DNA of 64,000 bases from assembly GCA_013360465.1 (NCBI GenBank), contig JABWBO010000004.1:1-64000 (forward strand), read 5' to 3'. Origin of the DNA: Anaerolineae bacterium (lineage in GTDB: Bacteria; Chloroflexota; Anaerolineae; Aggregatilineales; Phototrophicaceae). The notes beneath the pieces were generated by a model. It was not told where the DNA came from. It saw nothing but the letters and a program-made list of their open reading frames with translations, and ran no database searches. Made by a program: the position numbers and the translations under genes. The stretch's first letter is position 1. Each line of letters starts with the position of its first letter. Below, piece by piece: positions 1 through 64,000 of the stretch.

Positions 1-20
1 CAATGCTGACCGCATGTTGG

Positions 21-428
21 TCATTCGGGCAGCTGTGTTAGGCGGTGATTTTGATGCCCTCTGGAACGCTGCTTGATTGCACCAACTTGAAATGCACCCA
101 CTGTAGGATGTCCAATGTCGTAGGCGCCGACCAGCAACGCGTCGTGCCCCCGGTCATCGAAATAGGTGAGCGGAATACCTGTCTCCTGCGACACCAGCGT
201 CCCCAGTGCCAGAGAATCTGCTCGACATAACAGCCGATCAACCTTTGGATAACCTGTCACGCGCAGAGCGGTCGCCTGCGCCGCCTGGCGAAGCACTGCC
301 GGATAGGATGCGAGCATCTCCAGTTGAAGCGCGTACGGGCATGAGGCATCGCCGTGACTGCCGGTTCGGAAAGCGCCGAACAGGATTAAAGAAGTATCTA
401 CGAGCTGTCTGATCAGATCGCTCGTCAT
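21..428 (-). CDS. Truncated orotate phosphoribosyltransferase-like protein
   Basis: The 135-residue product resembles the first two thirds of PyrE-type phosphoribosyltransferases. It has a FGxFxxGS-like segment near residue 17 (FGAFRTGSHGDASCPY), a family-typical SYPAVLRQ helix near residue 41, and a GIPLTYF strand followed by a glycine-rich turn at about 83-97. A working enzyme continues into the PRPP-binding loop (DDVxTTG-like), but here the sequence changes character after GAYDIGHPTV and stops about 25 residues later. No other frame of the same DNA restores the loop. The start overlaps the preceding OMP decarboxylase-like gene by 4 bases (ATGA), so the two are translationally coupled. Seen: fold-like similarity and missing loop. 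Inferred: it cannot bind PRPP, so it is a pseudoenzyme or a decaying gene. Family assignment is by eye and moderate. Confidence 0.55.
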   Translation of the reverse strand: MTSDLIRQLVDTSLILFGAFRTGSHGDASCPYALQLEMLASYPAVLRQAAQATALRVTGYPKVDRLLCRADSLALGTLVSQETGIPLTYFDDRGHDALLVGAYDIGHPTVGAFQVGAIKQRSRGHQNHRLTQLPE

Positions 429-1021
429 CTAAGCGCCTCGACCGCCTGACGCAGCACAGCCTCGAAACCCTCACGCCGATGGGCATTCACAACATCGGCT
501 TTCACAAGCCGGATGATGAGGGGGGTATCACCGGCTTCAAGGTGAAGTGTGCCTGAGGAGGTGTCCATCCACCCCACCCCGTTCGTGCTTGTGCCGCCCA
601 CGACGTAGACGCCTAGGTTTGCCGCCAGATAGGGCGCTGCATCAGCGGCGGCGGTCAGCGTCACGGCATCCACGCTCAATCCGGTTCCTCCGGCAGCTTC
701 TGCGAATTCGTCGCTGGCAAATGGCGAATGCAGCACCGTGACGGTGACGCCGTCAGCGCGGGCATAGGCAATGGCGCGCTCGAGCGCCACGATTCCCGCC
801 GCGCCGATCGACAGGAACGCCGCGAGATCGTATACATAGGCGCAGACCACATCGCGAGTGGCGTCGATGACTGCTTTGCAGAAAGGAAGAAAAGGATCAT
901 CGTACTTCTGGATTGCTATCGGCATCGCCAACGCCCGAGGTTTCAAGACAAGACCCTGGATACTCTGCCGGGCATCCATTACGACGCGGAGTTTGCCTGC
1001 ATAGCTAATGTGCGCTGCCAT
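425..1021 (-). CDS. OMP decarboxylase-like protein lacking the catalytic motif
   Basis: This 198-residue protein aligns by eye with type 2 orotidine-5'-phosphate decarboxylases (PyrF). It has an FCKAVIDATRDVVCAYVYDL segment, the GAAGIVALERAIAYAR helix, a DAVTL strand and a VYVVGGTSTN strand matching the family's VFVLxxTSNP. The position of the catalytic DAKRGDIG motif instead reads LHSPFASDE, so the lysine and paired aspartates are gone. The N-terminal GLDP substrate motif is replaced by VVMDARQS. The start overlaps the end of cinA by 17 bases and the stop overlaps the next gene by 4, giving a three-gene minus-strand operon. PyrF and PyrE often act together as UMP synthase, so a dead PyrF followed by a dead PyrE is notable. 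A decarboxylase activity is not expected; a nucleotide-sensing or structural role is only a guess. Confidence 0.55.
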   Translation of the reverse strand: MAAHISYAGKLRVVMDARQSIQGLVLKPRALAMPIAIQKYDDPFLPFCKAVIDATRDVVCAYVYDLAAFLSIGAAGIVALERAIAYARADGVTVTVLHSPFASDEFAEAAGGTGLSVDAVTLTAAADAAPYLAANLGVYVVGGTSTNGVGWMDTSSGTLHLEAGDTPLIIRLVKADVVNAHRREGFEAVLRQAVEALR

Positions 1022-2249
1022 GATCGCTCACCATACGCCAGAGCATCGCGAGTGTCCAGGTCACAGTCCAGCTGACGGCGGCTTCGCTGCTGCTCCCAAA
1101 TCCGTAGGCGCGCGACAGCACCTTATCGCCAAAGCTGACGGCGACCGCGCTGCGCGCCTGCTGGTCGGCATGATCCATATTGTCGTCAGGAGTGCTGAGG
1201 ATAACCAGACCGGCGCGAGATCCTCCCTGGCTCAGTGCCCGCGCTGCATCTTCCGCCAGCGTCCGCAGTGGAACGGAGTCGTCGAGGTGCAGCGCTGTGG
1301 CGCTTTCGACGACATTCGCAAAGTGCCGACAGGGCAGCAGCCAAGCCTCTCCCTGAAAGGTTTCGGTTAGGCGTGTTTCCAGATCGGTTGTGACGCCGGC
1401 TTCAAGGGTGGCGATCTGTGTCCCTGTCTGACGCAGTGCTGCCGCCAGGGCGTCTTCGAGGCGGACATCATCGACGCCATAAACATACTGTCCAATACGT
1501 GCCATCAGCGCCTGGGCTGTGGCTTCGATCATCGCTTCCGCTTCTTCTTCGCTGGCTGCCTTGGCGGTGACTCGGATGTCGATTTGCCCGCTGTGCGCAT
1601 TGAGTCCCACCGTAGGATTGCTGCCGCTCAGCAGGGCATTGCCGATCAGTTCGTCCAACGCGCTTTCGCCAATTCCGGCAGCTTTCAGCGTACGCGCTTT
1701 GATGATTTCGGTCTTCAGCGCATAGCGCATGCGTAGATAAGGGATGACTTTCTCCGTCATCAGGAATTTCATTTCGCGCGGAACGCCGGGTAGACTGATA
1801 ACTGTCTTGGCTCCGACTTCCACCGCGAATGCCGGTGCCGTGCCGACAGGGTTGTCGATGATGATGGCATTGTCAGGGACGTATGCCTGACGGCGGTTGT
1901 TCTCGGTCATTGTGACGCGGAAAGTTGCGAAGCGGGCAGCGATGCTGTCCAAAAGGTCCTGACGGAAGGTCAATCCTCGGTCGGTTGCCATGCCGACAGC
2001 CTGGCGCGTCATATCATCAACGGTGGGTCCCAGACCACCGCAGGTGATGACCAGATCGGCGCGTGCCAGCGCAATGCGAATCGCCGATTCGATACGCCTT
2101 TCGTTGTCTCCCACTGACGTCATGAAGAACAGATTAATTCCCATGTCGCGCAGTGCTTTTGCGAGGTAGACTGAATTAGTATCGGTCAGTTCTCCAAGCA
2201 GGATTTCTGTGCCGATTGCGATGATCTCTGCGTTCAGATCGCGGGTCAT
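1005..2249 (-). CDS. cinA: CinA-family protein (molybdopterin-binding-like domain plus degenerate amidase domain)
   Basis: The 414-residue length matches CinA. Residues 1-170 form the COG1058 domain: IIAIGTEILLGE at the start, DTNSVYLAKAL, and ITCGGLGPTVDDMTR at about 67. In full CinA proteins the C-terminal PncC domain deamidates NMN and carries an AESCTGG motif. Here that region reads LEAGVTTDLETRLTE and the later GIAGPGG-like segment is absent, so the nicotinamide-nucleotide amidase is probably inactive. The ATG at 2249 was chosen because the recognisable fold begins three residues later; the same frame stays open upstream, antisense to the ABC gene, but that part resembles nothing. It heads an operon with the two UMP synthase-like pseudoenzymes. 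CinA ADP-ribose pyrophosphatase activity may remain in the N-terminal domain. Confidence 0.85.
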   Translation of the reverse strand: MTRDLNAEIIAIGTEILLGELTDTNSVYLAKALRDMGINLFFMTSVGDNERRIESAIRIALARADLVITCGGLGPTVDDMTRQAVGMATDRGLTFRQDLLDSIAARFATFRVTMTENNRRQAYVPDNAIIIDNPVGTAPAFAVEVGAKTVISLPGVPREMKFLMTEKVIPYLRMRYALKTEIIKARTLKAAGIGESALDELIGNALLSGSNPTVGLNAHSGQIDIRVTAKAASEEEAEAMIEATAQALMARIGQYVYGVDDVRLEDALAAALRQTGTQIATLEAGVTTDLETRLTETFQGEAWLLPCRHFANVVESATALHLDDSVPLRTLAEDAARALSQGGSRAGLVILSTPDDNMDHADQQARSAVAVSFGDKVLSRAYGFGSSSEAAVSWTVTWTLAMLWRMVSDHGSAH

Positions 2250-2301
2250 GAGCTGCGCCTGCCGTCCAAAAACACTAATGAAGAACACGAATAACGAAAT
2301 G

Positions 2302-2329
2302 TTGCAATTCGCACAGACCGCTCTATAAT
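2302..2329 (+). promoter_or_regulatory. Sigma70-type promoter for the ABC ATPase gene
   Basis: TTGCAA (2302-2307) and TATAAT (2324-2329) are separated by 16 bases. Transcription would start near 2336, giving a leader of about 105 nt before the GTG start at 2442. The promoter lies in the 192-base divergent region between cinA and this gene. Confidence 0.6.
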
Positions 2330-2441
2330 GTTGTCCTTGAAATGTGGAGTTTGCAGGTTGCAAGTATTTCGTGCAAATTCTACAATTTGAGTCATAATTC
2401 GGAGTTACATGTCCTTCTAATTCTCTTATGGAGGAAACCTC

Positions 2442-3590
2442 GTGGCAAGTGTTACTTTCAGGCACGTCTGGAAGCGCTACGCGGGCAACACTGTTGCCGT
2501 CAAAGACCTCAACATTGAGATTGCAGATAAAGAGTTCCTTGTTTTCGTCGGTCCGTCCGGCTGTGGCAAGTCCACCAGCCTCCGCATGCTCGCCGGTCTT
2601 GAGGAAATCAGCGATGGCGAAATCCTCATCGGTGACCGCGTCGTCAACAATGTTGCGCCGAAAGACCGCGACGTGGCGATGGTCTTCCAGAGCTATGCGC
2701 TCTATCCGCACATGACGGTCTACGACAACATGGCATTCGGTCTGCGCCTGCGCAAGACCCCCAAGCACATTATCGACCAGCGTGTGCGCGAAGCTGCCAA
2801 GAGCCTCGGCATCGAGACGCTGCTCGAGCGGCGCCCTCGCCAGCTTTCGGGTGGTCAGCGGCAGCGCGTTGCGGTCGGCCGCGCCATCGTTCGTGAGCCT
2901 GCCGTCTTCCTGATGGACGAACCGCTCTCCAACCTCGACGCCAAGCTCCGCGTCGAAGCGCGCTCCTTCATCAGTAAGCTCCATCAGCGCCTCGGCACGA
3001 CCTTCATTTACGTCACCCATGACCAGGTCGAAGCTATGACGATGGGCACCCGCATCTGCGTGTTGAGCGCCGGTGAACTCCAGCAGATCGATACGCCGTT
3101 TAACCTCTATCACAACCCGCGCAATCAGTTCGTCGCCGGGTTCATGGGCAGCCCGTCGATGAACTTCTTCGATGCCACGCTCAAGGGCGGCGATGCTGGC
3201 TCGCTGGTGGTTGAAACGCCGGGGTTCACCTTCCCTGTCCCGGCTTCCAAGGCGGAACCCTTCCGCGATCACGTCGGCAAGCGCGTCGTTCTGGGGGTTC
3301 GTCCGGAAGACATCCACGACTCGGAATTCCAGCCCGCTGGGATCACCCCGGCAATCGTCGCGGCGACGGTTGATGTCGTTGAGCAGATGGGTAACGAAAT
3401 GATCGTCTATCTGCAGGACGACAAGGGCAAGACGTTCCTGTCCCGGACTGACCCGCGTACCCGCGCTCGCGTCGGCAACCGCCTGTCGGTGACACTAAAT
3501 CTCGACAACATGCATGTATTCGATGTCGATAACAACCTCTCGCTGGCGTACGAACACAAGCTCCGTACGGCGGAGCGTTCGCCGGCATAA
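2442..3590 (+). CDS. ABC transporter ATP-binding protein, UgpC/MalK/MsmK type
   Basis: This is the ATPase subunit of a carbohydrate importer, acting at the cytoplasmic face of the membrane. Walker A (GPSGCGKST) lies at 37-45, the Q-loop at MVFQSY (80-85), the signature LSGGQ at 135-139, Walker B ending in D159-E160 and the switch histidine at H192. After residue 240 comes the OB-type regulatory domain of the MalK family, with VLGVRPEDIHD near 286. The 382-residue length is usual. The GTG start is set by GGAGGAAA five bases upstream. No permease or binding-protein gene is adjacent, so it may be a shared ATPase serving several sugar importers, as MsmK does; that is inference. A hairpin follows the stop, so it seems monocistronic. 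Confidence 0.93.
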   Translation: MASVTFRHVWKRYAGNTVAVKDLNIEIADKEFLVFVGPSGCGKSTSLRMLAGLEEISDGEILIGDRVVNNVAPKDRDVAMVFQSYALYPHMTVYDNMAFGLRLRKTPKHIIDQRVREAAKSLGIETLLERRPRQLSGGQRQRVAVGRAIVREPAVFLMDEPLSNLDAKLRVEARSFISKLHQRLGTTFIYVTHDQVEAMTMGTRICVLSAGELQQIDTPFNLYHNPRNQFVAGFMGSPSMNFFDATLKGGDAGSLVVETPGFTFPVPASKAEPFRDHVGKRVVLGVRPEDIHDSEFQPAGITPAIVAATVDVVEQMGNEMIVYLQDDKGKTFLSRTDPRTRARVGNRLSVTLNLDNMHVFDVDNNLSLAYEHKLRTAERSPA

Positions 3591-3622
3591 GCTGTCTTAT
3601 GCTGCGTAACTGAGACCTCTGG

Positions 3623-3653
3623 AGCCGTCCCGGATCACGATGCCGAGACGGCT
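3623..3653 (+). terminator. Intrinsic terminator after the ABC ATPase gene
   Basis: AGCCGTC and GACGGCT pair, with an inner CGG/CCG extension and one mismatch, followed by a T-containing tail (CTTCGTTT). It lies 32 bases past the stop codon. Confidence 0.65.
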
Positions 3654-3705
3654 CTTCGTTTGCCTTGCTGTTCGTGATTGTTCGTGAGCCTGGAAGGGAT
3701 TCAAC

Positions 3706-4707
3706 TTGCAGCTGACCATCTACAGAGAACGTGGTGCGTTCGATGAACTGCGTCGCGAATGGGATTCGCTTCTTCAGCGCAGCGTCACCAATGTGCTGTT
3801 TCTGACATGGGAATGGCAGTCTACCTGGTGGGAAGCCTATGATGCCGGCGACCTGTGGCTCGTTACCTGTCGTACCGACTCCGGTGATCTCATCGCCATC
3901 GCTCCTTGGTTCATCGAAAATCGCAAAGATGAGCGCGTACTTCGAACGGTAGGCTGCGTTGATGTGACAGACTACGTGGACATCATCGTTGAACCGCACC
4001 ATGTGGACGAAGTCTATAGAACTCTGGCTCAACTGCTCGCCGATCACCGCGCAGAATACACCCGTATCAACCTGTGCAATATTCAGGAGAACTCCCCCAC
4101 CCTCGCGACATTTCCAGATCAGCTGCGTGTGCAAGGGTTTGAGGTCAATGTCGTCCTGCAGGAGGTCTGCCCGGTCATCCAGCTGCCGCAGACATGGGAC
4201 GCCTATCTTGAAGGACTGGACAAAAAACAGCGTCACGAAATCAGACGTAAGATGCGTCGGGCTGAAGAAGAGCAAGCCGTGAACTATCGCGTCGGCGCGG
4301 ATGCCGATCTAGACCTGGAGATCGAGCAGTTCCTTGCCCTTATGCGCAGCAGCCAGCCGGAAAAAGAGAAGTTTCTGGAAAACCCCAGGAATGAACGCTT
4401 CTTCCGCGCTGTCATTCAATCTATGCACGCGCGGGGTTGGCTCCAGTTGAGCTTTTTGCGGATCAATGACCGTCCGTGCGCCGCATACTGCGACTTTGAC
4501 TACGAGGGACACATTCTGGTCTACAACTCGGGACTGGATATGGAGGCGAGCGCTCAGCTAAGCGCCGGCATCGTCCTGCTTTCCTACGACATCCAGCACG
4601 CCATAGACACCGGACGCAAGGTCTTCGATTTCCTTCGCGGCAATGAGACCTACAAGTATCGCATGGGCGCGGTCGATACCAGGGTATTCATGCTGAAGGC
4701 TGCCTGA
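3706..4707 (+). CDS. GNAT-superfamily acetyltransferase, CelD/BcsL-like
   Basis: This 333-residue protein has the layout of the Acetyltransf_6 (CelD/BcsL) family: an N-terminal half beginning with an FDELRREWDSLL helix and a WEWQSTWWEAY motif, then a C-terminal GNAT-like half in which LxFLRINDRPCAAYCDFDYEGHI and YNSGLDMEASAQLSAG recall the acyl-CoA-binding core. The ending FDFLRGNETYKYRMGA is typical of the family. Members act in exopolysaccharide or cellulose-related acylation, or transfer amino acids from tRNA in the related FemX branch; the substrate cannot be told here. The TTG start is supported by GGAAGGGA six bases upstream. No polysaccharide genes are adjacent, and a terminator-like hairpin precedes it, so it looks independent. 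Confidence 0.75.
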   Translation: MQLTIYRERGAFDELRREWDSLLQRSVTNVLFLTWEWQSTWWEAYDAGDLWLVTCRTDSGDLIAIAPWFIENRKDERVLRTVGCVDVTDYVDIIVEPHHVDEVYRTLAQLLADHRAEYTRINLCNIQENSPTLATFPDQLRVQGFEVNVVLQEVCPVIQLPQTWDAYLEGLDKKQRHEIRRKMRRAEEEQAVNYRVGADADLDLEIEQFLALMRSSQPEKEKFLENPRNERFFRAVIQSMHARGWLQLSFLRINDRPCAAYCDFDYEGHILVYNSGLDMEASAQLSAGIVLLSYDIQHAIDTGRKVFDFLRGNETYKYRMGAVDTRVFMLKAA

Positions 4708-4749
4708 TCGCCGGACGCTGGAACCGGCGATCAAGGCACAGATGGCGAT

Positions 4750-5058
4750 CTATCCGCCGTAGGCGTTCGGAATATCCGCAACGGTCGCCGGCAGGTAAGG
4801 CTCTTCCTGCTGAATCTCCAGCGCCCGCTCTTCGCTGATGCGTGTCTGCCCTTTGTGGTACAGCACATTGTTGAAGGCATCGAAGCGGTAGCGTCGGCTC
4901 ACCCACCCGTAAGACGGGTGCTGGAATACAGCATTGAACTGCACCGCATCATCGGCGGGGATGATCTTCTGATCGACGATCCAGACTGGTGCATACTGCT
5001 GCAAATGGGGTACCGCCTTGCCGTCGCGTCTTTTCAGCAGGTTCTGTTCAACACTCAT
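4750..5058 (-). CDS. Conserved-looking hypothetical protein (102 aa)
   Basis: I do not recognise this family. The protein is soluble and acidic towards the end, with aromatic-rich segments QYAPVWIVDQK, FQHPSYGWVSRRYRFDAFNNVLYHKG and a helical ERALEIQQEEPYL. There is no signal peptide, membrane segment or cysteine motif. The ATG at 5058 is preferred over one further upstream because the upstream residues are basic and unlike a protein start, because a purine-rich AGGGACAGG precedes it, and because a promoter lies between the two. Its codon use resembles neighbouring genes, so it is probably real. It is transcribed divergently from purH and converges on the acetyltransferase gene. No function is proposed. 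Confidence 0.65.
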   Translation of the reverse strand: MSVEQNLLKRRDGKAVPHLQQYAPVWIVDQKIIPADDAVQFNAVFQHPSYGWVSRRYRFDAFNNVLYHKGQTRISEERALEIQQEEPYLPATVADIPNAYGG

Positions 5059-5103
5059 CCTGTCCCTGTCCTTGCATACTGTCCTACGGGCGAATCTTCT
5101 GTA

Positions 5104-5133
5104 ATTGTAACGAGCCTGAACGGATTGCGACAA
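5104..5133 (-). promoter_or_regulatory. Promoter for the 102-residue hypothetical gene
   Basis: On the minus strand TTGTCG (5133-5128) and TACAAT (5109-5104) are 18 bases apart. The start would fall near 5097, about 40 nt before the ATG at 5058. Confidence 0.5.
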
Positions 5134-5161
5134 CCCCGCTTCTACCCTGAATGCTGCGACC

Positions 5162-5170
5162 TGTTACAAT
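5162..5170 (+). promoter_or_regulatory. Extended -10 promoter of purH
   Basis: TGTTACAAT forms an extended -10 element (TGn plus TACAAT) without a convincing -35. The predicted transcript has a leader of about 75 nt before the purH ATG. Confidence 0.45.
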
Positions 5171-5252
5171 AGGCGCTTCTGCGTGCTGCGCTCTCTTTGT
5201 GCCATTAGCCTTACTTTGGCGCGGCGCTTCGCCATCAAAATAAGGACCTCTG

Positions 5253-6791
5253 ATGCCCCGTGCGCTACTCAGTGTCTACGACAAGACCGGTGTTGTCGAA
5301 TTCGCGCAACAGCTGCTTCGTTTTGGTTTCGATATCGTCGCCAGCGGCGGCACCGAACGTGCGCTGCGTGACGCTGGACTGCCCGTCATCGCCGTTGAGC
5401 AGATCACCGGTGTGTCGCAGATGCTCGACGGGCGTGTGAAAACCCTCCATCCCGCCATCCACGCGGGAATTCTGGCGCGCAACAGCGAGCGGGATCTTGA
5501 AGAACTGAGGACTCACAATTTCGCGCCAATCAACATGGTGGTCTGCAACCTCTATCCTTTTCAGGAGACGGTTGCTGATCCCGGCGTGGCACTGCAAGAC
5601 GCCATCGAGCAGATCGACATTGGCGGCGTCACGCTCTTGCGGGCAGCGGCGAAGAATTTTCTTCATGTTGTCGTCCTCTGCCATGCCGAAGACTACCGGC
5701 GCATCATCGACTGCTACGACGCTGGAGAAGCGGTGGACATCGCCCTGCGCCGCGAACTGGCGGTCAAAGCCTTCGCTCATACGCGCGACTATGATACCGC
5801 CGTTCACGCCTTCCTCACGCGCGACTTGCCGACCGCCATTGTGACCGAAGAGCTGCCAGAACACCTCTCACTGGCGTCTACGCGCGTCGAGATGCTCCGC
5901 TATGGCGAGAATCCGCACCAGCAGGCTGCCTACTACAGCCGCCTGTCGGGAACAGGTCCCCTGGGCGGCATCATCCTGGGCGGTAAGCAGCTTTCCTACA
6001 ACAACATCCTCGATCTCGACGCTGCTTGGCGCGCTGTCAGCAGCTTCGACGAGCCAACGGTAGTGATCGTCAAGCATCTCACGCCCTGCGGCATAGCCTC
6101 TGCCGGGACCATTGTCGAAGCATTCCCCGCGGCATTGGACTCCGATCCGGTATCAGCCTTCGGCGGTGTGATCGCCACCAACCGCGTGGTGGATGAGTCC
6201 TTCTTTGCCGCGCTCGGTGCGCTCTTCGTCGAGGCGATTGCCGCGTCGGGCTTCACCTCAGACGCGCAGGCGTTATTCGCTGAACACCGTAAGAACTGTC
6301 GACTCTTGCAGGTTGTGGGGCGCGTCGACGGAACTCAGCTGGAAGTCCGCTCGGTGCATAATGGACTCCTCGTACAGCACGCGGACATGGGCGATCCTGA
6401 TGGCACGGTTTATCGCGTTGTTACTCAGCGCCAACCTACAGATGAAGAGCGCGAGAATCTCAGCTACGTCTGGAAGGCAGTGCAGCACGTCAAGTCCAAC
6501 GCCATTGTTCTGGGCGTCAGAAATATGACGGTGGGTATCGGCGGAGGGCAGCCGAACCGCGTTGATGCTGTGCGCATCGCCGTCGAAAAAGCGGGTCCGC
6601 GCAGTATCGGGTCGGTGATGGCGTCGGACGCCTTCTTCCCCTTCCCAGATAGTGTTGAAGCCGCCGCTGCCGCCGGAGTCACCGCAATCATTCAGCCGGG
6701 CGGCTCTATTCGCGATCCACAAATTATCGACGTGGCTGACAAAGCTGGCATCGCCATGATCTTTGCCGGCGTGCGCCATTTCCGACACTGA
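5253..6791 (+). CDS. purH: Bifunctional AICAR transformylase/IMP cyclohydrolase
   Basis: PurH performs the last two steps of IMP synthesis: formyl transfer from 10-formyl-THF to AICAR, then ring closure. The N-terminal MGS-like cyclohydrolase domain (1-145) carries ALLSVYDKTG, ASGGTERAL, a DGRVKTLHPAIHAGIL loop and VCNLYPF. The transformylase domain follows with RYGENPHQQAAYY, KQLSYNNILDLDAAW, VIVKHLTPCGIAS (the active-site Lys-His pair) and DSDPVSAFGGVIATN. It ends with SDAFFPFPDSVEAAAAAGVTAIIQPGGSIRD, all family hallmarks. The 512-residue length is normal. AAGGA lies a few bases before the ATG. The gene stands alone, with a tRNA gene next downstream. Confidence 0.97.
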   Translation: MPRALLSVYDKTGVVEFAQQLLRFGFDIVASGGTERALRDAGLPVIAVEQITGVSQMLDGRVKTLHPAIHAGILARNSERDLEELRTHNFAPINMVVCNLYPFQETVADPGVALQDAIEQIDIGGVTLLRAAAKNFLHVVVLCHAEDYRRIIDCYDAGEAVDIALRRELAVKAFAHTRDYDTAVHAFLTRDLPTAIVTEELPEHLSLASTRVEMLRYGENPHQQAAYYSRLSGTGPLGGIILGGKQLSYNNILDLDAAWRAVSSFDEPTVVIVKHLTPCGIASAGTIVEAFPAALDSDPVSAFGGVIATNRVVDESFFAALGALFVEAIAASGFTSDAQALFAEHRKNCRLLQVVGRVDGTQLEVRSVHNGLLVQHADMGDPDGTVYRVVTQRQPTDEERENLSYVWKAVQHVKSNAIVLGVRNMTVGIGGGQPNRVDAVRIAVEKAGPRSIGSVMASDAFFPFPDSVEAAAAAGVTAIIQPGGSIRDPQIIDVADKAGIAMIFAGVRHFRH

Positions 6792-6824
6792 GCAGAAAAT
6801 ACCCTTTTCCGCCGCGATCCAGCG

Positions 6825-6833
6825 TGCTAAAAT
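6825..6833 (+). promoter_or_regulatory. tRNA promoter (extended -10)
   Basis: TGCTAAAAT (TGn plus TAAAAT) places the start near 6840, only about six bases before the mature tRNA 5' end. Confidence 0.5.
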
Positions 6834-6845
6834 GCCGGCAGTAGT

Positions 6846-6917
6846 GCCACCGTAGCTCAATGGCAGAGCATTCGCTTCGTAAGCGAGAGGTTAAGGGTTC
6901 AACTCCCTTCGGTGGCT
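6846..6917 (+). tRNA. tRNA-Thr (anticodon CGT)
   Basis: The acceptor stem GCCACCG/CGGTGGC is perfect. The D arm is GCTC-AATGGCA-GAGC. The anticodon arm TTCGC-TTCGTAA-GCGAG has loop positions reading CGT, which decodes ACG threonine codons. The T arm is AAGGG-TTCAACT-CCCTT. The discriminator is T and the CCA tail is not encoded (CAG follows). Confidence 0.95.
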
Positions 6918-6927
6918 CAGCAGAACT

Positions 6928-6960
6928 GCCCGCACAGGTCAATTCCAGGACCCTGCGGGC
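6928..6960 (+). terminator. Terminator of the tRNA-Thr gene
   Basis: GCCCGCA pairs with TGCGGGC, extended inward by CAGG/CCTG-like pairing, and is followed by GTTTCTTT. It lies 10 bases after the tRNA. Confidence 0.75.
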
Positions 6961-7044
6961 GTTTCTTTGTGACATGGTTGTGTCGTTGCACAGTCGGAGC
7001 GCCCCGCGAGCGCATGCTTCGACGGAAGAGTGGAGGTTGCCCCC

Positions 7045-7695
7045 ATGACCGACCGTCCCGTAACTATCGCTGTTGCCGGGGGGACCGGTTCCGGCAAGAC
7101 GACTGTCTCCAACTCGATTCTGGAGCGAGTCGGCAGTCACAATATCGCCTATATCCCTCATGATGCCTACTATCGGGAGCTGGTCGATATCCCCCTTCTT
7201 GATCGCGACATTGTCAACTTCGACCACCCCGATGCCCTGGATACCGCGTTGATGCGCGAACACATTCAGGTCCTGCAAGCCTGGCGTCCGGTTGATGCGC
7301 CGATCTATGATTTCACCAACTATATGCGATTGAAGGAGACACGGCGGGTGGACCCACATCCGATCATCCTGGTCGAAGGGATCCTCATCCTAGCCGAGCC
7401 ATCCCTGCGCCCTCTGTTCGATGTGAAGATCTTCGTCGATACCGACGCTGACTTGCGTTTCATACGGCGGCTCCAACGCGATATTGTCGAGCGTGGGCGA
7501 ACCCCGGACTCGGTCATCACGCAATATCTGCAAACGGTACGCCCAATGCATCTTGAGTTTGTCGAGCCGAGCAAGCGCTACGCCGACGTGATCATCCCGG
7601 AAGGCGGCTTCAACACGGTTGCCATCGACATGGTCTCAGATCGCATCCGCAGCATGCTGCGGTCTCAGTCCGCATCCACAATACAGGGGGATTGA
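7045..7695 (+). CDS. udk: Uridine kinase
   Basis: This P-loop kinase (216 residues) phosphorylates uridine and cytidine for pyrimidine salvage. The Walker A motif GGTGSGKT is at 12-19. Family markers follow: the HDAYYRELVDIPL substrate loop, VNFDHPDALDT, DAPIYDFTNYMR, VEGILILA, IFVDTDADLRFIRRLQRDIVERGR (the lid region) and YLQTVRPMHLEFVEPSKRYADVII. The ATG at 7045 is used because GGAGG precedes it by eight bases; an in-frame GTG five codons earlier would place that ribosome site inside the gene. The stop codon overlaps the -35 box of the next promoter. It lies 84 bases after the tRNA terminator. Confidence 0.93.
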   Translation: MTDRPVTIAVAGGTGSGKTTVSNSILERVGSHNIAYIPHDAYYRELVDIPLLDRDIVNFDHPDALDTALMREHIQVLQAWRPVDAPIYDFTNYMRLKETRRVDPHPIILVEGILILAEPSLRPLFDVKIFVDTDADLRFIRRLQRDIVERGRTPDSVITQYLQTVRPMHLEFVEPSKRYADVIIPEGGFNTVAIDMVSDRIRSMLRSQSASTIQGD

Positions 7696-7721
7696 CGCCG
7701 CTCAAAACGCCGTGATAGAGT
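7692..7721 (+). promoter_or_regulatory. Promoter of the T-box/methyltransferase/valS operon
   Basis: TTGACG (7692-7697) and TAGAGT (7716-7721) are 18 bases apart. The -35 box overlaps the udk stop codon, and transcription would begin at the T-box leader. Confidence 0.6.
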
Positions 7722-7727
7722 CTTCAT

Positions 7728-8017
7728 ACATTGTCATATATGAATGATGCTGACCGGGAAGAGTACGCAGTCCATGCTGTTGCAGAGAGCGCGAGCCGCT
7801 GGCTGAAAGCTTGCGCACAGAACACTGCTGAATGTCCCCCGCGAGTCGCTGCGCTGAACGTTTCTGCCACTAAGCGCCGCCGGGTTCGCCCGTTATAGCG
7901 TTCAAAGTGCCCACACAGCAGCTGCCCCTTCCGGCTTTGACGGCAGTTGTCCTCATGGGAACCAAGGTGGTACCGCGAACGCAGCCCGTTTCGTCCTTGT
8001 TGATGAAACGGGCTTTT
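7728..8017 (+). promoter_or_regulatory. T-box leader (Val specifier) controlling the methyltransferase-valS operon
   Basis: This accounts for the 345-base gap before the next gene. The conserved T-box AAGGTGGTACCGCG lies at 7964-7977. It is followed by a TTCGTCC element and a strong terminator, AGCCCGTTTC/GAAACGGGCT at 7983-8014 with a short T run. Stem I features lie upstream: AGAGAGCGCGAGCC around 7783, GGCTGAAAGC at 7801 and a specifier-loop candidate CTGAATGTCCCCC in which GTC at 7834-7836 is a valine codon, matching valS downstream. Uncharged tRNA-Val would stabilise the antiterminator and let transcription continue. The specifier is inferred from loop position and the regulated gene. 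Confidence 0.88.
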
Positions 8018-8040
8018 AGTTTGCATCACAAAGGGCGACT

Positions 8041-8811
8041 ATGCCTGCCAGGAACAATACGAACTCGTTCTACGACCAGATCGCGCGGTACTATCCGCTG
8101 CTTTTCCGTGATTGGGAAGTTCAGATGGAACGCGAAGGTCTGGGACTGCGCTCCATCTTTCGCAACCAGGGGGTGTCACGCATCCTGGACGCTTCGTGTG
8201 GCGCAGGCGCCCAGGCGATACCGCTGGCGCAGCTTGGCTATGAGGTCACTGCTGCTGATCCCAGCCCCGGCATGCTCAAGAAGGCTGCCGAATTCGCGCG
8301 CCAGTACAGCGTGGAAGATCGTATCCATTTCGTCAAGACCGACTTCATCGACCTGCACCAGCATGTTGAAGGTCCTTTCGATGCCATCATCAGCAAGGGC
8401 AATGCCCTCCCCCATGTCACCGAGGATGCTGAGATAGAAGCCTCGATTCGCAACTTTCACCGTCTGCTTCGCCCTGGCGGGTTTGTCGTCATCGGAATGC
8501 GCGACTTCGGTCCGTTCATGGAGGATCGACCGCGCTTCCTGCCAGGGCGGGCGCATCGTCTGGATGACGGCAGCGATTTCATCACCTTTGACCTCTGGGA
8601 ATGGCGCGATGGTCCGCCTGTGCTGGCGCGGCAAAATCTGTTCATCGTGCAGGGCAAAGGCAGGGTTTATCAGACGGAGCGCCGTCGTGTCATTTTCCGT
8701 CCGCTCTCGACGGATGAGGTCAAGGTTGTCCTTCTGGAAGTAGGTTTTGTCGCCGTCGAAGATCAGTTTGACCGTTCCGAACGAATGTTGGTCGCCCGCA
8801 AACCCGGCTAA
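8041..8811 (+). CDS. Class I SAM-dependent methyltransferase, glycine/sarcosine-methyltransferase-like
   Basis: The 256-residue protein has a Rossmann-type SAM site, with motif I ILDASCGAG at 48-56, a post-I acidic strand VTAADPSPGML and motif III-like LLRPGGFVVIGMRDFG. The N-terminal FYDQIARYYPLLFRDWEVQM resembles glycine and sarcosine N-methyltransferases and related small-molecule enzymes, but substrate residues cannot be assigned. It lies directly behind the valine T-box and 14 bases before valS, so it is co-regulated with tRNA-Val charging. That position is odd for such an enzyme. A role in valine metabolism or tRNA modification is speculation. The start follows the terminator stem by 24 bases. 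Confidence 0.82.
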   Translation: MPARNNTNSFYDQIARYYPLLFRDWEVQMEREGLGLRSIFRNQGVSRILDASCGAGAQAIPLAQLGYEVTAADPSPGMLKKAAEFARQYSVEDRIHFVKTDFIDLHQHVEGPFDAIISKGNALPHVTEDAEIEASIRNFHRLLRPGGFVVIGMRDFGPFMEDRPRFLPGRAHRLDDGSDFITFDLWEWRDGPPVLARQNLFIVQGKGRVYQTERRRVIFRPLSTDEVKVVLLEVGFVAVEDQFDRSERMLVARKPG

Positions 8812-8825
8812 GGGTGGAGAAGCTC

Positions 8826-11465
8826 ATGTCAACCAAGCAGATGCCAAAGAACTTCGACTTCAAGGAAGCTGAAACGCGCCTCTATGCGTTCTGGGAGCAG
8901 CGCGGCTATTTCAAGCCGGAAGCAGCGCCGTCGGATGCCGAACCTTACGTGATCAGCATGCCTCCGCCCAACGTCACCGGTGCGCTGCACATCGGGCATG
9001 CTCTCTTCGTCACGCTTGAAGACCTGATGATCCGCTACGAGCGCATGCGGGGCAAAGCGGCGCTGTGGGTGCCGGGCACAGATCACGCCAGTATCGCCAC
9101 ACAGCTCCAGGTTGAGAAGCTTCTGGCAGACGAAGGGCTGACTCGTGAACAGGTGGGGCGCGAGAAATTTCTCGAGCGCGCCTGGGAATGGAAAGAAAAA
9201 TACGGCGGAACCATCGTGCGCCAGCTGCGACGCCTGGGCGCCAGCTGTGACTGGGAGCGCGAACGCTTCACCATGGACGCGGGGTTCTCCGATGCCGTGC
9301 TGGAGGTATTCATTCGCCTCTATGAGCAAGGACTGATCTACAAAGGACCCCGCCTGGTCAATTGGAGCCCGGGGTTGAAGACGGCGGTCTCAGACCTTGA
9401 GGTGGAACGCGAAGAGGAGATGGGCAAGCTTTACTTCTTCCGCTACCCTGTGGAAGGCGGGGGGTTCATTCCGGTGGCGACGACCCGCCCAGAGACGATC
9501 CTCGGTGATACCGCCGTCGCAGTGCATCCTGAAGATGATCGCTACCGGCAGTACATCGGTAAAAACGCGCTGGTGCCGATGTTGAACCGCCCCATCCCAA
9601 TCATCGCCGATCCTTACGTGGATCGCGAATTCGGCACGGGTGCGCTCAAGGTGACACCGGGGCACGACTTCAACGACTACCAGATCGCCCAGCGGCATAA
9701 TCTGGCGATGATCAGCATCATGAATCGCGACGCCACCCTCAATGAACATGCCGGACTTTATGCCGGCATGGATCGCTTCGACTGCCGCGAAAAACTATGG
9801 GCGGATATGACCGCTGCCGGCTTGACCATCGAAGTGAAGGAACATCTGATGGTGGTCCCGCGTACTCAGCGCGGCGGCGAAGTGGTCGAGCCAATGATCA
9901 GCGAGCAGTGGTTCGTGAAGATCAAGCCGCTCGCCGATAGAGCAACAGCCGCCGTGCGCGATGGGCGTATTCGTATCGTCCCCGATCGCTTTGAAAAAGT
10001 GTACTTTCACTGGTTGGAGAATCTTGATGACTGGTGCATCAGCCGTCAGCTCTGGTGGGGACATCGTATCCCGGTCTGGTACGGCTCCGACGGTTCTCGC
10101 TATGTGGGCAAGACTGCGCCGGAACCGCGAGATGGCGTGACCTGGATGCCTGATGATGATGTACTCGACACCTGGTTCAGCAGTGGGTTATGGCCCTTCG
10201 GCACGCTCGGTTGGCCCCAATCGACGCCCGATCTGTCCCGCTACTACCCGACAGATGTCCTCGAAACGGGATACGACATCCTGTTCTTCTGGGTGGCGCG
10301 CATGATCATGCTGGGTTTATGGTTCACCGATGAACCGCCCTTCCATACAGTCTATCTGCATGGTTTGGTGCGCGACCGGCTGGGACGCAAGATCAGCAAG
10401 ACTCTGGGCAACGTGATCGACCCGCTCGAACTCATGGAGCAGTACGGGACCGATCCGCTCCGGTTGGCGCTGGTGACCGGCAGCACGCCGGGCAATGACA
10501 TCAACCTTGACACTGCCCGTGTCGAACGCAATTGGCGCTTCGTCAACAAGATTTGGCAGATGACCAATTTCGTCTCGCAGAATCTCGGCGATGACATCGC
10601 GCCAGACCTGCCGCCGCACGATGCCCTGGACCTGCCGGCGCGCTGGATCATCAGCCGGCTGAATCATTTGATCGCCACCGTCCAACGCCTCTTCGACGCT
10701 TACCAGTATGGTGAGGCAGGACGTCAGATCGACGATTTCTTGTGGAGCGAGTTTGCCGATTGGTATATCGAGATCAGCAAGTACCCACTTTATCAGGGGG
10801 ATGCCGCCGCCAAGCACGCAGCGCAGCAGGTACTTCTGCGCGTGCTGGATCGATCACTTCGCTTGCTGCATCCTTACATGCCTTTCGTCACCGAAGATCT
10901 GTGGCAGTACCTCCCTCATGCCCAGGGGCAGAGCGAAGCGTTGATTCTGGCGGAGTGGCCCCAGGCGGATGCTGCCTACTTCGATGATGCCGCCGAAGCA
11001 GAAATGACCCTGCTCATTGACTTGGTGCGGGGAATTCGAAACGTTCGTGAGCAGTACAACGTTGAGCCATCGCGAAAGATCACCGCCATCATTCAGCCCG
11101 GCTCTCATCACGCGGCGATTGAGTCCTGCGGCTACATGTTCGCGCGCCTCTGCAATGTGGCGGAATATCGTTTTACGGCTCCCGGAGAACCTGCGCCTTC
11201 AAACACCGCATCGGTTGTGGCGGGCGATGTCATCGTCTATCTGCCTCTGACCGATTTCATCGATATTTCTGCCGAATGTGAACGGCTGACGCGCGAGCTT
11301 CAGAAGATCGATGAACAGGCGGGGAAGGCGCAGGCGACGCTGAGTAACGATCAGTTTGTGAGCCGGGCGCGTCCTGATGTCGTGGAGCGCGAGCGCGCAC
11401 GCCTGGAGTCGCTCCATGCTAGCGCTGCGCAAATCCGAGAACGCATAGCCGATCTTTGCGGCTGA
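8826..11465 (+). CDS. valS: Valyl-tRNA synthetase
   Basis: This class Ia synthetase (879 residues) charges tRNA-Val. HIGH is at 55-58 within PPPNVTGALHIGHAL. The editing domain carries TTRPETILGDTAVAVHP and the GTGALKVTPGHDFNDY segment. The catalytic core includes WCISRQLWWGHRIPVW and the KMSKS loop, here KISKT at 522-526. The C-terminal anticodon domain is followed by the coiled-coil arm (LTRELQKIDEQAGKAQATL...ERARLESL) that contacts tRNA. The ATG at 8826 is chosen over an in-frame GTG at 8814 because GGAG precedes it. The gene is second in the T-box operon, which explains its amino-acid-responsive control. Confidence 0.97.
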   Translation: MSTKQMPKNFDFKEAETRLYAFWEQRGYFKPEAAPSDAEPYVISMPPPNVTGALHIGHALFVTLEDLMIRYERMRGKAALWVPGTDHASIATQLQVEKLLADEGLTREQVGREKFLERAWEWKEKYGGTIVRQLRRLGASCDWERERFTMDAGFSDAVLEVFIRLYEQGLIYKGPRLVNWSPGLKTAVSDLEVEREEEMGKLYFFRYPVEGGGFIPVATTRPETILGDTAVAVHPEDDRYRQYIGKNALVPMLNRPIPIIADPYVDREFGTGALKVTPGHDFNDYQIAQRHNLAMISIMNRDATLNEHAGLYAGMDRFDCREKLWADMTAAGLTIEVKEHLMVVPRTQRGGEVVEPMISEQWFVKIKPLADRATAAVRDGRIRIVPDRFEKVYFHWLENLDDWCISRQLWWGHRIPVWYGSDGSRYVGKTAPEPRDGVTWMPDDDVLDTWFSSGLWPFGTLGWPQSTPDLSRYYPTDVLETGYDILFFWVARMIMLGLWFTDEPPFHTVYLHGLVRDRLGRKISKTLGNVIDPLELMEQYGTDPLRLALVTGSTPGNDINLDTARVERNWRFVNKIWQMTNFVSQNLGDDIAPDLPPHDALDLPARWIISRLNHLIATVQRLFDAYQYGEAGRQIDDFLWSEFADWYIEISKYPLYQGDAAAKHAAQQVLLRVLDRSLRLLHPYMPFVTEDLWQYLPHAQGQSEALILAEWPQADAAYFDDAAEAEMTLLIDLVRGIRNVREQYNVEPSRKITAIIQPGSHHAAIESCGYMFARLCNVAEYRFTAPGEPAPSNTASVVAGDVIVYLPLTDFIDISAECERLTRELQKIDEQAGKAQATLSNDQFVSRARPDVVERERARLESLHASAAQIRERIADLCG

Positions 11466-11569
11466 TTTTTCCGGCACGGCTGTGTTCCGTTGGCATGGCG
11501 GCTGATAACCTGACCAAGCCAGATCATCTGTCAGGCAAAGCACACGTTCCGTGATTCACCGGGGTTTGG

Positions 11570-12406
11570 TCATCTCTGGGTCACGGTTTGTTGTCTGAAG
11601 AAGACGTCTAACGCCTCGGCAACCACCTGCGGATTTTCAACCGACAGAAGATGGCTGCTGCGTGGCACCATGGTGCTTTCCGTCTGCGGGATGAGGCGGA
11701 CGATGCCTTCATGGACCTGTTGGAATCCCTGCCAGAACGGATCAACCGGGTCGGAATGGGCGATGGATAACGTGGGAACGCTGATTTGCTGCAGCTGCTC
11801 AGGACCAACTGCCCATGTGCCCAACGCTGCCATCTCAATGGCGAATGCGGCATCTGCATCCGTGATTGCATCCGCTTCGGCGGTGGGTGAGAAACGCTCG
11901 AGCGGCGCTTTCCACTGCGAGCCAAGCGCGGCGGTCATGTAGCTGTCTACTGCGCCAGCCTTGTCGCCCCCGGCGTAAATCGCCAACGCCTGCCCGACCG
12001 CCGTCATCAGTGCTTGCACGACATCGGCGGACATCAGAAACACCAGCGCAGGCTCCGCAAGAACCAGACACGTGACCCGTTCCGGTGCGCTCAGGGCAAT
12101 TTGAACGGCGATATTTGCCCCAAAAGAGTGCCCAACGACATGCGCTCTGGCAATGCCAAGATAATCGAGCAGCGCCAGTGCGTCCTGAGCCTGTTCATCA
12201 ATGCCAAACGGGGTGCTAGCAGGACGACTTGCCCCGTAGCCGCGTCGATAGTACATGATGAACTGGTAGCGCCCACGCAGCGCGGGCTGATTCAACAGCG
12301 TCCGAAAAGCATCCCGCAGAAACGCAGTGTGCAGCAGCAGAACCGGTTCGCCCGTTCCCTGAACCTCATACATCAGTTCCGTACCAAGAATCTGAGCTCT
12401 TTCCAT
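11570..12406 (-). CDS. Alpha/beta hydrolase
   Basis: The 278-residue protein has the classical fold order. There is an oxyanion-region LLLHTAF near 24 (HG replaced by HT), a strand-helix GYGASRPA, the nucleophile elbow GHSFG with Ser94, LVLAEPALVFL after strand 6, and a late SHLLSVENP segment supplying the catalytic His near the C terminus. The acid is probably the Asp in SIAHSDPVDPFW. The closest types are epoxide hydrolase-like and esterase-like proteins, and the substrate is unknown. It is convergent with valS and divergent from the LuxR-type regulator, a placement that could make it a target of that regulator, which is unproven. Confidence 0.85.
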   Translation of the reverse strand: MERAQILGTELMYEVQGTGEPVLLLHTAFLRDAFRTLLNQPALRGRYQFIMYYRRGYGASRPASTPFGIDEQAQDALALLDYLGIARAHVVGHSFGANIAVQIALSAPERVTCLVLAEPALVFLMSADVVQALMTAVGQALAIYAGGDKAGAVDSYMTAALGSQWKAPLERFSPTAEADAITDADAAFAIEMAALGTWAVGPEQLQQISVPTLSIAHSDPVDPFWQGFQQVHEGIVRLIPQTESTMVPRSSHLLSVENPQVVAEALDVFFRQQTVTQR

Positions 12407-12565
12407 GATGATTTACCTCGTTTCGTGGGTCTTGTGTCGCAAAATCCGTTGTTCACAGCATAGCGGATGCAGATCAATAGCACATCGACTAAACAGCGTA
12501 TTCGCATTACGTATGAGTGAGAACTGCGCACTGCTCAGGTGGAGCAACGCGCATAATAACGTGAG

Positions 12566-12600
12566 TTATGGATAAGCAATCGCGTCAAGCTTGTCCATAA
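12566..12600. repeat. Inverted repeat upstream of the LuxR-type regulator
   Basis: TTATGGATAAGC (12566-12577) and GCTTGTCCATAA (12589-12600) form 12-base arms matching at 11 positions, separated by 11 bases. The right arm ends eight bases before the -10 box, so it spans the -35 zone. This fits an operator for autoregulation, as seen upstream of many LuxR-type genes. Confidence 0.55.
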
Positions 12601-12604
12601 CTGG

Positions 12605-12613
12605 CGCTATAAT
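12605..12613 (+). promoter_or_regulatory. CGCTATAAT promoter giving a leaderless LuxR-regulator mRNA
   Basis: The -10 TATAAT (12608-12613) lies only seven bases before the ATG at 12621, which is where transcription should start. No ribosome-binding site precedes the ATG. Confidence 0.55.
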
Positions 12614-12620
12614 AGGGATT

Positions 12621-15044
12621 ATGCGCCATGCCTATTTGCCATCTCCTACGACTCCTTTTGTCGGGCGCGCAGCAGAACTCGTGGTACTGACCCAGATGCT
12701 GCTGCGTCCGTATGTGCGCTTGCTCACCTTGACGGGACCGGGTGGGGTTGGGAAAACGCGCCTCGCCATTGAAGTCGCTTCTCTCCTCCGAGATCACTTC
12801 GCCGATGGCGTCTATTTTGTCCCGCTTGATCCACTGCGTGATCCTCAGCTTGTCCTCGATACCATCGCCCGCCGCCTCGATCTCAAACCTATAGGGAGTC
12901 AAAGCGCGCTCCAAGCCCTGATCGATCATCTCTATGACAAACGAGTGCTGGTTATTGCCGATAATTTCGAGCAGGTGTTGGCAGCCGCGCCGCCTTTGAA
13001 CGAACTCTTAGCCGAATGTCAGAGATTGAAGTTGCTGGTTACGAGCCGTGAAAAGCTCCACCTGCGTGGTGAATATGAGTATCCTGTACCTCCATTGCTG
13101 CTGCCTGATCCGGATGCCCACCTCTCTCTTTCTGCCCTAACACGGGTTGAATCTGTCGAATTATTCGTTGAACGTGCCACTGCCAATCACCCGGTTTTTG
13201 CACTCACTCCCCAAAACGCGCAGGCAGTCGCAAAACTGTGTCTCCATCTAGACGGCTTGCCATTGGCTATCGAACTGGCGGCAGCACGGGTTAAGCTGCT
13301 GACACCAGAAGCGATGGTGCAGCGGTTACAAACCCGTTTCAGCCTGCTCACAGGCGGGATTGATGACCTACCTGCCCGTCAAAGGACGTTGCGGAACGCG
13401 ATCGGCTGGAGCTATGAACTGCTAAGCGAGAGTGAACAGCTATCCTTTCGGAGATTGGCGATTTTTACGGGCGGATGGACGTTGGAGGCTGCAGAAGTAC
13501 TCCTGAGTCATGGCAGTGGTGACAGTATCCTCGATCGAATGGAACTGCTGCTCAATAAAAGCCTGATCCTGCGTGTCGAAACCACGGGCGAGGTGCTGCG
13601 CTTTCGGATGTTGGAGACAATCCGTGAATTCGGCATCGAGCAGCTTTCCCTTCATGGTGAACTTCAGCCAATGCGGGCAAAACATGCTGCATATTTCACG
13701 CGGCTTGCCGCAGAAGCAGAACCGCACTTAATCGGTCGAGATCAGGATTTGTGGCTGGAGTACCTTGATAATGACCATGATAATCTACGTTCTGCACTAC
13801 GCGGGTTATTGGATCGAGAGCAGCACGGAGAAGCAATCGAGCTTGCAGGGCACCTCTGGCGGTTCTGGCTTCAACACGCCTACCTAAGCGAAGGTCTAAA
13901 TTGGCTTGAAGACGTTCTCGCCTATGGAACCGCTGCAGACGTCCAAGGACGGGCGAAGGTCTTGAGCGGCGCGGGGATCATTAGCAACTATCACGGCAAC
14001 TACCGGCGCGGAGAAACCTTTCTCCAACAAGCGGTCCAAGAATACAGAACGCTAAACGACCAGCGTGGATTGGCGGTTGCCCTAAACGGATTAGCCCATT
14101 GCACAGGGGTGCAGGGAGATTATACCCGTGCCATCGTCATGTGTAGCGAAACTATCGCCATTTCGCGTGAAATCGGTGACGCATGGAGCGTTGCAAATTC
14201 ACTCTGGTATCGCGGCAATATGCTGTGGATGAATGGGCAGAACGAAGCGGCAAGGCGTGATTTTGAAGAAAGCCTGATCTTGCAAGAGCAGCTTGGCAAT
14301 ACCTTAGGGGCGGCATATAACCGCCTCAATCTCGCATTTGTAGAAGTTGATGCAGGTAACTACTCATTGGCTGAGCGCTTAATCGAGCAAGTATACGCAG
14401 GCTTCGAACACGATAAGCGCGGCGTGACGCGGCTAATCTATTATCAAGGACTGCTGGCGTTCCTTCGCCGTGCGTTTGGCTCGTCGCTTGCCTACTACCA
14501 AGATAGCCTCCGAATGCTGACAGAACTGGGCGATAGCTTCTGGATTGCTAACCTGCTTGATGCGATTGCAGGAATATCCGCTCATGCCGGTAGTCCGTTA
14601 CTGGCAGCACGGTTATTTGGGGCATCTGAGGCTTTGCGGGAGCATATTTATGCGCCGATTATGCCCCGTGCGCGACCTCAATACGAGTCGCATGTCAGCC
14701 TGGCGGAGACTAAAGTGAGCAAATCCGAGTTCGCTGAAGCGTGGGCATTAGGGCGTACCCTGAGTGAACATCAAGCAGTCGCCCTTGCCCTAGGGGCATC
14801 GATCACACCACTTCCAAACTCGGCGCTGACTGGAGACCCTGCAACCCAGATCGGATTGACCACCCGCGAACGGGAAGTTTTACGCTTGCTCGCCGAGGGT
14901 CTCACCGATCAGCAAATCGCGGAACGGTTGGTGATTAGCCGCAGGACAGTGCATACCCATCTCAACTCGATCTACGGCAAATTAGGCGTGTCGACACGCG
15001 CTGCTGCTACTCGCTACGCGCTCGACCATCATTTAATCTCATAA
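12621..15044 (+). CDS. LuxR-family ATPase transcriptional regulator (AAA/NB-ARC, TPR, LuxR HTH)
   Basis: This 807-residue protein begins with an AAA/NB-ARC-like ATPase. The P-loop GPGGVGKT is at 39-46, Walker B is VLVIADNFEQVL near 112, a sensor is LLVTSREKLHLRG, and GLPLAIELAAARVKLL is typical of the NB-ARC/STAND group. Middle repeats from about 380 to 690 look like tetratricopeptides. The last 65 residues are a LuxR helix-turn-helix: LTTREREVLRLLAEGLTDQQIAERL and ISRRTVHTHLNSIYGKLGVSTRA. Such proteins switch on target genes when ATP and an inducer bind. The ATG at 12621 suits a leaderless mRNA; a TTG ten codons earlier would lie upstream of the -10 box. The codons are less G/C-biased than in its neighbours. 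Confidence 0.92.
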   Translation: MRHAYLPSPTTPFVGRAAELVVLTQMLLRPYVRLLTLTGPGGVGKTRLAIEVASLLRDHFADGVYFVPLDPLRDPQLVLDTIARRLDLKPIGSQSALQALIDHLYDKRVLVIADNFEQVLAAAPPLNELLAECQRLKLLVTSREKLHLRGEYEYPVPPLLLPDPDAHLSLSALTRVESVELFVERATANHPVFALTPQNAQAVAKLCLHLDGLPLAIELAAARVKLLTPEAMVQRLQTRFSLLTGGIDDLPARQRTLRNAIGWSYELLSESEQLSFRRLAIFTGGWTLEAAEVLLSHGSGDSILDRMELLLNKSLILRVETTGEVLRFRMLETIREFGIEQLSLHGELQPMRAKHAAYFTRLAAEAEPHLIGRDQDLWLEYLDNDHDNLRSALRGLLDREQHGEAIELAGHLWRFWLQHAYLSEGLNWLEDVLAYGTAADVQGRAKVLSGAGIISNYHGNYRRGETFLQQAVQEYRTLNDQRGLAVALNGLAHCTGVQGDYTRAIVMCSETIAISREIGDAWSVANSLWYRGNMLWMNGQNEAARRDFEESLILQEQLGNTLGAAYNRLNLAFVEVDAGNYSLAERLIEQVYAGFEHDKRGVTRLIYYQGLLAFLRRAFGSSLAYYQDSLRMLTELGDSFWIANLLDAIAGISAHAGSPLLAARLFGASEALREHIYAPIMPRARPQYESHVSLAETKVSKSEFAEAWALGRTLSEHQAVALALGASITPLPNSALTGDPATQIGLTTREREVLRLLAEGLTDQQIAERLVISRRTVHTHLNSIYGKLGVSTRAAATRYALDHHLIS

Positions 15045-15122
15045 TTGATCCCTATTCTGTGCCCGCACAGTTCACCCTAGGAAATGGTTCTCGCAATCCT
15101 GTTGGGTTACTCCTGTAACTTT

Positions 15123-15156
15123 TGACACTTCCGAGCTTATAGACGCGGAAGTGTCA
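15123..15156. terminator. Bidirectional terminator between convergent genes
   Basis: TGACACTTCCG and CGGAAGTGTCA form a perfect 11-base-pair stem with a 12-base loop. T-rich DNA flanks it on both sides. Its right arm contains the stop codon of the minus-strand HEAT gene. Confidence 0.75.
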
Positions 15157-15378
15157 TTTGTGCTTTGGCTGATTCTTGACGAAGATCTCTCGCCCAGCCA
15201 GTTGCGCGGCTTTGCGCACCGCCGGGTCTGGGTCCTCTTTGAAGACGTTTTCCAGCACGGACATCGCCTCTACATCACCGAGGTCGGCGAGTTCCCGTAT
15301 GGATTGCAGCCGGATTTCAGGGTTCTTGTCTGCAAGTCTGCCTAAGTGATAGGCGAGCAGTTTCTTCTCGACACTCAC
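15154..15378 (-). CDS. Small HEAT-repeat protein
   Basis: This 74-residue product consists of paired helices: LAYHLGRLADKNPEIRLQSIRELADLG and VEAMSVLENVFKEDPDPAVRKAAQLAGREI. The DPDPAVRKAA turn is the signature of HEAT/PBS-lyase repeats, which bind proteins. It is too short to be an enzyme. The GTG at 15378 is preferred because GAGGAAAG sits about five bases ahead; another GTG at 15411 is possible. A CGCTATAAT promoter lies about 50 bases upstream. Its stop codon is inside the terminator stem it shares with the LuxR-type regulator gene. The partner is unknown. Confidence 0.75.
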   Translation of the reverse strand: MSVEKKLLAYHLGRLADKNPEIRLQSIRELADLGDVEAMSVLENVFKEDPDPAVRKAAQLAGREIFVKNQPKHK

Positions 15379-15428
15379 GGCGCTTTCCTCTTCTCGATCC
15401 AATTCCCACACCGTCTCAACTATGGCAG

Positions 15429-15437
15429 ATTATAGCG
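15429..15437 (-). promoter_or_regulatory. CGCTATAAT promoter of the HEAT-repeat gene
   Basis: The minus-strand TATAAT is at 15434-15429, preceded by CGC. It lies back to back with the copy at 15466-15474 that serves the divergent LysM gene. Confidence 0.55.
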
Positions 15438-15465
15438 GTTTCCACTCGAACCTGTTCTTCCCAGC

Positions 15466-15474
15466 CGCTATAAT
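15466..15474 (+). promoter_or_regulatory. CGCTATAAT promoter of the zinc-ribbon LysM gene
   Basis: TATAAT (15469-15474) ends eight bases before the ATG at 15483, so the transcript should have no leader or at most one or two bases. Confidence 0.55.
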
Positions 15475-15482
15475 GGCAACTT

Positions 15483-16823
15483 ATGACCTCCTTTAAGATT
15501 TGCCCAATTTGCGGAACGCGCGCGCATCGCAGCGCGCCCGTCTGTGCAACCTGCGGGGCATCGCTGCACGACGTGCCGGAGACGAGCGCCCGTGCCAGCC
15601 GCCCGGTTGTCGGTGCGCCACAGCCGGATCGACGCTTCGGGGAGATCGATCTTTCAGAAAACGAGGTAGCGCGGCGCGGCGGGCTGTTCTTTGTCGGTTT
15701 GGCGATCCTCGCTCTTGCGCTGCTTGCTGTTCTGGCGTTTCCGCTGCTTCAAAAGGTCATGACAGGCATTGAATCACCCTCTACGGCGTCGCCGCCGCCT
15801 CCGTCGCTGACGGTGGCAGTCGAGACGAACACCCCTTTGCCCGCCCCCGTGATGGCGACTGTCACGCCGCCGCCGCCTACCCCGATGCCGACAAGCACCC
15901 CTGGTCCCTGCCTCCACGTCGTGGTCCCGGGTGATGATCTGATCAGCATCATCTTCAACTGCGGACATCGCAGTCTCGATGTTATGCCACAGGTCCTCGA
16001 CCTGAACAGTCTGAGTTCGCCAGAATTGATTCAGCTCGGGCAGGAGATACAGGTTCCCTGGCCCACACCGACGCCTGATGGGGCTGCCGCCGCCCGGTGG
16101 GTACTCGCGCAGGACGTGGCGGCGGATGGTGTGACCGCCGAGGCAGCGAGTCTTGGGAATAACGGAGTCTCAGGGGAACAGGTCTTCAGCACGCAAACCC
16201 CGTTCAGCCTGCCGACAGAGACTTTGCTGCCGGGCATCGGCTTTCACATCGTACAGCCGGACGAGAGCATGGTTTCCATCGCCTACCAGTATCGAACGAA
16301 CGCCGAGACGCTCTCTCAGCTGAATCCCGAAATCGCCTTCTCACAGTGTGACTTTGGCTTGGACACCGGCGGTCCCAGATGCGTCGTCTTTCTGATTGCC
16401 GGTCAGCAGATTCGTGTGCCTGCCCCTACTCCTACCACTACGCTGTCACCAACCTTGAGCGGCAGTGAAACGCCGACTCCGACCTATACGCCCACTTTCA
16501 ACGCGCCGAGTCTGATTTCGCCACCGAATCGGACATTCTTCCTGCGTAATGAACTCATCACGCTGCGTTGGATCGGCACCGGCATCCTGGCGGAGGACGA
16601 GGAATACCTCGTCGTCGTCGAGGATATGACCTCCGGCGCTGTCTTTAAAGCGCAGACCCGCGAGCTTTCTTTCATTCTCCCTGGCGACTGGCAAAGCGCT
16701 GCGCCGGAACCGCACGAATACCGGTGGTCAATCGGTGTGGTTCGAATCGCTGAACCGGATGATCCTCAATATGTGACCGATCCGCGCCTTTTCACCTGGG
16801 AAGGGCGTGTTGAAACGAGCTGA
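15483..16823 (+). CDS. Membrane-anchored LysM protein with N-terminal zinc ribbon
   Basis: This 446-residue protein starts with a cytoplasmic zinc ribbon (CPICGT at 7-12, CATCGA at 21-26), then one membrane helix (about 66-89). Outside are a Thr/Pro-rich linker, a first LysM-like domain (VVVPGDDLISIIFNCG...LGQEIQVPWP), a second (HIVQPDESMVSIAYQYRTNAETLSQLNP...GQQIRVPAP) and a final beta-rich domain. LysM binds peptidoglycan or other GlcNAc polymers, so the protein would tie the membrane to the wall. The next gene encodes a lipoprotein paralogue four bases later. The zinc ribbon could sense or anchor something inside; this is not known. The start fits a leaderless transcript. Confidence 0.82.
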   Translation: MTSFKICPICGTRAHRSAPVCATCGASLHDVPETSARASRPVVGAPQPDRRFGEIDLSENEVARRGGLFFVGLAILALALLAVLAFPLLQKVMTGIESPSTASPPPPSLTVAVETNTPLPAPVMATVTPPPPTPMPTSTPGPCLHVVVPGDDLISIIFNCGHRSLDVMPQVLDLNSLSSPELIQLGQEIQVPWPTPTPDGAAAARWVLAQDVAADGVTAEAASLGNNGVSGEQVFSTQTPFSLPTETLLPGIGFHIVQPDESMVSIAYQYRTNAETLSQLNPEIAFSQCDFGLDTGGPRCVVFLIAGQQIRVPAPTPTTTLSPTLSGSETPTPTYTPTFNAPSLISPPNRTFFLRNELITLRWIGTGILAEDEEYLVVVEDMTSGAVFKAQTRELSFILPGDWQSAAPEPHEYRWSIGVVRIAEPDDPQYVTDPRLFTWEGRVETS

Positions 16824-16826
16824 CTT

Positions 16827-17912
16827 ATGAAGCGATTTGTCTTGTCTGCCTTGCTAATCATCGGGTTCTTGCTTGCAGGTTGCGAGCTTCAACCCGCTCC
16901 TCAAGCTAGCCCTACACCGCCGGAAATTCTCGCGACGGAGACGGTGATCCCGCTGCCCACGCCTGTCCCTCCCACCACGACACCTTCGCCGCTGCCGCCG
17001 CAGGTTGCCACACAGCCGCCGACCGCTTCGCCGCTGCCGACGGAGACTTTTACGCCCAGCCCGACCTTCAATCCCTACGCAACCTATGTCATTCAGCAGA
17101 ACGACACGCTGCTCTACATCATTCAGCAGCCCCCGTTCTACTATCGCAGCGCCGGTGTGATCGACGAGATTCTGCGCATCAATCCGAACATCCTCAGTCC
17201 CGATCAGCTTCCGCCGCCCGGGGCAAGCATCCTCATTCCGCTGCCGACGCTCCAGCCGACGGCTGAAGGTTTCGACCTGACCCAGACCGCGCAGCCGAAT
17301 GGGCAAGCCGCCATTCCCGGTTTCAATCCCGTCGCTCAGGTCGAAGTGCGGGAAGGGATCACCATCCTGGGCATTGCCAGCCAGTACAACACCAATTTGC
17401 CAATGCTGGCGACGCTCAATCCTGGGCTGTTCTTCTTGAACTGCGATTTCTCGAACCCTTCGGGTGGACCAGATTGCAATGTCCCCCTCCGAGTGGGCGA
17501 TCAGGTGAACGTGCCGGCGCCGACCCCGACGTTCACGCTCTCCCCCACCTTCTCCGGAATGGAGACAGCGACCCCGACTCCGACCTATGCGCCGCCTGTC
17601 GCCGTTTTCCCCCCCTCCGATTCGACGGCGCCGGGACGCACCTTCCCGTTGCAGTGGGTGAGTGCGGGGGTACTCAAGGAAAATGAGGTCTATGTGATCG
17701 AGATCCGCGATGAGACTGCTGGCACACAGCACATCGACATCACACGCGGCACGACCTATACGCTCCCGGAAACGATTCTCCCGATGGACGGACAGACTCA
17801 CACCATCCGCTGGCGTGTGACGGTGGCGGAACCGAACGAACAGGGGGCTTACCGCTTCATCAGCCCACAGCTTGACTTCCGTACTTTCTACTGGCAGAGC
17901 CGCGCTGGCTGA
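16827..17912 (+). CDS. LysM lipoprotein, paralogue of the preceding gene
   Basis: The 361-residue protein has a lipoprotein signal MKRFVLSALLIIGFLLAGC with the lipobox Cys at 19. A Pro/Thr linker follows, then LysM-like segments around 90-145 (YVIQQNDTLLYIIQQPP...NPNILSPDQLPPPGASILIPLP) and 170-235 (EVREGITILGIASQYNTNLPMLATLNP...VNVPAP). It ends with a beta-rich domain (FPLQWVSAGVLKENEVYVIEIRD) that also closes the upstream protein. The shared PTPT-LSPT-SGxET linker shows that the pair arose by duplication. The two are co-transcribed, with a gap of three bases, and probably act together at the cell surface. Confidence 0.85.
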   Translation: MKRFVLSALLIIGFLLAGCELQPAPQASPTPPEILATETVIPLPTPVPPTTTPSPLPPQVATQPPTASPLPTETFTPSPTFNPYATYVIQQNDTLLYIIQQPPFYYRSAGVIDEILRINPNILSPDQLPPPGASILIPLPTLQPTAEGFDLTQTAQPNGQAAIPGFNPVAQVEVREGITILGIASQYNTNLPMLATLNPGLFFLNCDFSNPSGGPDCNVPLRVGDQVNVPAPTPTFTLSPTFSGMETATPTPTYAPPVAVFPPSDSTAPGRTFPLQWVSAGVLKENEVYVIEIRDETAGTQHIDITRGTTYTLPETILPMDGQTHTIRWRVTVAEPNEQGAYRFISPQLDFRTFYWQSRAG

Positions 17913-17953
17913 CTTCTCTGGGGAAGAGCGAAAGGACTGTTATCTCGCCCTTC

Positions 17954-19753
17954 TCACTGGATGCGCCCGAATTCTTTCTCAAGTTGAGCGTTGCTCATGA
18001 GGATCATCGTGGGGCGGCCATGCGGACAGGTGAGCGGCGACTGACAGCGCTCCAACTGCTGGATGATGCCCTGCATCTGGGTGTGATTCAGCACCTGACC
18101 GGCTTTGACCGCAGCGCTCTTGCAGACCCGCACCACGATCTTCTCTTCGATGGACGCCATACCTGGTTGGTTACCCAGCGCCAGATCGTCGAGGATGCCC
18201 CCGATTGCTGAGGCCGGGTCGGTATCCGCCAGCATCGCAGGCACGCCGCGCACGATGAACAAGCTGGGACCAAAAGCCTCCAGATCGAACCCAAGTTCGT
18301 GGAGCAGCGGCAGTTTCTCTTCCAGCAGCCGCGCCTCGTCAGGGGCAACTTGCAGCGATTGAGCCTCCAGCGCCAATTGTGTGATGTTCCCCTGTCGCGC
18401 ATATTCCGCCATGAACTGCTCGTACAGGATTCGCTCATGTGCCGCATGTTGATCGATCAGGTACATGCCGGCGGGACCTTCGGCGACGATGTAGCTCGCT
18501 GCGATCTGCCCCACGACCCGCAGTGGTGGCAGCGTTCGCGGTCGTAGAGGCGTCCCCAACCTCTCCGGAATTTGCTCGGCTGCTAGATCCGCATCGCCAC
18601 GCGCAATGAGCGACCGGTGGCGGGCGAACTGTCCCGGTGTCTCCAGTGGCATATCGAGCGGCGTCTGCTCCTCACTACCGGCAGACTCATCTGCATCGCC
18701 TGATCCCGTCTCTGAATATCTGCCAGCGAATGCGCTGTGACGCGCGCCGCTTAACCTTGGCGCTGCGCCTTGTTCGATCACCGCCCGCCGCACTGCCCGC
18801 TGTACCGCCGAGAAGACTGCGTCAGCGTCGCGGAAGCGTACTTCTGCCTTCGTTGGGTGGACGTTGACATCGACATCTTCGGGAGGAAGATTGATCAATA
18901 GGACCGAAATTGGGAAACGACCGGTCATCAGCAGGGTGTGATATGCCTGGATGACCGCATAAGTCAGCCCGCTATCCTGCACCCACCGCCCGTTGACGAA
19001 CAGTGTGATTCGCTGCCTGTCGGCGCGGTTTAGCCTTGGCGCTGAGGTGTACCCCAGTACCTGAATCGCGCCAGACGTTTGATCGACCTCCAACATGTCG
19101 CGCGTCTGTTCGATGCCCATCGCGCTCACGACAACATCGATCAACCTGCCGTTGCCGCTGGTCCGAAAGACCTCGTAGCCATCCTGTTCAAGAGTGAAAC
19201 GTATTTGCGGATACGCCATCGCGTAGCGTGTCACGATCCCGGCGATGTGGCGCTTTTCCGTAGTCTCTTTCTTCAGGAATTTCAATCGTGCCGGTGTATT
19301 GAAGAAAAGATGCTCAATGGTCAGGACCGTCCCGCGCGGCGCACCGACGGCGCGCCGATGCTCGATCCTGCCGCCCACGACCCGCAGACTGGTTCCAAAG
19401 TCATCGCCCTCGCTGCGCGTGATCAACGTGACGTGGCTCACTGCTGCGATGCTTGCCAGTGCCTCGCCGCGAAATCCGAGGGTTTGTATGTGAAACAGGT
19501 CTTCAGAGTCGTTCAGCTTGCTGGTGGCATGTCGGGCGAAAGCCAGTTCTGCTTCCGCGCCGGGGATGCCGTGCCCGTTGTCGCTGATCTGAATGCGTCG
19601 ACGCCCGTCTCCTTGAAGTGCCACGTGAATTGCATTTGCGCCGGCGTCCACCGCGTTCTCGATCAGTTCCTTGACCACCGAAGCGGGGCGTTCGATCACC
19701 TCGCCGGCGGCGATTTTTGCGACAACTTCTTCCGCAAGGATATGAATGGGCAT
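17954..19753 (-). CDS. mutL: DNA mismatch repair protein MutL (endonuclease type)
   Basis: The 599-residue protein has a GHKL ATPase domain with KIAAGEVIERPASVVKELIENAVDAG, ISDNGHGI, FARHATSK and TLGFRGEALASI. It then has the S5-like domain (FVNGRWVQDSGL, DVNVHPTKAEVRF). The C-terminal dimerisation domain carries LIDQHAAHERILYE near 433, which is the DQHA(x)2E(x)4E nuclease motif, and CPHGRP near 577 supplying further metal ligands. So it nicks DNA itself, as in MutH-less bacteria. No mutS lies nearby. It ends convergent with the LysM lipoprotein gene and starts nine bases after the sensor kinase gene, so the two are likely co-transcribed. Confidence 0.96.
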   Translation of the reverse strand: MPIHILAEEVVAKIAAGEVIERPASVVKELIENAVDAGANAIHVALQGDGRRRIQISDNGHGIPGAEAELAFARHATSKLNDSEDLFHIQTLGFRGEALASIAAVSHVTLITRSEGDDFGTSLRVVGGRIEHRRAVGAPRGTVLTIEHLFFNTPARLKFLKKETTEKRHIAGIVTRYAMAYPQIRFTLEQDGYEVFRTSGNGRLIDVVVSAMGIEQTRDMLEVDQTSGAIQVLGYTSAPRLNRADRQRITLFVNGRWVQDSGLTYAVIQAYHTLLMTGRFPISVLLINLPPEDVDVNVHPTKAEVRFRDADAVFSAVQRAVRRAVIEQGAAPRLSGARHSAFAGRYSETGSGDADESAGSEEQTPLDMPLETPGQFARHRSLIARGDADLAAEQIPERLGTPLRPRTLPPLRVVGQIAASYIVAEGPAGMYLIDQHAAHERILYEQFMAEYARQGNITQLALEAQSLQVAPDEARLLEEKLPLLHELGFDLEAFGPSLFIVRGVPAMLADTDPASAIGGILDDLALGNQPGMASIEEKIVVRVCKSAAVKAGQVLNHTQMQGIIQQLERCQSPLTCPHGRPTMILMSNAQLEKEFGRIQ

Positions 19754-19761
19754 GAGGGTGA

Positions 19762-20823
19762 TCAGGACTCGCTGTTCACAACCAGGTTTTGCCCATCGAG
19801 GGGGATGTAGAACGAGAATGTGCTGCCCGCGTTCAGTTCGCTTTGCACCCAGGCTTCTCCGCCGTGACGCAGCGCCACGTTGCGGACGATGAACAGCCCC
19901 AACCCGGTGCCCTTTATCCGCTTGAACTCCTCGCGGTTGATCCGCGAATGACGCAGGAAGAGCTTCTTCTGATCTTCCTGAGCGATTCCAAGCCCTGTGT
20001 CGATGACGCTGACGACGATCCGATTTTCGTCACGGAACACCCGAATGGTGGTCTTACCGCCGTTCGGCGTGTATTTGATGGCGTTGTCAACCAGGTTGAG
20101 CAGCGCCCTTTCCAGCATATTGGCGTCCGCGTTGATGATCGGCACATCGGGCGCGATATCGACGACAAGCTCCATATCCTGCTTCTCCGCCGGCATCACA
20201 TAGGTGTGGACCACTCGCGCCACGATATCACCCATATCGCACTGGCTTCGATTAGCCTTATAGAAGCCCGATTCGATGTCGAACCGACCGGCGTCCTGGA
20301 TGTTATCCACCAGGCTGGTGAGCTGCTGGATCCCCGACATGATCTTCTGGATGTAACCTGTCTGACGTTCACTCAGGCTGCCGCCCGTCCCCAACATACC
20401 GGTGTAACCCTTGATGGTCGTCAGGGGCGTGCGCAGATCATGTGATACGATATGGACGAACTCGTTCTGATTGCGGACCAGTTTACGTATGGCAGTGACA
20501 TCTTCCAGGATGACGATGTAGTATCCTGTTTCGCCATTCCTATCCCGATCCACGATCACCCTGGGCTGAAAGGCGTGAGTCTCGTCGGCAGATGTCCATT
20601 CTCGTGGAGTCTCCCCTGAGCGTACCTGTGCCGCGAACGGCTCGTCGGTCAGAATTGCCTCAAGTGTCTCACCAGAGCGACCTGCCCCGAAGACTCTTTC
20701 TGCAGCGGCGTTAGCGCGATGCAGCTTCCACGCGTTGTCGAAGATGAGAATGGGATCGCGGACGCCGCGCAAGACGGCTTCAAGTAGGCGTGATGATCCC
20801 GTATCGAGGGGTTCAGCCAGCAT
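19762..20823 (-). CDS. PAS-domain sensor histidine kinase
   Basis: This 353-residue soluble kinase has a PAS domain (about 15-112, ILIFDNAWKLHRANAAAERVFG), then HisKA with SHDLRTPLTTIKGYTGML and phospho-acceptor His128. The ATPase domain follows, with N-box LLNLVDNAIKYTPNGG, G1 VIDTGLGIA, an F-box-like KKLFLRHSR and G2 GTGLGLFIV. There is no transmembrane segment, so it senses a cytoplasmic signal. The gene is divergent from a receiver-TadZ gene, a natural candidate partner. Its start codon lies inside the 3' end of a 19-codon upstream reading frame, which may couple its translation. Confidence 0.92.
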   Translation of the reverse strand: MLAEPLDTGSSRLLEAVLRGVRDPILIFDNAWKLHRANAAAERVFGAGRSGETLEAILTDEPFAAQVRSGETPREWTSADETHAFQPRVIVDRDRNGETGYYIVILEDVTAIRKLVRNQNEFVHIVSHDLRTPLTTIKGYTGMLGTGGSLSERQTGYIQKIMSGIQQLTSLVDNIQDAGRFDIESGFYKANRSQCDMGDIVARVVHTYVMPAEKQDMELVVDIAPDVPIINADANMLERALLNLVDNAIKYTPNGGKTTIRVFRDENRIVVSVIDTGLGIAQEDQKKLFLRHSRINREEFKRIKGTGLGLFIVRNVALRHGGEAWVQSELNAGSTFSFYIPLDGQNLVVNSES

Positions 20824-20872
20824 GTACCTTGCCTTCTGCCTTATCCAGGTGCAAATGAACGCTGATGCTCAT
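20813..20872 (-). CDS. Candidate leaderless upstream ORF overlapping the kinase start
   Basis: A 19-residue reading frame (MSISVHLHLDKAEGKVHAG) starts at an ATG seven bases after a perfect TATAAT and ends 11 bases inside the kinase gene, in another frame. If transcription begins at the expected position the peptide is translated from a leaderless mRNA, and its stop would deliver ribosomes to the kinase ATG at 20823. Codon content alone does not prove it is translated. Confidence 0.35.
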   Translation of the reverse strand: MSISVHLHLDKAEGKVHAG

Positions 20873-20879
20873 GGCGAAG

Positions 20880-20888
20880 ATTATAGCG
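20880..20888 (-). promoter_or_regulatory. CGCTATAAT promoter for the sensor kinase-mutL operon
   Basis: The minus-strand TATAAT spans 20885-20880, preceded by CGC. It is the only clear promoter signal upstream of the kinase. Confidence 0.55.
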
Positions 20889-20938
20889 TTCGTGGTGTTG
20901 GTTAGGCAAACCAGTGCAGATTCTCGCTTCAGTTTTTC

Positions 20939-20967
20939 TTGCGTCGGGTATCGCTTCGTGTTAGACT
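20939..20967 (+). promoter_or_regulatory. Promoter for the receiver-TadZ gene
   Basis: TTGCGT (20939-20944) and TAGACT (20962-20967) are 17 bases apart. Transcription would start near 20974, about 37 nt before the ATG. Confidence 0.5.
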
Positions 20968-21010
20968 GTCGATAGCGTCCTCACCTACCCTTTCTCTGCG
21001 TGAAAAGACC

Positions 21011-22168
21011 ATGCCTGAGCGGATTCTCGTTGTAGACGACGATGTTGACAGCCTGAAGCTGATAGGATTGATGCTTCAGCGCAATGGCTACGAGGTGATT
21101 GCTGCCAGTTCTGGGACTCAGGCGTTGAACCGCGCCGCGGCAGATCGCCCAGACCTGATCATCCTCGACATCATGATGCCAGACATGGATGGCTACGAAG
21201 TCTGTCGGAGGTTGCGCGCCGACGCTAAGACCCGCGCTGTCCCGATCATCATGTTCACCGCCAAAACGCTGATCGATGATAAGGTCGCAGGTTTTGAGGC
21301 GGGCGCGGACGACTACCTGACCAAGCCCACCCACCCCGCTGAGCTTGCCTCGCGCGTTCGGTCCATCCTTGCCCGCAGCACAACGCAGCGCCCACAGGCA
21401 TCTATACGCGGCAAGGTCATTGGCGTTATGGGGGCGAAAGGTGGCGTTGGCACAACGACCCTTGCGCTCAATCTCGCGGCGGCGCGCGTTCTCAACGCCG
21501 AGAATCCCGTAATTGCCGATTTTCGCCTGGGCACGGGATCGATGGGGATAAGTCTTGGGTTGGGGCGCGCTCAAGGGATGGCGAATGTGCTGTCCAAGCC
21601 TGTCGATCAGATAACGCCGCGCCTCGTGGAATCCGAACTCGTCAGCCATGCATCGGGGCTGCGGGGTCTGTTTTCTTCGCTCCGCGTCGCCGAATCGGGC
21701 ATAGAGTGGAGTCGCGACGCAGGCATCACCGTCATGAAGGCGCTTCGCTCCCTGGCGCGCCTCAGCTTCGTTGATCTCGGCGCGGGGCTGAACCCGGTTA
21801 GTTACGGCTTGCAGCGCGAATGCGACCAGTTGATTCTTGTTGTCGATCCGATCTATCCCACGCTGATGGCGGCACGCGAGATCATCCAGGAGATCGGTTC
21901 GACCGTTGCTGAACAACAGCGTTTGCACGCGGTGGTCGTCAGCCGTGCCGCCAGCGCCACGCCGCCATCCTGGCGTGATGTCGAACACGCGCTTGGTCTT
22001 GAACTGAGATCGGTCATCGCGCTGGCGTCGGAGCTGTTCAATCAGTCGCTTCAGGCAAATGTTCCAGCCGTTATGTTCCAGCCGACAGCGATTGCGTCGA
22101 GCCAGATCATTAAATTATCGGAAGATATAGTGGCGCGCGTCCGGGCAACCGGGGTGCTCAGCCAGTAG
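21011..22168 (+). CDS. Response regulator fused to a TadZ/CpaE-like (MinD-family) ATPase
   Basis: Residues 1-122 are a canonical receiver: acidic pair D10-D11, phospho-acceptor D53 in LIILDIMMPDMDG, Thr83 and Lys105. Residues 135-385 are a ParA/MinD-type domain with the deviant Walker A GAKGGVGTT at 141-149, the VIADFRLGTGSMG strand, and LSFVDLGAGLNP and QLILVVDPIYPT later. The order matches TadZ/CpaE proteins, which position Tad pili at the pole. No pilus genes are in the window. The ATG at 21011 starts the receiver directly, and upstream codons in frame overlap the promoter. It is likely paired with one of the flanking histidine kinases. Confidence 0.88.
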   Translation: MPERILVVDDDVDSLKLIGLMLQRNGYEVIAASSGTQALNRAAADRPDLIILDIMMPDMDGYEVCRRLRADAKTRAVPIIMFTAKTLIDDKVAGFEAGADDYLTKPTHPAELASRVRSILARSTTQRPQASIRGKVIGVMGAKGGVGTTTLALNLAAARVLNAENPVIADFRLGTGSMGISLGLGRAQGMANVLSKPVDQITPRLVESELVSHASGLRGLFSSLRVAESGIEWSRDAGITVMKALRSLARLSFVDLGAGLNPVSYGLQRECDQLILVVDPIYPTLMAAREIIQEIGSTVAEQQRLHAVVVSRAASATPPSWRDVEHALGLELRSVIALASELFNQSLQANVPAVMFQPTAIASSQIIKLSEDIVARVRATGVLSQ

Positions 22169-22192
22169 AAACTACTCGCTCTCAGGTGGGAC

Positions 22193-22960
22193 ATGGTGTA
22201 CGATGTCGTGGCAGTGGATCGCGTGGTTGAACTGCTCCGAACCGCGCGCCATGCCATCGCGTTCACCGGAGCGGGGATCAGCACACCATCAGGAATCCCC
22301 GATTTTCGCAGCCCGAATTCCGGCTTATGGGAAAATGTAAATCCGCTGGAGGTCGCCAGTATCTTTGGCTTCCGGCAGAATCCGCGTGCCTTTTATGATT
22401 GGGTCTATCCGCTTGTACATCTGACGATGTTGGCGCAGCCAAATCCTGCGCATCTGGCGCTTGCCCGGCTGGAATCGATGGGCATCCTCAAGGCGATCAT
22501 CACCCAGAACATCGACATGCTTCACACGCGCGCGGGCAGCCAAGTTGTCCACGAGCTGCACGGGCATATGCGCGAGGCAACCTGCACCCACTGTTTCCGG
22601 GTTTTTCCGGGCGAAGCGCTCATTCGCAAGTTCCTTGAGGATCACATCCCGCCTCGCTGCCCGCAGTGCGGGCATATCGTCAAACCCAATGTCATCCTCT
22701 ATGGGGAACAACTGCCCTACCGGGAAATGCAGGCATCGCGCGAGGCGGCTGGTAGTGCTGATCTCATGGTCATCGTCGGCTCTTCGCTTGAAGTCGCGCC
22801 GGCTAGCGACCTTCCGCTTATTGCGCTGCGCGCTCGTGCCCGGTTGGTTATCATCAACCTTAGTTCAACTCACCTCGACAGCCGTGCTGCCGTTCACCTC
22901 ACGGCGGATGCCGCTGAAGTTCTCCCGGAGATCGTGCGTCGACTGGAAGGGATAGCATGA
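22193..22960 (+). CDS. cobB: NAD-dependent protein deacylase (sirtuin)
   Basis: The 255-residue Sir2 protein removes acyl groups from lysines using NAD. NAD-binding motifs GAGISTPSGIPDFRS (27-40) and TQNIDMLHTRAG (104-115) are intact. The catalytic His123 sits in ELHGHM, and the zinc site is made of C131, C134, C156 and C159. VGSSLEVAPASDLP follows as usual. The gene starts 24 bases after the receiver-TadZ stop and overlaps the following kinase by four bases, so it is part of a signalling operon. That context suggests its targets may include signalling proteins, which is inference. Confidence 0.95.
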   Translation: MVYDVVAVDRVVELLRTARHAIAFTGAGISTPSGIPDFRSPNSGLWENVNPLEVASIFGFRQNPRAFYDWVYPLVHLTMLAQPNPAHLALARLESMGILKAIITQNIDMLHTRAGSQVVHELHGHMREATCTHCFRVFPGEALIRKFLEDHIPPRCPQCGHIVKPNVILYGEQLPYREMQASREAAGSADLMVIVGSSLEVAPASDLPLIALRARARLVIINLSSTHLDSRAAVHLTADAAEVLPEIVRRLEGIA

Positions 22961-24183
22961 CCCAAACCGGTACACAGGATGCCAATTCGACCCTCACCGG
23001 CTTGGTGACGCGCTATGAGCGGATTTTCGAAATCACGCGCCAGCTGAATTCCACTCTGGATCACCAGGCGTTGCTGCGTCAGATCGTGCGGGCTGCCGCT
23101 GAACTCACCCACGCCGAAGACTCATCTCTCCTGCTGCTCGAAGCCGCGACCGGTGAGCTGTATTTTGAGATGGCGCTGAACGTCGCTTCCACCGATCTCG
23201 AACGCATCAGCGTTCCTATCGACGGCAGCATCGCGGGCTGGGTTGTGCGGCATGGCGAGCCGCGCGTCATTCAGGACGTGACGCGCGAGCCGCACTTCTT
23301 CAAGCAGGTGGACGATCAGCTTCAGTTTCGCACGCGAAACCTGCTGGCGATTCCGCTCAAAACCCAGGGGACGACGATTGGGGTGCTGGAAGCGCTCAAT
23401 AAACGTGACAACAGCCGCTTTGACGATGCCGACATCAAGATCATGACCATTCTTGCCGGGCATGCGGCGATAGCTATCGAGAATACCCGCCTCTTCCAGC
23501 AGAGCGACTTCATGGCAGAGATGGTCCACGAACTCCGCACGCCTCTCGCGGCGCTCAAGACGACCACTGTACTCTTGAAAAGTCCGCAGATCCCGTCGGA
23601 GCGGCGAGGCGAACTAATCGACACAATGGCGCAGGAGACCGAGCGCCTCATTCGTATGACCAACGAGTTTCTCGATCTTTCTCGGCTGGAAAGCGGGCGC
23701 GTTCGCCTGGATGTCAGCCGTTTCGAGCTGCTTTCGCTCATCGAGGAATGCGGCGTCATCGTCGCCCCTCAGGCGGGAGATCGTGACATCACCATGTCGG
23801 CGAGCGTCGAGCCATTCATCGTCGAAGCCGATCGTGGCAAAGTCAAGCAGGTCATGCTCAACCTCTTGACCAATGCCATCAAGTACAACCGTCCCGGAGG
23901 GTCGATCCATGTAGCGGCATATCTCAGCACGCGCCATGACGACCCCTTCGTCGAGGTTGCGGTCGCCGACTCCGGTCCCGGTATCAACCGCGCCGACCAG
24001 AAGATGCTGTTTCAGAAATTCTTCCGTATTGCTGACTCGCCTGGCGCTCCCCAGGGGACGGGGCTGGGGCTGACCATCGCCAAACGCATCGTCGAGGCGC
24101 ACGGCGGGATGATCTGGCTGGATAGCGAACTCGGCGTTGGCTCGACGTTCTACTTCACCCTGCCCTCTTCTCCCTCTGTGTGA
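22957..24183 (+). CDS. GAF-domain sensor histidine kinase
   Basis: This 408-residue kinase has an N-terminal helix, a GAF domain (about 30-178, with DSSLLLLEAATGELYFEMAL, ISVPIDGSIAGWVVRHGEP and RNLLAIPLKTQG), then HisKA with EMVHELRTPLAAL, where His191 is the acceptor. The ATPase domain has N-box LNLLTNAIKYNRPGG, G1 VADSGPGIN, F-box KMLFQKFFR and G2 GTGLGLTIAKRI. It lacks membrane segments. It is the last gene of the receiver-TadZ/sirtuin/kinase operon and so a candidate phosphodonor for that receiver. GAF ligands can be cyclic nucleotides, haem or small metabolites; none can be assigned here. Confidence 0.93.
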   Translation: MTQTGTQDANSTLTGLVTRYERIFEITRQLNSTLDHQALLRQIVRAAAELTHAEDSSLLLLEAATGELYFEMALNVASTDLERISVPIDGSIAGWVVRHGEPRVIQDVTREPHFFKQVDDQLQFRTRNLLAIPLKTQGTTIGVLEALNKRDNSRFDDADIKIMTILAGHAAIAIENTRLFQQSDFMAEMVHELRTPLAALKTTTVLLKSPQIPSERRGELIDTMAQETERLIRMTNEFLDLSRLESGRVRLDVSRFELLSLIEECGVIVAPQAGDRDITMSASVEPFIVEADRGKVKQVMLNLLTNAIKYNRPGGSIHVAAYLSTRHDDPFVEVAVADSGPGINRADQKMLFQKFFRIADSPGAPQGTGLGLTIAKRIVEAHGGMIWLDSELGVGSTFYFTLPSSPSV

Positions 24184-24222
24184 CGCTCAGTCACTCGGAG
24201 GGTTGTAGGCTGGGGACCGCTT

Positions 24223-25176
24223 CTACCGCCCTGCCTCCATCAGTATTTTCAGTGCGCCTGGGCAAGAAGCATGAGCGATGGCAGCCAGGCTGTCTGATAG
24301 GCGGTATCGCGCTTCGATCAGGGACTCAACATCGATCTCACCGTACTCCAGCGCTCTAAGGGCGTTGGGAAATAGCCCGCACCGGCTGCCGATAACGCGA
24401 ATCTCATCGACGACCACGCGCGTCAGGTCTGCCGATGGAAGCGAGGTGTAGGTACTCTTCAGGACGATCCTTCCGCGCGGTTCAACCAGATCGAGCGCTG
24501 CGGCGAAACCTTCGGCGTTTCCGGTGCAGTCGATCACTGCGGACGCTATATTGCGCGCAGCCTGATCCAGCGTGATGGCGTGAATACCCCATCGGGCAAG
24601 CAGACGCGCTGGCGTTTCATGGCGCACGATCACTGAAAGCGTACATCCAGTCAGCTTGAGCGCCTGCGCCGCCAGCAGCCCAAGCTTACCCGCGCCGATC
24701 AGCACCACGTTGTCGCGCGCGGTGATTTCCCCGGCTGTTGCTACGTCCAGCGCGGCGGCTAGCGGCTCGACGAAGACCGCCTGATCGTCGCTGACATTTT
24801 CCGGGACGCTGTGCAGATTGCGTGTGACCAGGGTTACATAATCTGCAAACGTTCCGTTGTGGCGGTCGATTCCCAACGTCGTCCGGTGGCGGCATTGGCT
24901 GGGGACGCCGCGCTGGCACATGTCGCACACGCCATCGGCGATGTTGATTTCCCCGACGACGCGCCGCCCCACCCACTCTTTGGGACCCTGTTCGACGATG
25001 CCCACGAATTCGTGCCCAGGGATGCCGCGAAACCCCATGTAGCCGTTGAAAATCTCCAGATCAGTATTGCAAATTCCGGTCTTCAGGACACGGATCAGTG
25101 ATTCATCGGCGCGCGGCGTTGGAGTCGGCGTCTCATTCAGGGAGTAATTCTGGCCATCATAGATGACCGCGCGCAT
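24223..25176 (-). CDS. Zinc-type medium-chain dehydrogenase/reductase
   Basis: The 317-residue protein has the MDR layout. Catalytic zinc ligands are Cys36 (TGICNTD) and the His-Glu pair in PGHEFVG (about 53-59). A structural-zinc loop VCDMCQRGVPSQC follows, in which only three of the usual four cysteines are present, the first position being Asp. The NAD(P) site is VVLIGAGKLGLLAAQALK. It resembles threonine- and sorbitol-dehydrogenase-like enzymes, but the substrate cannot be named. It is somewhat shorter than the usual 340-350 residues. The stop of secF lies three bases before its start, so it may be carried on the sec transcript without a functional link. Confidence 0.85.
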   Translation of the reverse strand: MRAVIYDGQNYSLNETPTPTPRADESLIRVLKTGICNTDLEIFNGYMGFRGIPGHEFVGIVEQGPKEWVGRRVVGEINIADGVCDMCQRGVPSQCRHRTTLGIDRHNGTFADYVTLVTRNLHSVPENVSDDQAVFVEPLAAALDVATAGEITARDNVVLIGAGKLGLLAAQALKLTGCTLSVIVRHETPARLLARWGIHAITLDQAARNIASAVIDCTGNAEGFAAALDLVEPRGRIVLKSTYTSLPSADLTRVVVDEIRVIGSRCGLFPNALRALEYGEIDVESLIEARYRLSDSLAAIAHASCPGALKILMEAGR

Positions 25177-25179
25177 GGC

Positions 25180-26136
25180 TTATCCCTCGGCTGCTGCTGC
25201 CGACTGCAAGTGCTTGGGCTTCAGGAAGGGGATTTCTCCCTTTTCCCAGGCGACGAGCAGCGGCACGGCGATGGCGATGGAAGAGTAGGTGCCCGAAATC
25301 AGCCCGATGAACAGTGTTGCGATGAACTGCTTGATGGAGTCGCCGCCGAAAAGCAGAATTGCCGCCATGACGAAGAAGGCGTTGAGCTGAGTCGCCAGCG
25401 ATCGATGCAGTGTCTCCAGGATGCTGCGATTCACGATCACTTCGTAGGGTTCGCCCAGGTACTTCGGGATGTTCTCGCGGATGCGGTCGAACATGACGAT
25501 GGTATCCTGGATGGAGAACCCTACGATGGTGAGTACCGCCGTCAGGAACAGCGCGTCCACTTCCCAGCCTGCGATCAGCCCCATCAAAGAGACCAGCCCG
25601 CAGACAATCAGCACGTCGTGTATCATGGCGATGATGGCGCACACACCGTAGCGAAATGCATCGGGAACCTGACGAAATGCCAGGACGATGAACCCGGTCA
25701 CGATGACCGCAGCGATCGTCACTGCCAACACTGCCGATCGGGTGACCTCCTGCCCCACCGTTGCTGAAACTGACTCGCTGAACAGGCGATCCCGGTCGAG
25801 CGAGGCGATCTCGTCGAGCCGGTTGATGATGGCATCTGTCGTCCCGGCATCCTGAAAACCGGTCCGTACCGACCACCGGTCATCTTCTACCGCCCCTACC
25901 TGCTGAATCGTCAGATCGGTATTGCCGAAGTCGGTGAAGACCTGCCGCAGTACAGTCTCGTCGATGCCGCTTTCGGTGAACTGGAGTTCATAGATGCTGC
26001 CTCCCAGGAAATCGTTGCTCAGCCGGAACAGGCTTCCGGTAGTCACCAGCGAATACAGCATGATGACCAAGCCAGGGATGATAAAGGCTGCGGAAATCAG
26101 GAAGAACCAGCGGCGTTTCTGAACGAAGGTGAACAT
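25180..26136 (-). CDS. secF: Protein translocase subunit SecF
   Basis: SecF and SecD use the proton motive force to help proteins leave the Sec channel. This 318-residue protein has an N-terminal membrane helix (about 11-31), a periplasmic domain starting FRLSNDFLGGSIYELQF, and five C-terminal helices. Family motifs include the SVSATVGQEVTRSAVLAV region, VTGFIVLAF, ALFLTAVLTIVGFSIQDTIVMFDRIREN and NRSILETLHRSLATQLNAFFV. It lies seven bases after secD and ends the yajC-secD-secF operon. Confidence 0.96.
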   Translation of the reverse strand: MFTFVQKRRWFFLISAAFIIPGLVIMLYSLVTTGSLFRLSNDFLGGSIYELQFTESGIDETVLRQVFTDFGNTDLTIQQVGAVEDDRWSVRTGFQDAGTTDAIINRLDEIASLDRDRLFSESVSATVGQEVTRSAVLAVTIAAVIVTGFIVLAFRQVPDAFRYGVCAIIAMIHDVLIVCGLVSLMGLIAGWEVDALFLTAVLTIVGFSIQDTIVMFDRIRENIPKYLGEPYEVIVNRSILETLHRSLATQLNAFFVMAAILLFGGDSIKQFIATLFIGLISGTYSSIAIAVPLLVAWEKGEIPFLKPKHLQSAAAAEG

Positions 26137-26143
26137 GTCCGAT

Positions 26144-27544
26144 CTAGACTCCCAGCAGCCAGGAACGCTGTTGCAAAGGTTGGCGAAGCAGTGCGATGAA
26201 TACGCTCAGGAATGCCCTGGTGACCAGCACGGCAGTGAACAGGTTGATGACCAGACCGATCATGAGTGTGACGGCAAACCCGGCGACGATGCTTGCCCCC
26301 GGCGTTTGCCCGAAGAAGAACAGGATTGCGCAGATGATGATCGTTGAGACATTGGAATCGCGGATCGACTGCCAGGCGCGGTGAAAACCGGCTTCCAGCG
26401 CATCATCCAGGGTTTTTCCGCTGCGCAGTTCTTCCTTGATGCGCTCGAAGATCAGGATGTTGCCGTCGACAGCGGTGCCGATTGAGATCAGAAAGCCCGT
26501 GATCGCCGGGAGCGTCAGCGTCACCGGAATCAGCTTGAAAACGGCATAGTTGAACAGGATGAAGGCGATCAGCGCCAGCGTCGCGGCGATGCCGGGCACG
26601 CGATAGTAAATCGTCATGAAAAGGAAGATGACGACAACGCCCAGGAAACCGGCGCGGATGCTCAGATTGACCGACTCCTGTCCCAGAGTCGCGCCAACAG
26701 TCTCCGCGCTTTCCACACGCAGCGGAATCGGCAGCGCGCCCGATCTGAGTTGGAGCGCCAACGTACGCGCTGCTTCCTCGTCGAAGCCGCCGCTGATGAC
26801 CCCGCCGGTATCCAGGCGATCCTGAATGGTCGGCGCGCTGAGCAGCACCCCATCCAGGACAATCGCGAGCGGTTGACCAATGTGTGAGCCGGTGAACGGT
26901 CCGAAAACCTGTGCGCCGTCCGTCGTTGTCTCGAACACGATGATCCAACCGCGTCCATCCTGGCTGACCTGAGCAACCGCCGATTGCAGACCCGATCCGG
27001 TCATGACTGTCTCGAATGGTTGCCCGGTCTGAGGATTCACACGAGCGCTGGGATCCGGCGCAATATTGCGCGCGCGGTTGATCTCATCCTGCTGCGTCGT
27101 GAGTACGCTCTGACCGGTCAGTCCGTCGATCAGGCTCGCCATGCCGCTGAAATCGACAAATTCCAGGAGTGCGGTCTGCTGAATTGCCTTGATTGCTGCT
27201 TCCCGGTCGCTGATGCCGGGCAGCTCCACCAGGACCCGGTTGGAGCCTTGGACCTGGATGGTGGGTTCCGACACGCCGAGCGAATTTACACGCCGGGCGA
27301 CGTTGTTGGCTGTTTGCTGCAGATCTTCTTGAGTGTAGCTGCCATCAGGAAGCTCCGCCTGAAGCAGGACGCGAAGCCCACCGACAATATCCAGACCCAG
27401 ACTTTGCCGCACGGCGATTCCGGTATCGTTGATGGCATCACCGTCACTGTCCCACATGAAACCGGTTGTATCGGGCAGGCTAACCCACACTGAGAAGATG
27501 AGGAGGATCAGGACAATGCCCAGCCACCGCGTCTGTGTTTTCAT
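26144..27544 (-). CDS. secD: Protein translocase subunit SecD
   Basis: The 466-residue protein starts with a membrane helix (about 9-26). A large external domain follows with SLGLDIVGGLRVLLQ, LGVSEPTIQVQGSNRVLVELPG and FTGSHIGQPLAIVLDGVLLSAP. The membrane part has IRAGFLGVVVIFLFMTIYYR and ISIGTAVDGNILIFERIKEELR. The size and order are those of free SecD, not a fused SecDF. The start overlaps the yajC stop by four bases (ATGA), indicating coupled translation. Confidence 0.97.
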   Translation of the reverse strand: MKTQTRWLGIVLILLIFSVWVSLPDTTGFMWDSDGDAINDTGIAVRQSLGLDIVGGLRVLLQAELPDGSYTQEDLQQTANNVARRVNSLGVSEPTIQVQGSNRVLVELPGISDREAAIKAIQQTALLEFVDFSGMASLIDGLTGQSVLTTQQDEINRARNIAPDPSARVNPQTGQPFETVMTGSGLQSAVAQVSQDGRGWIIVFETTTDGAQVFGPFTGSHIGQPLAIVLDGVLLSAPTIQDRLDTGGVISGGFDEEAARTLALQLRSGALPIPLRVESAETVGATLGQESVNLSIRAGFLGVVVIFLFMTIYYRVPGIAATLALIAFILFNYAVFKLIPVTLTLPAITGFLISIGTAVDGNILIFERIKEELRSGKTLDDALEAGFHRAWQSIRDSNVSTIIICAILFFFGQTPGASIVAGFAVTLMIGLVINLFTAVLVTRAFLSVFIALLRQPLQQRSWLLGV

Positions 27545-27861
27545 GCTTTTCCTTGTTCTTCAGAGGAAAACTCCTGAGGATCGTAGGCGCGCGCAATGGA
27601 AGCGGCAATGACGCGAAGCCGTACGTCAGGCATAGTTTCTAGATACACCAACCCATGGTCGAGATCGAGTTCGGCGATCTTCCCGACGACGCCCCCATAG
27701 GTGATGACTTCGCTTCCGATCTCCAGAGTATCGACGAAGGATTGGCGCTTTTGGAATTCGCGCTGCCTGGGGAAAATCACCATCGACCAGTACGCACCTA
27801 GTCCAAGAATCAGCACGAGACCCATAACCGCGATTTCCGGCATAACTTTTCCCATCATCAT
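27541..27861 (-). CDS. yajC: Preprotein translocase subunit YajC
   Basis: This protein of about 106 residues has one membrane helix (VMGLVLILGLGAYWSMVIF) followed by a cytoplasmic domain with PRQREFQKRQSFVDTLEIGSEVITYGGVVGKI, the YajC signature. It assists SecDF. Three consecutive ATG codons at 27861-27853 and another at 27843 make the start uncertain. The last has GGGAAA ahead of it, while the first group lies about 12 nt after the predicted transcription start. It is the first gene of the sec operon. Confidence 0.92.
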   Translation of the reverse strand: MMMGKVMPEIAVMGLVLILGLGAYWSMVIFPRQREFQKRQSFVDTLEIGSEVITYGGVVGKIAELDLDHGLVYLETMPDVRLRVIAASIARAYDPQEFSSEEQGKA

Positions 27862-27879
27862 TCCGTTGAAGCGGGCATG

Positions 27880-27885
27880 ATTATA
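27880..27885 (-). promoter_or_regulatory. -10 element for the yajC-secD-secF operon
   Basis: TATAAT on the minus strand, preceded by GGTA. It predicts a very short leader of about 12 nt before the first yajC ATG. No clear -35 is seen. Confidence 0.4.
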
Positions 27886-27926
27886 TACCTCGGAGTGATG
27901 AAGAATACAGGTTGCAGCTGGTGAAC

Positions 27927-27955
27927 TTGACCCACCGGGCACTCCTGCCTACAAT
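27927..27955 (+). promoter_or_regulatory. Sigma70-type promoter for the secreted protein gene
   Basis: TTGACC (27927-27932) and TACAAT (27950-27955) are 17 bases apart, a near-consensus promoter with a start near 27962. Confidence 0.65.
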
Positions 27956-28045
27956 ACCCGGCAAGCGAACTTCCGCGAGCGCTTCACTCGCCTCTTCCTG
28001 GGCGGTCTGGGTGTATGGTGCTCATGAACGGGATAGGATGAAGTG

Positions 28046-29062
28046 ATGGCTAGACTTTTGCGATGCGTATCGATATTCTGCCTTATAGCTGTACTCGGCT
28101 CGGTGGTCTACGCGGGCGAAACAACGCTCTCGTTGAATAGCGGGTCAGGGAATGCGCCGTTCTACATCTCCGGCGAATATACATTGGTCATGAACGGCTT
28201 TGACCTTCAGAGTCTCGGTGTTGCTCGTCCGGCGGTGGTTGATCGTGTCAGTATCTCGATTCAGACGCCGGTTCCGGCATCTGCGGCGGATGTTGTCCTC
28301 TACCAGGATGCCGATGGGGGATCCCCCGTCAACGCCACTCTGGCGGGCACGGCGCAGATCAGCATCACTTCGGCGGGCGTCTTCACCGCCGTACTGCCGG
28401 CTCCGGTGACGATCACCCAACCGGTTCTCTGGGTCGGTTTCTATCTGCCGGTTGATACGGTCTTTCTTGCCGATACCTCCGGCACATCGGTCCTCACCTG
28501 GTGGGGCTGGTCGCCCGGTGCGCGCTTCGATCTCAATAGTCTTGGATCGGCGGCGGTACTGGGTCCCGCCGATGGCACGGCTCCTGTCAGCATCAATATG
28601 AACGGCAAAGCGCGTATCACCGTCGAAATTTCGGGCGCAGGCGGTTCAGGTTCCGGTGTTGTCGTCAATCCTGCACCCAACACATCTGTCCTCGCCGGGT
28701 ATCCGCTGTGCGGATCTCTGCTCTGGGATACGGCTGACGAGCAGATCAGTTATCAGGATCAGATCAACCTGCATTGTAGTCAGGTTCAGGTCTGGCAGGC
28801 TCCGCCGGTGCCGGCAGGCTACACGCTGCGGGGCGAGGCCTATGATGTTATCGGCTTTAAGAGCGGCGGTGTGACGCCGAATCGCTGGAGTGTGCGCATT
28901 ACCCACTGTATTCGCCCTGCCGCTGAGGATATTGATCGGGCGGTCTTTGGCAGCGCTTTTGGAAGCCCGCGCACGTGGACGATCCTGCCCTCGGTGAGAG
29001 TTGGGGACCTGATCTGCGCGGAAGTGCGCTACCCAGGCAACATCGCTTATTTTGTGCGCTAG
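28046..29062 (+). CDS. Secreted protein of unknown function
   Basis: I do not recognise the family. The 338-residue product has a signal peptide (MARLLRCVSIFCLIAVLGSVVYA) with cleavage expected near residue 23. The first half is a beta-rich region (VDRVSISIQTPVPASAADVVLYQDADG...PVLWVGFYLP) resembling carbohydrate- or adhesion-type sandwich domains. A Gly/Ser hinge (SGAGGSGSG) near 197 is followed by a second beta-rich region with four cysteines that could form disulphides. ATG at 28046 is used; an adjoining GTG one codon earlier is also possible. It has its own strong promoter. Confidence 0.7.
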   Translation: MARLLRCVSIFCLIAVLGSVVYAGETTLSLNSGSGNAPFYISGEYTLVMNGFDLQSLGVARPAVVDRVSISIQTPVPASAADVVLYQDADGGSPVNATLAGTAQISITSAGVFTAVLPAPVTITQPVLWVGFYLPVDTVFLADTSGTSVLTWWGWSPGARFDLNSLGSAAVLGPADGTAPVSINMNGKARITVEISGAGGSGSGVVVNPAPNTSVLAGYPLCGSLLWDTADEQISYQDQINLHCSQVQVWQAPPVPAGYTLRGEAYDVIGFKSGGVTPNRWSVRITHCIRPAAEDIDRAVFGSAFGSPRTWTILPSVRVGDLICAEVRYPGNIAYFVR

Positions 29063-29164
29063 TTGTTAGCGCTCGGTCCATGCTAGGCTTCATCTTGGGG
29101 TGAGCGCTTCTGCGTCCACCCTGCCTCTTTTGTTCTGTGGAATCCGACATCGGAAGAGTACTCA

Positions 29165-29917
29165 ATGCGTGTTGAAACCAATGATCGGCTGGTGCGTCGC
29201 AATCGGCAGATCGCCCAGTATCTCTTTTTTGCCACCTTTGCCATTCTCATTGGCGGTTTGTTCGTCATCAACCAGCAGGCGATCGACTCTGAAGGTAACT
29301 TTGCTCTTGTTGCGGTGCTTCAGGCCTTGGTGCTGCCGGTTGCCTTTATTTCCACGATTGTCTCTGTCCGTATGACCAACCTGTGGGTGCGCGTCCCTCG
29401 CCCCGAAGTCCTCATTCGTGATGGTTTGAAGGGGCTGAGCAACCGCAGCGTTCTCTACAACTACTATCATTTTCCAGCGCGGCACGTGCTGATCTGCCCC
29501 CAGGGAGTGTTCGTTTTCGTAACGCGCTTCCAGGATGGGCGTTTTGAGGTGGTTGATGATAAGTGGCGCTCACGCCGCAGCCTACCAATGCGTATTGTTG
29601 GGTTGCTTCGCTTCGATGGTATTGGCGATCCGACAGCCGATGCGCAGCGTGCTGTGGAACATGTGAAGAAACTCCTTGCTGGTGTTGCCCCTGATGTTGA
29701 GGTTCATCCGGTTATTATCTTTCATGACCCGCGTGCCAGTGTTAAAGTGACAGGCTCCTCTGTTCCGGTGCGCGTTGCTGAAGTTGAGCAAAAGGGTGAT
29801 AAGAAAGTGACCGTTTTGCGGCTGAGAGACCTGTTCAAGCAGCCGGGAGCTTCTGGAAAAGACCCGCTGACGCCTGAGCAGATTACTGCGTTTGAGGAAG
29901 CGACTCTCCGTCGCTGA
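29165..29917 (+). CDS. Two-helix membrane protein with NERD-like domain
   Basis: The 250-residue protein has two membrane helices (about 18-36 and 47-66), then a cytoplasmic domain that resembles the NERD (nuclease-related) fold. The marks are a YNYYHFPARHVLICPQGVFVFVTRF strand pair, a W in VDDKWRSRRS, a DAQRAVEHVKKLL helix and HPVIIFHDPRASV. In NERD proteins the second strand normally carries a D/E-x-K active site (VIExK); here it reads VFVTRF, so nuclease activity is doubtful. The start has GGAAGAG upstream. It is six bases before the glycosyltransferase gene and probably co-transcribed with it. Assignment is moderate. Confidence 0.6.
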   Translation: MRVETNDRLVRRNRQIAQYLFFATFAILIGGLFVINQQAIDSEGNFALVAVLQALVLPVAFISTIVSVRMTNLWVRVPRPEVLIRDGLKGLSNRSVLYNYYHFPARHVLICPQGVFVFVTRFQDGRFEVVDDKWRSRRSLPMRIVGLLRFDGIGDPTADAQRAVEHVKKLLAGVAPDVEVHPVIIFHDPRASVKVTGSSVPVRVAEVEQKGDKKVTVLRLRDLFKQPGASGKDPLTPEQITAFEEATLRR

Positions 29918-29923
29918 TCAGTT

Positions 29924-31810
29924 TTGCAGGAAAACATCATTCACCCTTATAGGCGATCCGGCGTTGTCCTTCTTGTCGCAGCGATCACGTTGTTTGGCGC
30001 GGCGCTGCGGTTCTATCGCCTGAATGCTGTGCCGCTTCGTGGCGATGAAGCTTTCACGGTCCTGCATTGGATGCGTGAGCCGCTTGGGCAGACGCTTGCG
30101 CAGATCGCTACAGTCGATCCGCAGGGTCCGTTTAACTATGGGTTGTACCGTCTTTATGCGCTGGTTGTCGGTTCTGAGGAGCGGGTTGTTCGTTTTCTGC
30201 CTGCTCTGATCGGTGTGCTTGGCGTTCCGGCGCTGTATGCCTTGGCGGCGCAGTTATCAGGCTGGCGGGTTGGACTGTTGGCGGCGCTGCTCTGGGCGCT
30301 TAGTCCTGTAGCGATCTGGCATGCGCAGGATGCGCGGAGCTACGTGATCTGGTCGGTGGTCAATCCGATAGCGGTTTGGCTGGCGCTTCGTGCGTTGACG
30401 TTTGACCGTCGTATCGATTGGGTTCTCTATGTGTTGGCGGCAGTGCTGGCGCTGTATGTTTACTATCTGGAATTGTTTACTGTTTTTGCTTTAAATCTCT
30501 ATGTGATCTTGCGTTTTGTGCGGGGGTTGCTTGAAACGGGTGAAAGTCGGAATCGTCTGGGTCATTGGGTGTTGGCTCAGGTGGTGGTGCTGCTGCTGAT
30601 AGCTCCATGGTATTTGCAGGAGCGGCTGCTCTCTGGTGGGGGTTATGCGGGCACAGCTGCGGGTTTTGAGCTGGGGCGCTTGTGGAGTGATCTGTTGCCG
30701 GCTCTGGTTTTTGGAGAGAAATATCCCTTCCCTGCTGTTGTTCCCGCTGTGGTGGGTGTGCTTCTTGTAGGATCGTGTGTTGGGTTGTGGCGGGTGCGGT
30801 GGCGTAGTTGGTGGTTGTTGGCGTTGTTGGTTGTGATTCCGATTTTGGCGCTTTCGCTTGTGTCGCTGCGTCTGGACGTGTTTGTTGCTCGCTATATTTT
30901 GTCTGTTTCTGTGGTTGTTGTGGTGTTTGTGTCGGTGGCGGGTATGCGCTGGCGGCGTGTGGGTGTGGGATTGGTTGGACTGTTATGGGTGGGTCAGGTG
31001 GTGGCTCTTCATAGTTATTGGTATGACTATACGAAAAGCCCGGACTGGCGAAGCCTCTCTGCATATATCTTGCGAAATGCCTCACCGCATGACACGGTGA
31101 TTCAGGCAGCAGCCGATGAAGCGTTCACTTTCTACTGTCAGGAATATCATTTGTCGGAAGATTGTGATCAGAAGCTTCCGGCTGGACCTGCTCAGCCCGC
31201 CGATGAAATTGTATCTGTCCTGACTATGCGAATAGCTTCATCGCGTGGAATTTGGTATGTCGCCAACCCGCCGGGCTGGTCAAACGCCGCCGTTGCCCTC
31301 GACTGGCTTCGCGCCAACTCACAGGAAGCACGCTCCGCGCGGTTCGCCGGGCTTCCTACCCGCTATTTTCTACCCTGGCAGGTGGATAGTGATGAAATCC
31401 GGCAAAGCCCGCTGGCGCGCTATCTCGACACGGCGGAACTCGCCGATCTCCGCGTCCTGCGCGAACCGGATGGCAGACTGGTCCTCTGGCTCTACTGGCA
31501 GCCGCTGGCAGCGACCGTAGCGCCGCTGAAAGTCTTCGTCCACCTGACTGACTCGCACGGCATCGTCGCACAAAGCGATCAGTTTCCTCAGGCGGGGCGT
31601 ATCGATACAACAACCTGGCAGACCAGAGTCCTCTTCCGCGACATTCACACCATCGTCCTGCCAGACACCGCCCTGCAAAATAACGCGCTGATCGACTACA
31701 GGCTCGCCATTGGGCTGTACGATCCTGTAATCAATCAGCGCGTTGAGCTTGTTGACGGCTCAGACGCCCTCATCATGCCGGTCTCCGAAGTCCTTACAGA
31801 AACCGGCTGA
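29924..31810 (+). CDS. GT39-type (ArnT/PMT-like) membrane glycosyltransferase
   Basis: The 628-residue protein has the GT-C layout. There is a first helix, then the external loop with the catalytic acidic pair in PLRGDEAFTVLHW, later AQDARSYVIWS, and about ten membrane helices up to residue 370. A C-terminal globular domain of about 240 residues follows. Such enzymes use lipid-linked sugars to glycosylate proteins or lipids on the outer face. The TTG start at 29924 is weakly supported because no ribosome site is clear. The base composition changes sharply within the gene: 30781-30840 has 29 G and 6 C, while 31261-31320 has 16 G and 27 C, and codon choice shifts from T/G-ending to C-ending. 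Confidence 0.85.
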   Translation: MQENIIHPYRRSGVVLLVAAITLFGAALRFYRLNAVPLRGDEAFTVLHWMREPLGQTLAQIATVDPQGPFNYGLYRLYALVVGSEERVVRFLPALIGVLGVPALYALAAQLSGWRVGLLAALLWALSPVAIWHAQDARSYVIWSVVNPIAVWLALRALTFDRRIDWVLYVLAAVLALYVYYLELFTVFALNLYVILRFVRGLLETGESRNRLGHWVLAQVVVLLLIAPWYLQERLLSGGGYAGTAAGFELGRLWSDLLPALVFGEKYPFPAVVPAVVGVLLVGSCVGLWRVRWRSWWLLALLVVIPILALSLVSLRLDVFVARYILSVSVVVVVFVSVAGMRWRRVGVGLVGLLWVGQVVALHSYWYDYTKSPDWRSLSAYILRNASPHDTVIQAAADEAFTFYCQEYHLSEDCDQKLPAGPAQPADEIVSVLTMRIASSRGIWYVANPPGWSNAAVALDWLRANSQEARSARFAGLPTRYFLPWQVDSDEIRQSPLARYLDTAELADLRVLREPDGRLVLWLYWQPLAATVAPLKVFVHLTDSHGIVAQSDQFPQAGRIDTTTWQTRVLFRDIHTIVLPDTALQNNALIDYRLAIGLYDPVINQRVELVDGSDALIMPVSEVLTETG

Positions 31811-31842
31811 CGCTGTTCGCGAGAAAGCGCAGACGGCTCGCC

Positions 31843-32952
31843 CTACCCCATCTCGTCGAGGCGTTTCTGCCACTTCTCGGAAAGGCGCTTGTACGTCTCT
31901 TCGCTGATCTCTCCAGCGACGAGTTTGGCATCCAAACTGTCCAGTAGCGCCTGAACCTCTGCCTTCGTCTGCGGGTTCGCTGTCGCCGCAGGAGCGGGCT
32001 GGCTCGGCTGTTGTGCCGGCTGGTTCTGCCCCATCTGGTTCGCCATCATGTTCATCATCATCTGCTGCATCTGCATCTGCTGTTCCAGCATACGACGCTG
32101 CGCCTCGGCTGCGTCCGGGTTCAGCGTCGCGCCGAGCTGCTGTCCAACGCCGAGACCGATGCCGGCGCCCGCCAGCGCGCCGCCTGTTCCGGTGTTGCCC
32201 GCAGCCGTTTCTGCGATTCCGAAGCGCCGCTCGTTGGCATACCGCTCATAAGCCTCTGCCGTGACGTAGTTGCGCAGCTCGTCCAGCGTGACATCTTCCT
32301 TCGCCTTGAACGGATTGGCTTCAAAAGCCTTGATGCGCATACCGAGCGCCTGGAACTTCTCGTTCAGCTTCGCCAGCATCGCGCCTTCCAGGTCGCTCAA
32401 CAGGCGGTTGGCATCCGGGACACTCGCTACGTTCGACTTCAGAATAAGCTCGGCAATGTCGCCGACTAGAAGCGCCTGGATGCGATCCTTGATGTCGCTC
32501 AGTCGAGTCACCGGCTTGCCGACAGCATACTGCTTGACGAAGCGCACCGCATCATCAATGCCGATGTCGATCACACCGAACGACTGTAGAAGAACAACGC
32601 CCATCCCCCGCCCAGGCGTTTCCATGACGATCGGAGGGTTTGTGCCCCAACCGACCTGAGGGAGGTCCTTCAGATTTACGAAGTAGAGATCGGCGGTGAA
32701 CGGCGTGCGTCCGCTCGTCGCCAGCCCGATCAGCCCGGACAGGATCGGCAGGTTCGCAGTCGAAAGCGTGTGCCGTCCCGGTCCAAGACTGTCCAGGACC
32801 TCACCGCTGCGCACGAATACCGCCGCCTGGCTCTCGCCGACGATGACCTGTGATCCCAGTCGCCAATCGCCGCTGCCCTGCTGAGGTTCACGGTACGCCA
32901 GCTCGTCCGGCGCTATATTGGTATGATCGATTACGTCGATAATGCGCGGCAT
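31843..32952 (-). CDS. SPFH-domain YdjI-like (virion core protein-like) protein
   Basis: The 369-residue protein has an N-terminal SPFH-like region (WRLGSQVIVGESQAAVFVRSGEVLDSLGPGRHTLSTANLP) typical of the YdjI group. Then come VGWGTNPPIVM, long helices (AVRFVKQYAVGKPVTRLSDIKDRIQALL), a Gly/Ala segment, a Met/Gln-rich stretch (MLEQQMQMQQMMMNMMANQM) and a SHOCT-like tail (EVQALLDSLDAKLVAGEISEETYKRLSEKW). YdjI homologues bind membranes with PspA-type stress proteins. It is the last gene of a four-gene cassette with a helical protein, a zinc-ribbon membrane protein and a DUF2207 protein. AGGAG sits before the ATG. Confidence 0.85.
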   Translation of the reverse strand: MPRIIDVIDHTNIAPDELAYREPQQGSGDWRLGSQVIVGESQAAVFVRSGEVLDSLGPGRHTLSTANLPILSGLIGLATSGRTPFTADLYFVNLKDLPQVGWGTNPPIVMETPGRGMGVVLLQSFGVIDIGIDDAVRFVKQYAVGKPVTRLSDIKDRIQALLVGDIAELILKSNVASVPDANRLLSDLEGAMLAKLNEKFQALGMRIKAFEANPFKAKEDVTLDELRNYVTAEAYERYANERRFGIAETAAGNTGTGGALAGAGIGLGVGQQLGATLNPDAAEAQRRMLEQQMQMQQMMMNMMANQMGQNQPAQQPSQPAPAATANPQTKAEVQALLDSLDAKLVAGEISEETYKRLSEKWQKRLDEMG

Positions 32953-33004
32953 ACGTCTTGCTCCTCTTCTCTAATGCTGTGCCCCGGCTGTCCGCACGGC
33001 AGCT

Positions 33005-33541
33005 CTAACCCGAAATGCTCTTGCTGATATTGACCAGCACATCCTCGCGAAGCGAAAAGGCTTCGTTCGCCTCGATGGTCAGACGATCCAGTACCGATAT
33101 TGCCGAGGCGACCTCCTCGTTGGCAGTTACTGCGCTGTCCAGTGCTTCCAGCGCCTCCGCAAAGCGATCCGCATAACGCACCAACGCCTCATCGAAAGCG
33201 TAGATGCGCTCCAGATCATCCGCCTCCACCTTCACGGCTTCCATGAACCCCGAATAGCCGGGCGCAGCCGCTTTTACCCGATCATGAAACGTTTGCAGTT
33301 TGGTCTTGGCGCTCTGGGTCTTGCTCATATACCCCAGCCCGCCACCATCGAGCAGATTGCGCTCGATCTGCGCCAGACGGTCGATGCGCTGCCGCAGCTG
33401 ATCAGCGATGTGGTCCCGGACCATGCGATCGGCGGTTCGACGCGCTGCCTTGTCCATGTACCCGCGAAACCCTGGAATCCGCGCCAGGAGCGATTCCACA
33501 GACCCGCGTTGGCTCACAATTTGATTGTACAGATCAGACAT
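33005..33541 (-). CDS. Helical cytoplasmic protein of the SPFH cassette
   Basis: The 178-residue product is almost wholly alpha-helical and charged, without membrane segments or cysteines. Segments such as IPGFRGYMDKAARRTADRMVRDHIADQLRQRIDRL and YADRFAEALEALDSAVTANEEVASAISVLDRL suggest a helical bundle or coiled coil, possibly with PspA-like behaviour but without clear sequence identity. GFRGYMDKAARR near the start is the most distinctive stretch. AAGGAG precedes the ATG. It lies between the zinc-ribbon gene and the SPFH gene in one transcription unit. The function is unknown. Confidence 0.75.
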   Translation of the reverse strand: MSDLYNQIVSQRGSVESLLARIPGFRGYMDKAARRTADRMVRDHIADQLRQRIDRLAQIERNLLDGGGLGYMSKTQSAKTKLQTFHDRVKAAAPGYSGFMEAVKVEADDLERIYAFDEALVRYADRFAEALEALDSAVTANEEVASAISVLDRLTIEANEAFSLREDVLVNISKSISG

Positions 33542-33586
33542 TACCCACTCCTTGAGTCGAAATACTGTCCCGCAGGGGGGAAAAGA

Positions 33587-34105
33587 TCACGACAGGAAAT
33601 ACTCCGTGCCGCAGTACTTGCAGGCGACCACCCCCTTGCCAGCCAGGGTGATTTCTCCGCCGCAGTTTTTGCACTTGTCGAGGTTGCGCAGCCCCGCCGC
33701 CTCGGCGGAGTATAGCGTCCCTTCCTGCCAGTTGATATAGCCGCTGAATACCTGCAAGCCCACCAGCTGATGCACCATGTCCTTGACGTTATCGACGCTG
33801 ATGCGCATTTCCAGAGCGAGATCGTTCACGCTCACCTGTCCCCGGCTCTTCACGATATCCAGAAGCCGCCGCTGCTTCTGCATGACGGACTCCTCCTGAG
33901 CTTGCGCACCCCCACGCACAAACAGGTAGACTCCAGAGCCAAGCAGCAGCGCCACCGGGATGAAGGCGATGCCCGCGCCGAGCAGGGCGCCGCCGCTGTC
34001 CAATGCTCCGGCGGATACTTGGCTCGCCAGCCAGAGTCCGCCAATCAGCGCGATCCCTAGACCGATCACGCCCAGGATGATGCCCACCAAACGTGTCTGA
34101 TTCAT
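33587..34105 (-). CDS. Membrane protein with winged-helix and zinc-ribbon domains
   Basis: The 172-residue product has two membrane helices (about 6-27 and 40-64) and a linker. A winged-helix-like unit follows (MQKQRRLLDIVKSRGQVSVNDLALEMRISVDNVKDMVHQLVGLQVFSGYINWQEGTLYS), and a C-terminal zinc ribbon (CKNCGG and CKYCGTEYF). The winged-helix part resembles PCI-type or MarR-type protein-binding modules; DNA binding is possible but unproven. The ATG at 34105 has GAGGAGT six bases upstream, so the longer in-frame extension was rejected. It lies 13 bases after the DUF2207 gene, in the same unit. Confidence 0.78.
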   Translation of the reverse strand: MNQTRLVGIILGVIGLGIALIGGLWLASQVSAGALDSGGALLGAGIAFIPVALLLGSGVYLFVRGGAQAQEESVMQKQRRLLDIVKSRGQVSVNDLALEMRISVDNVKDMVHQLVGLQVFSGYINWQEGTLYSAEAAGLRNLDKCKNCGGEITLAGKGVVACKYCGTEYFLS

Positions 34106-34118
34106 GACACTCCTCGAA

Positions 34119-36065
34119 TTAGCCAAACCCGCTCGACCCGCCGCCGCTGGAACCACCCCCGCTGAAGCCGCCGCCGCTCCACGAGCTGCCGCCGCCGCGC
34201 CAGCTTCCGCTCGACCCGCTTGACGCCTGCTGCGGTCGACTCGTCATCACGCGCGAAGCGTCGTTCAACATGCGCGTTAGCCCATCCGAGATGGATTGCA
34301 GTCCGCCAGACAATCCGCCAGACAAATCATCCAGCGATGCGCCGCCGCCCGCCCGCGCCAGTTCCCCCGGCAGCCCCACCCCATTCGCGCCGTCAAACGA
34401 ACCGGACAGCGGAGTCCCAGGCATGTAGCCGCGCCGGTAGTGTCCGACATAAGTTGGATAATACCATGGAGGGATCGGCATGTCCTGAACCTGACTAAAA
34501 GCATTGACCCAGGTGCGGTCCAGCCCGAACGCAACGGCATATGGCAGATAATCGGCAAAACGCTCCTTCGCCTCCGACACCTCGGTCTGCTTATCCAGGT
34601 TTGCCATGTAGCGATAGAACGCCTTCCACTTCGCCGCCTCCTCAGCGCCCTTGCGCGTCTTTGCCGGCATTGCCGGTGCAGCGATGACGAAGCCGGCGGC
34701 GGGGATGAAGAGTGAGATAGGTATCAGCGCCATGCTAAAACCGTATTCCGAAGTCAGCGGAAAGAGGACGAATGCCCCCACCATCGCCAAACCGAACAGC
34801 AGCGCGCCGACCAAGCCATATCCCGTGCGCGTTGACTCCGGGTTGCTGGTGAAGAAACCCTGTTTCACCAGCTGCCCATAGAGCGCCTGCTGCGCCTTCG
34901 TGATATCTTTGTAGAAGGTCTCCTTGAGTGCCGAAAGATCGCGCTCCATCCGGTTGCCCTTGAACATACCCTGTACAAGCGCTCGTTCCCACGCTTCAAG
35001 GGAGTCGAAATTCTTGTCGGTGCGCTTGAAGGTGAACTGGCTCCCTCCCCCAAGACCAAACAAGCCTTCGCGCTTCTCCTCTTCGATCACCAGAAACCCG
35101 CGCTGGGCGAGATCCACAAATGTGGCGATAACGTCGCGCGGGTCCGCCCGTTCGTCGATCAGCGATCCAACGACAGCCGGGCGCAGATCAGACGGCGGCT
35201 CGGTCAGATATTCCGGCACGGGTCCAATCTCCGGATCGCGTCCTCGCGTGTTGTAGAGCAGAAAGATCCCCAACAGGCTGCCCAGCCCGATCAGGATAGA
35301 AATGACAATACCGGCAACGTTGAGCAGTGGCAGCGTATTCTCTTCAAATGCCCGCTGGGAATCGAAACCGCTCTGCCACCCTGCCTGACGCGCGTCTGGG
35401 TGGTGGGGATATTGAACACGGATGTCGAAGTATTGGCTCCCCGTGATCATCCCATTGGCGACTGCCGTGACCATCGCGCCTTCCACGTTCACTTCTGACG
35501 AAGCGCCGTATGTAACGACCGGATCGACTCCCTCGCGAGGAGCGTAACCGACTGGAAGTTCTACCGTGATCTTGCTGCGCTCGATGGGAAAACCAAAGTG
35601 ATCGGAAGGAATCGCCTGCCACCACAGCTGATCGCCGTCCGGGTACACCCGCAGCGCCCCGGAGACCACATAGCTGATCACAAACGCTGCGGAGCCATTT
35701 GTGATGGGGTCTCTGAAATAATAGGTGATCTGCAGCTCATCGCCGTTGGGCTGCGCGCAGACTGTCCCTTCGTTGCCGGAACAGGACAAAACCAACGGTC
35801 GCCCATCCTGCGTGACGGCAACGTCGGTGATGCTGTCAAGATTAGTGTACGGAATGGCGCGGGAGCCAAAACGAAATGTCCCGGAAAACTGGATGTCGTA
35901 CACTTCGCTGACTCGGAAGGCATTCTCGACCGGGTCTACCGAGTCGATGATGACATCCCAGCGTTTCCAGGTCACTGAGCGATCTTGAGCGGCGGCAGAG
36001 GCTAATCCGCTGAATACGAATCCAATGGTCAGAAGCAGGAACACGAGAGGTCGTCGTGAAGTCAT
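34119..36065 (-). CDS. DUF2207 membrane protein with glycine-rich tail
   Basis: The 648-residue protein has a signal peptide (MTSRRPLVFLLLTIGFVFSGLASAAA). An external beta domain of DUF2207 (YciQ) type follows, with SEVYDIQFSGTFRFGSRAIP and the late VRVQYPH-like strand. Then come a membrane helix (near 245-270), a cytoplasmic part (DLAQRGFLVIEEEK), a further pair of helices (near 420-470) and a C-terminal tail of Gly/Ser repeats (GGGSSWSGGGFSGGG). DUF2207 proteins are uncharacterised but widespread. The ATG at 36065 puts the signal peptide at the N terminus. It is the first gene of the SPFH cassette, so the cassette is probably about envelope stress or membrane organisation. Confidence 0.87.
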   Translation of the reverse strand: MTSRRPLVFLLLTIGFVFSGLASAAAQDRSVTWKRWDVIIDSVDPVENAFRVSEVYDIQFSGTFRFGSRAIPYTNLDSITDVAVTQDGRPLVLSCSGNEGTVCAQPNGDELQITYYFRDPITNGSAAFVISYVVSGALRVYPDGDQLWWQAIPSDHFGFPIERSKITVELPVGYAPREGVDPVVTYGASSEVNVEGAMVTAVANGMITGSQYFDIRVQYPHHPDARQAGWQSGFDSQRAFEENTLPLLNVAGIVISILIGLGSLLGIFLLYNTRGRDPEIGPVPEYLTEPPSDLRPAVVGSLIDERADPRDVIATFVDLAQRGFLVIEEEKREGLFGLGGGSQFTFKRTDKNFDSLEAWERALVQGMFKGNRMERDLSALKETFYKDITKAQQALYGQLVKQGFFTSNPESTRTGYGLVGALLFGLAMVGAFVLFPLTSEYGFSMALIPISLFIPAAGFVIAAPAMPAKTRKGAEEAAKWKAFYRYMANLDKQTEVSEAKERFADYLPYAVAFGLDRTWVNAFSQVQDMPIPPWYYPTYVGHYRRGYMPGTPLSGSFDGANGVGLPGELARAGGGASLDDLSGGLSGGLQSISDGLTRMLNDASRVMTSRPQQASSGSSGSWRGGGSSWSGGGFSGGGSSGGGSSGFG

Positions 36066-36232
36066 CGCCTGTACCTGATGAAGCGCATCATACCCCTCAT
36101 TATCCCGCCGTTTTGTCGACTGCGCCAACCCAATGGGTGGGGCTTGAGTAATGCGCTGCGCCCGCTGGCGCGTTCGTCAAGCCCGCGCTACGATTGTTTC
36201 AGGATATGCACTGTTTCTTCGAGGGGAAGACC

Positions 36233-37858
36233 ATGCCCACTCACCGCAGGTTGCTGATCGTGCTTTGTTTTGCAGTACTCTTGCTCGCCGTCGGTGGCGC
36301 AGCGGCGCAGGGAGATACACCGCTGCCGCTTCCAACACCTGCCGGCGATTACACTATCTACACCGTTCAATATGGCGACACGCTGAGCATGATCGCCCTC
36401 CGTTTTGGTGTCAGCACGCGAACCCTGATTCGCGCCAATCGCCTGGGCAACGCCAATTTCATCAAGTCCGGGCAAATATTGTATATCCCGACGGAAAACC
36501 TCCCCTTTGTCGAAGCTTCAGCCGACGGCGCAGAGGGCGGCGATGCGCAAATCGCGACGCCGGCGACTGCCGAAATACCGCCGGTCGAGGCGACGCCGGC
36601 GACTACCGAAATACCGCCGGTCGAGGCGACGCCGGCGACTACCGAAATACCGCCGGTTGAGGCGACTCCATCTGCGCAACCACAGGGAGAGCAGCCGGCG
36701 CAAACTCCTGCCGGATCCGAGTTGCCGCAGGAGGAGCCCCCCCTACCCGAAGGCAAGGCGACACCTGTCACACCAGCCGAACTTATGCCCACAACGGCTT
36801 CTGAGGTCTCTGCCCTGAGCGCCATCCCTCCCCAGCCGATGCAGTTCGGGATTGAACTTTTCTCCTCGCCTGAGGGTGCAGCAATGGATGCGGCGGTTTC
36901 GGAGGTTTTGGGTGCGCGGTGGGTCAAGGTGATGGTGGATTGGGGGGAGATGGAAGCGGTTCCGGGTATCATTGACTATACGAACCTTGATCCGGTAGTC
37001 GATGTCCTCGCAGCCCAGCAGTTCCAGATACTGCTGACGATCTCCGGCGCACCCGGCTGGACCCGCTCTACCCAGGAGGAAAGCGGTCCGCCGGATGACA
37101 TGAGCCTGTTCGCCGATTTCCTGGTAGAGTTCGCGTCGCACTACATTGGGCGCGTGTCAGCCTATGAGATATGGAATGAGCCGAATCTGCGCCGCGAATG
37201 GAACAGCGCGGTCAATCCGCTCAGCGCACTCTCTTACGCGCAGATGCTCCAGTCCGCTTATACCGCTATCAGGTCCGTCGATTCCTCGGTGCAGATCATC
37301 AGCGCGGGGCTTGCCCCCACCGGCATCGATGATGGCTTCAATGCCATCAATGATCGCCGTTTCATCGCCGAACTGATGCAGGCTGGGCTGAGCGATTTCG
37401 CGGATGGAATCGGAATGCACCCCTTCGGTTTCGCCATTCCCCCTGAATTCACCTGCTGCGAAGCCCCCGAAGGGGTGGAGTCACACACCGGCGATCCCAG
37501 TTTCTATTTCAGTTCAATGCTTCAGGTGTACAGCGCCACCGCCGCATCGGCTTCTCCCGCCCTCCCGTTGTGGGTCACCGCTTTCGGGTGGGGTATTGCC
37601 GAACCGGGGACTGACGTACCGCGAAACTTCGCCTATGTCACCTACAACACTCCTGAAGAGCAGTCGGCATTCACCCTTGCGGCGCTTGATCTGGCGAAAG
37701 AAATCGGCGCGGTGCGCGTCATGATTCTGAGCAATCTCAACGGCTGCAGCGTTGAAACGACCAACGCCGAGATATGCTATCTCAGTATCAACCCGCCTGG
37801 GGGCGCGCCGCGCCCGGTTTATGAAGCGCTCCGACAGCGCGCCCAGGCTGAAGGCTAG
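36233..37858 (+). CDS. Secreted LysM protein with GH-A clan glycosidase-like domain lacking the nucleophile
   Basis: The 541-residue protein has a signal peptide (1-26), a LysM domain (41-86, YTVQYGDTLSMIALRFGVSTRTLIRANR), a Pro/Thr linker with three 12-residue repeats (ATPATTEIPPVE) and a (beta/alpha)8 glycosidase-like domain (about 200-535). The acid/base position is intact (YEIWNEPNL, Glu316). The second catalytic Glu, expected in a strand reading VTEFGW, is Ala450 in VTAFGWG. So it may bind but not cleave glycans. The ATG at 36233 follows GAGGGGAAGA. The Ser/Thr kinase gene starts 19 bases downstream, suggesting that a surface glycan sensor and its kinase are made together. Confidence 0.82.
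   Translation: MPTHRRLLIVLCFAVLLLAVGGAAAQGDTPLPLPTPAGDYTIYTVQYGDTLSMIALRFGVSTRTLIRANRLGNANFIKSGQILYIPTENLPFVEASADGAEGGDAQIATPATAEIPPVEATPATTEIPPVEATPATTEIPPVEATPSAQPQGEQPAQTPAGSELPQEEPPLPEGKATPVTPAELMPTTASEVSALSAIPPQPMQFGIELFSSPEGAAMDAAVSEVLGARWVKVMVDWGEMEAVPGIIDYTNLDPVVDVLAAQQFQILLTISGAPGWTRSTQEESGPPDDMSLFADFLVEFASHYIGRVSAYEIWNEPNLRREWNSAVNPLSALSYAQMLQSAYTAIRSVDSSVQIISAGLAPTGIDDGFNAINDRRFIAELMQAGLSDFADGIGMHPFGFAIPPEFTCCEAPEGVESHTGDPSFYFSSMLQVYSATAASASPALPLWVTAFGWGIAEPGTDVPRNFAYVTYNTPEEQSAFTLAALDLAKEIGAVRVMILSNLNGCSVETTNAEICYLSINPPGGAPRPVYEALRQRAQAEG
36554..36661 (+). repeat. Three tandem 36-base repeats encoding a Pro/Thr linker
   Basis: Copies begin at 36554, 36590 and 36626 and differ by one or two bases. 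They encode (ATPAT[AT]EIPPVE)3, and a partial fourth copy follows. They are in frame and so can expand or contract without breaking the gene. Confidence 0.9.
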
Positions 37859-37877
37859 CCGTAAAGAAAGCAGGTCT

Positions 37878-39581
37878 ATGGGAGACGTCACACAGGCGCG
37901 GTTGGGACGTTACGAACTGCGCGAGCGCATTGGCGCCGGCGGTACCGCACGGGTCTACAAAGCCTATGACCCCACCCTGGGTCGCTTGGTCGCCATCAAG
38001 GTGCTGTATGAACACCTTGCCGAAGATGCGACGTTTCAGGAGCGATTCGAACGCGAAGCGAAGATCATTGCAGCGTTCAACCATCCGAATATCGTCCAGG
38101 TTTTCGACTTCAGCGTCGAACCGCGCGCTGAAGGTGCGCTGTGCTATATGGTGATGTCCTACATCCCTGGCATGACGCTGCGCACACTGCTGGAAGAGAC
38201 AGCGCGACGCGGGGAAAGCCTTCCGAATGCGCGCATCCTGTCGATCATGCGCGACATCGCCGCCGCCTTGGGATATGCACACGAACACGGCATGGTCCAT
38301 CGTGACGTGAAACCCGGAAATGTGATCATTCGCGATGACGGGCGAGCGATCCTCACCGATTTTGGGATCGCTCGCATCCTCCGCACGGAGCGTCTCACCC
38401 AGCAGGGTGTCACGACCGGTACGCCGATCTATATGTCGCCGGAACAGGCTGCGGGCGAACCCGGGGACGCCCGCAGCGATCTCTACTCCCTCGGAATCAT
38501 CCTTTTTGAGATGATGACCGGCAGCCCTCCCTTCAACGACGACAACAATTTGTCCGTCATGCTCAAACACCTCAACACCCCGATCCCTCGACTCTCCGCG
38601 CTGCGAGGGACCATTTCCGCCAAAGCCGACGCCTTCTTCAGCCGGGCATTGGCGAAAAATCCTTCCGACCGCTTCCAGACCGCAAGCGAATTGGCGGCAG
38701 CACTCGCCGGGTTATTTCCCGAACCACAGGATGATGTAACAAACCTCCTGCCCGCGACAAATCGCAGCGCAGCGGCTCCGCCACGCGCCGGCGTCGGCGA
38801 ACGAGGCAAACACACCTCATTGGCGATCCCGCTCCTTACCCCAAGGACCCCCACCGCCGGGATCATCGCCCTCGTCGGTGTGGCGGCGGTTCTTATCGTC
38901 ATCCTGCTGATGGCGGTAGCGCGCAACGGCGTAGTTTCACCTGAAATCCAGGCGTCTGTCGACAGCGTCCCTTCAATGACCGGGGACATCTACTTCACTT
39001 CCACCTTCGCATCCGACGATCCCTTTAACGAATACTGGCTGCGCGCCCAGACCAACGCCCTCGACTCCGCGCTTACCCCTCAGGGGCTGCTGCTGGAAAA
39101 CCCCACGCCCAACACCGCCGCGACCCGTATCTTCGGCATGAGTACGAGTTACGAGGACATCTCCATCGCCATGAATGCCCAGTTGGTTGCCGGCAGTCAG
39201 CGTGCCAGCGCCTACGGCATCGTCTTTCATTATCAGGACGAGGATAACTACTGCGTCTTCGCCGTCGACGGCGTTGGGCGTTTTAGCATCTGGACGCGCG
39301 CCGCAGGGGTATGGCGTGAACTGCGCGGGGGAGCTGAACACTGGACCGAAAGCAGCACGGTCAAGCCAACGGGCGAGACCAACAACCTGGCGGTCACTGT
39401 GCTGAACGGGGAGTTTACCGCCTATGTCAACAATCGCCGCGTCACCCGCGTCAGCGATTCAACCTTCACAGGGGGACAGATCGGCATTTACATCGCCAGC
39501 GATAATGGCGACGCCAGAGTCCTCGTGGAGCGCTACCGGGTCTTTTCCAGCGTGCCCTCGATGACTTCGCCCTCCGGCTGA
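37878..39581 (+). CDS. Transmembrane Ser/Thr protein kinase with concanavalin-like ectodomain
   Basis: The kinase domain (about 10-280) has the glycine loop GAGGTARV, VAIK with Lys41, the catalytic HRDVKPGN near 141, DFGIA and the activation segment ending MSPEQAAGEP. A membrane helix spans about 329-348 (IIALVGVAAVLIVILLMAV). The outside domain (about 372-567) contains FASDDPFNEYWLRAQ, YGIVFHYQDEDNYCVFAVDGVGRFSIW and GGQIGIYIASDNGDARVLVERYRVF, a pattern of LamG or DUF1080-type sandwiches that bind sugars. It therefore looks like a sensor kinase for an external carbohydrate. It follows the LysM pseudo-glycosidase gene and ends three bases from a second, convergent kinase gene. Confidence 0.92.
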   Translation: MGDVTQARLGRYELRERIGAGGTARVYKAYDPTLGRLVAIKVLYEHLAEDATFQERFEREAKIIAAFNHPNIVQVFDFSVEPRAEGALCYMVMSYIPGMTLRTLLEETARRGESLPNARILSIMRDIAAALGYAHEHGMVHRDVKPGNVIIRDDGRAILTDFGIARILRTERLTQQGVTTGTPIYMSPEQAAGEPGDARSDLYSLGIILFEMMTGSPPFNDDNNLSVMLKHLNTPIPRLSALRGTISAKADAFFSRALAKNPSDRFQTASELAAALAGLFPEPQDDVTNLLPATNRSAAAPPRAGVGERGKHTSLAIPLLTPRTPTAGIIALVGVAAVLIVILLMAVARNGVVSPEIQASVDSVPSMTGDIYFTSTFASDDPFNEYWLRAQTNALDSALTPQGLLLENPTPNTAATRIFGMSTSYEDISIAMNAQLVAGSQRASAYGIVFHYQDEDNYCVFAVDGVGRFSIWTRAAGVWRELRGGAEHWTESSTVKPTGETNNLAVTVLNGEFTAYVNNRRVTRVSDSTFTGGQIGIYIASDNGDARVLVERYRVFSSVPSMTSPSG

Positions 39582-39584
39582 TTG

Positions 39585-40931
39585 TCAGCCGGCAAAGCGC
39601 GCCTGGAAGACCAGAATATACAGCGGGATCAGGCATGCCACCGCCATGAACGCCACCATCGCCAGCAGTATCGTCACGACATCCAGCGCCGGCGGTACAC
39701 GCTGAGGTGGCTGGACGTGCGCGTTCGCTGCCGGCGGATAAAGCTGGCTGGTATTGCCGCTGAAAGGCTGACCGCCGGCGGTCGGCTGATGGGTGGCTCC
39801 GCCAAAAGCTGGACGCTGCGCCGCAAAAGGTTGGGCTGGCGCGCTTGGGGCGAGATCGACGCGTTGAGTCGGTGGGAGCGGCTCAACCCCTCGCGGCAGC
39901 GGCGTCGAGCCGCTGGGCGGAGGGGGCATCTGCGCCCCCTGCCAGCCGCTGGCTTTCGTGCTGTAAGGCGGCAGCGGTATGCCCGGCTGAGATACCGGCG
40001 GAGGTGTCGCCTGCCGCTCGTTTCCGCTGCCTTTTCCAGACGATGCGATCGTCGGTGACGTGTTTCCCGGTGGCGCACTTAAGGATGACGAAAGCTGCTC
40101 CGCTCCGCCGCGCTCGATCAACCCTTCGAGGATGCTCTTCAGTTGATCCGCCATCCGGTAGCGCTGTTCCGGTTCCTTGCTCATCGTCTTGTAGACGATA
40201 CGCGCCAGGCTTTCGGGCACTGCCGGGTTGTGATCTGTAGCCAGCGGGATAGGATCGCGGATGTGCGCCATCGCCAGTTCCTGCTGGTTCTGACCGCTGA
40301 AGGGCAGCCGCCCGGTGAGCAGCTCAAACAGCACAATGCCTATCGAGTACACATCAGACGCCGGCGTCGGGCGTTCGCCCCGCGCCTGTTCTGGCGCAAA
40401 ATAATGCGGGCTTCCCCACACGACCGCTTGCCGTTCGCCCGGCTGCGATGTCGTCAGTGCTTGGGCGATGCCGAAATCCGTCACCTTGACCATGTCATCG
40501 CGAGTCACCAGGATATTCTGGGGCTTCACATCGGCATGGACCAGCCCCGCCCGGTGCGCGAAGCCGATACCGGCGCACAACTGGATGCCTAGCTTGATCG
40601 CGCGGATGATCGGCAGTGCCCCTTCTGTCTTGATCGCCTTTTTCAGGTCACTGCCATCGACAAACTCCATCACGATGTAGTGCGTCGGACCATCTTGACC
40701 AACATCGTAGACCGTCACGATGTTCGGGTGCTGCAAATTGGCGACGCTGCGCGCCTCGTTGCGAAAACGCGCGAGGAACGATGGGTCGGCGGTCAGGCTG
40801 GGGCGCAGGATCTTGATGGCAACCTGTCGACCGAGCATCTGGTCGATGGCTTTGTAGATCACCGCCATCCCGCCGCTGCCCTGCTGAGCGATCAGCCGAT
40901 AACGTCCATTCAAAATTGTTTCGCTCGCCAC
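39585..40931 (-). CDS. Ser/Thr protein kinase with C-terminal membrane anchor (non-RD)
   Basis: The 448-residue kinase has GSGGMAVIYKA, Lys40 in VAIKIL, the catalytic loop HADVKPQN (132-139), DFGIAQAL and the activation segment FAPEQARGE. The usual HRD arginine is Ala133, so activation-loop phosphorylation may not control it in the usual way. A Pro/Gln/Ser-rich linker (about 300-418) leads to a single C-terminal membrane helix (about 422-444) with almost nothing outside, so it cannot sense external ligands by itself. The GTG start has AAGGA some ten bases upstream. It converges with the preceding kinase gene. The dGTPase gene lies 18 bases upstream in the same direction. Confidence 0.9.
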   Translation of the reverse strand: MASETILNGRYRLIAQQGSGGMAVIYKAIDQMLGRQVAIKILRPSLTADPSFLARFRNEARSVANLQHPNIVTVYDVGQDGPTHYIVMEFVDGSDLKKAIKTEGALPIIRAIKLGIQLCAGIGFAHRAGLVHADVKPQNILVTRDDMVKVTDFGIAQALTTSQPGERQAVVWGSPHYFAPEQARGERPTPASDVYSIGIVLFELLTGRLPFSGQNQQELAMAHIRDPIPLATDHNPAVPESLARIVYKTMSKEPEQRYRMADQLKSILEGLIERGGAEQLSSSLSAPPGNTSPTIASSGKGSGNERQATPPPVSQPGIPLPPYSTKASGWQGAQMPPPPSGSTPLPRGVEPLPPTQRVDLAPSAPAQPFAAQRPAFGGATHQPTAGGQPFSGNTSQLYPPAANAHVQPPQRVPPALDVVTILLAMVAFMAVACLIPLYILVFQARFAG

Positions 40932-40949
40932 GCTGCTGCATCCTTACTT

Positions 40950-42107
40950 CTATGGTCGAGTCATCGGATCAAACAGGCGTTGGTATTCTAACAGCGCGCT
41001 CCGGTCCGTCATACTGCCAATGTAATCTGCCACAATGCGCGCCATCGAACGGGTGATCCCTTCCAGGCGCGTCTCCGGCGGCAGCTGGCGCGGGTCCTGC
41101 ATCAGGGTGTGAAACAGCGATTCGATGAACCGCTCCGCCCTTTTCTTCATCCGAACCACCCGGAAGCTGTAATACATATGTTCGTAAAGGAAGGCTTTCA
41201 AGCCTTTCGCCATCACCGCCATCTCTTCGCTGTGACCGACCAGGGGTGCGCTGCTGCGCTGGATCGCTTCCGGGCTTTTGGGGTCCAGAGCTTCAACCCG
41301 CCGCGCCGTCGACTCAATCAAGTCGTTCACCAGCAGCCCGACCAGTTCGCGGATCAGCGCATGGCGGCTGACTTCCGGCAGCGGCACACCGGGTCTGACC
41401 ACCCCATCTACCACCCTCTCCCAGATGGCGAGTCCTTTCAGCATTCCCGGCAGAATCAGCCCGGCGCTTAAGCCGTCGTCGAGATCGTGCGCGCTGTAGG
41501 CGAGTTCGTCCGCCGCATTGGCGATCTGCCCCTCAAGGCTTGCCCTCAGCGCCGGGTCCAGTCCGGCAGCGGCACTGAGATCGTAATGTGTCTCGTGCTT
41601 GGCGATCCCGAACAGCGTCTCGTGCGTCAGATTCAGTCCCGGAAACTCAGCATAGCGCCGCTCAAGCGCGGTCACCACACGGTAGCTCTGTAGGTTGTGA
41701 TTGAAACCGCCGTGATCCTTCATCAGGGCGTTGAGCGTCTCTTCGCCGGAATGTCCGAATGGAGGATGTCCGAGATCGTGTGCCAGGCAGATCGCCTCGA
41801 CCAGGTCCTCGTTCACACCCAGCGCCCGCGCCACCGTCCGTCCTATTTGTGCCACTTCCAGCGTATGCGTCAGCCGTGTGCGGAAGTAGTCACCCTCATC
41901 GTTGACGAAGACCTGAGTCTTGTACTCCAGACGGCGAAATGCGGCTGAATGGATGATCCGGTCTCGGTCTCGTTGGTACGCTGTCCGGTAGACCGACTCC
42001 CCCTGCGGATACCGCCGACCTCGGCTGTGCTGGCTACGCAGGGCATACACTGCCAGCGCCGCATCCTCAATCTTCTCGTAATCCTCGCGTTTTCGCAGCA
42101 CGCTCAT
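40950..42107 (-). CDS. dGTPase-like HD-domain triphosphohydrolase
   Basis: The 385-residue protein belongs to the Dgt/SamHD1-type family that converts dNTP to nucleoside and triphosphate. Markers are RTAYQRDRDRIIHSAAFRRLEYKTQVF, RTRLTHTLEVAQIGRTVARAL (first metal His), AHDLGHPPFGHSGE (the HD pair) and ADELAYSAHDLDDGL (the last metal Asp). The second ATG (42107) is preferred because AGGAAAG lies six bases upstream of it but directly abuts the first (42113). It lies 15 bases after the DUF420 gene and may form a unit with it and with the kinase gene. A role in nucleotide-pool control is the family norm. Confidence 0.93.
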   Translation of the reverse strand: MSVLRKREDYEKIEDAALAVYALRSQHSRGRRYPQGESVYRTAYQRDRDRIIHSAAFRRLEYKTQVFVNDEGDYFRTRLTHTLEVAQIGRTVARALGVNEDLVEAICLAHDLGHPPFGHSGEETLNALMKDHGGFNHNLQSYRVVTALERRYAEFPGLNLTHETLFGIAKHETHYDLSAAAGLDPALRASLEGQIANAADELAYSAHDLDDGLSAGLILPGMLKGLAIWERVVDGVVRPGVPLPEVSRHALIRELVGLLVNDLIESTARRVEALDPKSPEAIQRSSAPLVGHSEEMAVMAKGLKAFLYEHMYYSFRVVRMKKRAERFIESLFHTLMQDPRQLPPETRLEGITRSMARIVADYIGSMTDRSALLEYQRLFDPMTRP

Positions 42108-42122
42108 AAGCATCTTTCCTGC

Positions 42123-42872
42123 TCAATTCCCACCAGAGCCGCTGTCCTCAGCTTCCGGCGTCTCGCCGACCTCTACCGTCTCCGCCGGCTCAGGGTCGCT
42201 TGTCGCCGCAAGCGTGCTAACCGGGCTGCCTGCCGCTTCCAGAGTCGCATCCACCTGCGCCTCTTCCGTCTCAATGGCTGCTGGCGTCGGGGTAGCCTCT
42301 TCATCGCCCGCCCCGACCGGCTCCGTCGCTTCAGGCGAAACAACTTCGCTGCCCCCCAACGGGGCGACGACGTTATAGCGCACCAGGTAGGTGACAATGC
42401 CCAACACCGATGTCGCCAGCCACAGCGCCATCGTGATCTGCATCACTCGCTTGGCATGGGTCCACCAGTAGGGGCGCAGATTGCGCTCGCCGCGCTGCTT
42501 CGCCGCGGCGACCGACCGATCTTCAATCGCCATGCGCACCATGATGAACGTCGCGAGAATCTGCGCCGGAAGCCCCAGAAGCGCATGGACCGTCGGCATC
42601 AGATACCTCAGATTGTCCGGCTGCCTGCCAATATTGTCAACGACATCGAACTGGTACGCCACCGCCATCAGCAGCAGGATCAGCACCCAATTCAGCAAGG
42701 TAACGCTGTTCATCAGCGCCTGATGGTGCGGGCGGTGCTTGCCGTGCCGCGCAAAATAGAACCCGATGATCATCGCCGGGATGATCAGCAGCACGTAGGC
42801 AACCAGTGTGATATCTGCCATCAGACTCGCGCCGGTCCCCAGGAATCCCTGCGGCTCCAAGTAAAGGTTCAC
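42123..42872 (-). CDS. DUF420-like membrane protein
   Basis: The 249-residue protein has four membrane helices within the first 170 residues, with conserved-type histidines in ARHGKHRPHHQALMNSVTLLNW and LMPTVHALLGLPAQI. It ends in an acidic Glu/Thr/Pro/Ala-rich tail of about 70 residues that is probably disordered. The histidine arrangement fits DUF420 (CtaM/YozB-like) proteins, which are tied to haem-copper oxidase assembly in some bacteria, though no oxidase genes are nearby. The GTG start has AGAGGAG seven bases before it. The long tail is unusual for the family. Confidence 0.72.
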   Translation of the reverse strand: MNLYLEPQGFLGTGASLMADITLVAYVLLIIPAMIIGFYFARHGKHRPHHQALMNSVTLLNWVLILLLMAVAYQFDVVDNIGRQPDNLRYLMPTVHALLGLPAQILATFIMVRMAIEDRSVAAAKQRGERNLRPYWWTHAKRVMQITMALWLATSVLGIVTYLVRYNVVAPLGGSEVVSPEATEPVGAGDEEATPTPAAIETEEAQVDATLEAAGSPVSTLAATSDPEPAETVEVGETPEAEDSGSGGN

Positions 42873-43010
42873 GTAGGCTCCTCTGAAGAGTGGTGGATGA
42901 ACAATGAGCGTGCAATTGTCCCATTTGTTATATCATGTTTAGCGACTCGGTGTATCGCACCCATTCTTGGAAATAGTTACTACGCAAGCACTGATCCGAA
43001 GGGGGAAGCT

Positions 43011-43487
43011 GTGAAGTATTCCTATCAGGAACTCGACGACATCGACAAGGCGATCCTGTCGGAGCTTCAAACCGACAGCAGCATCAGCAACGTGGAGCTG
43101 GCGCGCCGCGTCTCACTCTCGCCGCCTGCCGTCCATGCCCGCATCAAGCGGCTCGAAGAACTCGGATTCGTTCGCCAATACGTCGCCCTTCTGGATCGGG
43201 AGAAGCTCGGTTATGACATGCTCTGCCTGGTCAACGTGACGCTTCAAGTTCACCAGATGCAGACTATCGATGTCTTTCGCAGCGCCATTGCCCAGATGCC
43301 CGAAGTCTTGGAATGCTACTTCGTCACCGGCGAATTCGACTATCTGCTCAAGGTTGCCGTCCGCACCCGCAAGGAATTGGAGTCGTTCCTCATGGAAAAG
43401 CTGACGCCCATTCCGGGAATCGCTCGAATCTCTACCAGCATCGTGCTGACCGAAGTCAAGTTCTCAACAGGCTTGCCGCTCGACTAG
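43011..43487 (+). CDS. Lrp/AsnC-family transcriptional regulator
   Basis: The 158-residue protein has an N-terminal helix-turn-helix (DDIDKAILSELQTDSSISNVELARRVSLSPPAVHARIKRLEELGFV). The C-terminal RAM domain (VNVTLQVHQMQTIDVFRSAIAQMPEVLECYFVTGEFDYLLKVAV) binds amino acids and drives oligomer formation. The GTG start at 43011 is fixed by GGGGGAAG. The long frame upstream has no resemblance to proteins. It is divergent from the DUF420 gene, which might be a target, and the SH3 surface protein gene follows after 116 bases with its own likely start signals. Confidence 0.94.
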   Translation: MKYSYQELDDIDKAILSELQTDSSISNVELARRVSLSPPAVHARIKRLEELGFVRQYVALLDREKLGYDMLCLVNVTLQVHQMQTIDVFRSAIAQMPEVLECYFVTGEFDYLLKVAVRTRKELESFLMEKLTPIPGIARISTSIVLTEVKFSTGLPLD

Positions 43488-43603
43488 CCTGCGACGTGCG
43501 CCGCTTTGTCAGAACGGGTCAATCGCCCGCCGCCGGTTCGCCAGCTTGAGTCAGACTGGGGTTACAATGAAAGCGACCATTTGGGTGAAAAAAGAGGTGT
43601 GCC

Positions 43604-45307
43604 ATGCGCCGTCTGCTCGTCATATGCGGCATGCTGATGCTCTCGTTTGCGTCGGGCTTCGGCTCGGCGGGCGCGCAGGCGTTTCGTTACGCCGCCCCGC
43701 CTATCACGCGGATTGACCTGAACACATTCGAACCCCTGCCTCCGGGCGTCCCCACCGATGTATTCTTCGGCGGTCTGGGCGGCGGCGAGGGTGAAATGCT
43801 GCTCGTTCCGCCTGGACTATATTGGGAAACAGCCCCCGACGCACTGGTCGCCGGGGATGGCGCCTATTTTGCTGCCTGCGGCTACAGTTCAGACGCGCCC
43901 CCATCCGCCTTTTTGGCGCTGCCCAGCAGCGGACAGATCACGGTCATCGTCAACCATTATTTCAATACGTCCAACTGCTTTGACTTCTATCTGGAATGGT
44001 CTTATGGCATGGAACTTGGAATCTACACGCTCACTCTAAATCACCCGGATGGCGTCCTTTCGTACACCTTCGGTGTTGATTACCCGTTTTGCTGGCAGTA
44101 CACGCGCACGCAGGACGATCTTGAGTGGGTTATGGGGCTGGAGCCGAACGAGCAGATCACCTTTTACTTCTACGCATTCACTGATCCTTCGAGTTCTGCA
44201 ACACAGTTCGTCGCGCAGCGCAGCCTCAGCGCCGATTCCGAGGGAGTGATCGCGCTGGACATTCGAGTCGGGCGTACCGCTCCCTTCGCCCGCGAAGACC
44301 TGGTCTTTGCGACGGCGGGCGTCGGAAGGAACTACTACGACATCCTGCCAGCGGTCGACAGCCAGACGTTCGCCGACATGGGATTCGTCTTTCAGCCATA
44401 CATTCCGCCCGAACCCGCTCATCCCCACCTCGGCATTGGCGCAGGCTTCTACGTCAGTCAGGACGCGCGCGGCGTCTCGTGTGACGGTGATTTTTCGACT
44501 TTTGCCCAAACCCAGCCAAACAGCAGCATTCCGCTCTACGATCAGATCAACAGCGCCAACAGCGTAGGATCGCTGGCAGGCGGCATGGTGATCGAAGTGC
44601 TGGAATCGCACCCTGTCTATTCTGGCGCACGGGTCTACGTTTGGAAGCGCATCCGTGCCGAAGATGGGCAAGTCGGCTGGACGCCATCCAACGAATTTGT
44701 CGAAGTCTATCCTCGCAGTGAGCCTGGGGTGCGGGCAAGGCTGGAACCAGGAGCCGTCTTTGACAGCGCTTCTGGGGTCTATCGTCCCGGTCCCCAACCC
44801 ATCTTCGACAGCCCGCAGGGGCAGATCATCCGTCAGCAAAGCGCCGGCAGCGAGGTTGTCCTCTTGGAGGCTGCCACGCTCGATGTCGGCGAGTGGTGGC
44901 GCGTGCGTCTCGATGACGGTGCGGAAGGCTGGCTGCCCAGCTTCGATTCGGCGCTCTTCTCCCCCACGTTCGAAGCCCTGCCCTGGGCACCGGTGGGGAG
45001 CGGCGGCGCTCCTGGCGGGGGTGCGGGCGGACAGCCTGCCGCGTTGTGTCCGGGTTCGCCGCCCCCGCGCCTGTCGCCGGGTCGGATCGGTCGCGTCCTC
45101 CCCGGCGACCCCAACCGGCTGCGGGCTGCGCCAGAGTCCGGCAGGGTCATCGACAATATCCCTGGCGGGGCGGCGTTCACGGTGTTGGGGGGACCTCAGT
45201 GTGGCGCGCAAAGTGGCTTGACCTGGTGGCAGGTGGAATACAACGGTCAGGTCGGCTGGACGGCGGAAGGTCAGGCGAACATCTACTGGCTGGAACCGGT
45301 GGGATAG
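43604..45307 (+). CDS. Secreted protein with bacterial SH3 domains
   Basis: The 567-residue product has a signal peptide (MRRLLVICGMLMLSFASGFGSAGAQA). A beta-rich N-terminal half of unknown type (about 30-280) follows, with paired cysteines (CGYSS, FCWQYTRTQ). Then come three SH3-like units: about 300-370 (QVGWTPSNEF), 375-450 (EWWRVRLDDGAEGWLPSF) and 485-567 (WWQVEYNGQVGWTAEGQ). A Gly/Pro linker (GSGGAPGGGAGGQ) precedes the last. Bacterial SH3 domains bind cell-wall peptides. A purine-rich AAAAAAGAGG precedes the ATG. It is convergent with the DUF4062-TPR gene. Confidence 0.82.
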   Translation: MRRLLVICGMLMLSFASGFGSAGAQAFRYAAPPITRIDLNTFEPLPPGVPTDVFFGGLGGGEGEMLLVPPGLYWETAPDALVAGDGAYFAACGYSSDAPPSAFLALPSSGQITVIVNHYFNTSNCFDFYLEWSYGMELGIYTLTLNHPDGVLSYTFGVDYPFCWQYTRTQDDLEWVMGLEPNEQITFYFYAFTDPSSSATQFVAQRSLSADSEGVIALDIRVGRTAPFAREDLVFATAGVGRNYYDILPAVDSQTFADMGFVFQPYIPPEPAHPHLGIGAGFYVSQDARGVSCDGDFSTFAQTQPNSSIPLYDQINSANSVGSLAGGMVIEVLESHPVYSGARVYVWKRIRAEDGQVGWTPSNEFVEVYPRSEPGVRARLEPGAVFDSASGVYRPGPQPIFDSPQGQIIRQQSAGSEVVLLEAATLDVGEWWRVRLDDGAEGWLPSFDSALFSPTFEALPWAPVGSGGAPGGGAGGQPAALCPGSPPPRLSPGRIGRVLPGDPNRLRAAPESGRVIDNIPGGAAFTVLGGPQCGAQSGLTWWQVEYNGQVGWTAEGQANIYWLEPVG

Positions 45308-45351
45308 TCTTGTTACTTCTGGCTGCGGGTGCGCCGGGCGCGCCCGCAGTC

Positions 45352-47619
45352 TCAGCCAGGCGGTTGAGCGTCAAGCTCCGCCTGCGTCTCGGTAATCACG
45401 TCGGCAAGATGCGTCTGTCCCTCCGGGTCGAGCGCAAGCGCTGCCCGATAGGCGGTGATGGCATCTTCCAGCCGTCCTCCGTCATAAAAGGCGTTCCCCG
45501 CTTCGACCCAAAGCGCCGCGCCCAATGCCGGGAACTCGGTGAAGTCAAACGGGACGCGCGCCTCTTCTTCCGCAAATACCGCCCGGTCATAGACCGCCAG
45601 CGCCCCATCGAGCCGCCCGGTTTCCATCAGCATCTTGCCATATCGAAAATTGGCATAGGCGAGTTCATCCGGCAGGACAATCAGCGGTAGAAGTTCTTCA
45701 TAGGCTGCCGCCGCCGCATCGATGTCGCCCCGCGCACGTGCCGCTTCAACCGTGACCTCCAACAGGCTGCGCTGAATAAGGAGCGCCCGTTCTTCCAGTC
45801 CGGTGAGTTCCAACGCCTGACTGTATCCGGCGCGCGCCCCTTCATAGTCGCCCTCGTAGCGAGCGATCAGCGCCAGGCGCGCCGTCGCCTCCGCAGCCAG
45901 CTCCTTGATGCGCAGATTCGCGCCGTCGTCGTAAAGGCTGATCACCTGCTCGAACTGCGCCCGCGCCCGCGCTGCTGCCTCGGTCTCGCCGGAAAGCATT
46001 CGAATCACTTCGACCTGCCCTACTCCAAACGCGACCTTCGCATCGATATCCGCACTCTCGGGGCTATCCGGCGCGCTGAGGGCGTTCTGGAAAGTCGTCT
46101 CGATAGCATCGAGTGCCCCCGATTCGAGATCGAAGCTGCGAGAAACCCGTGAGGATTCCATTGCCAGCAGATATTCCGCCGTGCCCAACCCGGCATAGGC
46201 GCGTGCATAATCCGGGTTTTCGCCCAGCGCCGCCCGGAAGTCCGCCTCTGCCTGGGCGATCAATTCCGGCAGCCGGCGCACTTCGCGCAGCTCGCTGCCG
46301 CTGAATCCCCGGCTGACGATCAGGTTATAGTTGCCGATGGCGCTGTTCCCCCGCAAAACAAACATGACATCTCTGCCGACCACGTCCTGATTCAGCGAAA
46401 GCGCGGTGCCGAAAGCGCGGCTCGCCGAATCGTAGTTAGCGGTGATCATCTGCACCAGTCCCTGGGTGATGAACGCCAGGACCTGCGAGCGGTTGGAAAG
46501 CTCGCCGCTCAGCGCCCGCGACTGGTCGATATTCCGCGCATACAGCGCCGAAGACAGCCCAAATCGACCATACAGCTCGCTCAATTCGGGCCAGGTATCG
46601 GTCACGTAGAATTCTGGTTGGACCGCTACCCTGCTGCCGGACTCGCTGACCACGCCGTAGACGACGATGTCAGCGCGCGCATTATGGGCTTCTTTCAGCC
46701 GCTGCACTAGCGCTGCCGCGTTCGCTTCGCGCTCTTCCAGCGTCGCCCCAGCCACAGCCCCAACCTGCGCCGGCGACCAGACGCCGACATCGACCGTCAG
46801 ATCGTTCCGCACCGCGTCAAGGCGCTGCACGAAGCTGGTATAAAGCGCTTCCGAAAGCACATGGACATCCGCCTGGGCGATGTCCGAGCCGGGAAGCGCC
46901 GAAAAACCGGCGATGGCGACGTTGAAGCCGTAGTTCTGAATTGGCGCGATAGAGGGTGTAGAGAGGCGTGGCAGCGCAATCAGCGCCGCCGCGATGGCGA
47001 CGAGCATCAATACAAACAGAAACCAGAACGGGCGGATCACCTGATCCATGATGCGCCGCGCCGGGCGCTCCCAGCGCACGATCTGCAAATCAAGATCGTT
47101 GATCAGCGCGCGGCGAAGCTGCTCCTCGTCGTTGAACGTTCGGTACAGACCGCGAAGGGGCGCATCTGGTCCTTCGAAGCGATGAAAGAACTCCTTGACC
47201 AGCGCCATCTGCTGCGGATCCGCGTCCGGCAGCGGCGGAGCAGTACAGCGATACAGCAGCAAGGTCGGGGTTTTGCGCCGCTGATACGATCGATACGCCT
47301 CGTAGAACTCGTACTCCGTTCCGCTCAGGTAGGGTTTGCCGGTATCGGGGTTCATTGCCGAAAGCGGCGTACCCATCCGCGACCACAACATGCAGACCAG
47401 GATGTCGGCATGATGCGGTTGGATCATCTCACGGTTGACGACTTCTTGCGGACCTTCGCCGGTCAGCGCCGGCGCATGTTCCTCATACAGGTAGGGCGAA
47501 AACTTGTAACGGTCACGAATCGTCGGGCGTTCGTTCAACGCACGGACCACATCGGCGACGACCGCGCGTGCTTTGCGCAGGTCGCTCGGCGAAGAGACGA
47601 ACACTTTGACGTTTCTCAT
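45352..47619 (-). CDS. DUF4062 (TIR-like) protein with transmembrane helix and TPR region
   Basis: The 755-residue protein starts with a DUF4062-type domain (about 1-150): VKVFVSSPSDLRKARAVVADVV, DILVCMLWSRMGTP and GTEYEFYEAYRSYQRR. These are the same elements found in TIR-related signalling domains. A membrane helix at about 198-218 (FLFVLMLVAIAAALIALP) follows, then a long second half of about 530 residues rich in Ala/Glu helices with TPR features (NPDYARAYAGLGTAEYLLA, GALAVYDRAVFAEEEA, AITAYRAALALDPEGQ). Topology would place the TPR part outside and the DUF4062 part inside. DUF4062 is often joined to NACHT-type ATPases in defence or signalling proteins; this architecture is unusual. The function is unknown. 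Confidence 0.75.
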   Translation of the reverse strand: MRNVKVFVSSPSDLRKARAVVADVVRALNERPTIRDRYKFSPYLYEEHAPALTGEGPQEVVNREMIQPHHADILVCMLWSRMGTPLSAMNPDTGKPYLSGTEYEFYEAYRSYQRRKTPTLLLYRCTAPPLPDADPQQMALVKEFFHRFEGPDAPLRGLYRTFNDEEQLRRALINDLDLQIVRWERPARRIMDQVIRPFWFLFVLMLVAIAAALIALPRLSTPSIAPIQNYGFNVAIAGFSALPGSDIAQADVHVLSEALYTSFVQRLDAVRNDLTVDVGVWSPAQVGAVAGATLEEREANAAALVQRLKEAHNARADIVVYGVVSESGSRVAVQPEFYVTDTWPELSELYGRFGLSSALYARNIDQSRALSGELSNRSQVLAFITQGLVQMITANYDSASRAFGTALSLNQDVVGRDVMFVLRGNSAIGNYNLIVSRGFSGSELREVRRLPELIAQAEADFRAALGENPDYARAYAGLGTAEYLLAMESSRVSRSFDLESGALDAIETTFQNALSAPDSPESADIDAKVAFGVGQVEVIRMLSGETEAAARARAQFEQVISLYDDGANLRIKELAAEATARLALIARYEGDYEGARAGYSQALELTGLEERALLIQRSLLEVTVEAARARGDIDAAAAAYEELLPLIVLPDELAYANFRYGKMLMETGRLDGALAVYDRAVFAEEEARVPFDFTEFPALGAALWVEAGNAFYDGGRLEDAITAYRAALALDPEGQTHLADVITETQAELDAQPPG

Positions 47620-47657
47620 GCCCTATCCTATCATCCTGACGCTGCCTGCGATACCGC

Positions 47658-47921
47658 TCAGAGCTTTTCGTAAAACAGGTCATGCACGTAGCAGTATCCC
47701 CACTCCTCACCCAGCTCCAGCGACCGGATCATCGCATGTCCCGTCTCGTGAAAGTGCTTGGTGGCATGCTTGTTCTTTGAGGAGTTGCAGCAGCCAACAT
47801 GCCCACACTCCAGGCAGACCCGCAGATGAACCCAGGTATCGCCTGATTTCAGGCATTCTTCACACCCGACCGTCCGGGGAGCGGCGTTCTTTCGCTGTAG
47901 ATAGTGATCGCAGGGTTGCAT
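47658..47921 (-). CDS. UBP-type zinc finger protein
   Basis: The 87-residue product is a ZnF-UBP domain alone: C4-H6, VGCEECLKSGDTWVHLRVCLECGHVGCC (several zinc ligands), HATKHFHETGH and a C-terminal WGYCYVHDLFYE. In eukaryotes the domain binds the ubiquitin C terminus; small bacterial versions exist with unknown ligands. No ubiquitin-like system lies in the window. It is 38 bases downstream of the DUF4062 gene start in the same direction, so the pair may be co-transcribed (UBP first). A palindrome and a -10-like TACAAT lie upstream. Confidence 0.9.
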   Translation of the reverse strand: MQPCDHYLQRKNAAPRTVGCEECLKSGDTWVHLRVCLECGHVGCCNSSKNKHATKHFHETGHAMIRSLELGEEWGYCYVHDLFYEKL

Positions 47922-47965
47922 CGTTCTCTGGTCCTCACGTTAACTCAGTTGATCCGCTAAGGAAG

Positions 47966-47979
47966 ATGTTCGAACATCG
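47966..47979. promoter_or_regulatory. 14-base palindrome upstream of the UBP zinc finger gene
   Basis: GATGTTCGAACATC is perfectly self-complementary. It lies between the predicted -10 and the start codon, a position suiting an operator. Its TGTTCGAACA core recalls, but does not match, Gram-positive LexA boxes. Confidence 0.45.
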
Positions 47980-48014
47980 GGCGTGGCGCTGCGGTCGGCA
48001 TGCAGGTCCACCTC

Positions 48015-48020
48015 ATTGTA
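48015..48020 (-). promoter_or_regulatory. -10-like element for the UBP zinc finger gene
   Basis: TACAAT on the minus strand, about 100 bases before the ATG, with no clear -35. The 153-base gap after hisE otherwise holds only the palindrome. Confidence 0.3.
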
Positions 48021-48074
48021 CGGCGAATCTCACTCCATTGCTGGAAGTCGCCGCAGCGCGATTTCTCGCAGACT

Positions 48075-48374
48075 CTAGCGTTCGGTGCTGCGTTCCCGAT
48101 GGCGTCGCGCCAGTTCGGTATCGATCTCCGCCAGGGTGATACCGCGTTCGTTCATCAGGACCAGCAGATGAAAGAACAGATCGCTGATCTCGGCGATCTG
48201 TTCCTGCTTTCCCTGGCTCAGCGCGGCGACGATGACTTCCGCCGCTTCTTCTCCAACCTTCTGCGCCATCCGGCTGACGCCCCCATTCAGCAGAACGTTG
48301 GTGTAGCTCCCTTCGCGGGGATTCTCCCGACGATCTGCGATCAACCTCTCGAGGGTGGCGATCATGTCACTCAT
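48075..48374 (-). CDS. hisE: Phosphoribosyl-ATP pyrophosphatase
   Basis: HisE carries out the second step of histidine synthesis, splitting pyrophosphate from phosphoribosyl-ATP. The 99-residue all-helical protein has SYTNVLLNGGVSRMAQKVGEEAAEVIVAAL, with the EExxE-type metal site, then the second helix pair EISDLFFHLLVLMNERGITLAEIDTELARRH. It is separate from HisI rather than fused. The start is 15 bases after the hisI stop, and it is the last gene of the five-gene his operon. Confidence 0.95.
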   Translation of the reverse strand: MSDMIATLERLIADRRENPREGSYTNVLLNGGVSRMAQKVGEEAAEVIVAALSQGKQEQIAEISDLFFHLLVLMNERGITLAEIDTELARRHRERSTER

Positions 48375-48389
48375 GGTTTGCGAACATCC

Positions 48390-48755
48390 TCATTTCTTCT
48401 CTGATAGCGTCGAAAGGTCATGCAGCGTTCTGTAAAAGCAGGAGATCGCCCCGGTGTGGCAGGCGGGACCTGCCGGTTCGACCTGAATGAGCAGTGTATC
48501 CGCGTCGCAGTCCACTGCGATGCTGACCACGCGCTGCACGTTTCCGCTCGTTGCCCCTTTGTGCCACAATTCACCCCGGCTTCGGCTCCAGAACACCGTC
48601 TCGCCGGTCTCCAGTGTCCGTGCCAGCGATTCGGCGTTCATATACGCCATCATGAGTACCTGATGCGTCTGCGCATCCTGGACGATGGCTGGGATCAGCC
48701 CGGAATCGTCCCACTTGAGGAGCAGCCGAAGCTGCTGATCGGTTGTCGCGCTCAC
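48390..48755 (-). CDS. hisI: Phosphoribosyl-AMP cyclohydrolase
   Basis: HisI opens the adenine ring of phosphoribosyl-AMP (third step). The 121-residue protein has [32 protein letters not shown], the zinc/substrate segment [22 protein letters not shown], the metal-binding [10 protein letters not shown] and CHTGAISCF with the zinc cysteines. The GTG at 48755 is chosen because GGGAGG lies just upstream and GTGA overlaps the hisF stop, a classic coupled junction; the in-frame ATG at 48767 would put that ribosome site inside the gene. Confidence 0.94.
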
Positions 48756-49531
48756 AGAACCTCCCATCCGCCGAGGCGTACAGGGATGCCCTGCGCGGTT
48801 AGATAGCGCTTCAGATCACCGATGCGCAGTTCGTTGTAATGGAACAGGGTCGCCGCCAGCGCCGCATCCGCCAGCCCTTTCTGGAATGCCTCGCAGAAAT
48901 GAGCCATCGTCCCTGCCCCACCGCTGGCGATCACCGGAATATTCACCGACTGGGCGATCATATGGGTCAGGTCCAGATGATAGCCCGCTTTCGTGCCATC
49001 ACGGTCCATGCTGGTCAGCAGGATTTCACCGGCGCCGCGCCGTTCGACTTCCCGCGCCCAGGCGATCGCATCAAGCCCGGTCGGTGTTCGCCCGCCGTTG
49101 ATGAAGACCTCGTAGCGCTGCGCCTGCTCATCCCATTTCGGGTCGATGGCGATGACGATGCACTGGCTGCCAAATGCCCACGACGCCTGGTTGACGACAT
49201 CGGGGTTGCGCACGGCGGCGCTGTTGATCGACACCTTGTCCGCGCCAGCCAGCAGCGTCTCGCGAATGTCCTCGATGGTTCGAATCCCACCTCCGACGCA
49301 GAACGGGATGAAGATGCTGTCGGCAACCTGCCGCACCATATCCAGCATCGTGTTTCGCTTCTCGTGCGATGCCGTGATGTCCAGGAAGACCAGTTCATCT
49401 GCGCCCTCGCGGTCGTAAACCATCGCCTGCTCAACCGGGTCGCCGGCGTCACGCAGATCGACGAAGTTCACGCCTTTGACCACCCGCCCGTCCTTGACAT
49501 CCAGGCAGGGAATGATCCGCTTCGCCAGCAT
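48752..49531 (-). CDS. hisF: Imidazole glycerol phosphate synthase, cyclase subunit
   Basis: HisF, with HisH, makes imidazole glycerol phosphate and AICAR. The 259-residue barrel has catalytic Asp11 ([12 protein letters not shown]), [40 protein letters not shown], the second catalytic Asp in IAIDPKWD, and [16 protein letters not shown] followed by [18 protein letters not shown] made here can feed the PurH reaction encoded at 5.3 kb. GGGAGG precedes the ATG. The gene lies 46 bases after hisA. Confidence 0.97.
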
Positions 49532-49577
49532 CAGCCCATCCTCCCGGCATGTTCGCCAACATCTGTGCGCGTCGTCA

Positions 49578-50297
49578 TCATCCTGCCGCTGCCTCCAACG
49601 CCTGACTCAGCGTAAACGCTCCGGTGTACAGCGCCATCCCGATCACCGCGCCGGCGACAATTCGCCCATCTGCAAGACGGCGCACGTCCGTCAAAGTAGC
49701 AACGCCACCGGAAGCGATGACCTTCAACCCCGTATCGACCGCCAGCGCCTCCGTCGCGTTCACGTTGACACCGTCCAGCATGCCGTCTCGGCTGACATCG
49801 GTGAACAGCGCATACTGCACGCCAAATGTCGCCAGCAGCCCGCCCAGCTCCGCCGGCGTCATCGCCGATGGCTGCTGCCAGCCATGCGTCACCACCACCC
49901 CATCACGGGCATCCAGCGCGACGCAAACCGCTTCGCTGCCATGCGCTTCCACCGCCTCGCGCACGATCTCCGGGTTCTGTGCGGCGACGGTGCCCAGGAC
50001 GACCCGCCCCGCACCGGCATCGACCGCCCGACGAATCGCCTTCAGGTCACGCAGCCCGCCGCCGAATTGAACCTTGACGGGTAGCGCCGCGATCTGTTCC
50101 AGAACCCTCAGGTTCTGGTTGCTCTCGCCAAACGCTCCATCCAGATTGACGACATGCAGCCAGCCTGCGCCCTCGTCCAACCAGCGCCGGGCGACATCCC
50201 CCGGGTGATCCGAAAAGACGATCTCCTGGTTCCGGTCGCCCTCGCGCAGGCGAACCACTCGCCCGCCGCTCAGGTCAACCGCCGGATAGATGATCAT
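49578..50297 (-). CDS. hisA: Phosphoribosylformimino-AICAR-phosphate isomerase
   Basis: HisA performs the Amadori rearrangement preceding the HisFH step. The 239-residue barrel has catalytic Asp8 ([15 protein letters not shown]), [42 protein letters not shown], the second Asp in [16 protein letters not shown], and [12 protein letters not shown] then [13 protein letters not shown]. It overlaps hisH by four bases (ATGA), so translation is coupled. Confidence 0.96.
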
Positions 50298-50926
50298 ACT
50301 GCCGCCTCCAGCCTTTCAGTCATCGTCAGAAAATTCGCCAGCAGCCGCAGCCCGGTTTGCTGGCTCTTTTCAGGATGGAACTGCACGCCATAGATATTGT
50401 CGTGGGCGACTCCCGCACAGAAAGGAGCGCCATAATCCGCCGTGATCAGCACATCCTCCGGGTTCGCCGGGACGCAGTAGTAGCTGTGGACGAAATAGGC
50501 ATGCTGCCCCGCTTCGAGGGCTTCAACCAGGGGAGAGGGGCGTGTGACGCACAGGGCATTCCATCCCATGTGCGGCACTTTCAACCCTGGGCGTTCAGGA
50601 AAGCGTGTGACCCGTCCCGGCAGCAGCCCAAAACCGGCATGTTCGCCCATTTCATCGCTGGTCTCGAAAAGGAACTGCATGCCCAGGCAGATACCGAGAT
50701 ACGGTATGCCCAGACGGACTGCATCCTTGATCGGCTGGACGAGGTGCTGTTCGCGCAGTTTCTCCATACACGCGCCAAATGCCCCGACTCCGGGCAAAAT
50801 GATTCGCGTCGCCCCCTTCAGCTCATGGGGCTGCTTCACGATGCGCAGGCTGTCCACCCCCAGGTGCGCCAGCGCGTGTACCACGCTCCGCAGATTGCCC
50901 GCGCCATAATCAACAACTGCCAGCAT
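50294..50926 (-). CDS. hisH: Imidazole glycerol phosphate synthase, glutamine amidotransferase subunit
   Basis: HisH hydrolyses glutamine to feed ammonia to HisF. The 210-residue class I amidotransferase has VVDYGAGNLRSV, ILPGVGAFGACM, the nucleophile Cys80 (PYLGICLGMQFLFE), and the His184/Glu186 pair in GVQFHPEKSQ. The ATG at 50926 is supported by AGGGAG upstream and matches the family start; an extension of eight codons is open but unlikely. It is the first gene of hisH-A-F-I-E. A terminator hairpin sits 29 bases before its start, evidence for attenuation of the whole operon. Confidence 0.96.
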   Translation of the reverse strand: MLAVVDYGAGNLRSVVHALAHLGVDSLRIVKQPHELKGATRIILPGVGAFGACMEKLREQHLVQPIKDAVRLGIPYLGICLGMQFLFETSDEMGEHAGFGLLPGRVTRFPERPGLKVPHMGWNALCVTRPSPLVEALEAGQHAYFVHSYYCVPANPEDVLITADYGAPFCAGVAHDNIYGVQFHPEKSQQTGLRLLANFLTMTERLEAAV

Positions 50927-50955
50927 AGGGCGGCTCCCTTCCGTCTCCAAACAAA

Positions 50956-50979
50956 AAACCCCGCGACGCCGCGGGGTTT
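50956..50979 (-). terminator. Intrinsic terminator in the his leader (attenuator)
   Basis: On the minus strand AAACCCCGCG pairs perfectly with CGCGGGGTTT around a 4-base loop, directly followed by further T residues (six in all). It faces hisH and lies only 29 bases before its start, so it must be bypassed for the operon to be expressed. A 6-base-pair stem (50983-50988 with 51006-51011) precedes it, beginning three bases after the leader peptide stop. Confidence 0.85.
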
Positions 50980-51013
50980 AGGTCTCGTTCATACGGCACA
51001 GCCTGACGAGAAC

Positions 51014-51085
51014 TTACACCAACACGCAGGGCGCGTTTGGCTTATCAGGATAATGCTGATGATAACTGCTCATAGAGAAGTCCAT
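51014..51085 (-). CDS. Candidate his leader peptide (leaderless, 23 codons)
   Basis: The reading frame begins MDFSMSSYHQHYPDK and ends with a TAA two bases before the pre-terminator stem. Its ATG lies seven bases after a TAAAAT -10 box, where transcription should begin, so it would be translated without a leader. The YHQHYPD stretch has two histidine codons separated by Gln and recalls the HHHPD end of the E. coli his leader peptide. Ribosome stalling at these codons could change folding of the downstream RNA. The two-His count is low for attenuation, so the role is inferred from position. Confidence 0.6.
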   Translation of the reverse strand: MDFSMSSYHQHYPDKPNAPCVLV

Positions 51086-51092
51086 GCCGCGC

Positions 51093-51121
51093 ATTTTAGC
51101 CGCTTCGCAGATGGAAGTCAA
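51093..51121 (-). promoter_or_regulatory. Sigma70-type promoter of the his operon
   Basis: On the minus strand TTGACT (51121-51116) and TAAAAT (51098-51093) are exactly 17 bases apart. The expected start is at 51086-51085, at the leader peptide ATG. Confidence 0.75.
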
Positions 51122-51172
51122 CCAGACGGACGGACTGCATCTTCGACGGCGTGCTGCATACATGCGGACTTT

Positions 51173-51181
51173 CGCTATAAT
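51173..51181 (+). promoter_or_regulatory. CGCTATAAT promoter for the SAM adenosyltransferase-murA genes
   Basis: TATAAT is at 51176-51181, preceded by CGC. It gives a leader of about 28 nt and is divergent from the his promoter some 55 bases away. Confidence 0.55.
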
Positions 51182-51215
51182 GGCGTCGGCATAGTAGGGT
51201 TTTGGAGCGCGCCAT

Positions 51216-52055
51216 ATGCGCAGGACAATTGCGCTGCTGACAGACTTTGGCTTGCGAGACTCATTTGTCGGCGTGATGAAGGGCGTCATCGCCCGCATCT
51301 CCCCGGAAGCCAATGTCATCGACATCTCCCACGCCGCGCCGGCGCAGGATGTCCGCGCCGGCGCGCTGATGCTTCTTGCCAGCTATCGCCATTTTCCGAC
51401 AGACGCCATTTTCGTGGCGGTGGTCGATCCCGGCGTGGGCGGCGCGCGCCGTCCTATGGCTGTGCGCGCAGGGCAGCAGGTCTTCATCGCGCCCGATAAC
51501 GGCATCCTGTCCTATGTCCTGCAGGAGAACCAGGCGCTTGAGCCAAGGCTGCTGGATAACCCTGCATTTCACCTCCCACAGGTCAGCAATACGTTTCATG
51601 GGCGTGACATCTTCGCCCCGACTGCTGCGCACCTGGCATCCGGGGCAGCCTTTGAAGATCTCGGTTCGCCGCTGACCCACTGGCATCTGCTGGAAGCGCC
51701 GGTACTCAGCGCCGAAGGGGACCGCCTGCGCGGCGAGGTGCTGCATATCGACCATTTTGGCAACGTCATGACCAGCATCGGGCGCTTCGAGTGGCTGGAA
51801 GACGATCATCTGCGGCTCGAACCGGCGTTCGGCGCAGCCCTGCCGGCGCGCGTTTCCCTGGCACGGCGCTGCGCCCTGACCATCAGCGACACGCATCTCG
51901 ACGGCGTGCGCCGAACTTACGGCGAAGCCTATCCTGGCGCAGCGCTGGCGCTGATCGGCAGCAGCGGTTTTCTGGAACTCTCCATCAACCTGGGCAGCTT
52001 CGCCGAAGTGTTCGATGTCCACACCGGCGATTCTGTCATCCTTGAAGCGGGGTAA
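51216..52055 (+). CDS. SAM hydroxide adenosyltransferase (DUF62 family)
   Basis: The 279-residue protein matches the fluorinase/DUF62 family, which uses water or halide to cleave SAM to adenosine (or 5'-haloadenosine) and methionine. N-terminal IALLTDFGLRDSFVGVMKGVI, VVDPGVGG, FIAPDNGILSYVL, and NTFHGRDIFAPTAAHLA (catalytic Arg and Asp) are characteristic, as is the C-terminal IDHFGNVMTSI. The family-typical Asp-Arg-His water-activating triad appears intact, so hydrolysis rather than halogenation is expected. murA starts four bases after the stop. The link between the two is not obvious. Confidence 0.94.
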   Translation: MRRTIALLTDFGLRDSFVGVMKGVIARISPEANVIDISHAAPAQDVRAGALMLLASYRHFPTDAIFVAVVDPGVGGARRPMAVRAGQQVFIAPDNGILSYVLQENQALEPRLLDNPAFHLPQVSNTFHGRDIFAPTAAHLASGAAFEDLGSPLTHWHLLEAPVLSAEGDRLRGEVLHIDHFGNVMTSIGRFEWLEDDHLRLEPAFGAALPARVSLARRCALTISDTHLDGVRRTYGEAYPGAALALIGSSGFLELSINLGSFAEVFDVHTGDSVILEAG

Positions 52056-52059
52056 TAGG

Positions 52060-53364
52060 ATGCGTCATCAGCAGTTTGTCATAGAGGGCGGGCATCCGCT
52101 CAACGGCGAGACCACCGCCAGCGGCAATAAGAATGCCGCCCTCAAGATGATTCCGGCATGCCTGCTCACCGACGAGCCGGTCATCCTTTACAACGTGCCG
52201 GATATCGGCGACGTGCGCAGCATCATCGCCATCCTGCGCTCGATTGGCGCAGCCGTCGACTGGCTCACCCCCAATACGCTGCGCGTTCATGCACAGAACA
52301 TCCACACCTCGGAAATCGACGCGGCGCTGACCAGCCGTCTGCGCGCCAGCATCGTCCTGGCGGGTCCGATGCTCGCTCGCTGTGGCAGAGTCACCCTTGG
52401 GCTGCCCGGCGGCGACAGCATCGGTGAGCGGCGCATTGACATGCATGTCTACGCGCTGACCCGGCTCGGCGCAAAAGTCTCGTTCGACGGCGCGGTGCGC
52501 ATCACAGCGGATGGGCTGCACGGCGCACACATCATCCTTGTCGAAGCCAGCGTGACGGCGACCGAAAACACCGTGATGGCGGCGGTCCTCGCCGCCGGCA
52601 CGACGATCATTGAGAACGCCGCCAGCGAACCTCATGTACAGGATCTCTGCAAGCTGTTGGTCGCGATGGGCGCGCAGATCGAAGGAATCGGCTCCAACCG
52701 CATCACCATTCACGGTGTCGAGCGCCTGCACGGAGCCGAGGCGCGCGTCGGCGCGGACTTCATGGAGGTGGGCAGCCTGATCGGCGCGGCGGTCATGACC
52801 GGCGGCGATCTGCTGATACACCAGGCAGATCCGGACTATCTCTCGACCATCGCCCTGGTCTTTGACCGCCTGGGCGTACATTGGGAGGTCATTGGCGACG
52901 ATATTCGCGTTCCGGCGCATCAGGAGCTGACCATCAAGCCCGACCTGGGCAGCCGCATTCCGATCATCAAGGCGCAGCCCTGGCCCGCTTTTCCCTCGGA
53001 CCTGATGAGCGTCGCCCTGACCGTTGCCACCCAGAGCGCCGGCGCAGTGCTGTTTCACGACTGGATGTATGAGAGCCGCTTCTTCTTCACTGACCGTCTG
53101 ATCCGCATGGGGGCGCGCATCACCCTGTGCGATCCGCACCGCGTGCTGGTCCAGGGTCCTACGGCGCTGGTTGGGCAGGCGAACATCACCAGCCCCGACA
53201 TCCGCGCCGGCATGGCAATGCTGCTCGCCGCCCTCGCCTCCAGAGGCGAAACGCACATCAGCAATATTCAGCAGATCGACCGGGGCTATGAGCGCATCGA
53301 GGAAAAGCTGACTGCGCTTGGAGCCAACATCGTGCGCATCGATGTCGGCGAATTGACAGATTAG
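52060..53364 (+). CDS. murA: UDP-N-acetylglucosamine 1-carboxyvinyltransferase with Asp at the Cys115 position
   Basis: MurA starts peptidoglycan precursor synthesis by joining enolpyruvate to UDP-GlcNAc. The 434-residue protein has SGNKNAALKM (Lys24), FPSDLM with the catalytic Asp near 318, RAGMAMLLAAL and RGYERIEEKLTALGA at the end. The active-site loop reads LPGGDSIGERRIDMH, so the Cys that fosfomycin alkylates (Cys115 in E. coli) is Asp119 here, as known from naturally fosfomycin-resistant mycobacteria and chlamydiae. The ATG at 52060 gives the normal N terminus; the frame is open further upstream, inside the preceding gene. It converges on selB with a four-base overlap. Confidence 0.93.
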   Translation: MRHQQFVIEGGHPLNGETTASGNKNAALKMIPACLLTDEPVILYNVPDIGDVRSIIAILRSIGAAVDWLTPNTLRVHAQNIHTSEIDAALTSRLRASIVLAGPMLARCGRVTLGLPGGDSIGERRIDMHVYALTRLGAKVSFDGAVRITADGLHGAHIILVEASVTATENTVMAAVLAAGTTIIENAASEPHVQDLCKLLVAMGAQIEGIGSNRITIHGVERLHGAEARVGADFMEVGSLIGAAVMTGGDLLIHQADPDYLSTIALVFDRLGVHWEVIGDDIRVPAHQELTIKPDLGSRIPIIKAQPWPAFPSDLMSVALTVATQSAGAVLFHDWMYESRFFFTDRLIRMGARITLCDPHRVLVQGPTALVGQANITSPDIRAGMAMLLAALASRGETHISNIQQIDRGYERIEEKLTALGANIVRIDVGELTD

Positions 53365-55235
53365 CCGCTGCCGCGCACCCGCGCGTCGCCCTGCCGCCGT
53401 GTCTTGCCCTGCGCATCGAGATGCTCCAGGAGCGCGATCGCATACTTGCGCGAGGTCCCGTAACGGTCGCGCAGCTTCGCCACCGTCACCGACCCTTCCT
53501 GGTCGATCAGCGCCAGCGCGCCGCTGACCAGTGCGCCGTAGACTTCCGGCGTGAACAGCACATCCGGGGCGACCTGCACCAATGCCCCCATCTCGATCAG
53601 CGCCCGCACCACATCCTCACCGGCGCTGGCGGACGCCTCCTGGAATGATGGCGGCGTGTACGGGCTGGCAGCGTATTGCCCCATGATCGCCTTGCTGCGT
53701 TCCTGCTGCTGCGCTGTGAACTCTATACGGTGATCGCGCAGCCGCACCTGCGCCGCTTCGGCGATGACCTCATCCATCGTAGCCAGCACACTGCCGAGCG
53801 CTGCCCCCCGCATTCCGAGCTTGCTGCGCAGTTCCTCGCGCGGCATCCCTGAGCGCAGCGGGTTGGCGCGATGAAAAGCGCTCAGTGCGGCGTGTATCTG
53901 GTCAGTGATCGTCTGGTAGCGCACGGCGGAAAGCCATGTGCCCTCCCCCACTTGTACCACCAGGCGGGAACGCAGACCTTCCTGGAGTGCCGCGTCAAAT
54001 TCCGTCGCAGCCAGCCCGCTGCGCGCCGCCAGCGTCGCCCGCGTCAGCGGCTCGTCGCCCGAAGCTGCATCCGCGACCTGCTCCGCCGGCGTGCCGCGCA
54101 GCAGCCGCTCCAGGCGTTTGATGGTATCCGTCTCAAAGCGGCGGTAACGACCTGGCGCGTTTGGCTCCACCACAACGCCCCCCCCGATGGTCTGTGGAGG
54201 CGAAGGGACGCGCACGATGAATCGGTCGCCCCGCGTCAGCGCCAGCGGCTCGTTGGTCCGCACCTGAATCCAGCCGGTTTCGCCAGCGCCGAGTTGTTCC
54301 GCGCCCAGCAGGCGGGCATGCCCCAGCGATTCCGCCGCGCCGACAAAGATCTTGATCTCCGCATTATGCTCAAGTAGGCGGTCCACATCCTGCGTGAGGC
54401 GAATCTGCGCATCGAAGAGCTGAGTCGGCGTGATTCCGCCGGGATGCGTCAGCACCTGCCCGCGCTGAAGCTGAACGCGGTCGATGCCGCTCACATTGAC
54501 CGCCGTGCGCATGCCGGGCTGGGCGATAGTCTCGCTGGTGTCGTAGCTTTGCAGCCCGCGCACGCGCCCGCGCAGCCCGCCCGGTTCGACAACGATCTCG
54601 TCGCCCACGCGCAGCGCGCCGCCGCGCAAAGTGCCGGTGACGACCGTGCCAAAACCGCCAATGGTGAAGACCCGATCAATGGGCAGCCGCGCCGCCCCAT
54701 GATCGCGGCGGGATGGGAGCGAGTCTATCATCGCGCCCAGGGCGTCCACCAACGCCGGCAGTCCCGCGCCGGTATGTGCCGAGACCGGCAGGATCGCGCT
54801 TCCATTGAGTCCCGTCGGCTTCAGAGCCGTTCTGACTTCTTCAATGATCAGTTCAAGCCAGTCGGGATCATCGATGAGGTCGATTTTGGTCAGGGCGACC
54901 AGGGCATGATGCACGCCCAGCAGATCGAGGATCGCCAGGTGTTCGCGCGTCTGCGGCATGATTCCTTCATCGGCGGCGATCACCAGCACCGCCGCATCTA
55001 TCCCGCCGACGCCCGCCAGCATGTTCTCGACGAAATCGCGATGCCCCGGCACGTCGATGACTCCGACCACCTCATCGGCGTGCTTCCCTGGCAGACGAAG
55101 CCAGGCGAAGCCCAGGTCAATGGTCATCTCACGGGCTTTCTCTTCCGCCAGACGATCCGGGTCGATCCCGGTCAGGCGCTTGACCAGCGTCGATTTACCG
55201 TGATCGACATGTCCGGCTGTTCCAATGACCCGCAT
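53361..55235 (-). CDS. selB: Selenocysteine-specific elongation factor SelB
   Basis: SelB delivers Sec-tRNA to UGA codons marked by a SECIS element. The 624-residue protein has G1 GHVDHGKST (8-16), the switch region ending in DVPGHRDFVENMLAG, and TKIDLI for the guanine site. EF-Tu-like domains 2 and 3 follow, with RGGALRVGDEIVVEPGG and LRGRVRGLQSY. Its C-terminal part (from about 390) carries winged-helix repeats that bind the mRNA hairpin, such as AALIDQEGSVTVAKLRDRYGTSRKYAIALLEHLD. The length is typical. No selA, selD, tRNA-Sec or evident selenoprotein gene lies in the window. Confidence 0.96.
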   Translation of the reverse strand: MRVIGTAGHVDHGKSTLVKRLTGIDPDRLAEEKAREMTIDLGFAWLRLPGKHADEVVGVIDVPGHRDFVENMLAGVGGIDAAVLVIAADEGIMPQTREHLAILDLLGVHHALVALTKIDLIDDPDWLELIIEEVRTALKPTGLNGSAILPVSAHTGAGLPALVDALGAMIDSLPSRRDHGAARLPIDRVFTIGGFGTVVTGTLRGGALRVGDEIVVEPGGLRGRVRGLQSYDTSETIAQPGMRTAVNVSGIDRVQLQRGQVLTHPGGITPTQLFDAQIRLTQDVDRLLEHNAEIKIFVGAAESLGHARLLGAEQLGAGETGWIQVRTNEPLALTRGDRFIVRVPSPPQTIGGGVVVEPNAPGRYRRFETDTIKRLERLLRGTPAEQVADAASGDEPLTRATLAARSGLAATEFDAALQEGLRSRLVVQVGEGTWLSAVRYQTITDQIHAALSAFHRANPLRSGMPREELRSKLGMRGAALGSVLATMDEVIAEAAQVRLRDHRIEFTAQQQERSKAIMGQYAASPYTPPSFQEASASAGEDVVRALIEMGALVQVAPDVLFTPEVYGALVSGALALIDQEGSVTVAKLRDRYGTSRKYAIALLEHLDAQGKTRRQGDARVRGSG

Positions 55236-55244
55236 CCCGTCCCC

Positions 55245-56459
55245 TTATCCTGCGCCGTTAGCATTCACCTTCGGCAGATTCAGGACGGGGATATTCGTCC
55301 CAGCGTCGAATTCCATCAGCAATGCCTGATAGCGTTCTCGATACAGCTTGGCGCGTTCCCGCTCCAACCCCCAGACGCGGTTCAGGCTCTCCTGAATCGG
55401 TGGCAGCATAGCTTCCAGTTCGGCAAACCGCTGGACGAAGCGCTCAAACTCCTTATCGTGCAGCCGCCACACCTCGTCATTAGACAGCGTGAACTGCTTC
55501 CAGCGCTTCTGATCATCACCCCGCCAGTCGTTCCACTCCTGCCGGAAGCGCTCTTCGCTCAGCCGCTGCATCTCCGCCACTTCGTTGATCCGCCGCTCCA
55601 GCCGGTCGCTGATGCGCTCGAAGTCTTCGAGGATTTTCTTCATCTCGCGATAGGCTTCCGCCCAGGTTTCGAAACGCTCGGCATTCTGCTGCATCTGCTC
55701 ATCGTGGATCTTGAAGCGCGTCAGCAGTGCGCTCACCTGTGCATCGCGCTGCTGATCCAGCAGCGTTTGCTGGTCCACAAACTGCTGAATCTGTTCCTTG
55801 CGGTCGCGTTCCCCGTTGACCATCTCCTGTAGCCGCCGCTCATTGCGCAGCGCCAGGTCTTCGATCAGCGTCATCTTCGGCTTCTGCGCCTCCAGCGCCT
55901 TACGCAGCTCTGGAATCTCCCCTTCCATCTCGGACAGCCGGCGGGCATCCTGCCGTCGCTGTTCCTCCAGGTGCGCCAGCCGCCGGTCAGGATCTTCCAG
56001 CCGCTTGAACAGATCATCGATGCGCTGCTGAAGCGCCGCGACCACTCCGGAGATGCGATCCTTTTCGACATTGATCGCCGGAAGCTCCGTTGTCTGCCGC
56101 TCCAGCCGTCCAAGTTTGTCGGAGATTTCGCGCACCGACCGTGACGCCGCCTCGCGCGCCAGCTCGCCTCTCCGCTCGGCTTCGCGTTCGGCGGTCAGGC
56201 GCTTGCTTTCTACCTGCTCGATCTGTTGGGCGATCTCGCGCCGAATCTGCTCGACCAGTTCGACTTCGCGGGTTGCGTTGGCAACCTGCCCCTGAAGCTT
56301 GGCATTGTCCGACTCGACCGAGTTGAGCCGCTTCAGCAGCCCATCCATCACTTCCTGCTGCTGCGCCAGTCGTTCCTGAAGCGTAGAAATCGTCGCCTTA
56401 TCCCGGCGGCGCTCTTCATCCAACCATTCAATCATTCGGGCGGCTTGATTGATGTCCAT
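55245..56459 (-). CDS. Long coiled-coil protein
   Basis: The 404-residue protein is almost entirely heptad-rich helix with many Glu, Arg and Gln residues. Examples are ISTLQERLAQQQEVMDGLLKRLNSVESDNAKLQGQ and MKKILEDFERISDRLERRINEV. Only the last 20 residues (LMEFDAGTNIPVLNLPKVNANG) look different. There is no signal peptide or membrane segment. No catalytic domain is seen; it may be structural or an SMC- or cytoskeleton-like scaffold. It ends nine bases before selB begins, in the same direction. It has its own extended -10 promoter. Confidence 0.8.
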   Translation of the reverse strand: MDINQAARMIEWLDEERRRDKATISTLQERLAQQQEVMDGLLKRLNSVESDNAKLQGQVANATREVELVEQIRREIAQQIEQVESKRLTAEREAERRGELAREAASRSVREISDKLGRLERQTTELPAINVEKDRISGVVAALQQRIDDLFKRLEDPDRRLAHLEEQRRQDARRLSEMEGEIPELRKALEAQKPKMTLIEDLALRNERRLQEMVNGERDRKEQIQQFVDQQTLLDQQRDAQVSALLTRFKIHDEQMQQNAERFETWAEAYREMKKILEDFERISDRLERRINEVAEMQRLSEERFRQEWNDWRGDDQKRWKQFTLSNDEVWRLHDKEFERFVQRFAELEAMLPPIQESLNRVWGLERERAKLYRERYQALLMEFDAGTNIPVLNLPKVNANGAG

Positions 56460-56501
56460 ACCCCACCCCGCTCACTTTTAACGTCTGCCAGTACTGACGC
56501 G

Positions 56502-56510
56502 ATTATATCA
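56502..56510 (-). promoter_or_regulatory. Extended -10 promoter of the coiled-coil/selB unit
   Basis: TGATATAAT on the minus strand (TGA plus TATAAT at 56507-56502), 36 nt before the predicted transcript start-to-ATG span ends at 56459. No clear -35 is seen. Confidence 0.5.
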
Positions 56511-56525
56511 ACCGAAACAGCAGCA

Positions 56526-57833
56526 TCACGAATCCCGTTCCGCCAGGGCGGCAGCGACCGCTTTGCCCGCTTCGACCGCGCCGTATCCCTGCCGCTCCAC
56601 CGGGACGCCAGGAATCCGGTGTGCCGTATGCAGCAGGATGTCGTACGCCTGATACGGGGTCAGCGCCGGATTCGCCTCGAACATACAGGCGAGGATACTG
56701 GCGACGATAGGTGCAGCGAAGCTCGTGCCGTCAACATGCTGATAGAACGGCGTCACCAGCTTGCGCGTGGCGATCTCCTGGGCGCGCGGGCTGCCTTCAT
56801 AGATGCGCTTCGAGAATAACTCGACGCCGTCGCGTTCCACCTGAGACCCCGGAAGCACAGGGGCGACCACCCAGATAGACGGGGCGACCACCTCCGGTTT
56901 GATGACGCCGCCGATGCCCTTTCCATAGTTGCTGTGCCACATCTCCAGATGCGTCCGGTCGAACAGATTATGATCATCCAACCCGCCAACGGTCAGCGCT
57001 TCAGGCGCGGTCGCCGGGGGGGTAAGCCGGCGCTCACCGCTGTTGCCAGCGGCAGCCGTGACCGCGATCCCGGACTTCACCAGGCGTTGAATCGCGCTGT
57101 CAATCGGGTTGTCCGCCAGCCGTGTCACAGGATCGCCGCCCAACGACAAATTGACCACCCGCACGCCCAACGCAGCGCCGTGCAGCTCCAGCCAGTGGAG
57201 CGCCCGCGTAATGCTCTCGTTGGTGATGTGTCCCTCAGCATCTATCACCTGGATCAGCACCAGATCCGCGTCACAGGCTATCCCTCGATAAAAGCCGTGA
57301 CTCCGCCAGCCGTTGCCGGCGGCACTGGTGCTGGTCATCAGACCATGCCAGTGGGAGGGCATACCATCGTTCCACCCATCCCAGGTTGGCACGTCCGTCT
57401 CGTGAAAATGGCGGACGCGCACTTCTTCGCTGCCCGCCTCAATCCACGCCTTGATGCGATTCTTGGGGCGGATCAGGTCCGCGTGGGGGTAAAAACCCGA
57501 ATCGATGAAGGCGATAGTCACCCCTTTGCCGGTGAAGCGCGGATCGGCGCGCATCCGTAGGGGCGTGGGCAAGACGCCGAAGGCGACTTCAGCATCCAGG
57601 GGCCATACCGACTGAATCACTTCCATTGCAGTGATCTCGCCCTTTTCGAGGAGTATCTGAAGGAGCGCATCCTGGACACAGGCAGGACAAGCGCCGTTGG
57701 AGCGCCGCCAGCTCGGGTTATCTACAAGCAGGCGTGCCAGGGCGTCTGGTGGCAGCCAGTCCACATCCTGCATCGCCGCCTGCTCGTGAACGCGCCCGCA
57801 GATCGCGCAAAGGATCAATTCGCTGTTCGTCAT
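56526..57833 (-). CDS. Intracellular subtilase (S8 peptidase) with N-terminal zinc ribbon
   Basis: The 435-residue protein starts with a Cys pair module (C9-x2-C12 and C49-x2-C52, CAICG and CPAC) that should bind zinc. The subtilisin domain follows with catalytic Asp111 (IAFIDSGFYPHADL), His163 (SHWHGLMT), the oxyanion Asn in VTAAAGNSGE and Ser near 373 (DGTSFAAPIVASIL). There is no signal peptide or propeptide, so it acts in the cytosol or leaves by another path. Start 57833 is preferred: GAGGAT lies about nine bases upstream and directly abuts the alternative ATG at 57842. A gap of 25 bases separates it from the debranching enzyme gene. Confidence 0.92.
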   Translation of the reverse strand: MTNSELILCAICGRVHEQAAMQDVDWLPPDALARLLVDNPSWRRSNGACPACVQDALLQILLEKGEITAMEVIQSVWPLDAEVAFGVLPTPLRMRADPRFTGKGVTIAFIDSGFYPHADLIRPKNRIKAWIEAGSEEVRVRHFHETDVPTWDGWNDGMPSHWHGLMTSTSAAGNGWRSHGFYRGIACDADLVLIQVIDAEGHITNESITRALHWLELHGAALGVRVVNLSLGGDPVTRLADNPIDSAIQRLVKSGIAVTAAAGNSGERRLTPPATAPEALTVGGLDDHNLFDRTHLEMWHSNYGKGIGGVIKPEVVAPSIWVVAPVLPGSQVERDGVELFSKRIYEGSPRAQEIATRKLVTPFYQHVDGTSFAAPIVASILACMFEANPALTPYQAYDILLHTAHRIPGVPVERQGYGAVEAGKAVAAALAERDS

Positions 57834-57858
57834 GTCTTTCATATCCTCGCGGCTGCAA

Positions 57859-59829
57859 TCACGACTGCGTTAGCGCCCAGGCGCGCAGAACCTCGGCGAC
57901 GCTCCAGGCTTGCGATGCCGCTCCACGCGGATGGTGCGGCGGATCGCCGTCAAAGATTTCGGCGATAGACCCCAGTACACCGTCATTGAGATGATCGGCA
58001 AAAGCTCGGATGAACGTGCGTGCTAACGCTTTGTCACCGTAAACACGCAGATGTGCCTCCACAAAGGCTCCGATCAGCCATGTCCATACCGGTCCCTGGT
58101 GATAAACGCGATCTCGCGCGGCGCGGTCTCCCAGATACTTGCCGCTGTAATAGTGGTGATCCGGGCTGAGTGTGCGCAGTCCGAAGGATGTCAGCAGGCG
58201 CGCCGCGCATTCATCCACAACCGACTTCGCCTGTTCAGCATCCAGCAGTCCATCTCGCAGACTCATCGCGAAAATGGCGTTCGGTCGGATCGTGTCGTCG
58301 GCAGCACCTTCCGGCGTATCAATCACATCGTAGAGGTAGCCGGTTTCGGCGTTCCAGAAGCGCGCGAACGAAACGCGCACGCGCGCCGCCGCCGTCTCAA
58401 ACCGCGCCTTGTCTTCACTTTGTCCCAGTGCGTGCGCCAGCTCCACCATCGTCATCAGCGCGTTATGCCACAGCGCATTAATTTCGACCGGTTTCCCGGT
58501 GCGCGGCGTGACCACCCAATCGTCGATCTTCACATCCATCCAGGTCAGCTGGATGCCCGGTTCGCCGGCTTTCAGCAAACCATCCTCCGCATCGACCTGT
58601 ATGCCATATCGCGTTCCCCGCTCGTGCCAGTCGATGATGTCTTTGAGTACCGGATACAGATCGCGTGCCAGGCTGACATCTTTTGTATGCGCGAAGGTCG
58701 CGCGGATCGCCTCGAAATACCACAGGGTCGCGTCGGCGCTGTTGTACATGGGCGCTTCTCCGGCATCCGGGAAGGTGTTCGGCAGCATTCCCTGATCGAC
58801 AAATCGGGCGAAGGTGCGCAGCACCACTTTGGCATCCTGGTAGCGCCGCGTCGTTAGCATCAGCCCCGGCAGCGCAATCATGGTATCGCGTCCCCAGTCG
58901 GTGAACCAGTGATAGCCGGCGATCACCGTCCGCCCGTCCCCCACTTCCGGCAGGTCCCGGCGCACAACGAACTGGTCCGCCGCCAGAACAAGCTGCCGAA
59001 TCCAGCCCGGCGCACCTTGCACGCCCGCCTGTTCCAGGTTGCGTTCATCATCGGCGATCTGGTCTGCCAGAGCGGCAGCGCCGTCCACACTCTCCAGCGC
59101 CTCGCTCGTCGCAGCGAAGGTGATCGTCCCGCCTACCGACAGCGCGGCGGTAAAATCGCCGACATAGGCGTGATCTTCTCGATCAGGCAGCCCGCGCTCC
59201 GATTCGACCGAGAGGGCAAAGTCCAGATACCAGTCGAAGCGCGGCGACGAGTCGGCGCGGTCGCTCAGGATGTAGTACGGCGCCCCGCCCGGCGGCGTGA
59301 TCTTCAGCCCATGTCGAACGTTTTCCACTTCGAACAGATCACCTCCTGCCTGAGTGTTCCCGTGAACGTCTCGGTGATCGACCAGCGCGCGCAGCGAAAG
59401 CACGACCGGCGCAGTCCCGCGCACCAGCGTATAGCAAACGAAGGTGGTGTTGCTCCCCTGCTGCATCCAGATCTGCTTGCTGAGCAAGGCGTCGCCGATG
59501 GCGAAATGCCACACCGGTCGCGTTCCTTCTAGCGCAAAGGATTCGAGGAAGCGATACCCCTGCGGTTCGACAGCGCGCGATCCCCAGGCGTTGGTGTGCA
59601 GCGGATAATCCTTGCCCCGGTAGCGCACGGTTTCGTCCAGCTTGGCGACGAGCAGCGTGCGCCCCACCGGCGGGTTCAGCGCAGCAATCAGCAGCCCGTG
59701 ATATCGCCTGGTGAGGATGCCTGCTATCGTTCCGGCAGCGAATCCGCCGATCCCATTCGTCACCAGCCACTCGCGCTCAACTGCGCTCGGCAGGCGTCCA
59801 CAGACTTCCCGCCCCAAATGGATCGTCAT
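57859..59829 (-). CDS. Glycogen debranching enzyme (archaeal/bacterial GDE type)
   Basis: The 656-residue protein has the GDE N-terminal sandwich (EWLVTNGIGGFAAGTIAGILTRRYHGLLIAAL) and the C-terminal (alpha/alpha)6 amylo-1,6-glucosidase barrel (GH133). The barrel holds VIAGYHWFTDWGRDTMIALPGLMLTTRR, GMLPNTFPDAGEAPMYNSADATLWYFEA, LTWMDVKIDDWVVTPRTGKPVEINALWHNAL and HQGPVWTWLIGAF. It removes alpha-1,6 branch residues from glycogen. GGAGGG precedes the ATG. No other glycogen genes lie in the window. Confidence 0.94.
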   Translation of the reverse strand: MTIHLGREVCGRLPSAVEREWLVTNGIGGFAAGTIAGILTRRYHGLLIAALNPPVGRTLLVAKLDETVRYRGKDYPLHTNAWGSRAVEPQGYRFLESFALEGTRPVWHFAIGDALLSKQIWMQQGSNTTFVCYTLVRGTAPVVLSLRALVDHRDVHGNTQAGGDLFEVENVRHGLKITPPGGAPYYILSDRADSSPRFDWYLDFALSVESERGLPDREDHAYVGDFTAALSVGGTITFAATSEALESVDGAAALADQIADDERNLEQAGVQGAPGWIRQLVLAADQFVVRRDLPEVGDGRTVIAGYHWFTDWGRDTMIALPGLMLTTRRYQDAKVVLRTFARFVDQGMLPNTFPDAGEAPMYNSADATLWYFEAIRATFAHTKDVSLARDLYPVLKDIIDWHERGTRYGIQVDAEDGLLKAGEPGIQLTWMDVKIDDWVVTPRTGKPVEINALWHNALMTMVELAHALGQSEDKARFETAAARVRVSFARFWNAETGYLYDVIDTPEGAADDTIRPNAIFAMSLRDGLLDAEQAKSVVDECAARLLTSFGLRTLSPDHHYYSGKYLGDRAARDRVYHQGPVWTWLIGAFVEAHLRVYGDKALARTFIRAFADHLNDGVLGSIAEIFDGDPPHHPRGAASQAWSVAEVLRAWALTQS

Positions 59830-59889
59830 GATACCCTCCGGGATTCGCCACGTCCCTACAAAAATCCGGCGTGTTTCGGCAAACTATAC

Positions 59890-59895
59890 CATAAT
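59890..59895 (+). promoter_or_regulatory. -10-like element of the thioesterase gene
   Basis: CATAAT lies six bases before an in-frame GTG at 59902. If real it would give a leaderless transcript with an N terminus 17 residues longer than annotated. Confidence 0.35.
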
Positions 59896-59952
59896 TGCAC
59901 GGTGCAGTTCGTTGTTTTCGGAAGGCATTTCGCACAAAGGCTGAAAAAGGTT

Positions 59953-60357
59953 GTGAGTCCGGAAAAATATGTCGCCGAAGCATCCTTATACGTTCGCTAT
60001 GCCGAAACGGACGCGATGGGCATCGTCCATCATTCCAGCTACATCGTCTATTTCGAAGAGGGGCGAAGCCACTACGCGCGGCAGCGTGGCAGCGACTACG
60101 CCGGCATCGAACGCAGCGGTATCTACCTGACCGTGACCGAGATCAATGCCCGCTATATCAAGCCCGCCGTCTACGGTCAGCTGCTCACTGTGCGCTGCTG
60201 GATCGGCGAGATGCGCAGTCGCGGGCTGACCTTTGAGTATGAGATAGTGGACGCCGCCGCGCGCGAGGTCCTTGTCCGGGGTCACAGCAAGCATATCTGC
60301 ATTACTCGCGACGGCACAGTGACGCGAATCCCGGAAACTTGGCGCGCCTGGAGGTGA
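59953..60357 (+). CDS. YbgC/4-hydroxybenzoyl-CoA-type acyl-CoA thioesterase
   Basis: The hotdog-fold protein (about 134 residues) has the family active-site segment VRYAETDAMGIVHHSSYIVYFEEGRSHYARQ, with catalytic Asp in ETDAMG. It then has VTEINARYIKPAVYGQLLTVRCWIGEMRSRGLTFEYEI, typical of YbgC-like thioesterases. It hydrolyses acyl-CoA esters. The start is uncertain: the GTG at 59953 gives the usual length but has a poorly placed AAAGG, and an upstream GTG at 59902 would suit a leaderless mRNA. An acyl-CoA ligase gene follows after its own promoter, linking both to acyl-CoA metabolism. Confidence 0.88.
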   Translation: MSPEKYVAEASLYVRYAETDAMGIVHHSSYIVYFEEGRSHYARQRGSDYAGIERSGIYLTVTEINARYIKPAVYGQLLTVRCWIGEMRSRGLTFEYEIVDAAAREVLVRGHSKHICITRDGTVTRIPETWRAWR

Positions 60358-60367
60358 CGTTGCGCGT

Positions 60368-60396
60368 TTGACGCGCTCCCCAGCTTCTCATATAAT
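60368..60396 (+). promoter_or_regulatory. Consensus promoter of the acyl-CoA ligase gene
   Basis: TTGACG (60368-60373) and TATAAT (60391-60396) are exactly 17 bases apart. Transcription would begin near 60403, immediately before a palindrome. Confidence 0.75.
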
Positions 60397-60406
60397 CGAA
60401 TCTAAG

Positions 60407-60420
60407 TTTGATTAAACAAA
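60407..60420. promoter_or_regulatory. Palindromic operator candidate in the acyl-CoA ligase leader
   Basis: TTTGATTAAACAAA is self-complementary at 12 of 14 positions (TTTGnTTAAnCAAA). It covers about +5 to +18 of the transcript, where a bound repressor would block elongation, as TetR-type fatty-acid regulators do. Confidence 0.45.
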
Positions 60421-60445
60421 TACTGCGATATTGACTGGAGTCAAT

Positions 60446-62209
60446 ATGGTTACCTACAAAGACAAACCCTGGCTGAAACACTATGATCGGGGAGTCCGCC
60501 CGTCACTGGAACCCTACCCTAACAAGCCGCTCTTCGAGCTGCTGCGCGAGTGCGCTCGCCGCGCCCCCAACAACATCGCCCTGACCACCAGCGCCCACCT
60601 GCCGATCTTCGGACGGGTTGCCGCCAACCTCACCTATGCGGACGTAGATCAGGCATCCGATGCGCTGGGCGCTTCCCTGGTAGACATGGGGTTGAAAAAA
60701 GGCGACCGCGTGGGCTTGATTATGCCCAACACGGCGGCGTTCGTCATCTGCTATTTCGGCATCCTAAAGGCAGGCGGGGTGGTCGTCGCGACCAATCCCA
60801 CCTATCCGCCAGAGAAGATGAAGGAACAGCTGAACGACAGCGGCGCGACCTTTGCCATCTGCCTGACTCTGTTCTACAAGGCGCTCAAGTCGATTCAGGC
60901 GGGCACGCAGATCAAGTCGTTGATCGTCACCAACGTCAAAGACTACCTCACCCCGCTGGCGCGACTGCTCTTCACTCTCGCGCGGGAGAAAAAAGATGGC
61001 CACTTCATAGACGCGCTTGCCCCAGGCGATCACTGGCTCAAGGATGTCCTAGAGAAGTACGCCGGCAAGAATCCCAATGTCGTGGTGACCGGCGACGATC
61101 TGGCGATCTTCCAGTATACCGGTGGGACGACCGGCATCCCCAAAGGAGCGATGTCGCAGCACAAGGCGCTCGTCGCCAACACGACTCAGTGTATGGCGGT
61201 GCTGCTGGGAGGCGACAAAACCAGCAAAGGCGACAAGGAAGTGTTCCTGGGAGCCATCCCCTTCTTTCACGCCTACGGGCTGATCACCGTCGTCGGCTTC
61301 GCCATGTCCCTTGGCGCACGCATCATCCTGGTGCCAAACGCGCGCGACTTTGAAGATCTGCTCGACGTGATCAACGTCTTCAAACCCAGCATCTTCATGG
61401 GTGTGCCGGCGCTTTACAACGCCATCAACAACCATCCCAGGGTCAAGGCGAAAGAGGTCGATCTCACCAGCATCCGCATCTGCATGAGTGGGTCTGCACC
61501 CCTTCCGCCAGCCACCAAGCGCGAGTTCGAGCGGCTGACTGGCGGCAAACTGCTGGAAGGCTACGGCATGAGCGAGGCGCCGACCGCCAGCCACGCCAAC
61601 CCGCTTGAAGGCGAGAACCGCGAAGGTTCAATCGGTCTGCCCTTCCCCGACATGGATGTACGCATCGTCAGCCTCGATGATGGCGAGACTGAACTCGCCG
61701 TTGGCGAGGTCGGCGAACTGATCATGCACGGTCCGCAGCTGATGGTCGGCTATCATGGCATGCCCACCGAAACCGCCAACACCCTGCGTATGCATGATGG
61801 CAAGACCTTCCTGTACTCTGGCGACATCGCCCGTATGGACGAGGACGGCTATTTCTATATCGTGGATCGCAAGAAGGACATGGCGCTGATCGGCGGATTC
61901 AACGTCTTCCCGGTCAATGTCGATAAGGTGCTGGCGGACCACCCGGCAGTCATGGATGTCGCGGTCGCCGCCATCCCTCACCCCGAAAAGGACGGGCAGG
62001 AAGCCCTCAAAGCCTGGATCGTCGTCAAACCCGGTATGCAGGTCACCGATCAGGAGTTGATCGACTTCGCCAGCAAGCGCCTGGCGCGCTATGAAGTACC
62101 TACGCGCTTCGCCTACATCGACGCCCTGCCCAAGACTACAGTCGGCAAGACTCTGCGCCGCGAACTCATCCTGATGGAACTGGCCGAACGCGAAAAGCGC
62201 GCCACGTAG
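60446..62209 (+). CDS. Long-chain acyl-CoA synthetase (AMP-binding)
   Basis: The 587-residue enzyme adenylates a fatty acid and transfers it to CoA. The AMP-binding loop YTGGTTGIPKGAMSQH lies near 225. It also has IPFFHAYGLITVV, SGSAPLPPATKREFERLTGGKLLEGYGMSEA, LYSGDIARMDEDGYFYIVDRKKDMALIGGFNVFP and the C-terminal lysine motif LPKTTVGKTLRREL. The order fits FadD-type ligases; chain length is not predictable. The ATG at 60446 has GGAG five bases upstream, better than a TTG five codons earlier. It is followed by a strong bidirectional hairpin. Confidence 0.93.
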   Translation: MVTYKDKPWLKHYDRGVRPSLEPYPNKPLFELLRECARRAPNNIALTTSAHLPIFGRVAANLTYADVDQASDALGASLVDMGLKKGDRVGLIMPNTAAFVICYFGILKAGGVVVATNPTYPPEKMKEQLNDSGATFAICLTLFYKALKSIQAGTQIKSLIVTNVKDYLTPLARLLFTLAREKKDGHFIDALAPGDHWLKDVLEKYAGKNPNVVVTGDDLAIFQYTGGTTGIPKGAMSQHKALVANTTQCMAVLLGGDKTSKGDKEVFLGAIPFFHAYGLITVVGFAMSLGARIILVPNARDFEDLLDVINVFKPSIFMGVPALYNAINNHPRVKAKEVDLTSIRICMSGSAPLPPATKREFERLTGGKLLEGYGMSEAPTASHANPLEGENREGSIGLPFPDMDVRIVSLDDGETELAVGEVGELIMHGPQLMVGYHGMPTETANTLRMHDGKTFLYSGDIARMDEDGYFYIVDRKKDMALIGGFNVFPVNVDKVLADHPAVMDVAVAAIPHPEKDGQEALKAWIVVKPGMQVTDQELIDFASKRLARYEVPTRFAYIDALPKTTVGKTLRRELILMELAEREKRAT

Positions 62210-62246
62210 TCCACATCAAGAGGCGGCGTACAATGCTGCATACACA

Positions 62247-62279
62247 GGCACAGCCGGGAGCGATTCTCCCGGCTGTGCC
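62247..62279. terminator. Bidirectional terminator after the acyl-CoA ligase gene
   Basis: GGCACAGCCGGGAG and CTCCCGGCTGTGCC form a perfect 14-base-pair stem with a 5-base loop, followed by CGTCTTTC. It separates two convergent genes. Confidence 0.8.
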
Positions 62280-62285
62280 CGTCTT

Positions 62286-62837
62286 TCACGGCAGCGTCTC
62301 TGGCGTCGAAAGATAGTGTCCTCGATAGAAGGCGCGCGCCGGACCGCGATTCATGTACCACACCACATACAGCGCGATCAGCGCGCTGAAGATCGTTCGG
62401 CTGACCAGCAGCCCGCGTTTCAGATCTTCACCGCTGTCGATCCCGCCCTGCACCGTCGGCACGCTGGACAGATTGACCACGGTCATCAGCGCCGTCGTAA
62501 GGGTCAGCAGGACGACGCCCGCCATGATGATCTGTCGAATGCTGCCGGGGCGACCTCGCCACGCCAGCATCGCCAGCGGCAGATATCCTAAGCCCAACGC
62601 AATCTGAACGATCAGCGCAGCATCAGGAATCCCGCCGGCGCTTCCCCCGATGGCAATCGGCGGAGCGGCATCTTCACCTGCCGGATCTACCGGCAGGTTG
62701 ATTTGGCTGAAACGATACTGCACCGCAAAGAAAACTGACACCTGGAGCAGCGGCAGTAGAGTGAACAGCATCACACTGGCAAGGATCGCCAGGCTTAATC
62801 CCAGAGTACGCGGCGGTTTTTGGAGCGGCGGAGCCAC
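62286..62837 (-). CDS. Four-helix membrane protein of unknown function
   Basis: I do not recognise the family. The 183-residue product has helices at about 13-38, 72-93, 102-124 and 145-164, with a Gly/Ala/Pro external loop between the first two (LPVDPAGEDAAPPIAIGGSAGGIPD). There are no catalytic-looking motifs or cysteines. The GTG start at 62837 has GAGG about five bases upstream. It is divergent from the BTAD-type regulator gene. Confidence 0.7.
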   Translation of the reverse strand: MAPPLQKPPRTLGLSLAILASVMLFTLLPLLQVSVFFAVQYRFSQINLPVDPAGEDAAPPIAIGGSAGGIPDAALIVQIALGLGYLPLAMLAWRGRPGSIRQIIMAGVVLLTLTTALMTVVNLSSVPTVQGGIDSGEDLKRGLLVSRTIFSALIALYVVWYMNRGPARAFYRGHYLSTPETLP

Positions 62838-62918
62838 ATCGACCTCAAATCACCAAGATTATGGGTGCGCAACAATAGCTTTGTACCTGATCCCTATAGA
62901 TTTGACTAGTATTGTGAT

Positions 62919-62924
62919 TATAAT
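62919..62924 (+). promoter_or_regulatory. AT-rich promoter region of the BTAD/SARP-like regulator gene
   Basis: TATAAT lies 54 bases before the ATG, in a conspicuously AT-rich 140-base gap. TTGACT is only 11 bases upstream and TTGACA (62938-62943) lacks a matching -10, so exact use is unclear. TTTGACTAGTATTG and a later GACTATTGAC are related and may be operator half sites. Confidence 0.35.
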
Positions 62925-62977
62925 CTATGTTAGACTATTGACATACCTCTACATCGTAGCTAGGAGTTATTTCTATC

Positions 62978-64000
62978 ATGAAACTTCCAGCTATCCTTGA
63001 TCAAATTTACGCCGCTTTCATGGAGCGGGCCGATCAGGGTCGCTTGATTCTACTGCATCCAAACAGCCGCTTCAGGACTCCGTTTGTCGCACGGCTGACC
63101 AAAAGCAGCGATTATCAAGTGTTCTATTATGCCTTAGGTCCTGACGATGTCGATCTGCCGGCGATGCTTAACGGCATGACTCACGATCTGATCGGTCAGA
63201 ACCCTCTCTTTGGGCGACATCTTCATCTGCTCAGCGCCGATGACTGGCAGGATAATGCCAGACTGGTGGCAGCGGCGACGCGCGATGTCGCAGAACTGAG
63301 CGATCAGCCGTTCCTACTCATCCTTGATGAGTTCGATCGCAGCCATGGCGCAGATGACGTGCAGTGGTTCGTCGAGTACCTCGTCAAGCACCTGCCCGAC
63401 CGCTGCAAGATCGTCATCAACAGCCGTATCCTGCCCCGCCTGTCCTGGGTGCCAATGGTCGCCCGGCGTGATGCTATCATCTTCAAAGATGATCAGGTCG
63501 TGCGTGACAATTTCTATGATTTCGCCGGCGGCAGACATACGCTTGAAGTCTACGCCCTGGGTCCGGGATTCGTCCTCTTCAACGACATGTCGGTCGATAT
63601 TTGGGAAGGTCACCTGCCCCGACTGCTGTTCTTCTTCGCCCTGGATCGTCCGGTGATCACCCGTTCGGAAATCTGCCATGCCTTCTGGCCTGAACTGGAT
63701 ATTGATCAGGCGGTCAACGTGTTCCACGTCACCAAGCGCCGCTTGCACAAGGCGCTGGAGATGGACGTCCTGGTCCATGATGATGGCTACTATCGCATCA
63801 ATCCCGATCTGGATGTCGATTACGACGTCATGCACTTTGTTGGCAGGTTGATCGATGGCAGGAACGCGCGCAGCGCCCAGGAGACGCGCCTCGAAGCCTG
63901 GGAGGCAGCTGCCGATCTCTATCGCGGCGCTTTCCTGCACGGGCATACCGATCCCTGGATCACCCAGCGCCGCAACGATTTTCGCGCCGGCTATCTGGAA
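62978..64000 (+). CDS. BTAD/SARP-like transcriptional regulator with degenerate ATPase domain (3' end outside window)
   Basis: This gene runs off the window edge; 341 residues are visible. Residues 1-210 resemble a MalT/STAND ATPase, with a clear Walker-B-like FLLILDEFDR near 111 and a sensor-like KIVINSRILPRL. The Walker A position reads LHPNSRFRTP, with no GKT, so ATP binding is doubtful. Residues 215-290 form an OmpR-type winged helix as in SARP proteins (LFFFALDRPVITRSEICHAFWP, VNVFHVTKRRLHKAL, YYRINPDLDVDYD). A BTAD-like helical region follows (AWEAAADLYRGAFLHGHTDPWITQRR). AGGAG lies 11 bases before the ATG. This type is expanded in Chloroflexota. Confidence 0.85.
   Translation, partial: MKLPAILDQIYAAFMERADQGRLILLHPNSRFRTPFVARLTKSSDYQVFYYALGPDDVDLPAMLNGMTHDLIGQNPLFGRHLHLLSADDWQDNARLVAAATRDVAELSDQPFLLILDEFDRSHGADDVQWFVEYLVKHLPDRCKIVINSRILPRLSWVPMVARRDAIIFKDDQVVRDNFYDFAGGRHTLEVYALGPGFVLFNDMSVDIWEGHLPRLLFFFALDRPVITRSEICHAFWPELDIDQAVNVFHVTKRRLHKALEMDVLVHDDGYYRINPDLDVDYDVMHFVGRLIDGRNARSAQETRLEAWEAAADLYRGAFLHGHTDPWITQRRNDFRAGYLE

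What the first reader, a model, noticed from the sequence alone, without database searches (positions are those of the whole stretch)
50926..51121. Minimal his attenuator with a leaderless leader peptide
A perfect-spacing promoter (TTGACT-17-TAAAAT) starts transcription at the ATG of a 23-codon peptide containing HQHYPD, its stop is two bases from a 6-base-pair stem, and a perfect 10-base-pair terminator with six T follows, 29 bases before hisH. All parts of ribosome-mediated attenuation are present within about 160 bases, but with only two His codons and no 5' leader. Attenuation starting from a leaderless mRNA would be distinctive.
Basis: partly seen in the sequence, partly recalled or inferred. 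Interest (0 to 1): 0.75.

Follow-up and report, generated by a model that had tools for sequence, protein, structure and literature searches.

The report
Leaderless histidine attenuator before hisH
A short RNA switch in front of histidine-making genes of an uncultured, probably Chloroflexota, bacterium probably senses histidine through a tiny peptide whose mRNA appears to begin at its own start codon, and many relatives in its order carry the same kind of switch.

Summary
Confirmed. In 369 kb of this genome the combination occurs only here.

Comparison supports ribosome-mediated his attenuation. Upstream of hisH, 84 of 88 family members have a short His-rich ORF (79 with promoter), against 4 of 50 elsewhere in the order and 6.4 of 88 when shuffled. 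His codons peak 13 codons before the stop. Computed folding pairs the last codons with the terminator arm while a ribosome waits there and loses this by codon -6; swapping arms between genera weakens it. The window itself is a weak case in this model.

Leaderless start is supported: ATG exactly 7 nt after the -10 in 12 of 82 family leaders (8 genera) and 20 of 29 hisG leaders in other families. Other relatives have longer 5' UTRs; parsimony counts four changes.

Leaderless attenuators have precedents, so this is a new variant of a known kind. Function is not measured.

The parts
51116..51121 (-). -35 element TTGACT
   Evidence: most relatives have TTGACA at the same place
51093..51098 (-). -10 element TAAAAT, spacer 17
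   Evidence: most relatives have TATACT
51085..51085 (-). inferred transcription start = A of the leader ATG (leaderless), with a pyrimidine just before it
   Evidence: 7 nt after the -10; same spacing in 12 of 82 family leaders and 20 of 29 hisG leaders of other families; not measured
51014..51085 (-). leader peptide ORF, 23 codons + TAA, MDFSMSSYHQHYPDKPNAPCVLV
   Evidence: G028 has MDIYMSSYHQHHPDKPNAIRVLV
51053..51061 (-). regulatory codons CAT CAG CAT, His at -15 and -13 from the stop
   Evidence: family His codons peak at -13
51042..51065 (-). possible helix 1: TTATCA 51065-51060 with TGATAA 51047-51042, around the His codons
   Evidence: read from sequence; a different 5-bp helix in the same place in the MFE
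51021..51037 (-). helix 2: AACGCGC 51037-51031 with GCGTGTT 51027-51021, holds the antiterminator 5' side until opened by a ribosome on or just past the His codons
   Evidence: a shifted hairpin in G028
51018..51027 (-). proposed antiterminator 5' side GCGTGTTGGT inside the last codons, counterpart of the family's CGGTGTTGG
   Evidence: region gives -13.4 kcal/mol with the terminator 5' arm; codon scan
50983..51011 (-). 6-bp stem TCTCGT 51011-51006 / ACGAGA 50988-50983 between stop and terminator
   Evidence: does not vary in G028 apart from the first base, so untested
50953..50979 (-). intrinsic terminator, 10-bp stem, loop GCGT, six T
   Evidence: terminators in the same place in family leaders
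50934..50940 (-). Shine-Dalgarno-like AAGGGAG of hisH
   Evidence: read from sequence
50294..50926 (-). hisH
   Evidence: TIGR01855
49578..50297 (-). hisA
   Evidence: TIGR00007
48752..49531 (-). hisF
   Evidence: TIGR00735
48390..48767 (-). hisI, phosphoribosyl-AMP cyclohydrolase
   Evidence: NF000768

Best explanation
It is a ribosome-mediated transcription attenuator of the hisH-hisA-hisF-hisI operon. RNA polymerase starts at, or within a nucleotide of, the A of the leader ATG, so the nascent RNA is a leaderless mRNA and a ribosome loads on its 5' end (inferred). With enough His-tRNA the ribosome runs to the stop codon and covers the last codons of the ORF; the terminator forms and transcription ends before hisH (inferred). 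When His-tRNA is short the ribosome waits at the CAT codons; the last codons (GCGUGUUGGU) are free and pair with the 5' arm and loop of the terminator, so transcription continues (inferred; the pairing competition is computed). In the window a small hairpin (helix 2) also sits on the antiterminator side and has to be opened by the waiting ribosome. Shown: the sequence parts, their recurrence in relatives, and genome-specific complementarity across the family. Not shown: the RNA ends, translation of the ORF, response to histidine.
For: Family survey: 91 of 98 genomes have a hisH hit; 88 upstream regions read. By one fixed rule 84 of 88 have a short ORF with HH or HxH (79 with promoter), against 4 of 50 hisH loci mostly from other families of the order (0 with promoter) and 6.4 of 88 after shuffling; with three clustered His, 71 of 88, 0 of 50 and 0.8. 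His codons cluster at -16 to -10 from the stop, peak -13. Own antiterminator:terminator duplex -12.9 kcal/mol on average against -9.9 and -9.6 with partners from other genera; own stronger than both swap means in 64 of 81 leaders; one leader per genus, 7 of 2000 draws as good. A masked ribosome on the first His codon gives stronger capture of the terminator arm than one on the stop in 60 of 81, about equal in 12, weaker in 9. Codon scan, 76-79 leaders: mean 4.95-5.75 kcal/mol at codons -20 to -10, 2.7-3.2 at -7 to 0, 3.7 without ribosome. With swapped arms the His-minus-stop difference is 0.76 against 2.48, p 3e-9 over 79 leaders; genus means p 0.003, own larger in 13 of 16. Leaderless: ATG at 7 in 12 of 82, 12 of 12 in frame, 8 of 18 genera; 0 of 2000 shuffles reach 12; pyrimidine before that ATG in 12 of 12, against 33 of 70 at the same place in the other leaders, and in 20 of 20 hisG leaders; ATG at 7 in 20 of 29 hisG leaders of other families. 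No second such place in 369 kb.
Against: In the window the fold model is weak at the His codons: 2.4-2.7 kcal/mol with a 12-nt footprint, strong only at codons -12 to -8; it reaches the His codon at -13 only with a footprint of 15 nt or more. In one search capture was no better at the first His codon than at the stop in the window (2.8 against 3.2) and worse in G028 (1.1 against 5.8). Only two His codons, with Gln between. 9 of 81 leaders go the wrong way; in three genera (g16, g18, g23) swapped arms do as well or better. A second ATG 12 nt downstream could be the start. In this genome 237 ORFs taken as genes show no clear excess of leaderless spacing (0 at promoter score 10, 2 at score 9); the sample is small. 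The duplex that scores -13.4 extends beyond GCGUGUUGGU and has mismatches.
Confidence: 0.85

Rival explanations
1. A his attenuator, but not leaderless: transcription starts a few nucleotides upstream or translation starts at the second ATG (51073), so the ORF has a short 5' UTR.
For: Second in-frame ATG at 19 in window, G028 and L039. 64 of 82 family leaders have no ATG/GTG at 6-8 but one more than 12 nt after the -10, with somewhat better Shine-Dalgarno energy (-5.8) than shuffles (-4.5). Leaders of family f8 mostly have ATG at 9-13 (one at 7 by eye).
Against: No good Shine-Dalgarno before the window's second ATG (-3.0 kcal/mol). ATG at 7 in many genera, with a pyrimidine before it. L021, L024, L040, L045 and L053 have no other in-frame ATG/GTG before their His codons.
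Confidence: 0.15
2. A plain constitutive terminator or a small RNA between the divergent genes; the ORF is chance.
For: The terminator alone is within chance; only two His codons.
Against: His-rich ORF in 84 of 88 family regions against 6.4 shuffled; His codons at a set distance from the stop; genome-specific antiterminator.
Confidence: 0.04
3. Translational rather than transcriptional control: the leader RNA folds over the hisH ribosome-binding site.
For: A fold begun 5 nt upstream of the inferred start pairs GCGGC with GCCGC near the hisH start.
Against: Those GCGGC bases lie upstream of the inferred start, so would not be in the RNA; a terminator with six T precedes the site and relatives keep that layout.
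Confidence: 0.04
4. A factor other than the ribosome (T-box tRNA binding, HisR-type repressor) controls the operon.
For: Both are known for his genes in Firmicutes (PMC9413887, passages).
Against: No T-box among Rfam matches up to E 1 in 50000-52000 and no Rfam match up to E 0.1 in 20 of the 88 family regions; the His-rich ORF explains the anatomy. A repressor site was not looked for.
Confidence: 0.02

Closest known systems
Enterobacterial his operon attenuator (Rfam RF00514, His_leader)
   Same: His-codon leader peptide, alternative hairpins, intrinsic terminator, his genes downstream (general knowledge, and PMC9413887 passages)
   Different: RF00514 gives 24.4 bits against a gathering score of 49 and no match up to E 0.1 in 20 relatives; here two His codons, antiterminator side inside the last codons, ORF at the inferred 5' end
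Sinorhizobium meliloti trpL attenuator
   Same: attenuator RNA begins with the ATG of the leader ORF (PMC7298713, passages)
   Different: tryptophan, an alphaproteobacterium; here histidine and, by record titles, Chloroflexota, with both start types inside one family
Mycobacterial poly-Cys leaderless short ORFs
   Same: short upstream ORF with codons of the regulated amino acid, leaderless by title (PMC4633059, passages; Canestrari 2020 seen only as a reference-list title)
   Different: cysteine; a citing paper calls it translation attenuation
Firmicutes his attenuators (Bacillus cereus group, Eubacteriales, Erysipelotrichales)
   Same: short peptides with three to five His codons in a row, terminator and antiterminator upstream of his operons (PMC9413887, passages)
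   Different: another phylum; a leaderless start is not mentioned in the passages I saw
M. tuberculosis ilvB1 attenuator
   Same: ribosome at the stop codon masks the antiterminator directly (PMC13236596, passages)
   Different: branched-chain amino acids, 166-nt leader

Membership tests
ribosome-mediated amino-acid attenuator | short leader ORF with codons of the pathway's amino acid | tested here: met
ribosome-mediated amino-acid attenuator | intrinsic terminator between ORF and first gene | tested here: met
   relatives
ribosome-mediated amino-acid attenuator | mutually exclusive antiterminator governed by ribosome position | tested here: inconclusive
   family: supported by codon scan and swaps; window: productive codons -12 to -8, next to the His codon at -13, footprint-dependent
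ribosome-mediated amino-acid attenuator | termination responds to charged His-tRNA | not testable with these tools
   no expression data
Rfam RF00514 His_leader | covariance-model score above gathering (49 bits) | tested here: not met
   24.4 bits
leaderless mRNA | start codon at the transcription start | tested here: inconclusive
   7-nt spacing after the -10, pyrimidine before ATG, weak SD, spacing shared with relatives; 5' end not measured
T-box riboswitch | Rfam T-box match | tested here: not met
   no T-box match up to E 1

The most novel reading that the evidence does not exclude
In this order, leaderless initiation is the prevailing form of histidine attenuation in several families: promoter and leader ORF are fused so that the first transcribed base is the first base of the start codon, a ribosome loads on the bare 5' end as it leaves the polymerase, and the antiterminator is written into the last codons so that translation through the ORF erases it without needing a separate protector hairpin. 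Lineages have switched repeatedly between this and a Shine-Dalgarno-led form while keeping the rest.
Probability: 0.5. Interest if true: 0.7.

Novelty: new variant of a known kind. Interest (0 to 1): 0.55.

Why it matters
Classical attenuation needs a ribosome to load soon after RNA polymerase starts. A leaderless leader ORF does away with the 5' UTR and Shine-Dalgarno step, so the timing of coupling must be set some other way. Sister genera that carry the same his switch in leaderless and longer-UTR form are a natural set for asking how start mode changes attenuation. It also extends His-peptide attenuation to a phylum for which my searches listed no report (paper searches; passages; most subscription papers are not held).

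Tried and rejected
Rfam: only sub-threshold matches, so no filing under RF00514. Plus strand: a sub-threshold isrJ match over the mirror of the terminator, set aside. Folds without a ribosome favour helix 2 and the 6-bp stem and say little about the switch. A reversed reading, in which the ribosome at the stop frees GCUGUG to pair with CGCGGC of the terminator (MFE for the window, a like pairing in G028), would raise read-through when histidine is plentiful; I hold it unlikely but not excluded. His leaders before hisG or hisD of this genome: none within 450 nt. Genome-wide leaderless usage in 237 ORFs: no clear excess, small sample. A covariance model was not built; by eye the leaders differ too much outside the terminator.

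Rows dropped before counts. Of 89 strong hisH hits, G003 was not fetched (gene 86 bases from a contig end), leaving 88. Six of these were dropped: L012 and L052 (no ORF by my rule), L025 (weak promoter), L034 and L042 (no promoter), L084 (masked). By eye L012 has an ATG 6 nt after the -10 and one His codon. L023 has no terminator by my rule (81). L040 and L061 were left out of the codon scan and the arm-swap folding (79), because their antiterminator side seems to lie after the stop. The codons compared were chosen. For the start-codon comparison (13 of 13 ATG against 39 ATG and 25 GTG of 64, Fisher p 0.007) I left out L015 (GTG at 6, also ATG at 30) and L068 (ATG at 7, also GTG at 28 with a better SD), and three leaders had neither start type (L011, L055, L065); kinship is not corrected there. 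L089 was kept and goes against the model. The rule differs from that, hence 84 or 79 against 82. The tree used 50 family rows (of 88) and 3 outgroup rows; 5 rows of unclear start type were not counted in the four changes but count as 'others' in the one-clade test.

Errors of my own: fifteen loci were read in the wrong orientation; mended from then on. One search failed on a thread setting; the tree was made.

Full report
What is there. The leader lies on the minus strand between hisH and a divergent gene whose best NCBIfam matches are (R)-S-adenosyl-L-methionine hydrolases, below their cut-offs (51216-52055). Promoter TTGACT-17-TAAAAT, ATG 7 nt after the -10, a 23-codon ORF with CAT CAG CAT, TAA, a 6-bp stem, a 10-bp terminator with six T, then hisH after 29 nt. 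The genes run hisH-hisA-hisF-hisI. The genome (5.93 Mb, 256 contigs) is unnamed. Contigs of four family members have the same lengths as public records titled Chloroflexi, Chloroflexota, Anaerolineaceae and, probably mislabelled, Pleurocapsa minor, so I take it to be an uncultured Chloroflexota; no tool gives the family's name.

Recurrence in the family. hisH was found in 91 of 98 genomes. I read 88 upstream regions; in 82 a promoter and an ORF with near His codons passed my rules. By a second, fixed rule 84 of 88 have a short ORF with HH or HxH and 79 of these a TTGAC...TAnnnT promoter; among 50 hisH loci of the order (49 from other families, one paralogue) 4 have such an ORF and none the promoter; shuffled family regions give 6.4 of 88. 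Typical leaders carry TTGACA-17-TATACT, three to five His codons, a last part reading CGGTGTTGG (VLA or VLV, then stop) and a terminator CCCCGCACCnnGCGGGG. Genus g22 mostly has other letters in both places.

How the switch could work. The last codons are complementary to the terminator's 5' arm and loop. The pairs differ between genomes and stay matched: CAGGUG with CACCUG in L008, AAGGUG with CACCUU in L007, CUGGUGC with GCGCCAG in L009 (by eye; L007 does not beat swaps). Own partners give -12.9 kcal/mol against -9.9 and -9.6 with partners from other genera; own is stronger than both swap means in 64 of 81 leaders; with one leader per genus 7 of 2000 shuffled draws were as good. Folding the transcript up to the terminator's 3' arm with a masked ribosome shows capture of the arm while the ribosome waits 20 to 10 codons before the stop, falling between -10 and -6. 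The His codons sit there: peak at -13. With arms swapped between genera the difference between waiting near His and near the stop falls from 2.48 to 0.76 kcal/mol (79 leaders, p 3e-9; 13 of 16 genus means, p 0.003). So in most members the ribosome itself, rather than a protector hairpin, may remove the antiterminator.

The window in detail. It fits the family pattern but is a weak case. Its best duplex is -13.4 kcal/mol, as strong or stronger in only 3% of arm swaps and 16% of leader swaps, but it has mismatches. Helix 2 covers the antiterminator side, and the scan gives strong capture only at codons -12 to -8, just after the His codon at -13, unless the footprint reaches 15 nt. G028, the one close relative found (91% identity in HisH), has a third His codon at -12 and a like trend, but also capture at the stop. 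The 6-bp stem hardly varies between the two.

Leaderless start. Among 82 leaders an ATG lies exactly 7 nt after the -10 in 12, all 12 in frame with the His codons, in 8 of 18 genera; shuffling the first 24 nt gave 1.4 on average and never 12 in 2000. One of the 12 (L068) has another likely start. The base before these ATGs is C or T in 12 of 12, against 33 of 70 at the same place in the others, as expected for transcription starting at the A. A second group begins mostly 20-35 nt after the -10. Start codons: 13 of 13 ATG in the clear leaderless group, 39 ATG and 25 GTG in 64 others (p 0.007, not corrected for kinship). On a HisH-HisA-HisF tree of 53 rows the leaderless rows do not form one clade (AU p 0.002) and parsimony counts 4 changes with unclear rows left out; 20 of 50 inner branches are weakly supported.

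Beyond the family. Other families of the order have a His leader before hisG in 31 of 51 loci examined (within 380 nt). Of the 29 with a promoter by my rule, 20 have ATG at 7 (15 in family f2; 5 near-alike in f4), 5 at 9, one each at 10, 13 and 26, and one GTG at 31. In the 20 the preceding base is C (18) or T (2). Two f3 genomes have a His-rich ORF before hisD, by eye with a longer 5' UTR. Family f7 has none before hisG (0 of 11). The codon scan on the 20 also peaks upstream of the stop (7.1 at -14, 4.0-4.6 at -5 to 0), less sharply; many of their His codons lie further upstream, around -18, where the mean is about 5.

What is known. Rfam does not hold it. A 2010 survey says that leader-peptide systems had not been shown outside Proteobacteria and Actinobacteria, and adds bacilli (PMC2965389, passages). 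[quoted passage not shown] Firmicutes his attenuators were reported in 2022 (PMC9413887, passages). A leaderless attenuator ORF exists in Sinorhizobium (PMC7298713, passages) and, from a cited title and an earlier paper's passages, in mycobacteria. Leaderless genes were detected in 4 of 12 Chloroflexi genomes, 4.7% of genes on average there (PMC3160421, passages). Paper searches listed no report of his attenuation in Chloroflexota; I saw listings of 15 of 19 and 12 of 17 hits.

Verdict. Very likely a his attenuator, likely leaderless, and one of a set that reaches across several families of its order. The kind is known; the combination and its repeated change of start mode are new as far as my searches go. 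Everything about function is inferred from sequence.

Noticed in passing
family leaders, e.g. L004, L006, L020, L028, L030: CCGTCACG or a close form follows the stop codon in many leaders (by eye); it can pair in part with CGGT of the antiterminator side, but its role is unexplained.
   Followed up: no
L239 and L218 (own genome, contig C189): hisG follows an ORF that may be hisZ (not searched) and hisD lies nearby on the other strand; neither has a His leader within 450 nt, so the his genes of this genome look split into differently controlled units.
   Followed up: partly
L295 (G025, second hisH-like gene): A hisH paralogue (38% identity to the window's) without leader by my rule.
   Followed up: no
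L090, record JAHHHY010000001.1: A record titled Pleurocapsa minor has the contig length of G029:C22 and a hisH of this family: probably a mislabelled Chloroflexota MAG.
   Followed up: no
L235, L236, L359-L366, L369 (family f7): Family f7 has hisG without a His leader (0 of 11 within 380 nt), so the switch was lost or lies elsewhere there.
   Followed up: no
window 45352-47619 (-): 755-aa ORF downstream of hisI without an NCBIfam match.
   Followed up: no
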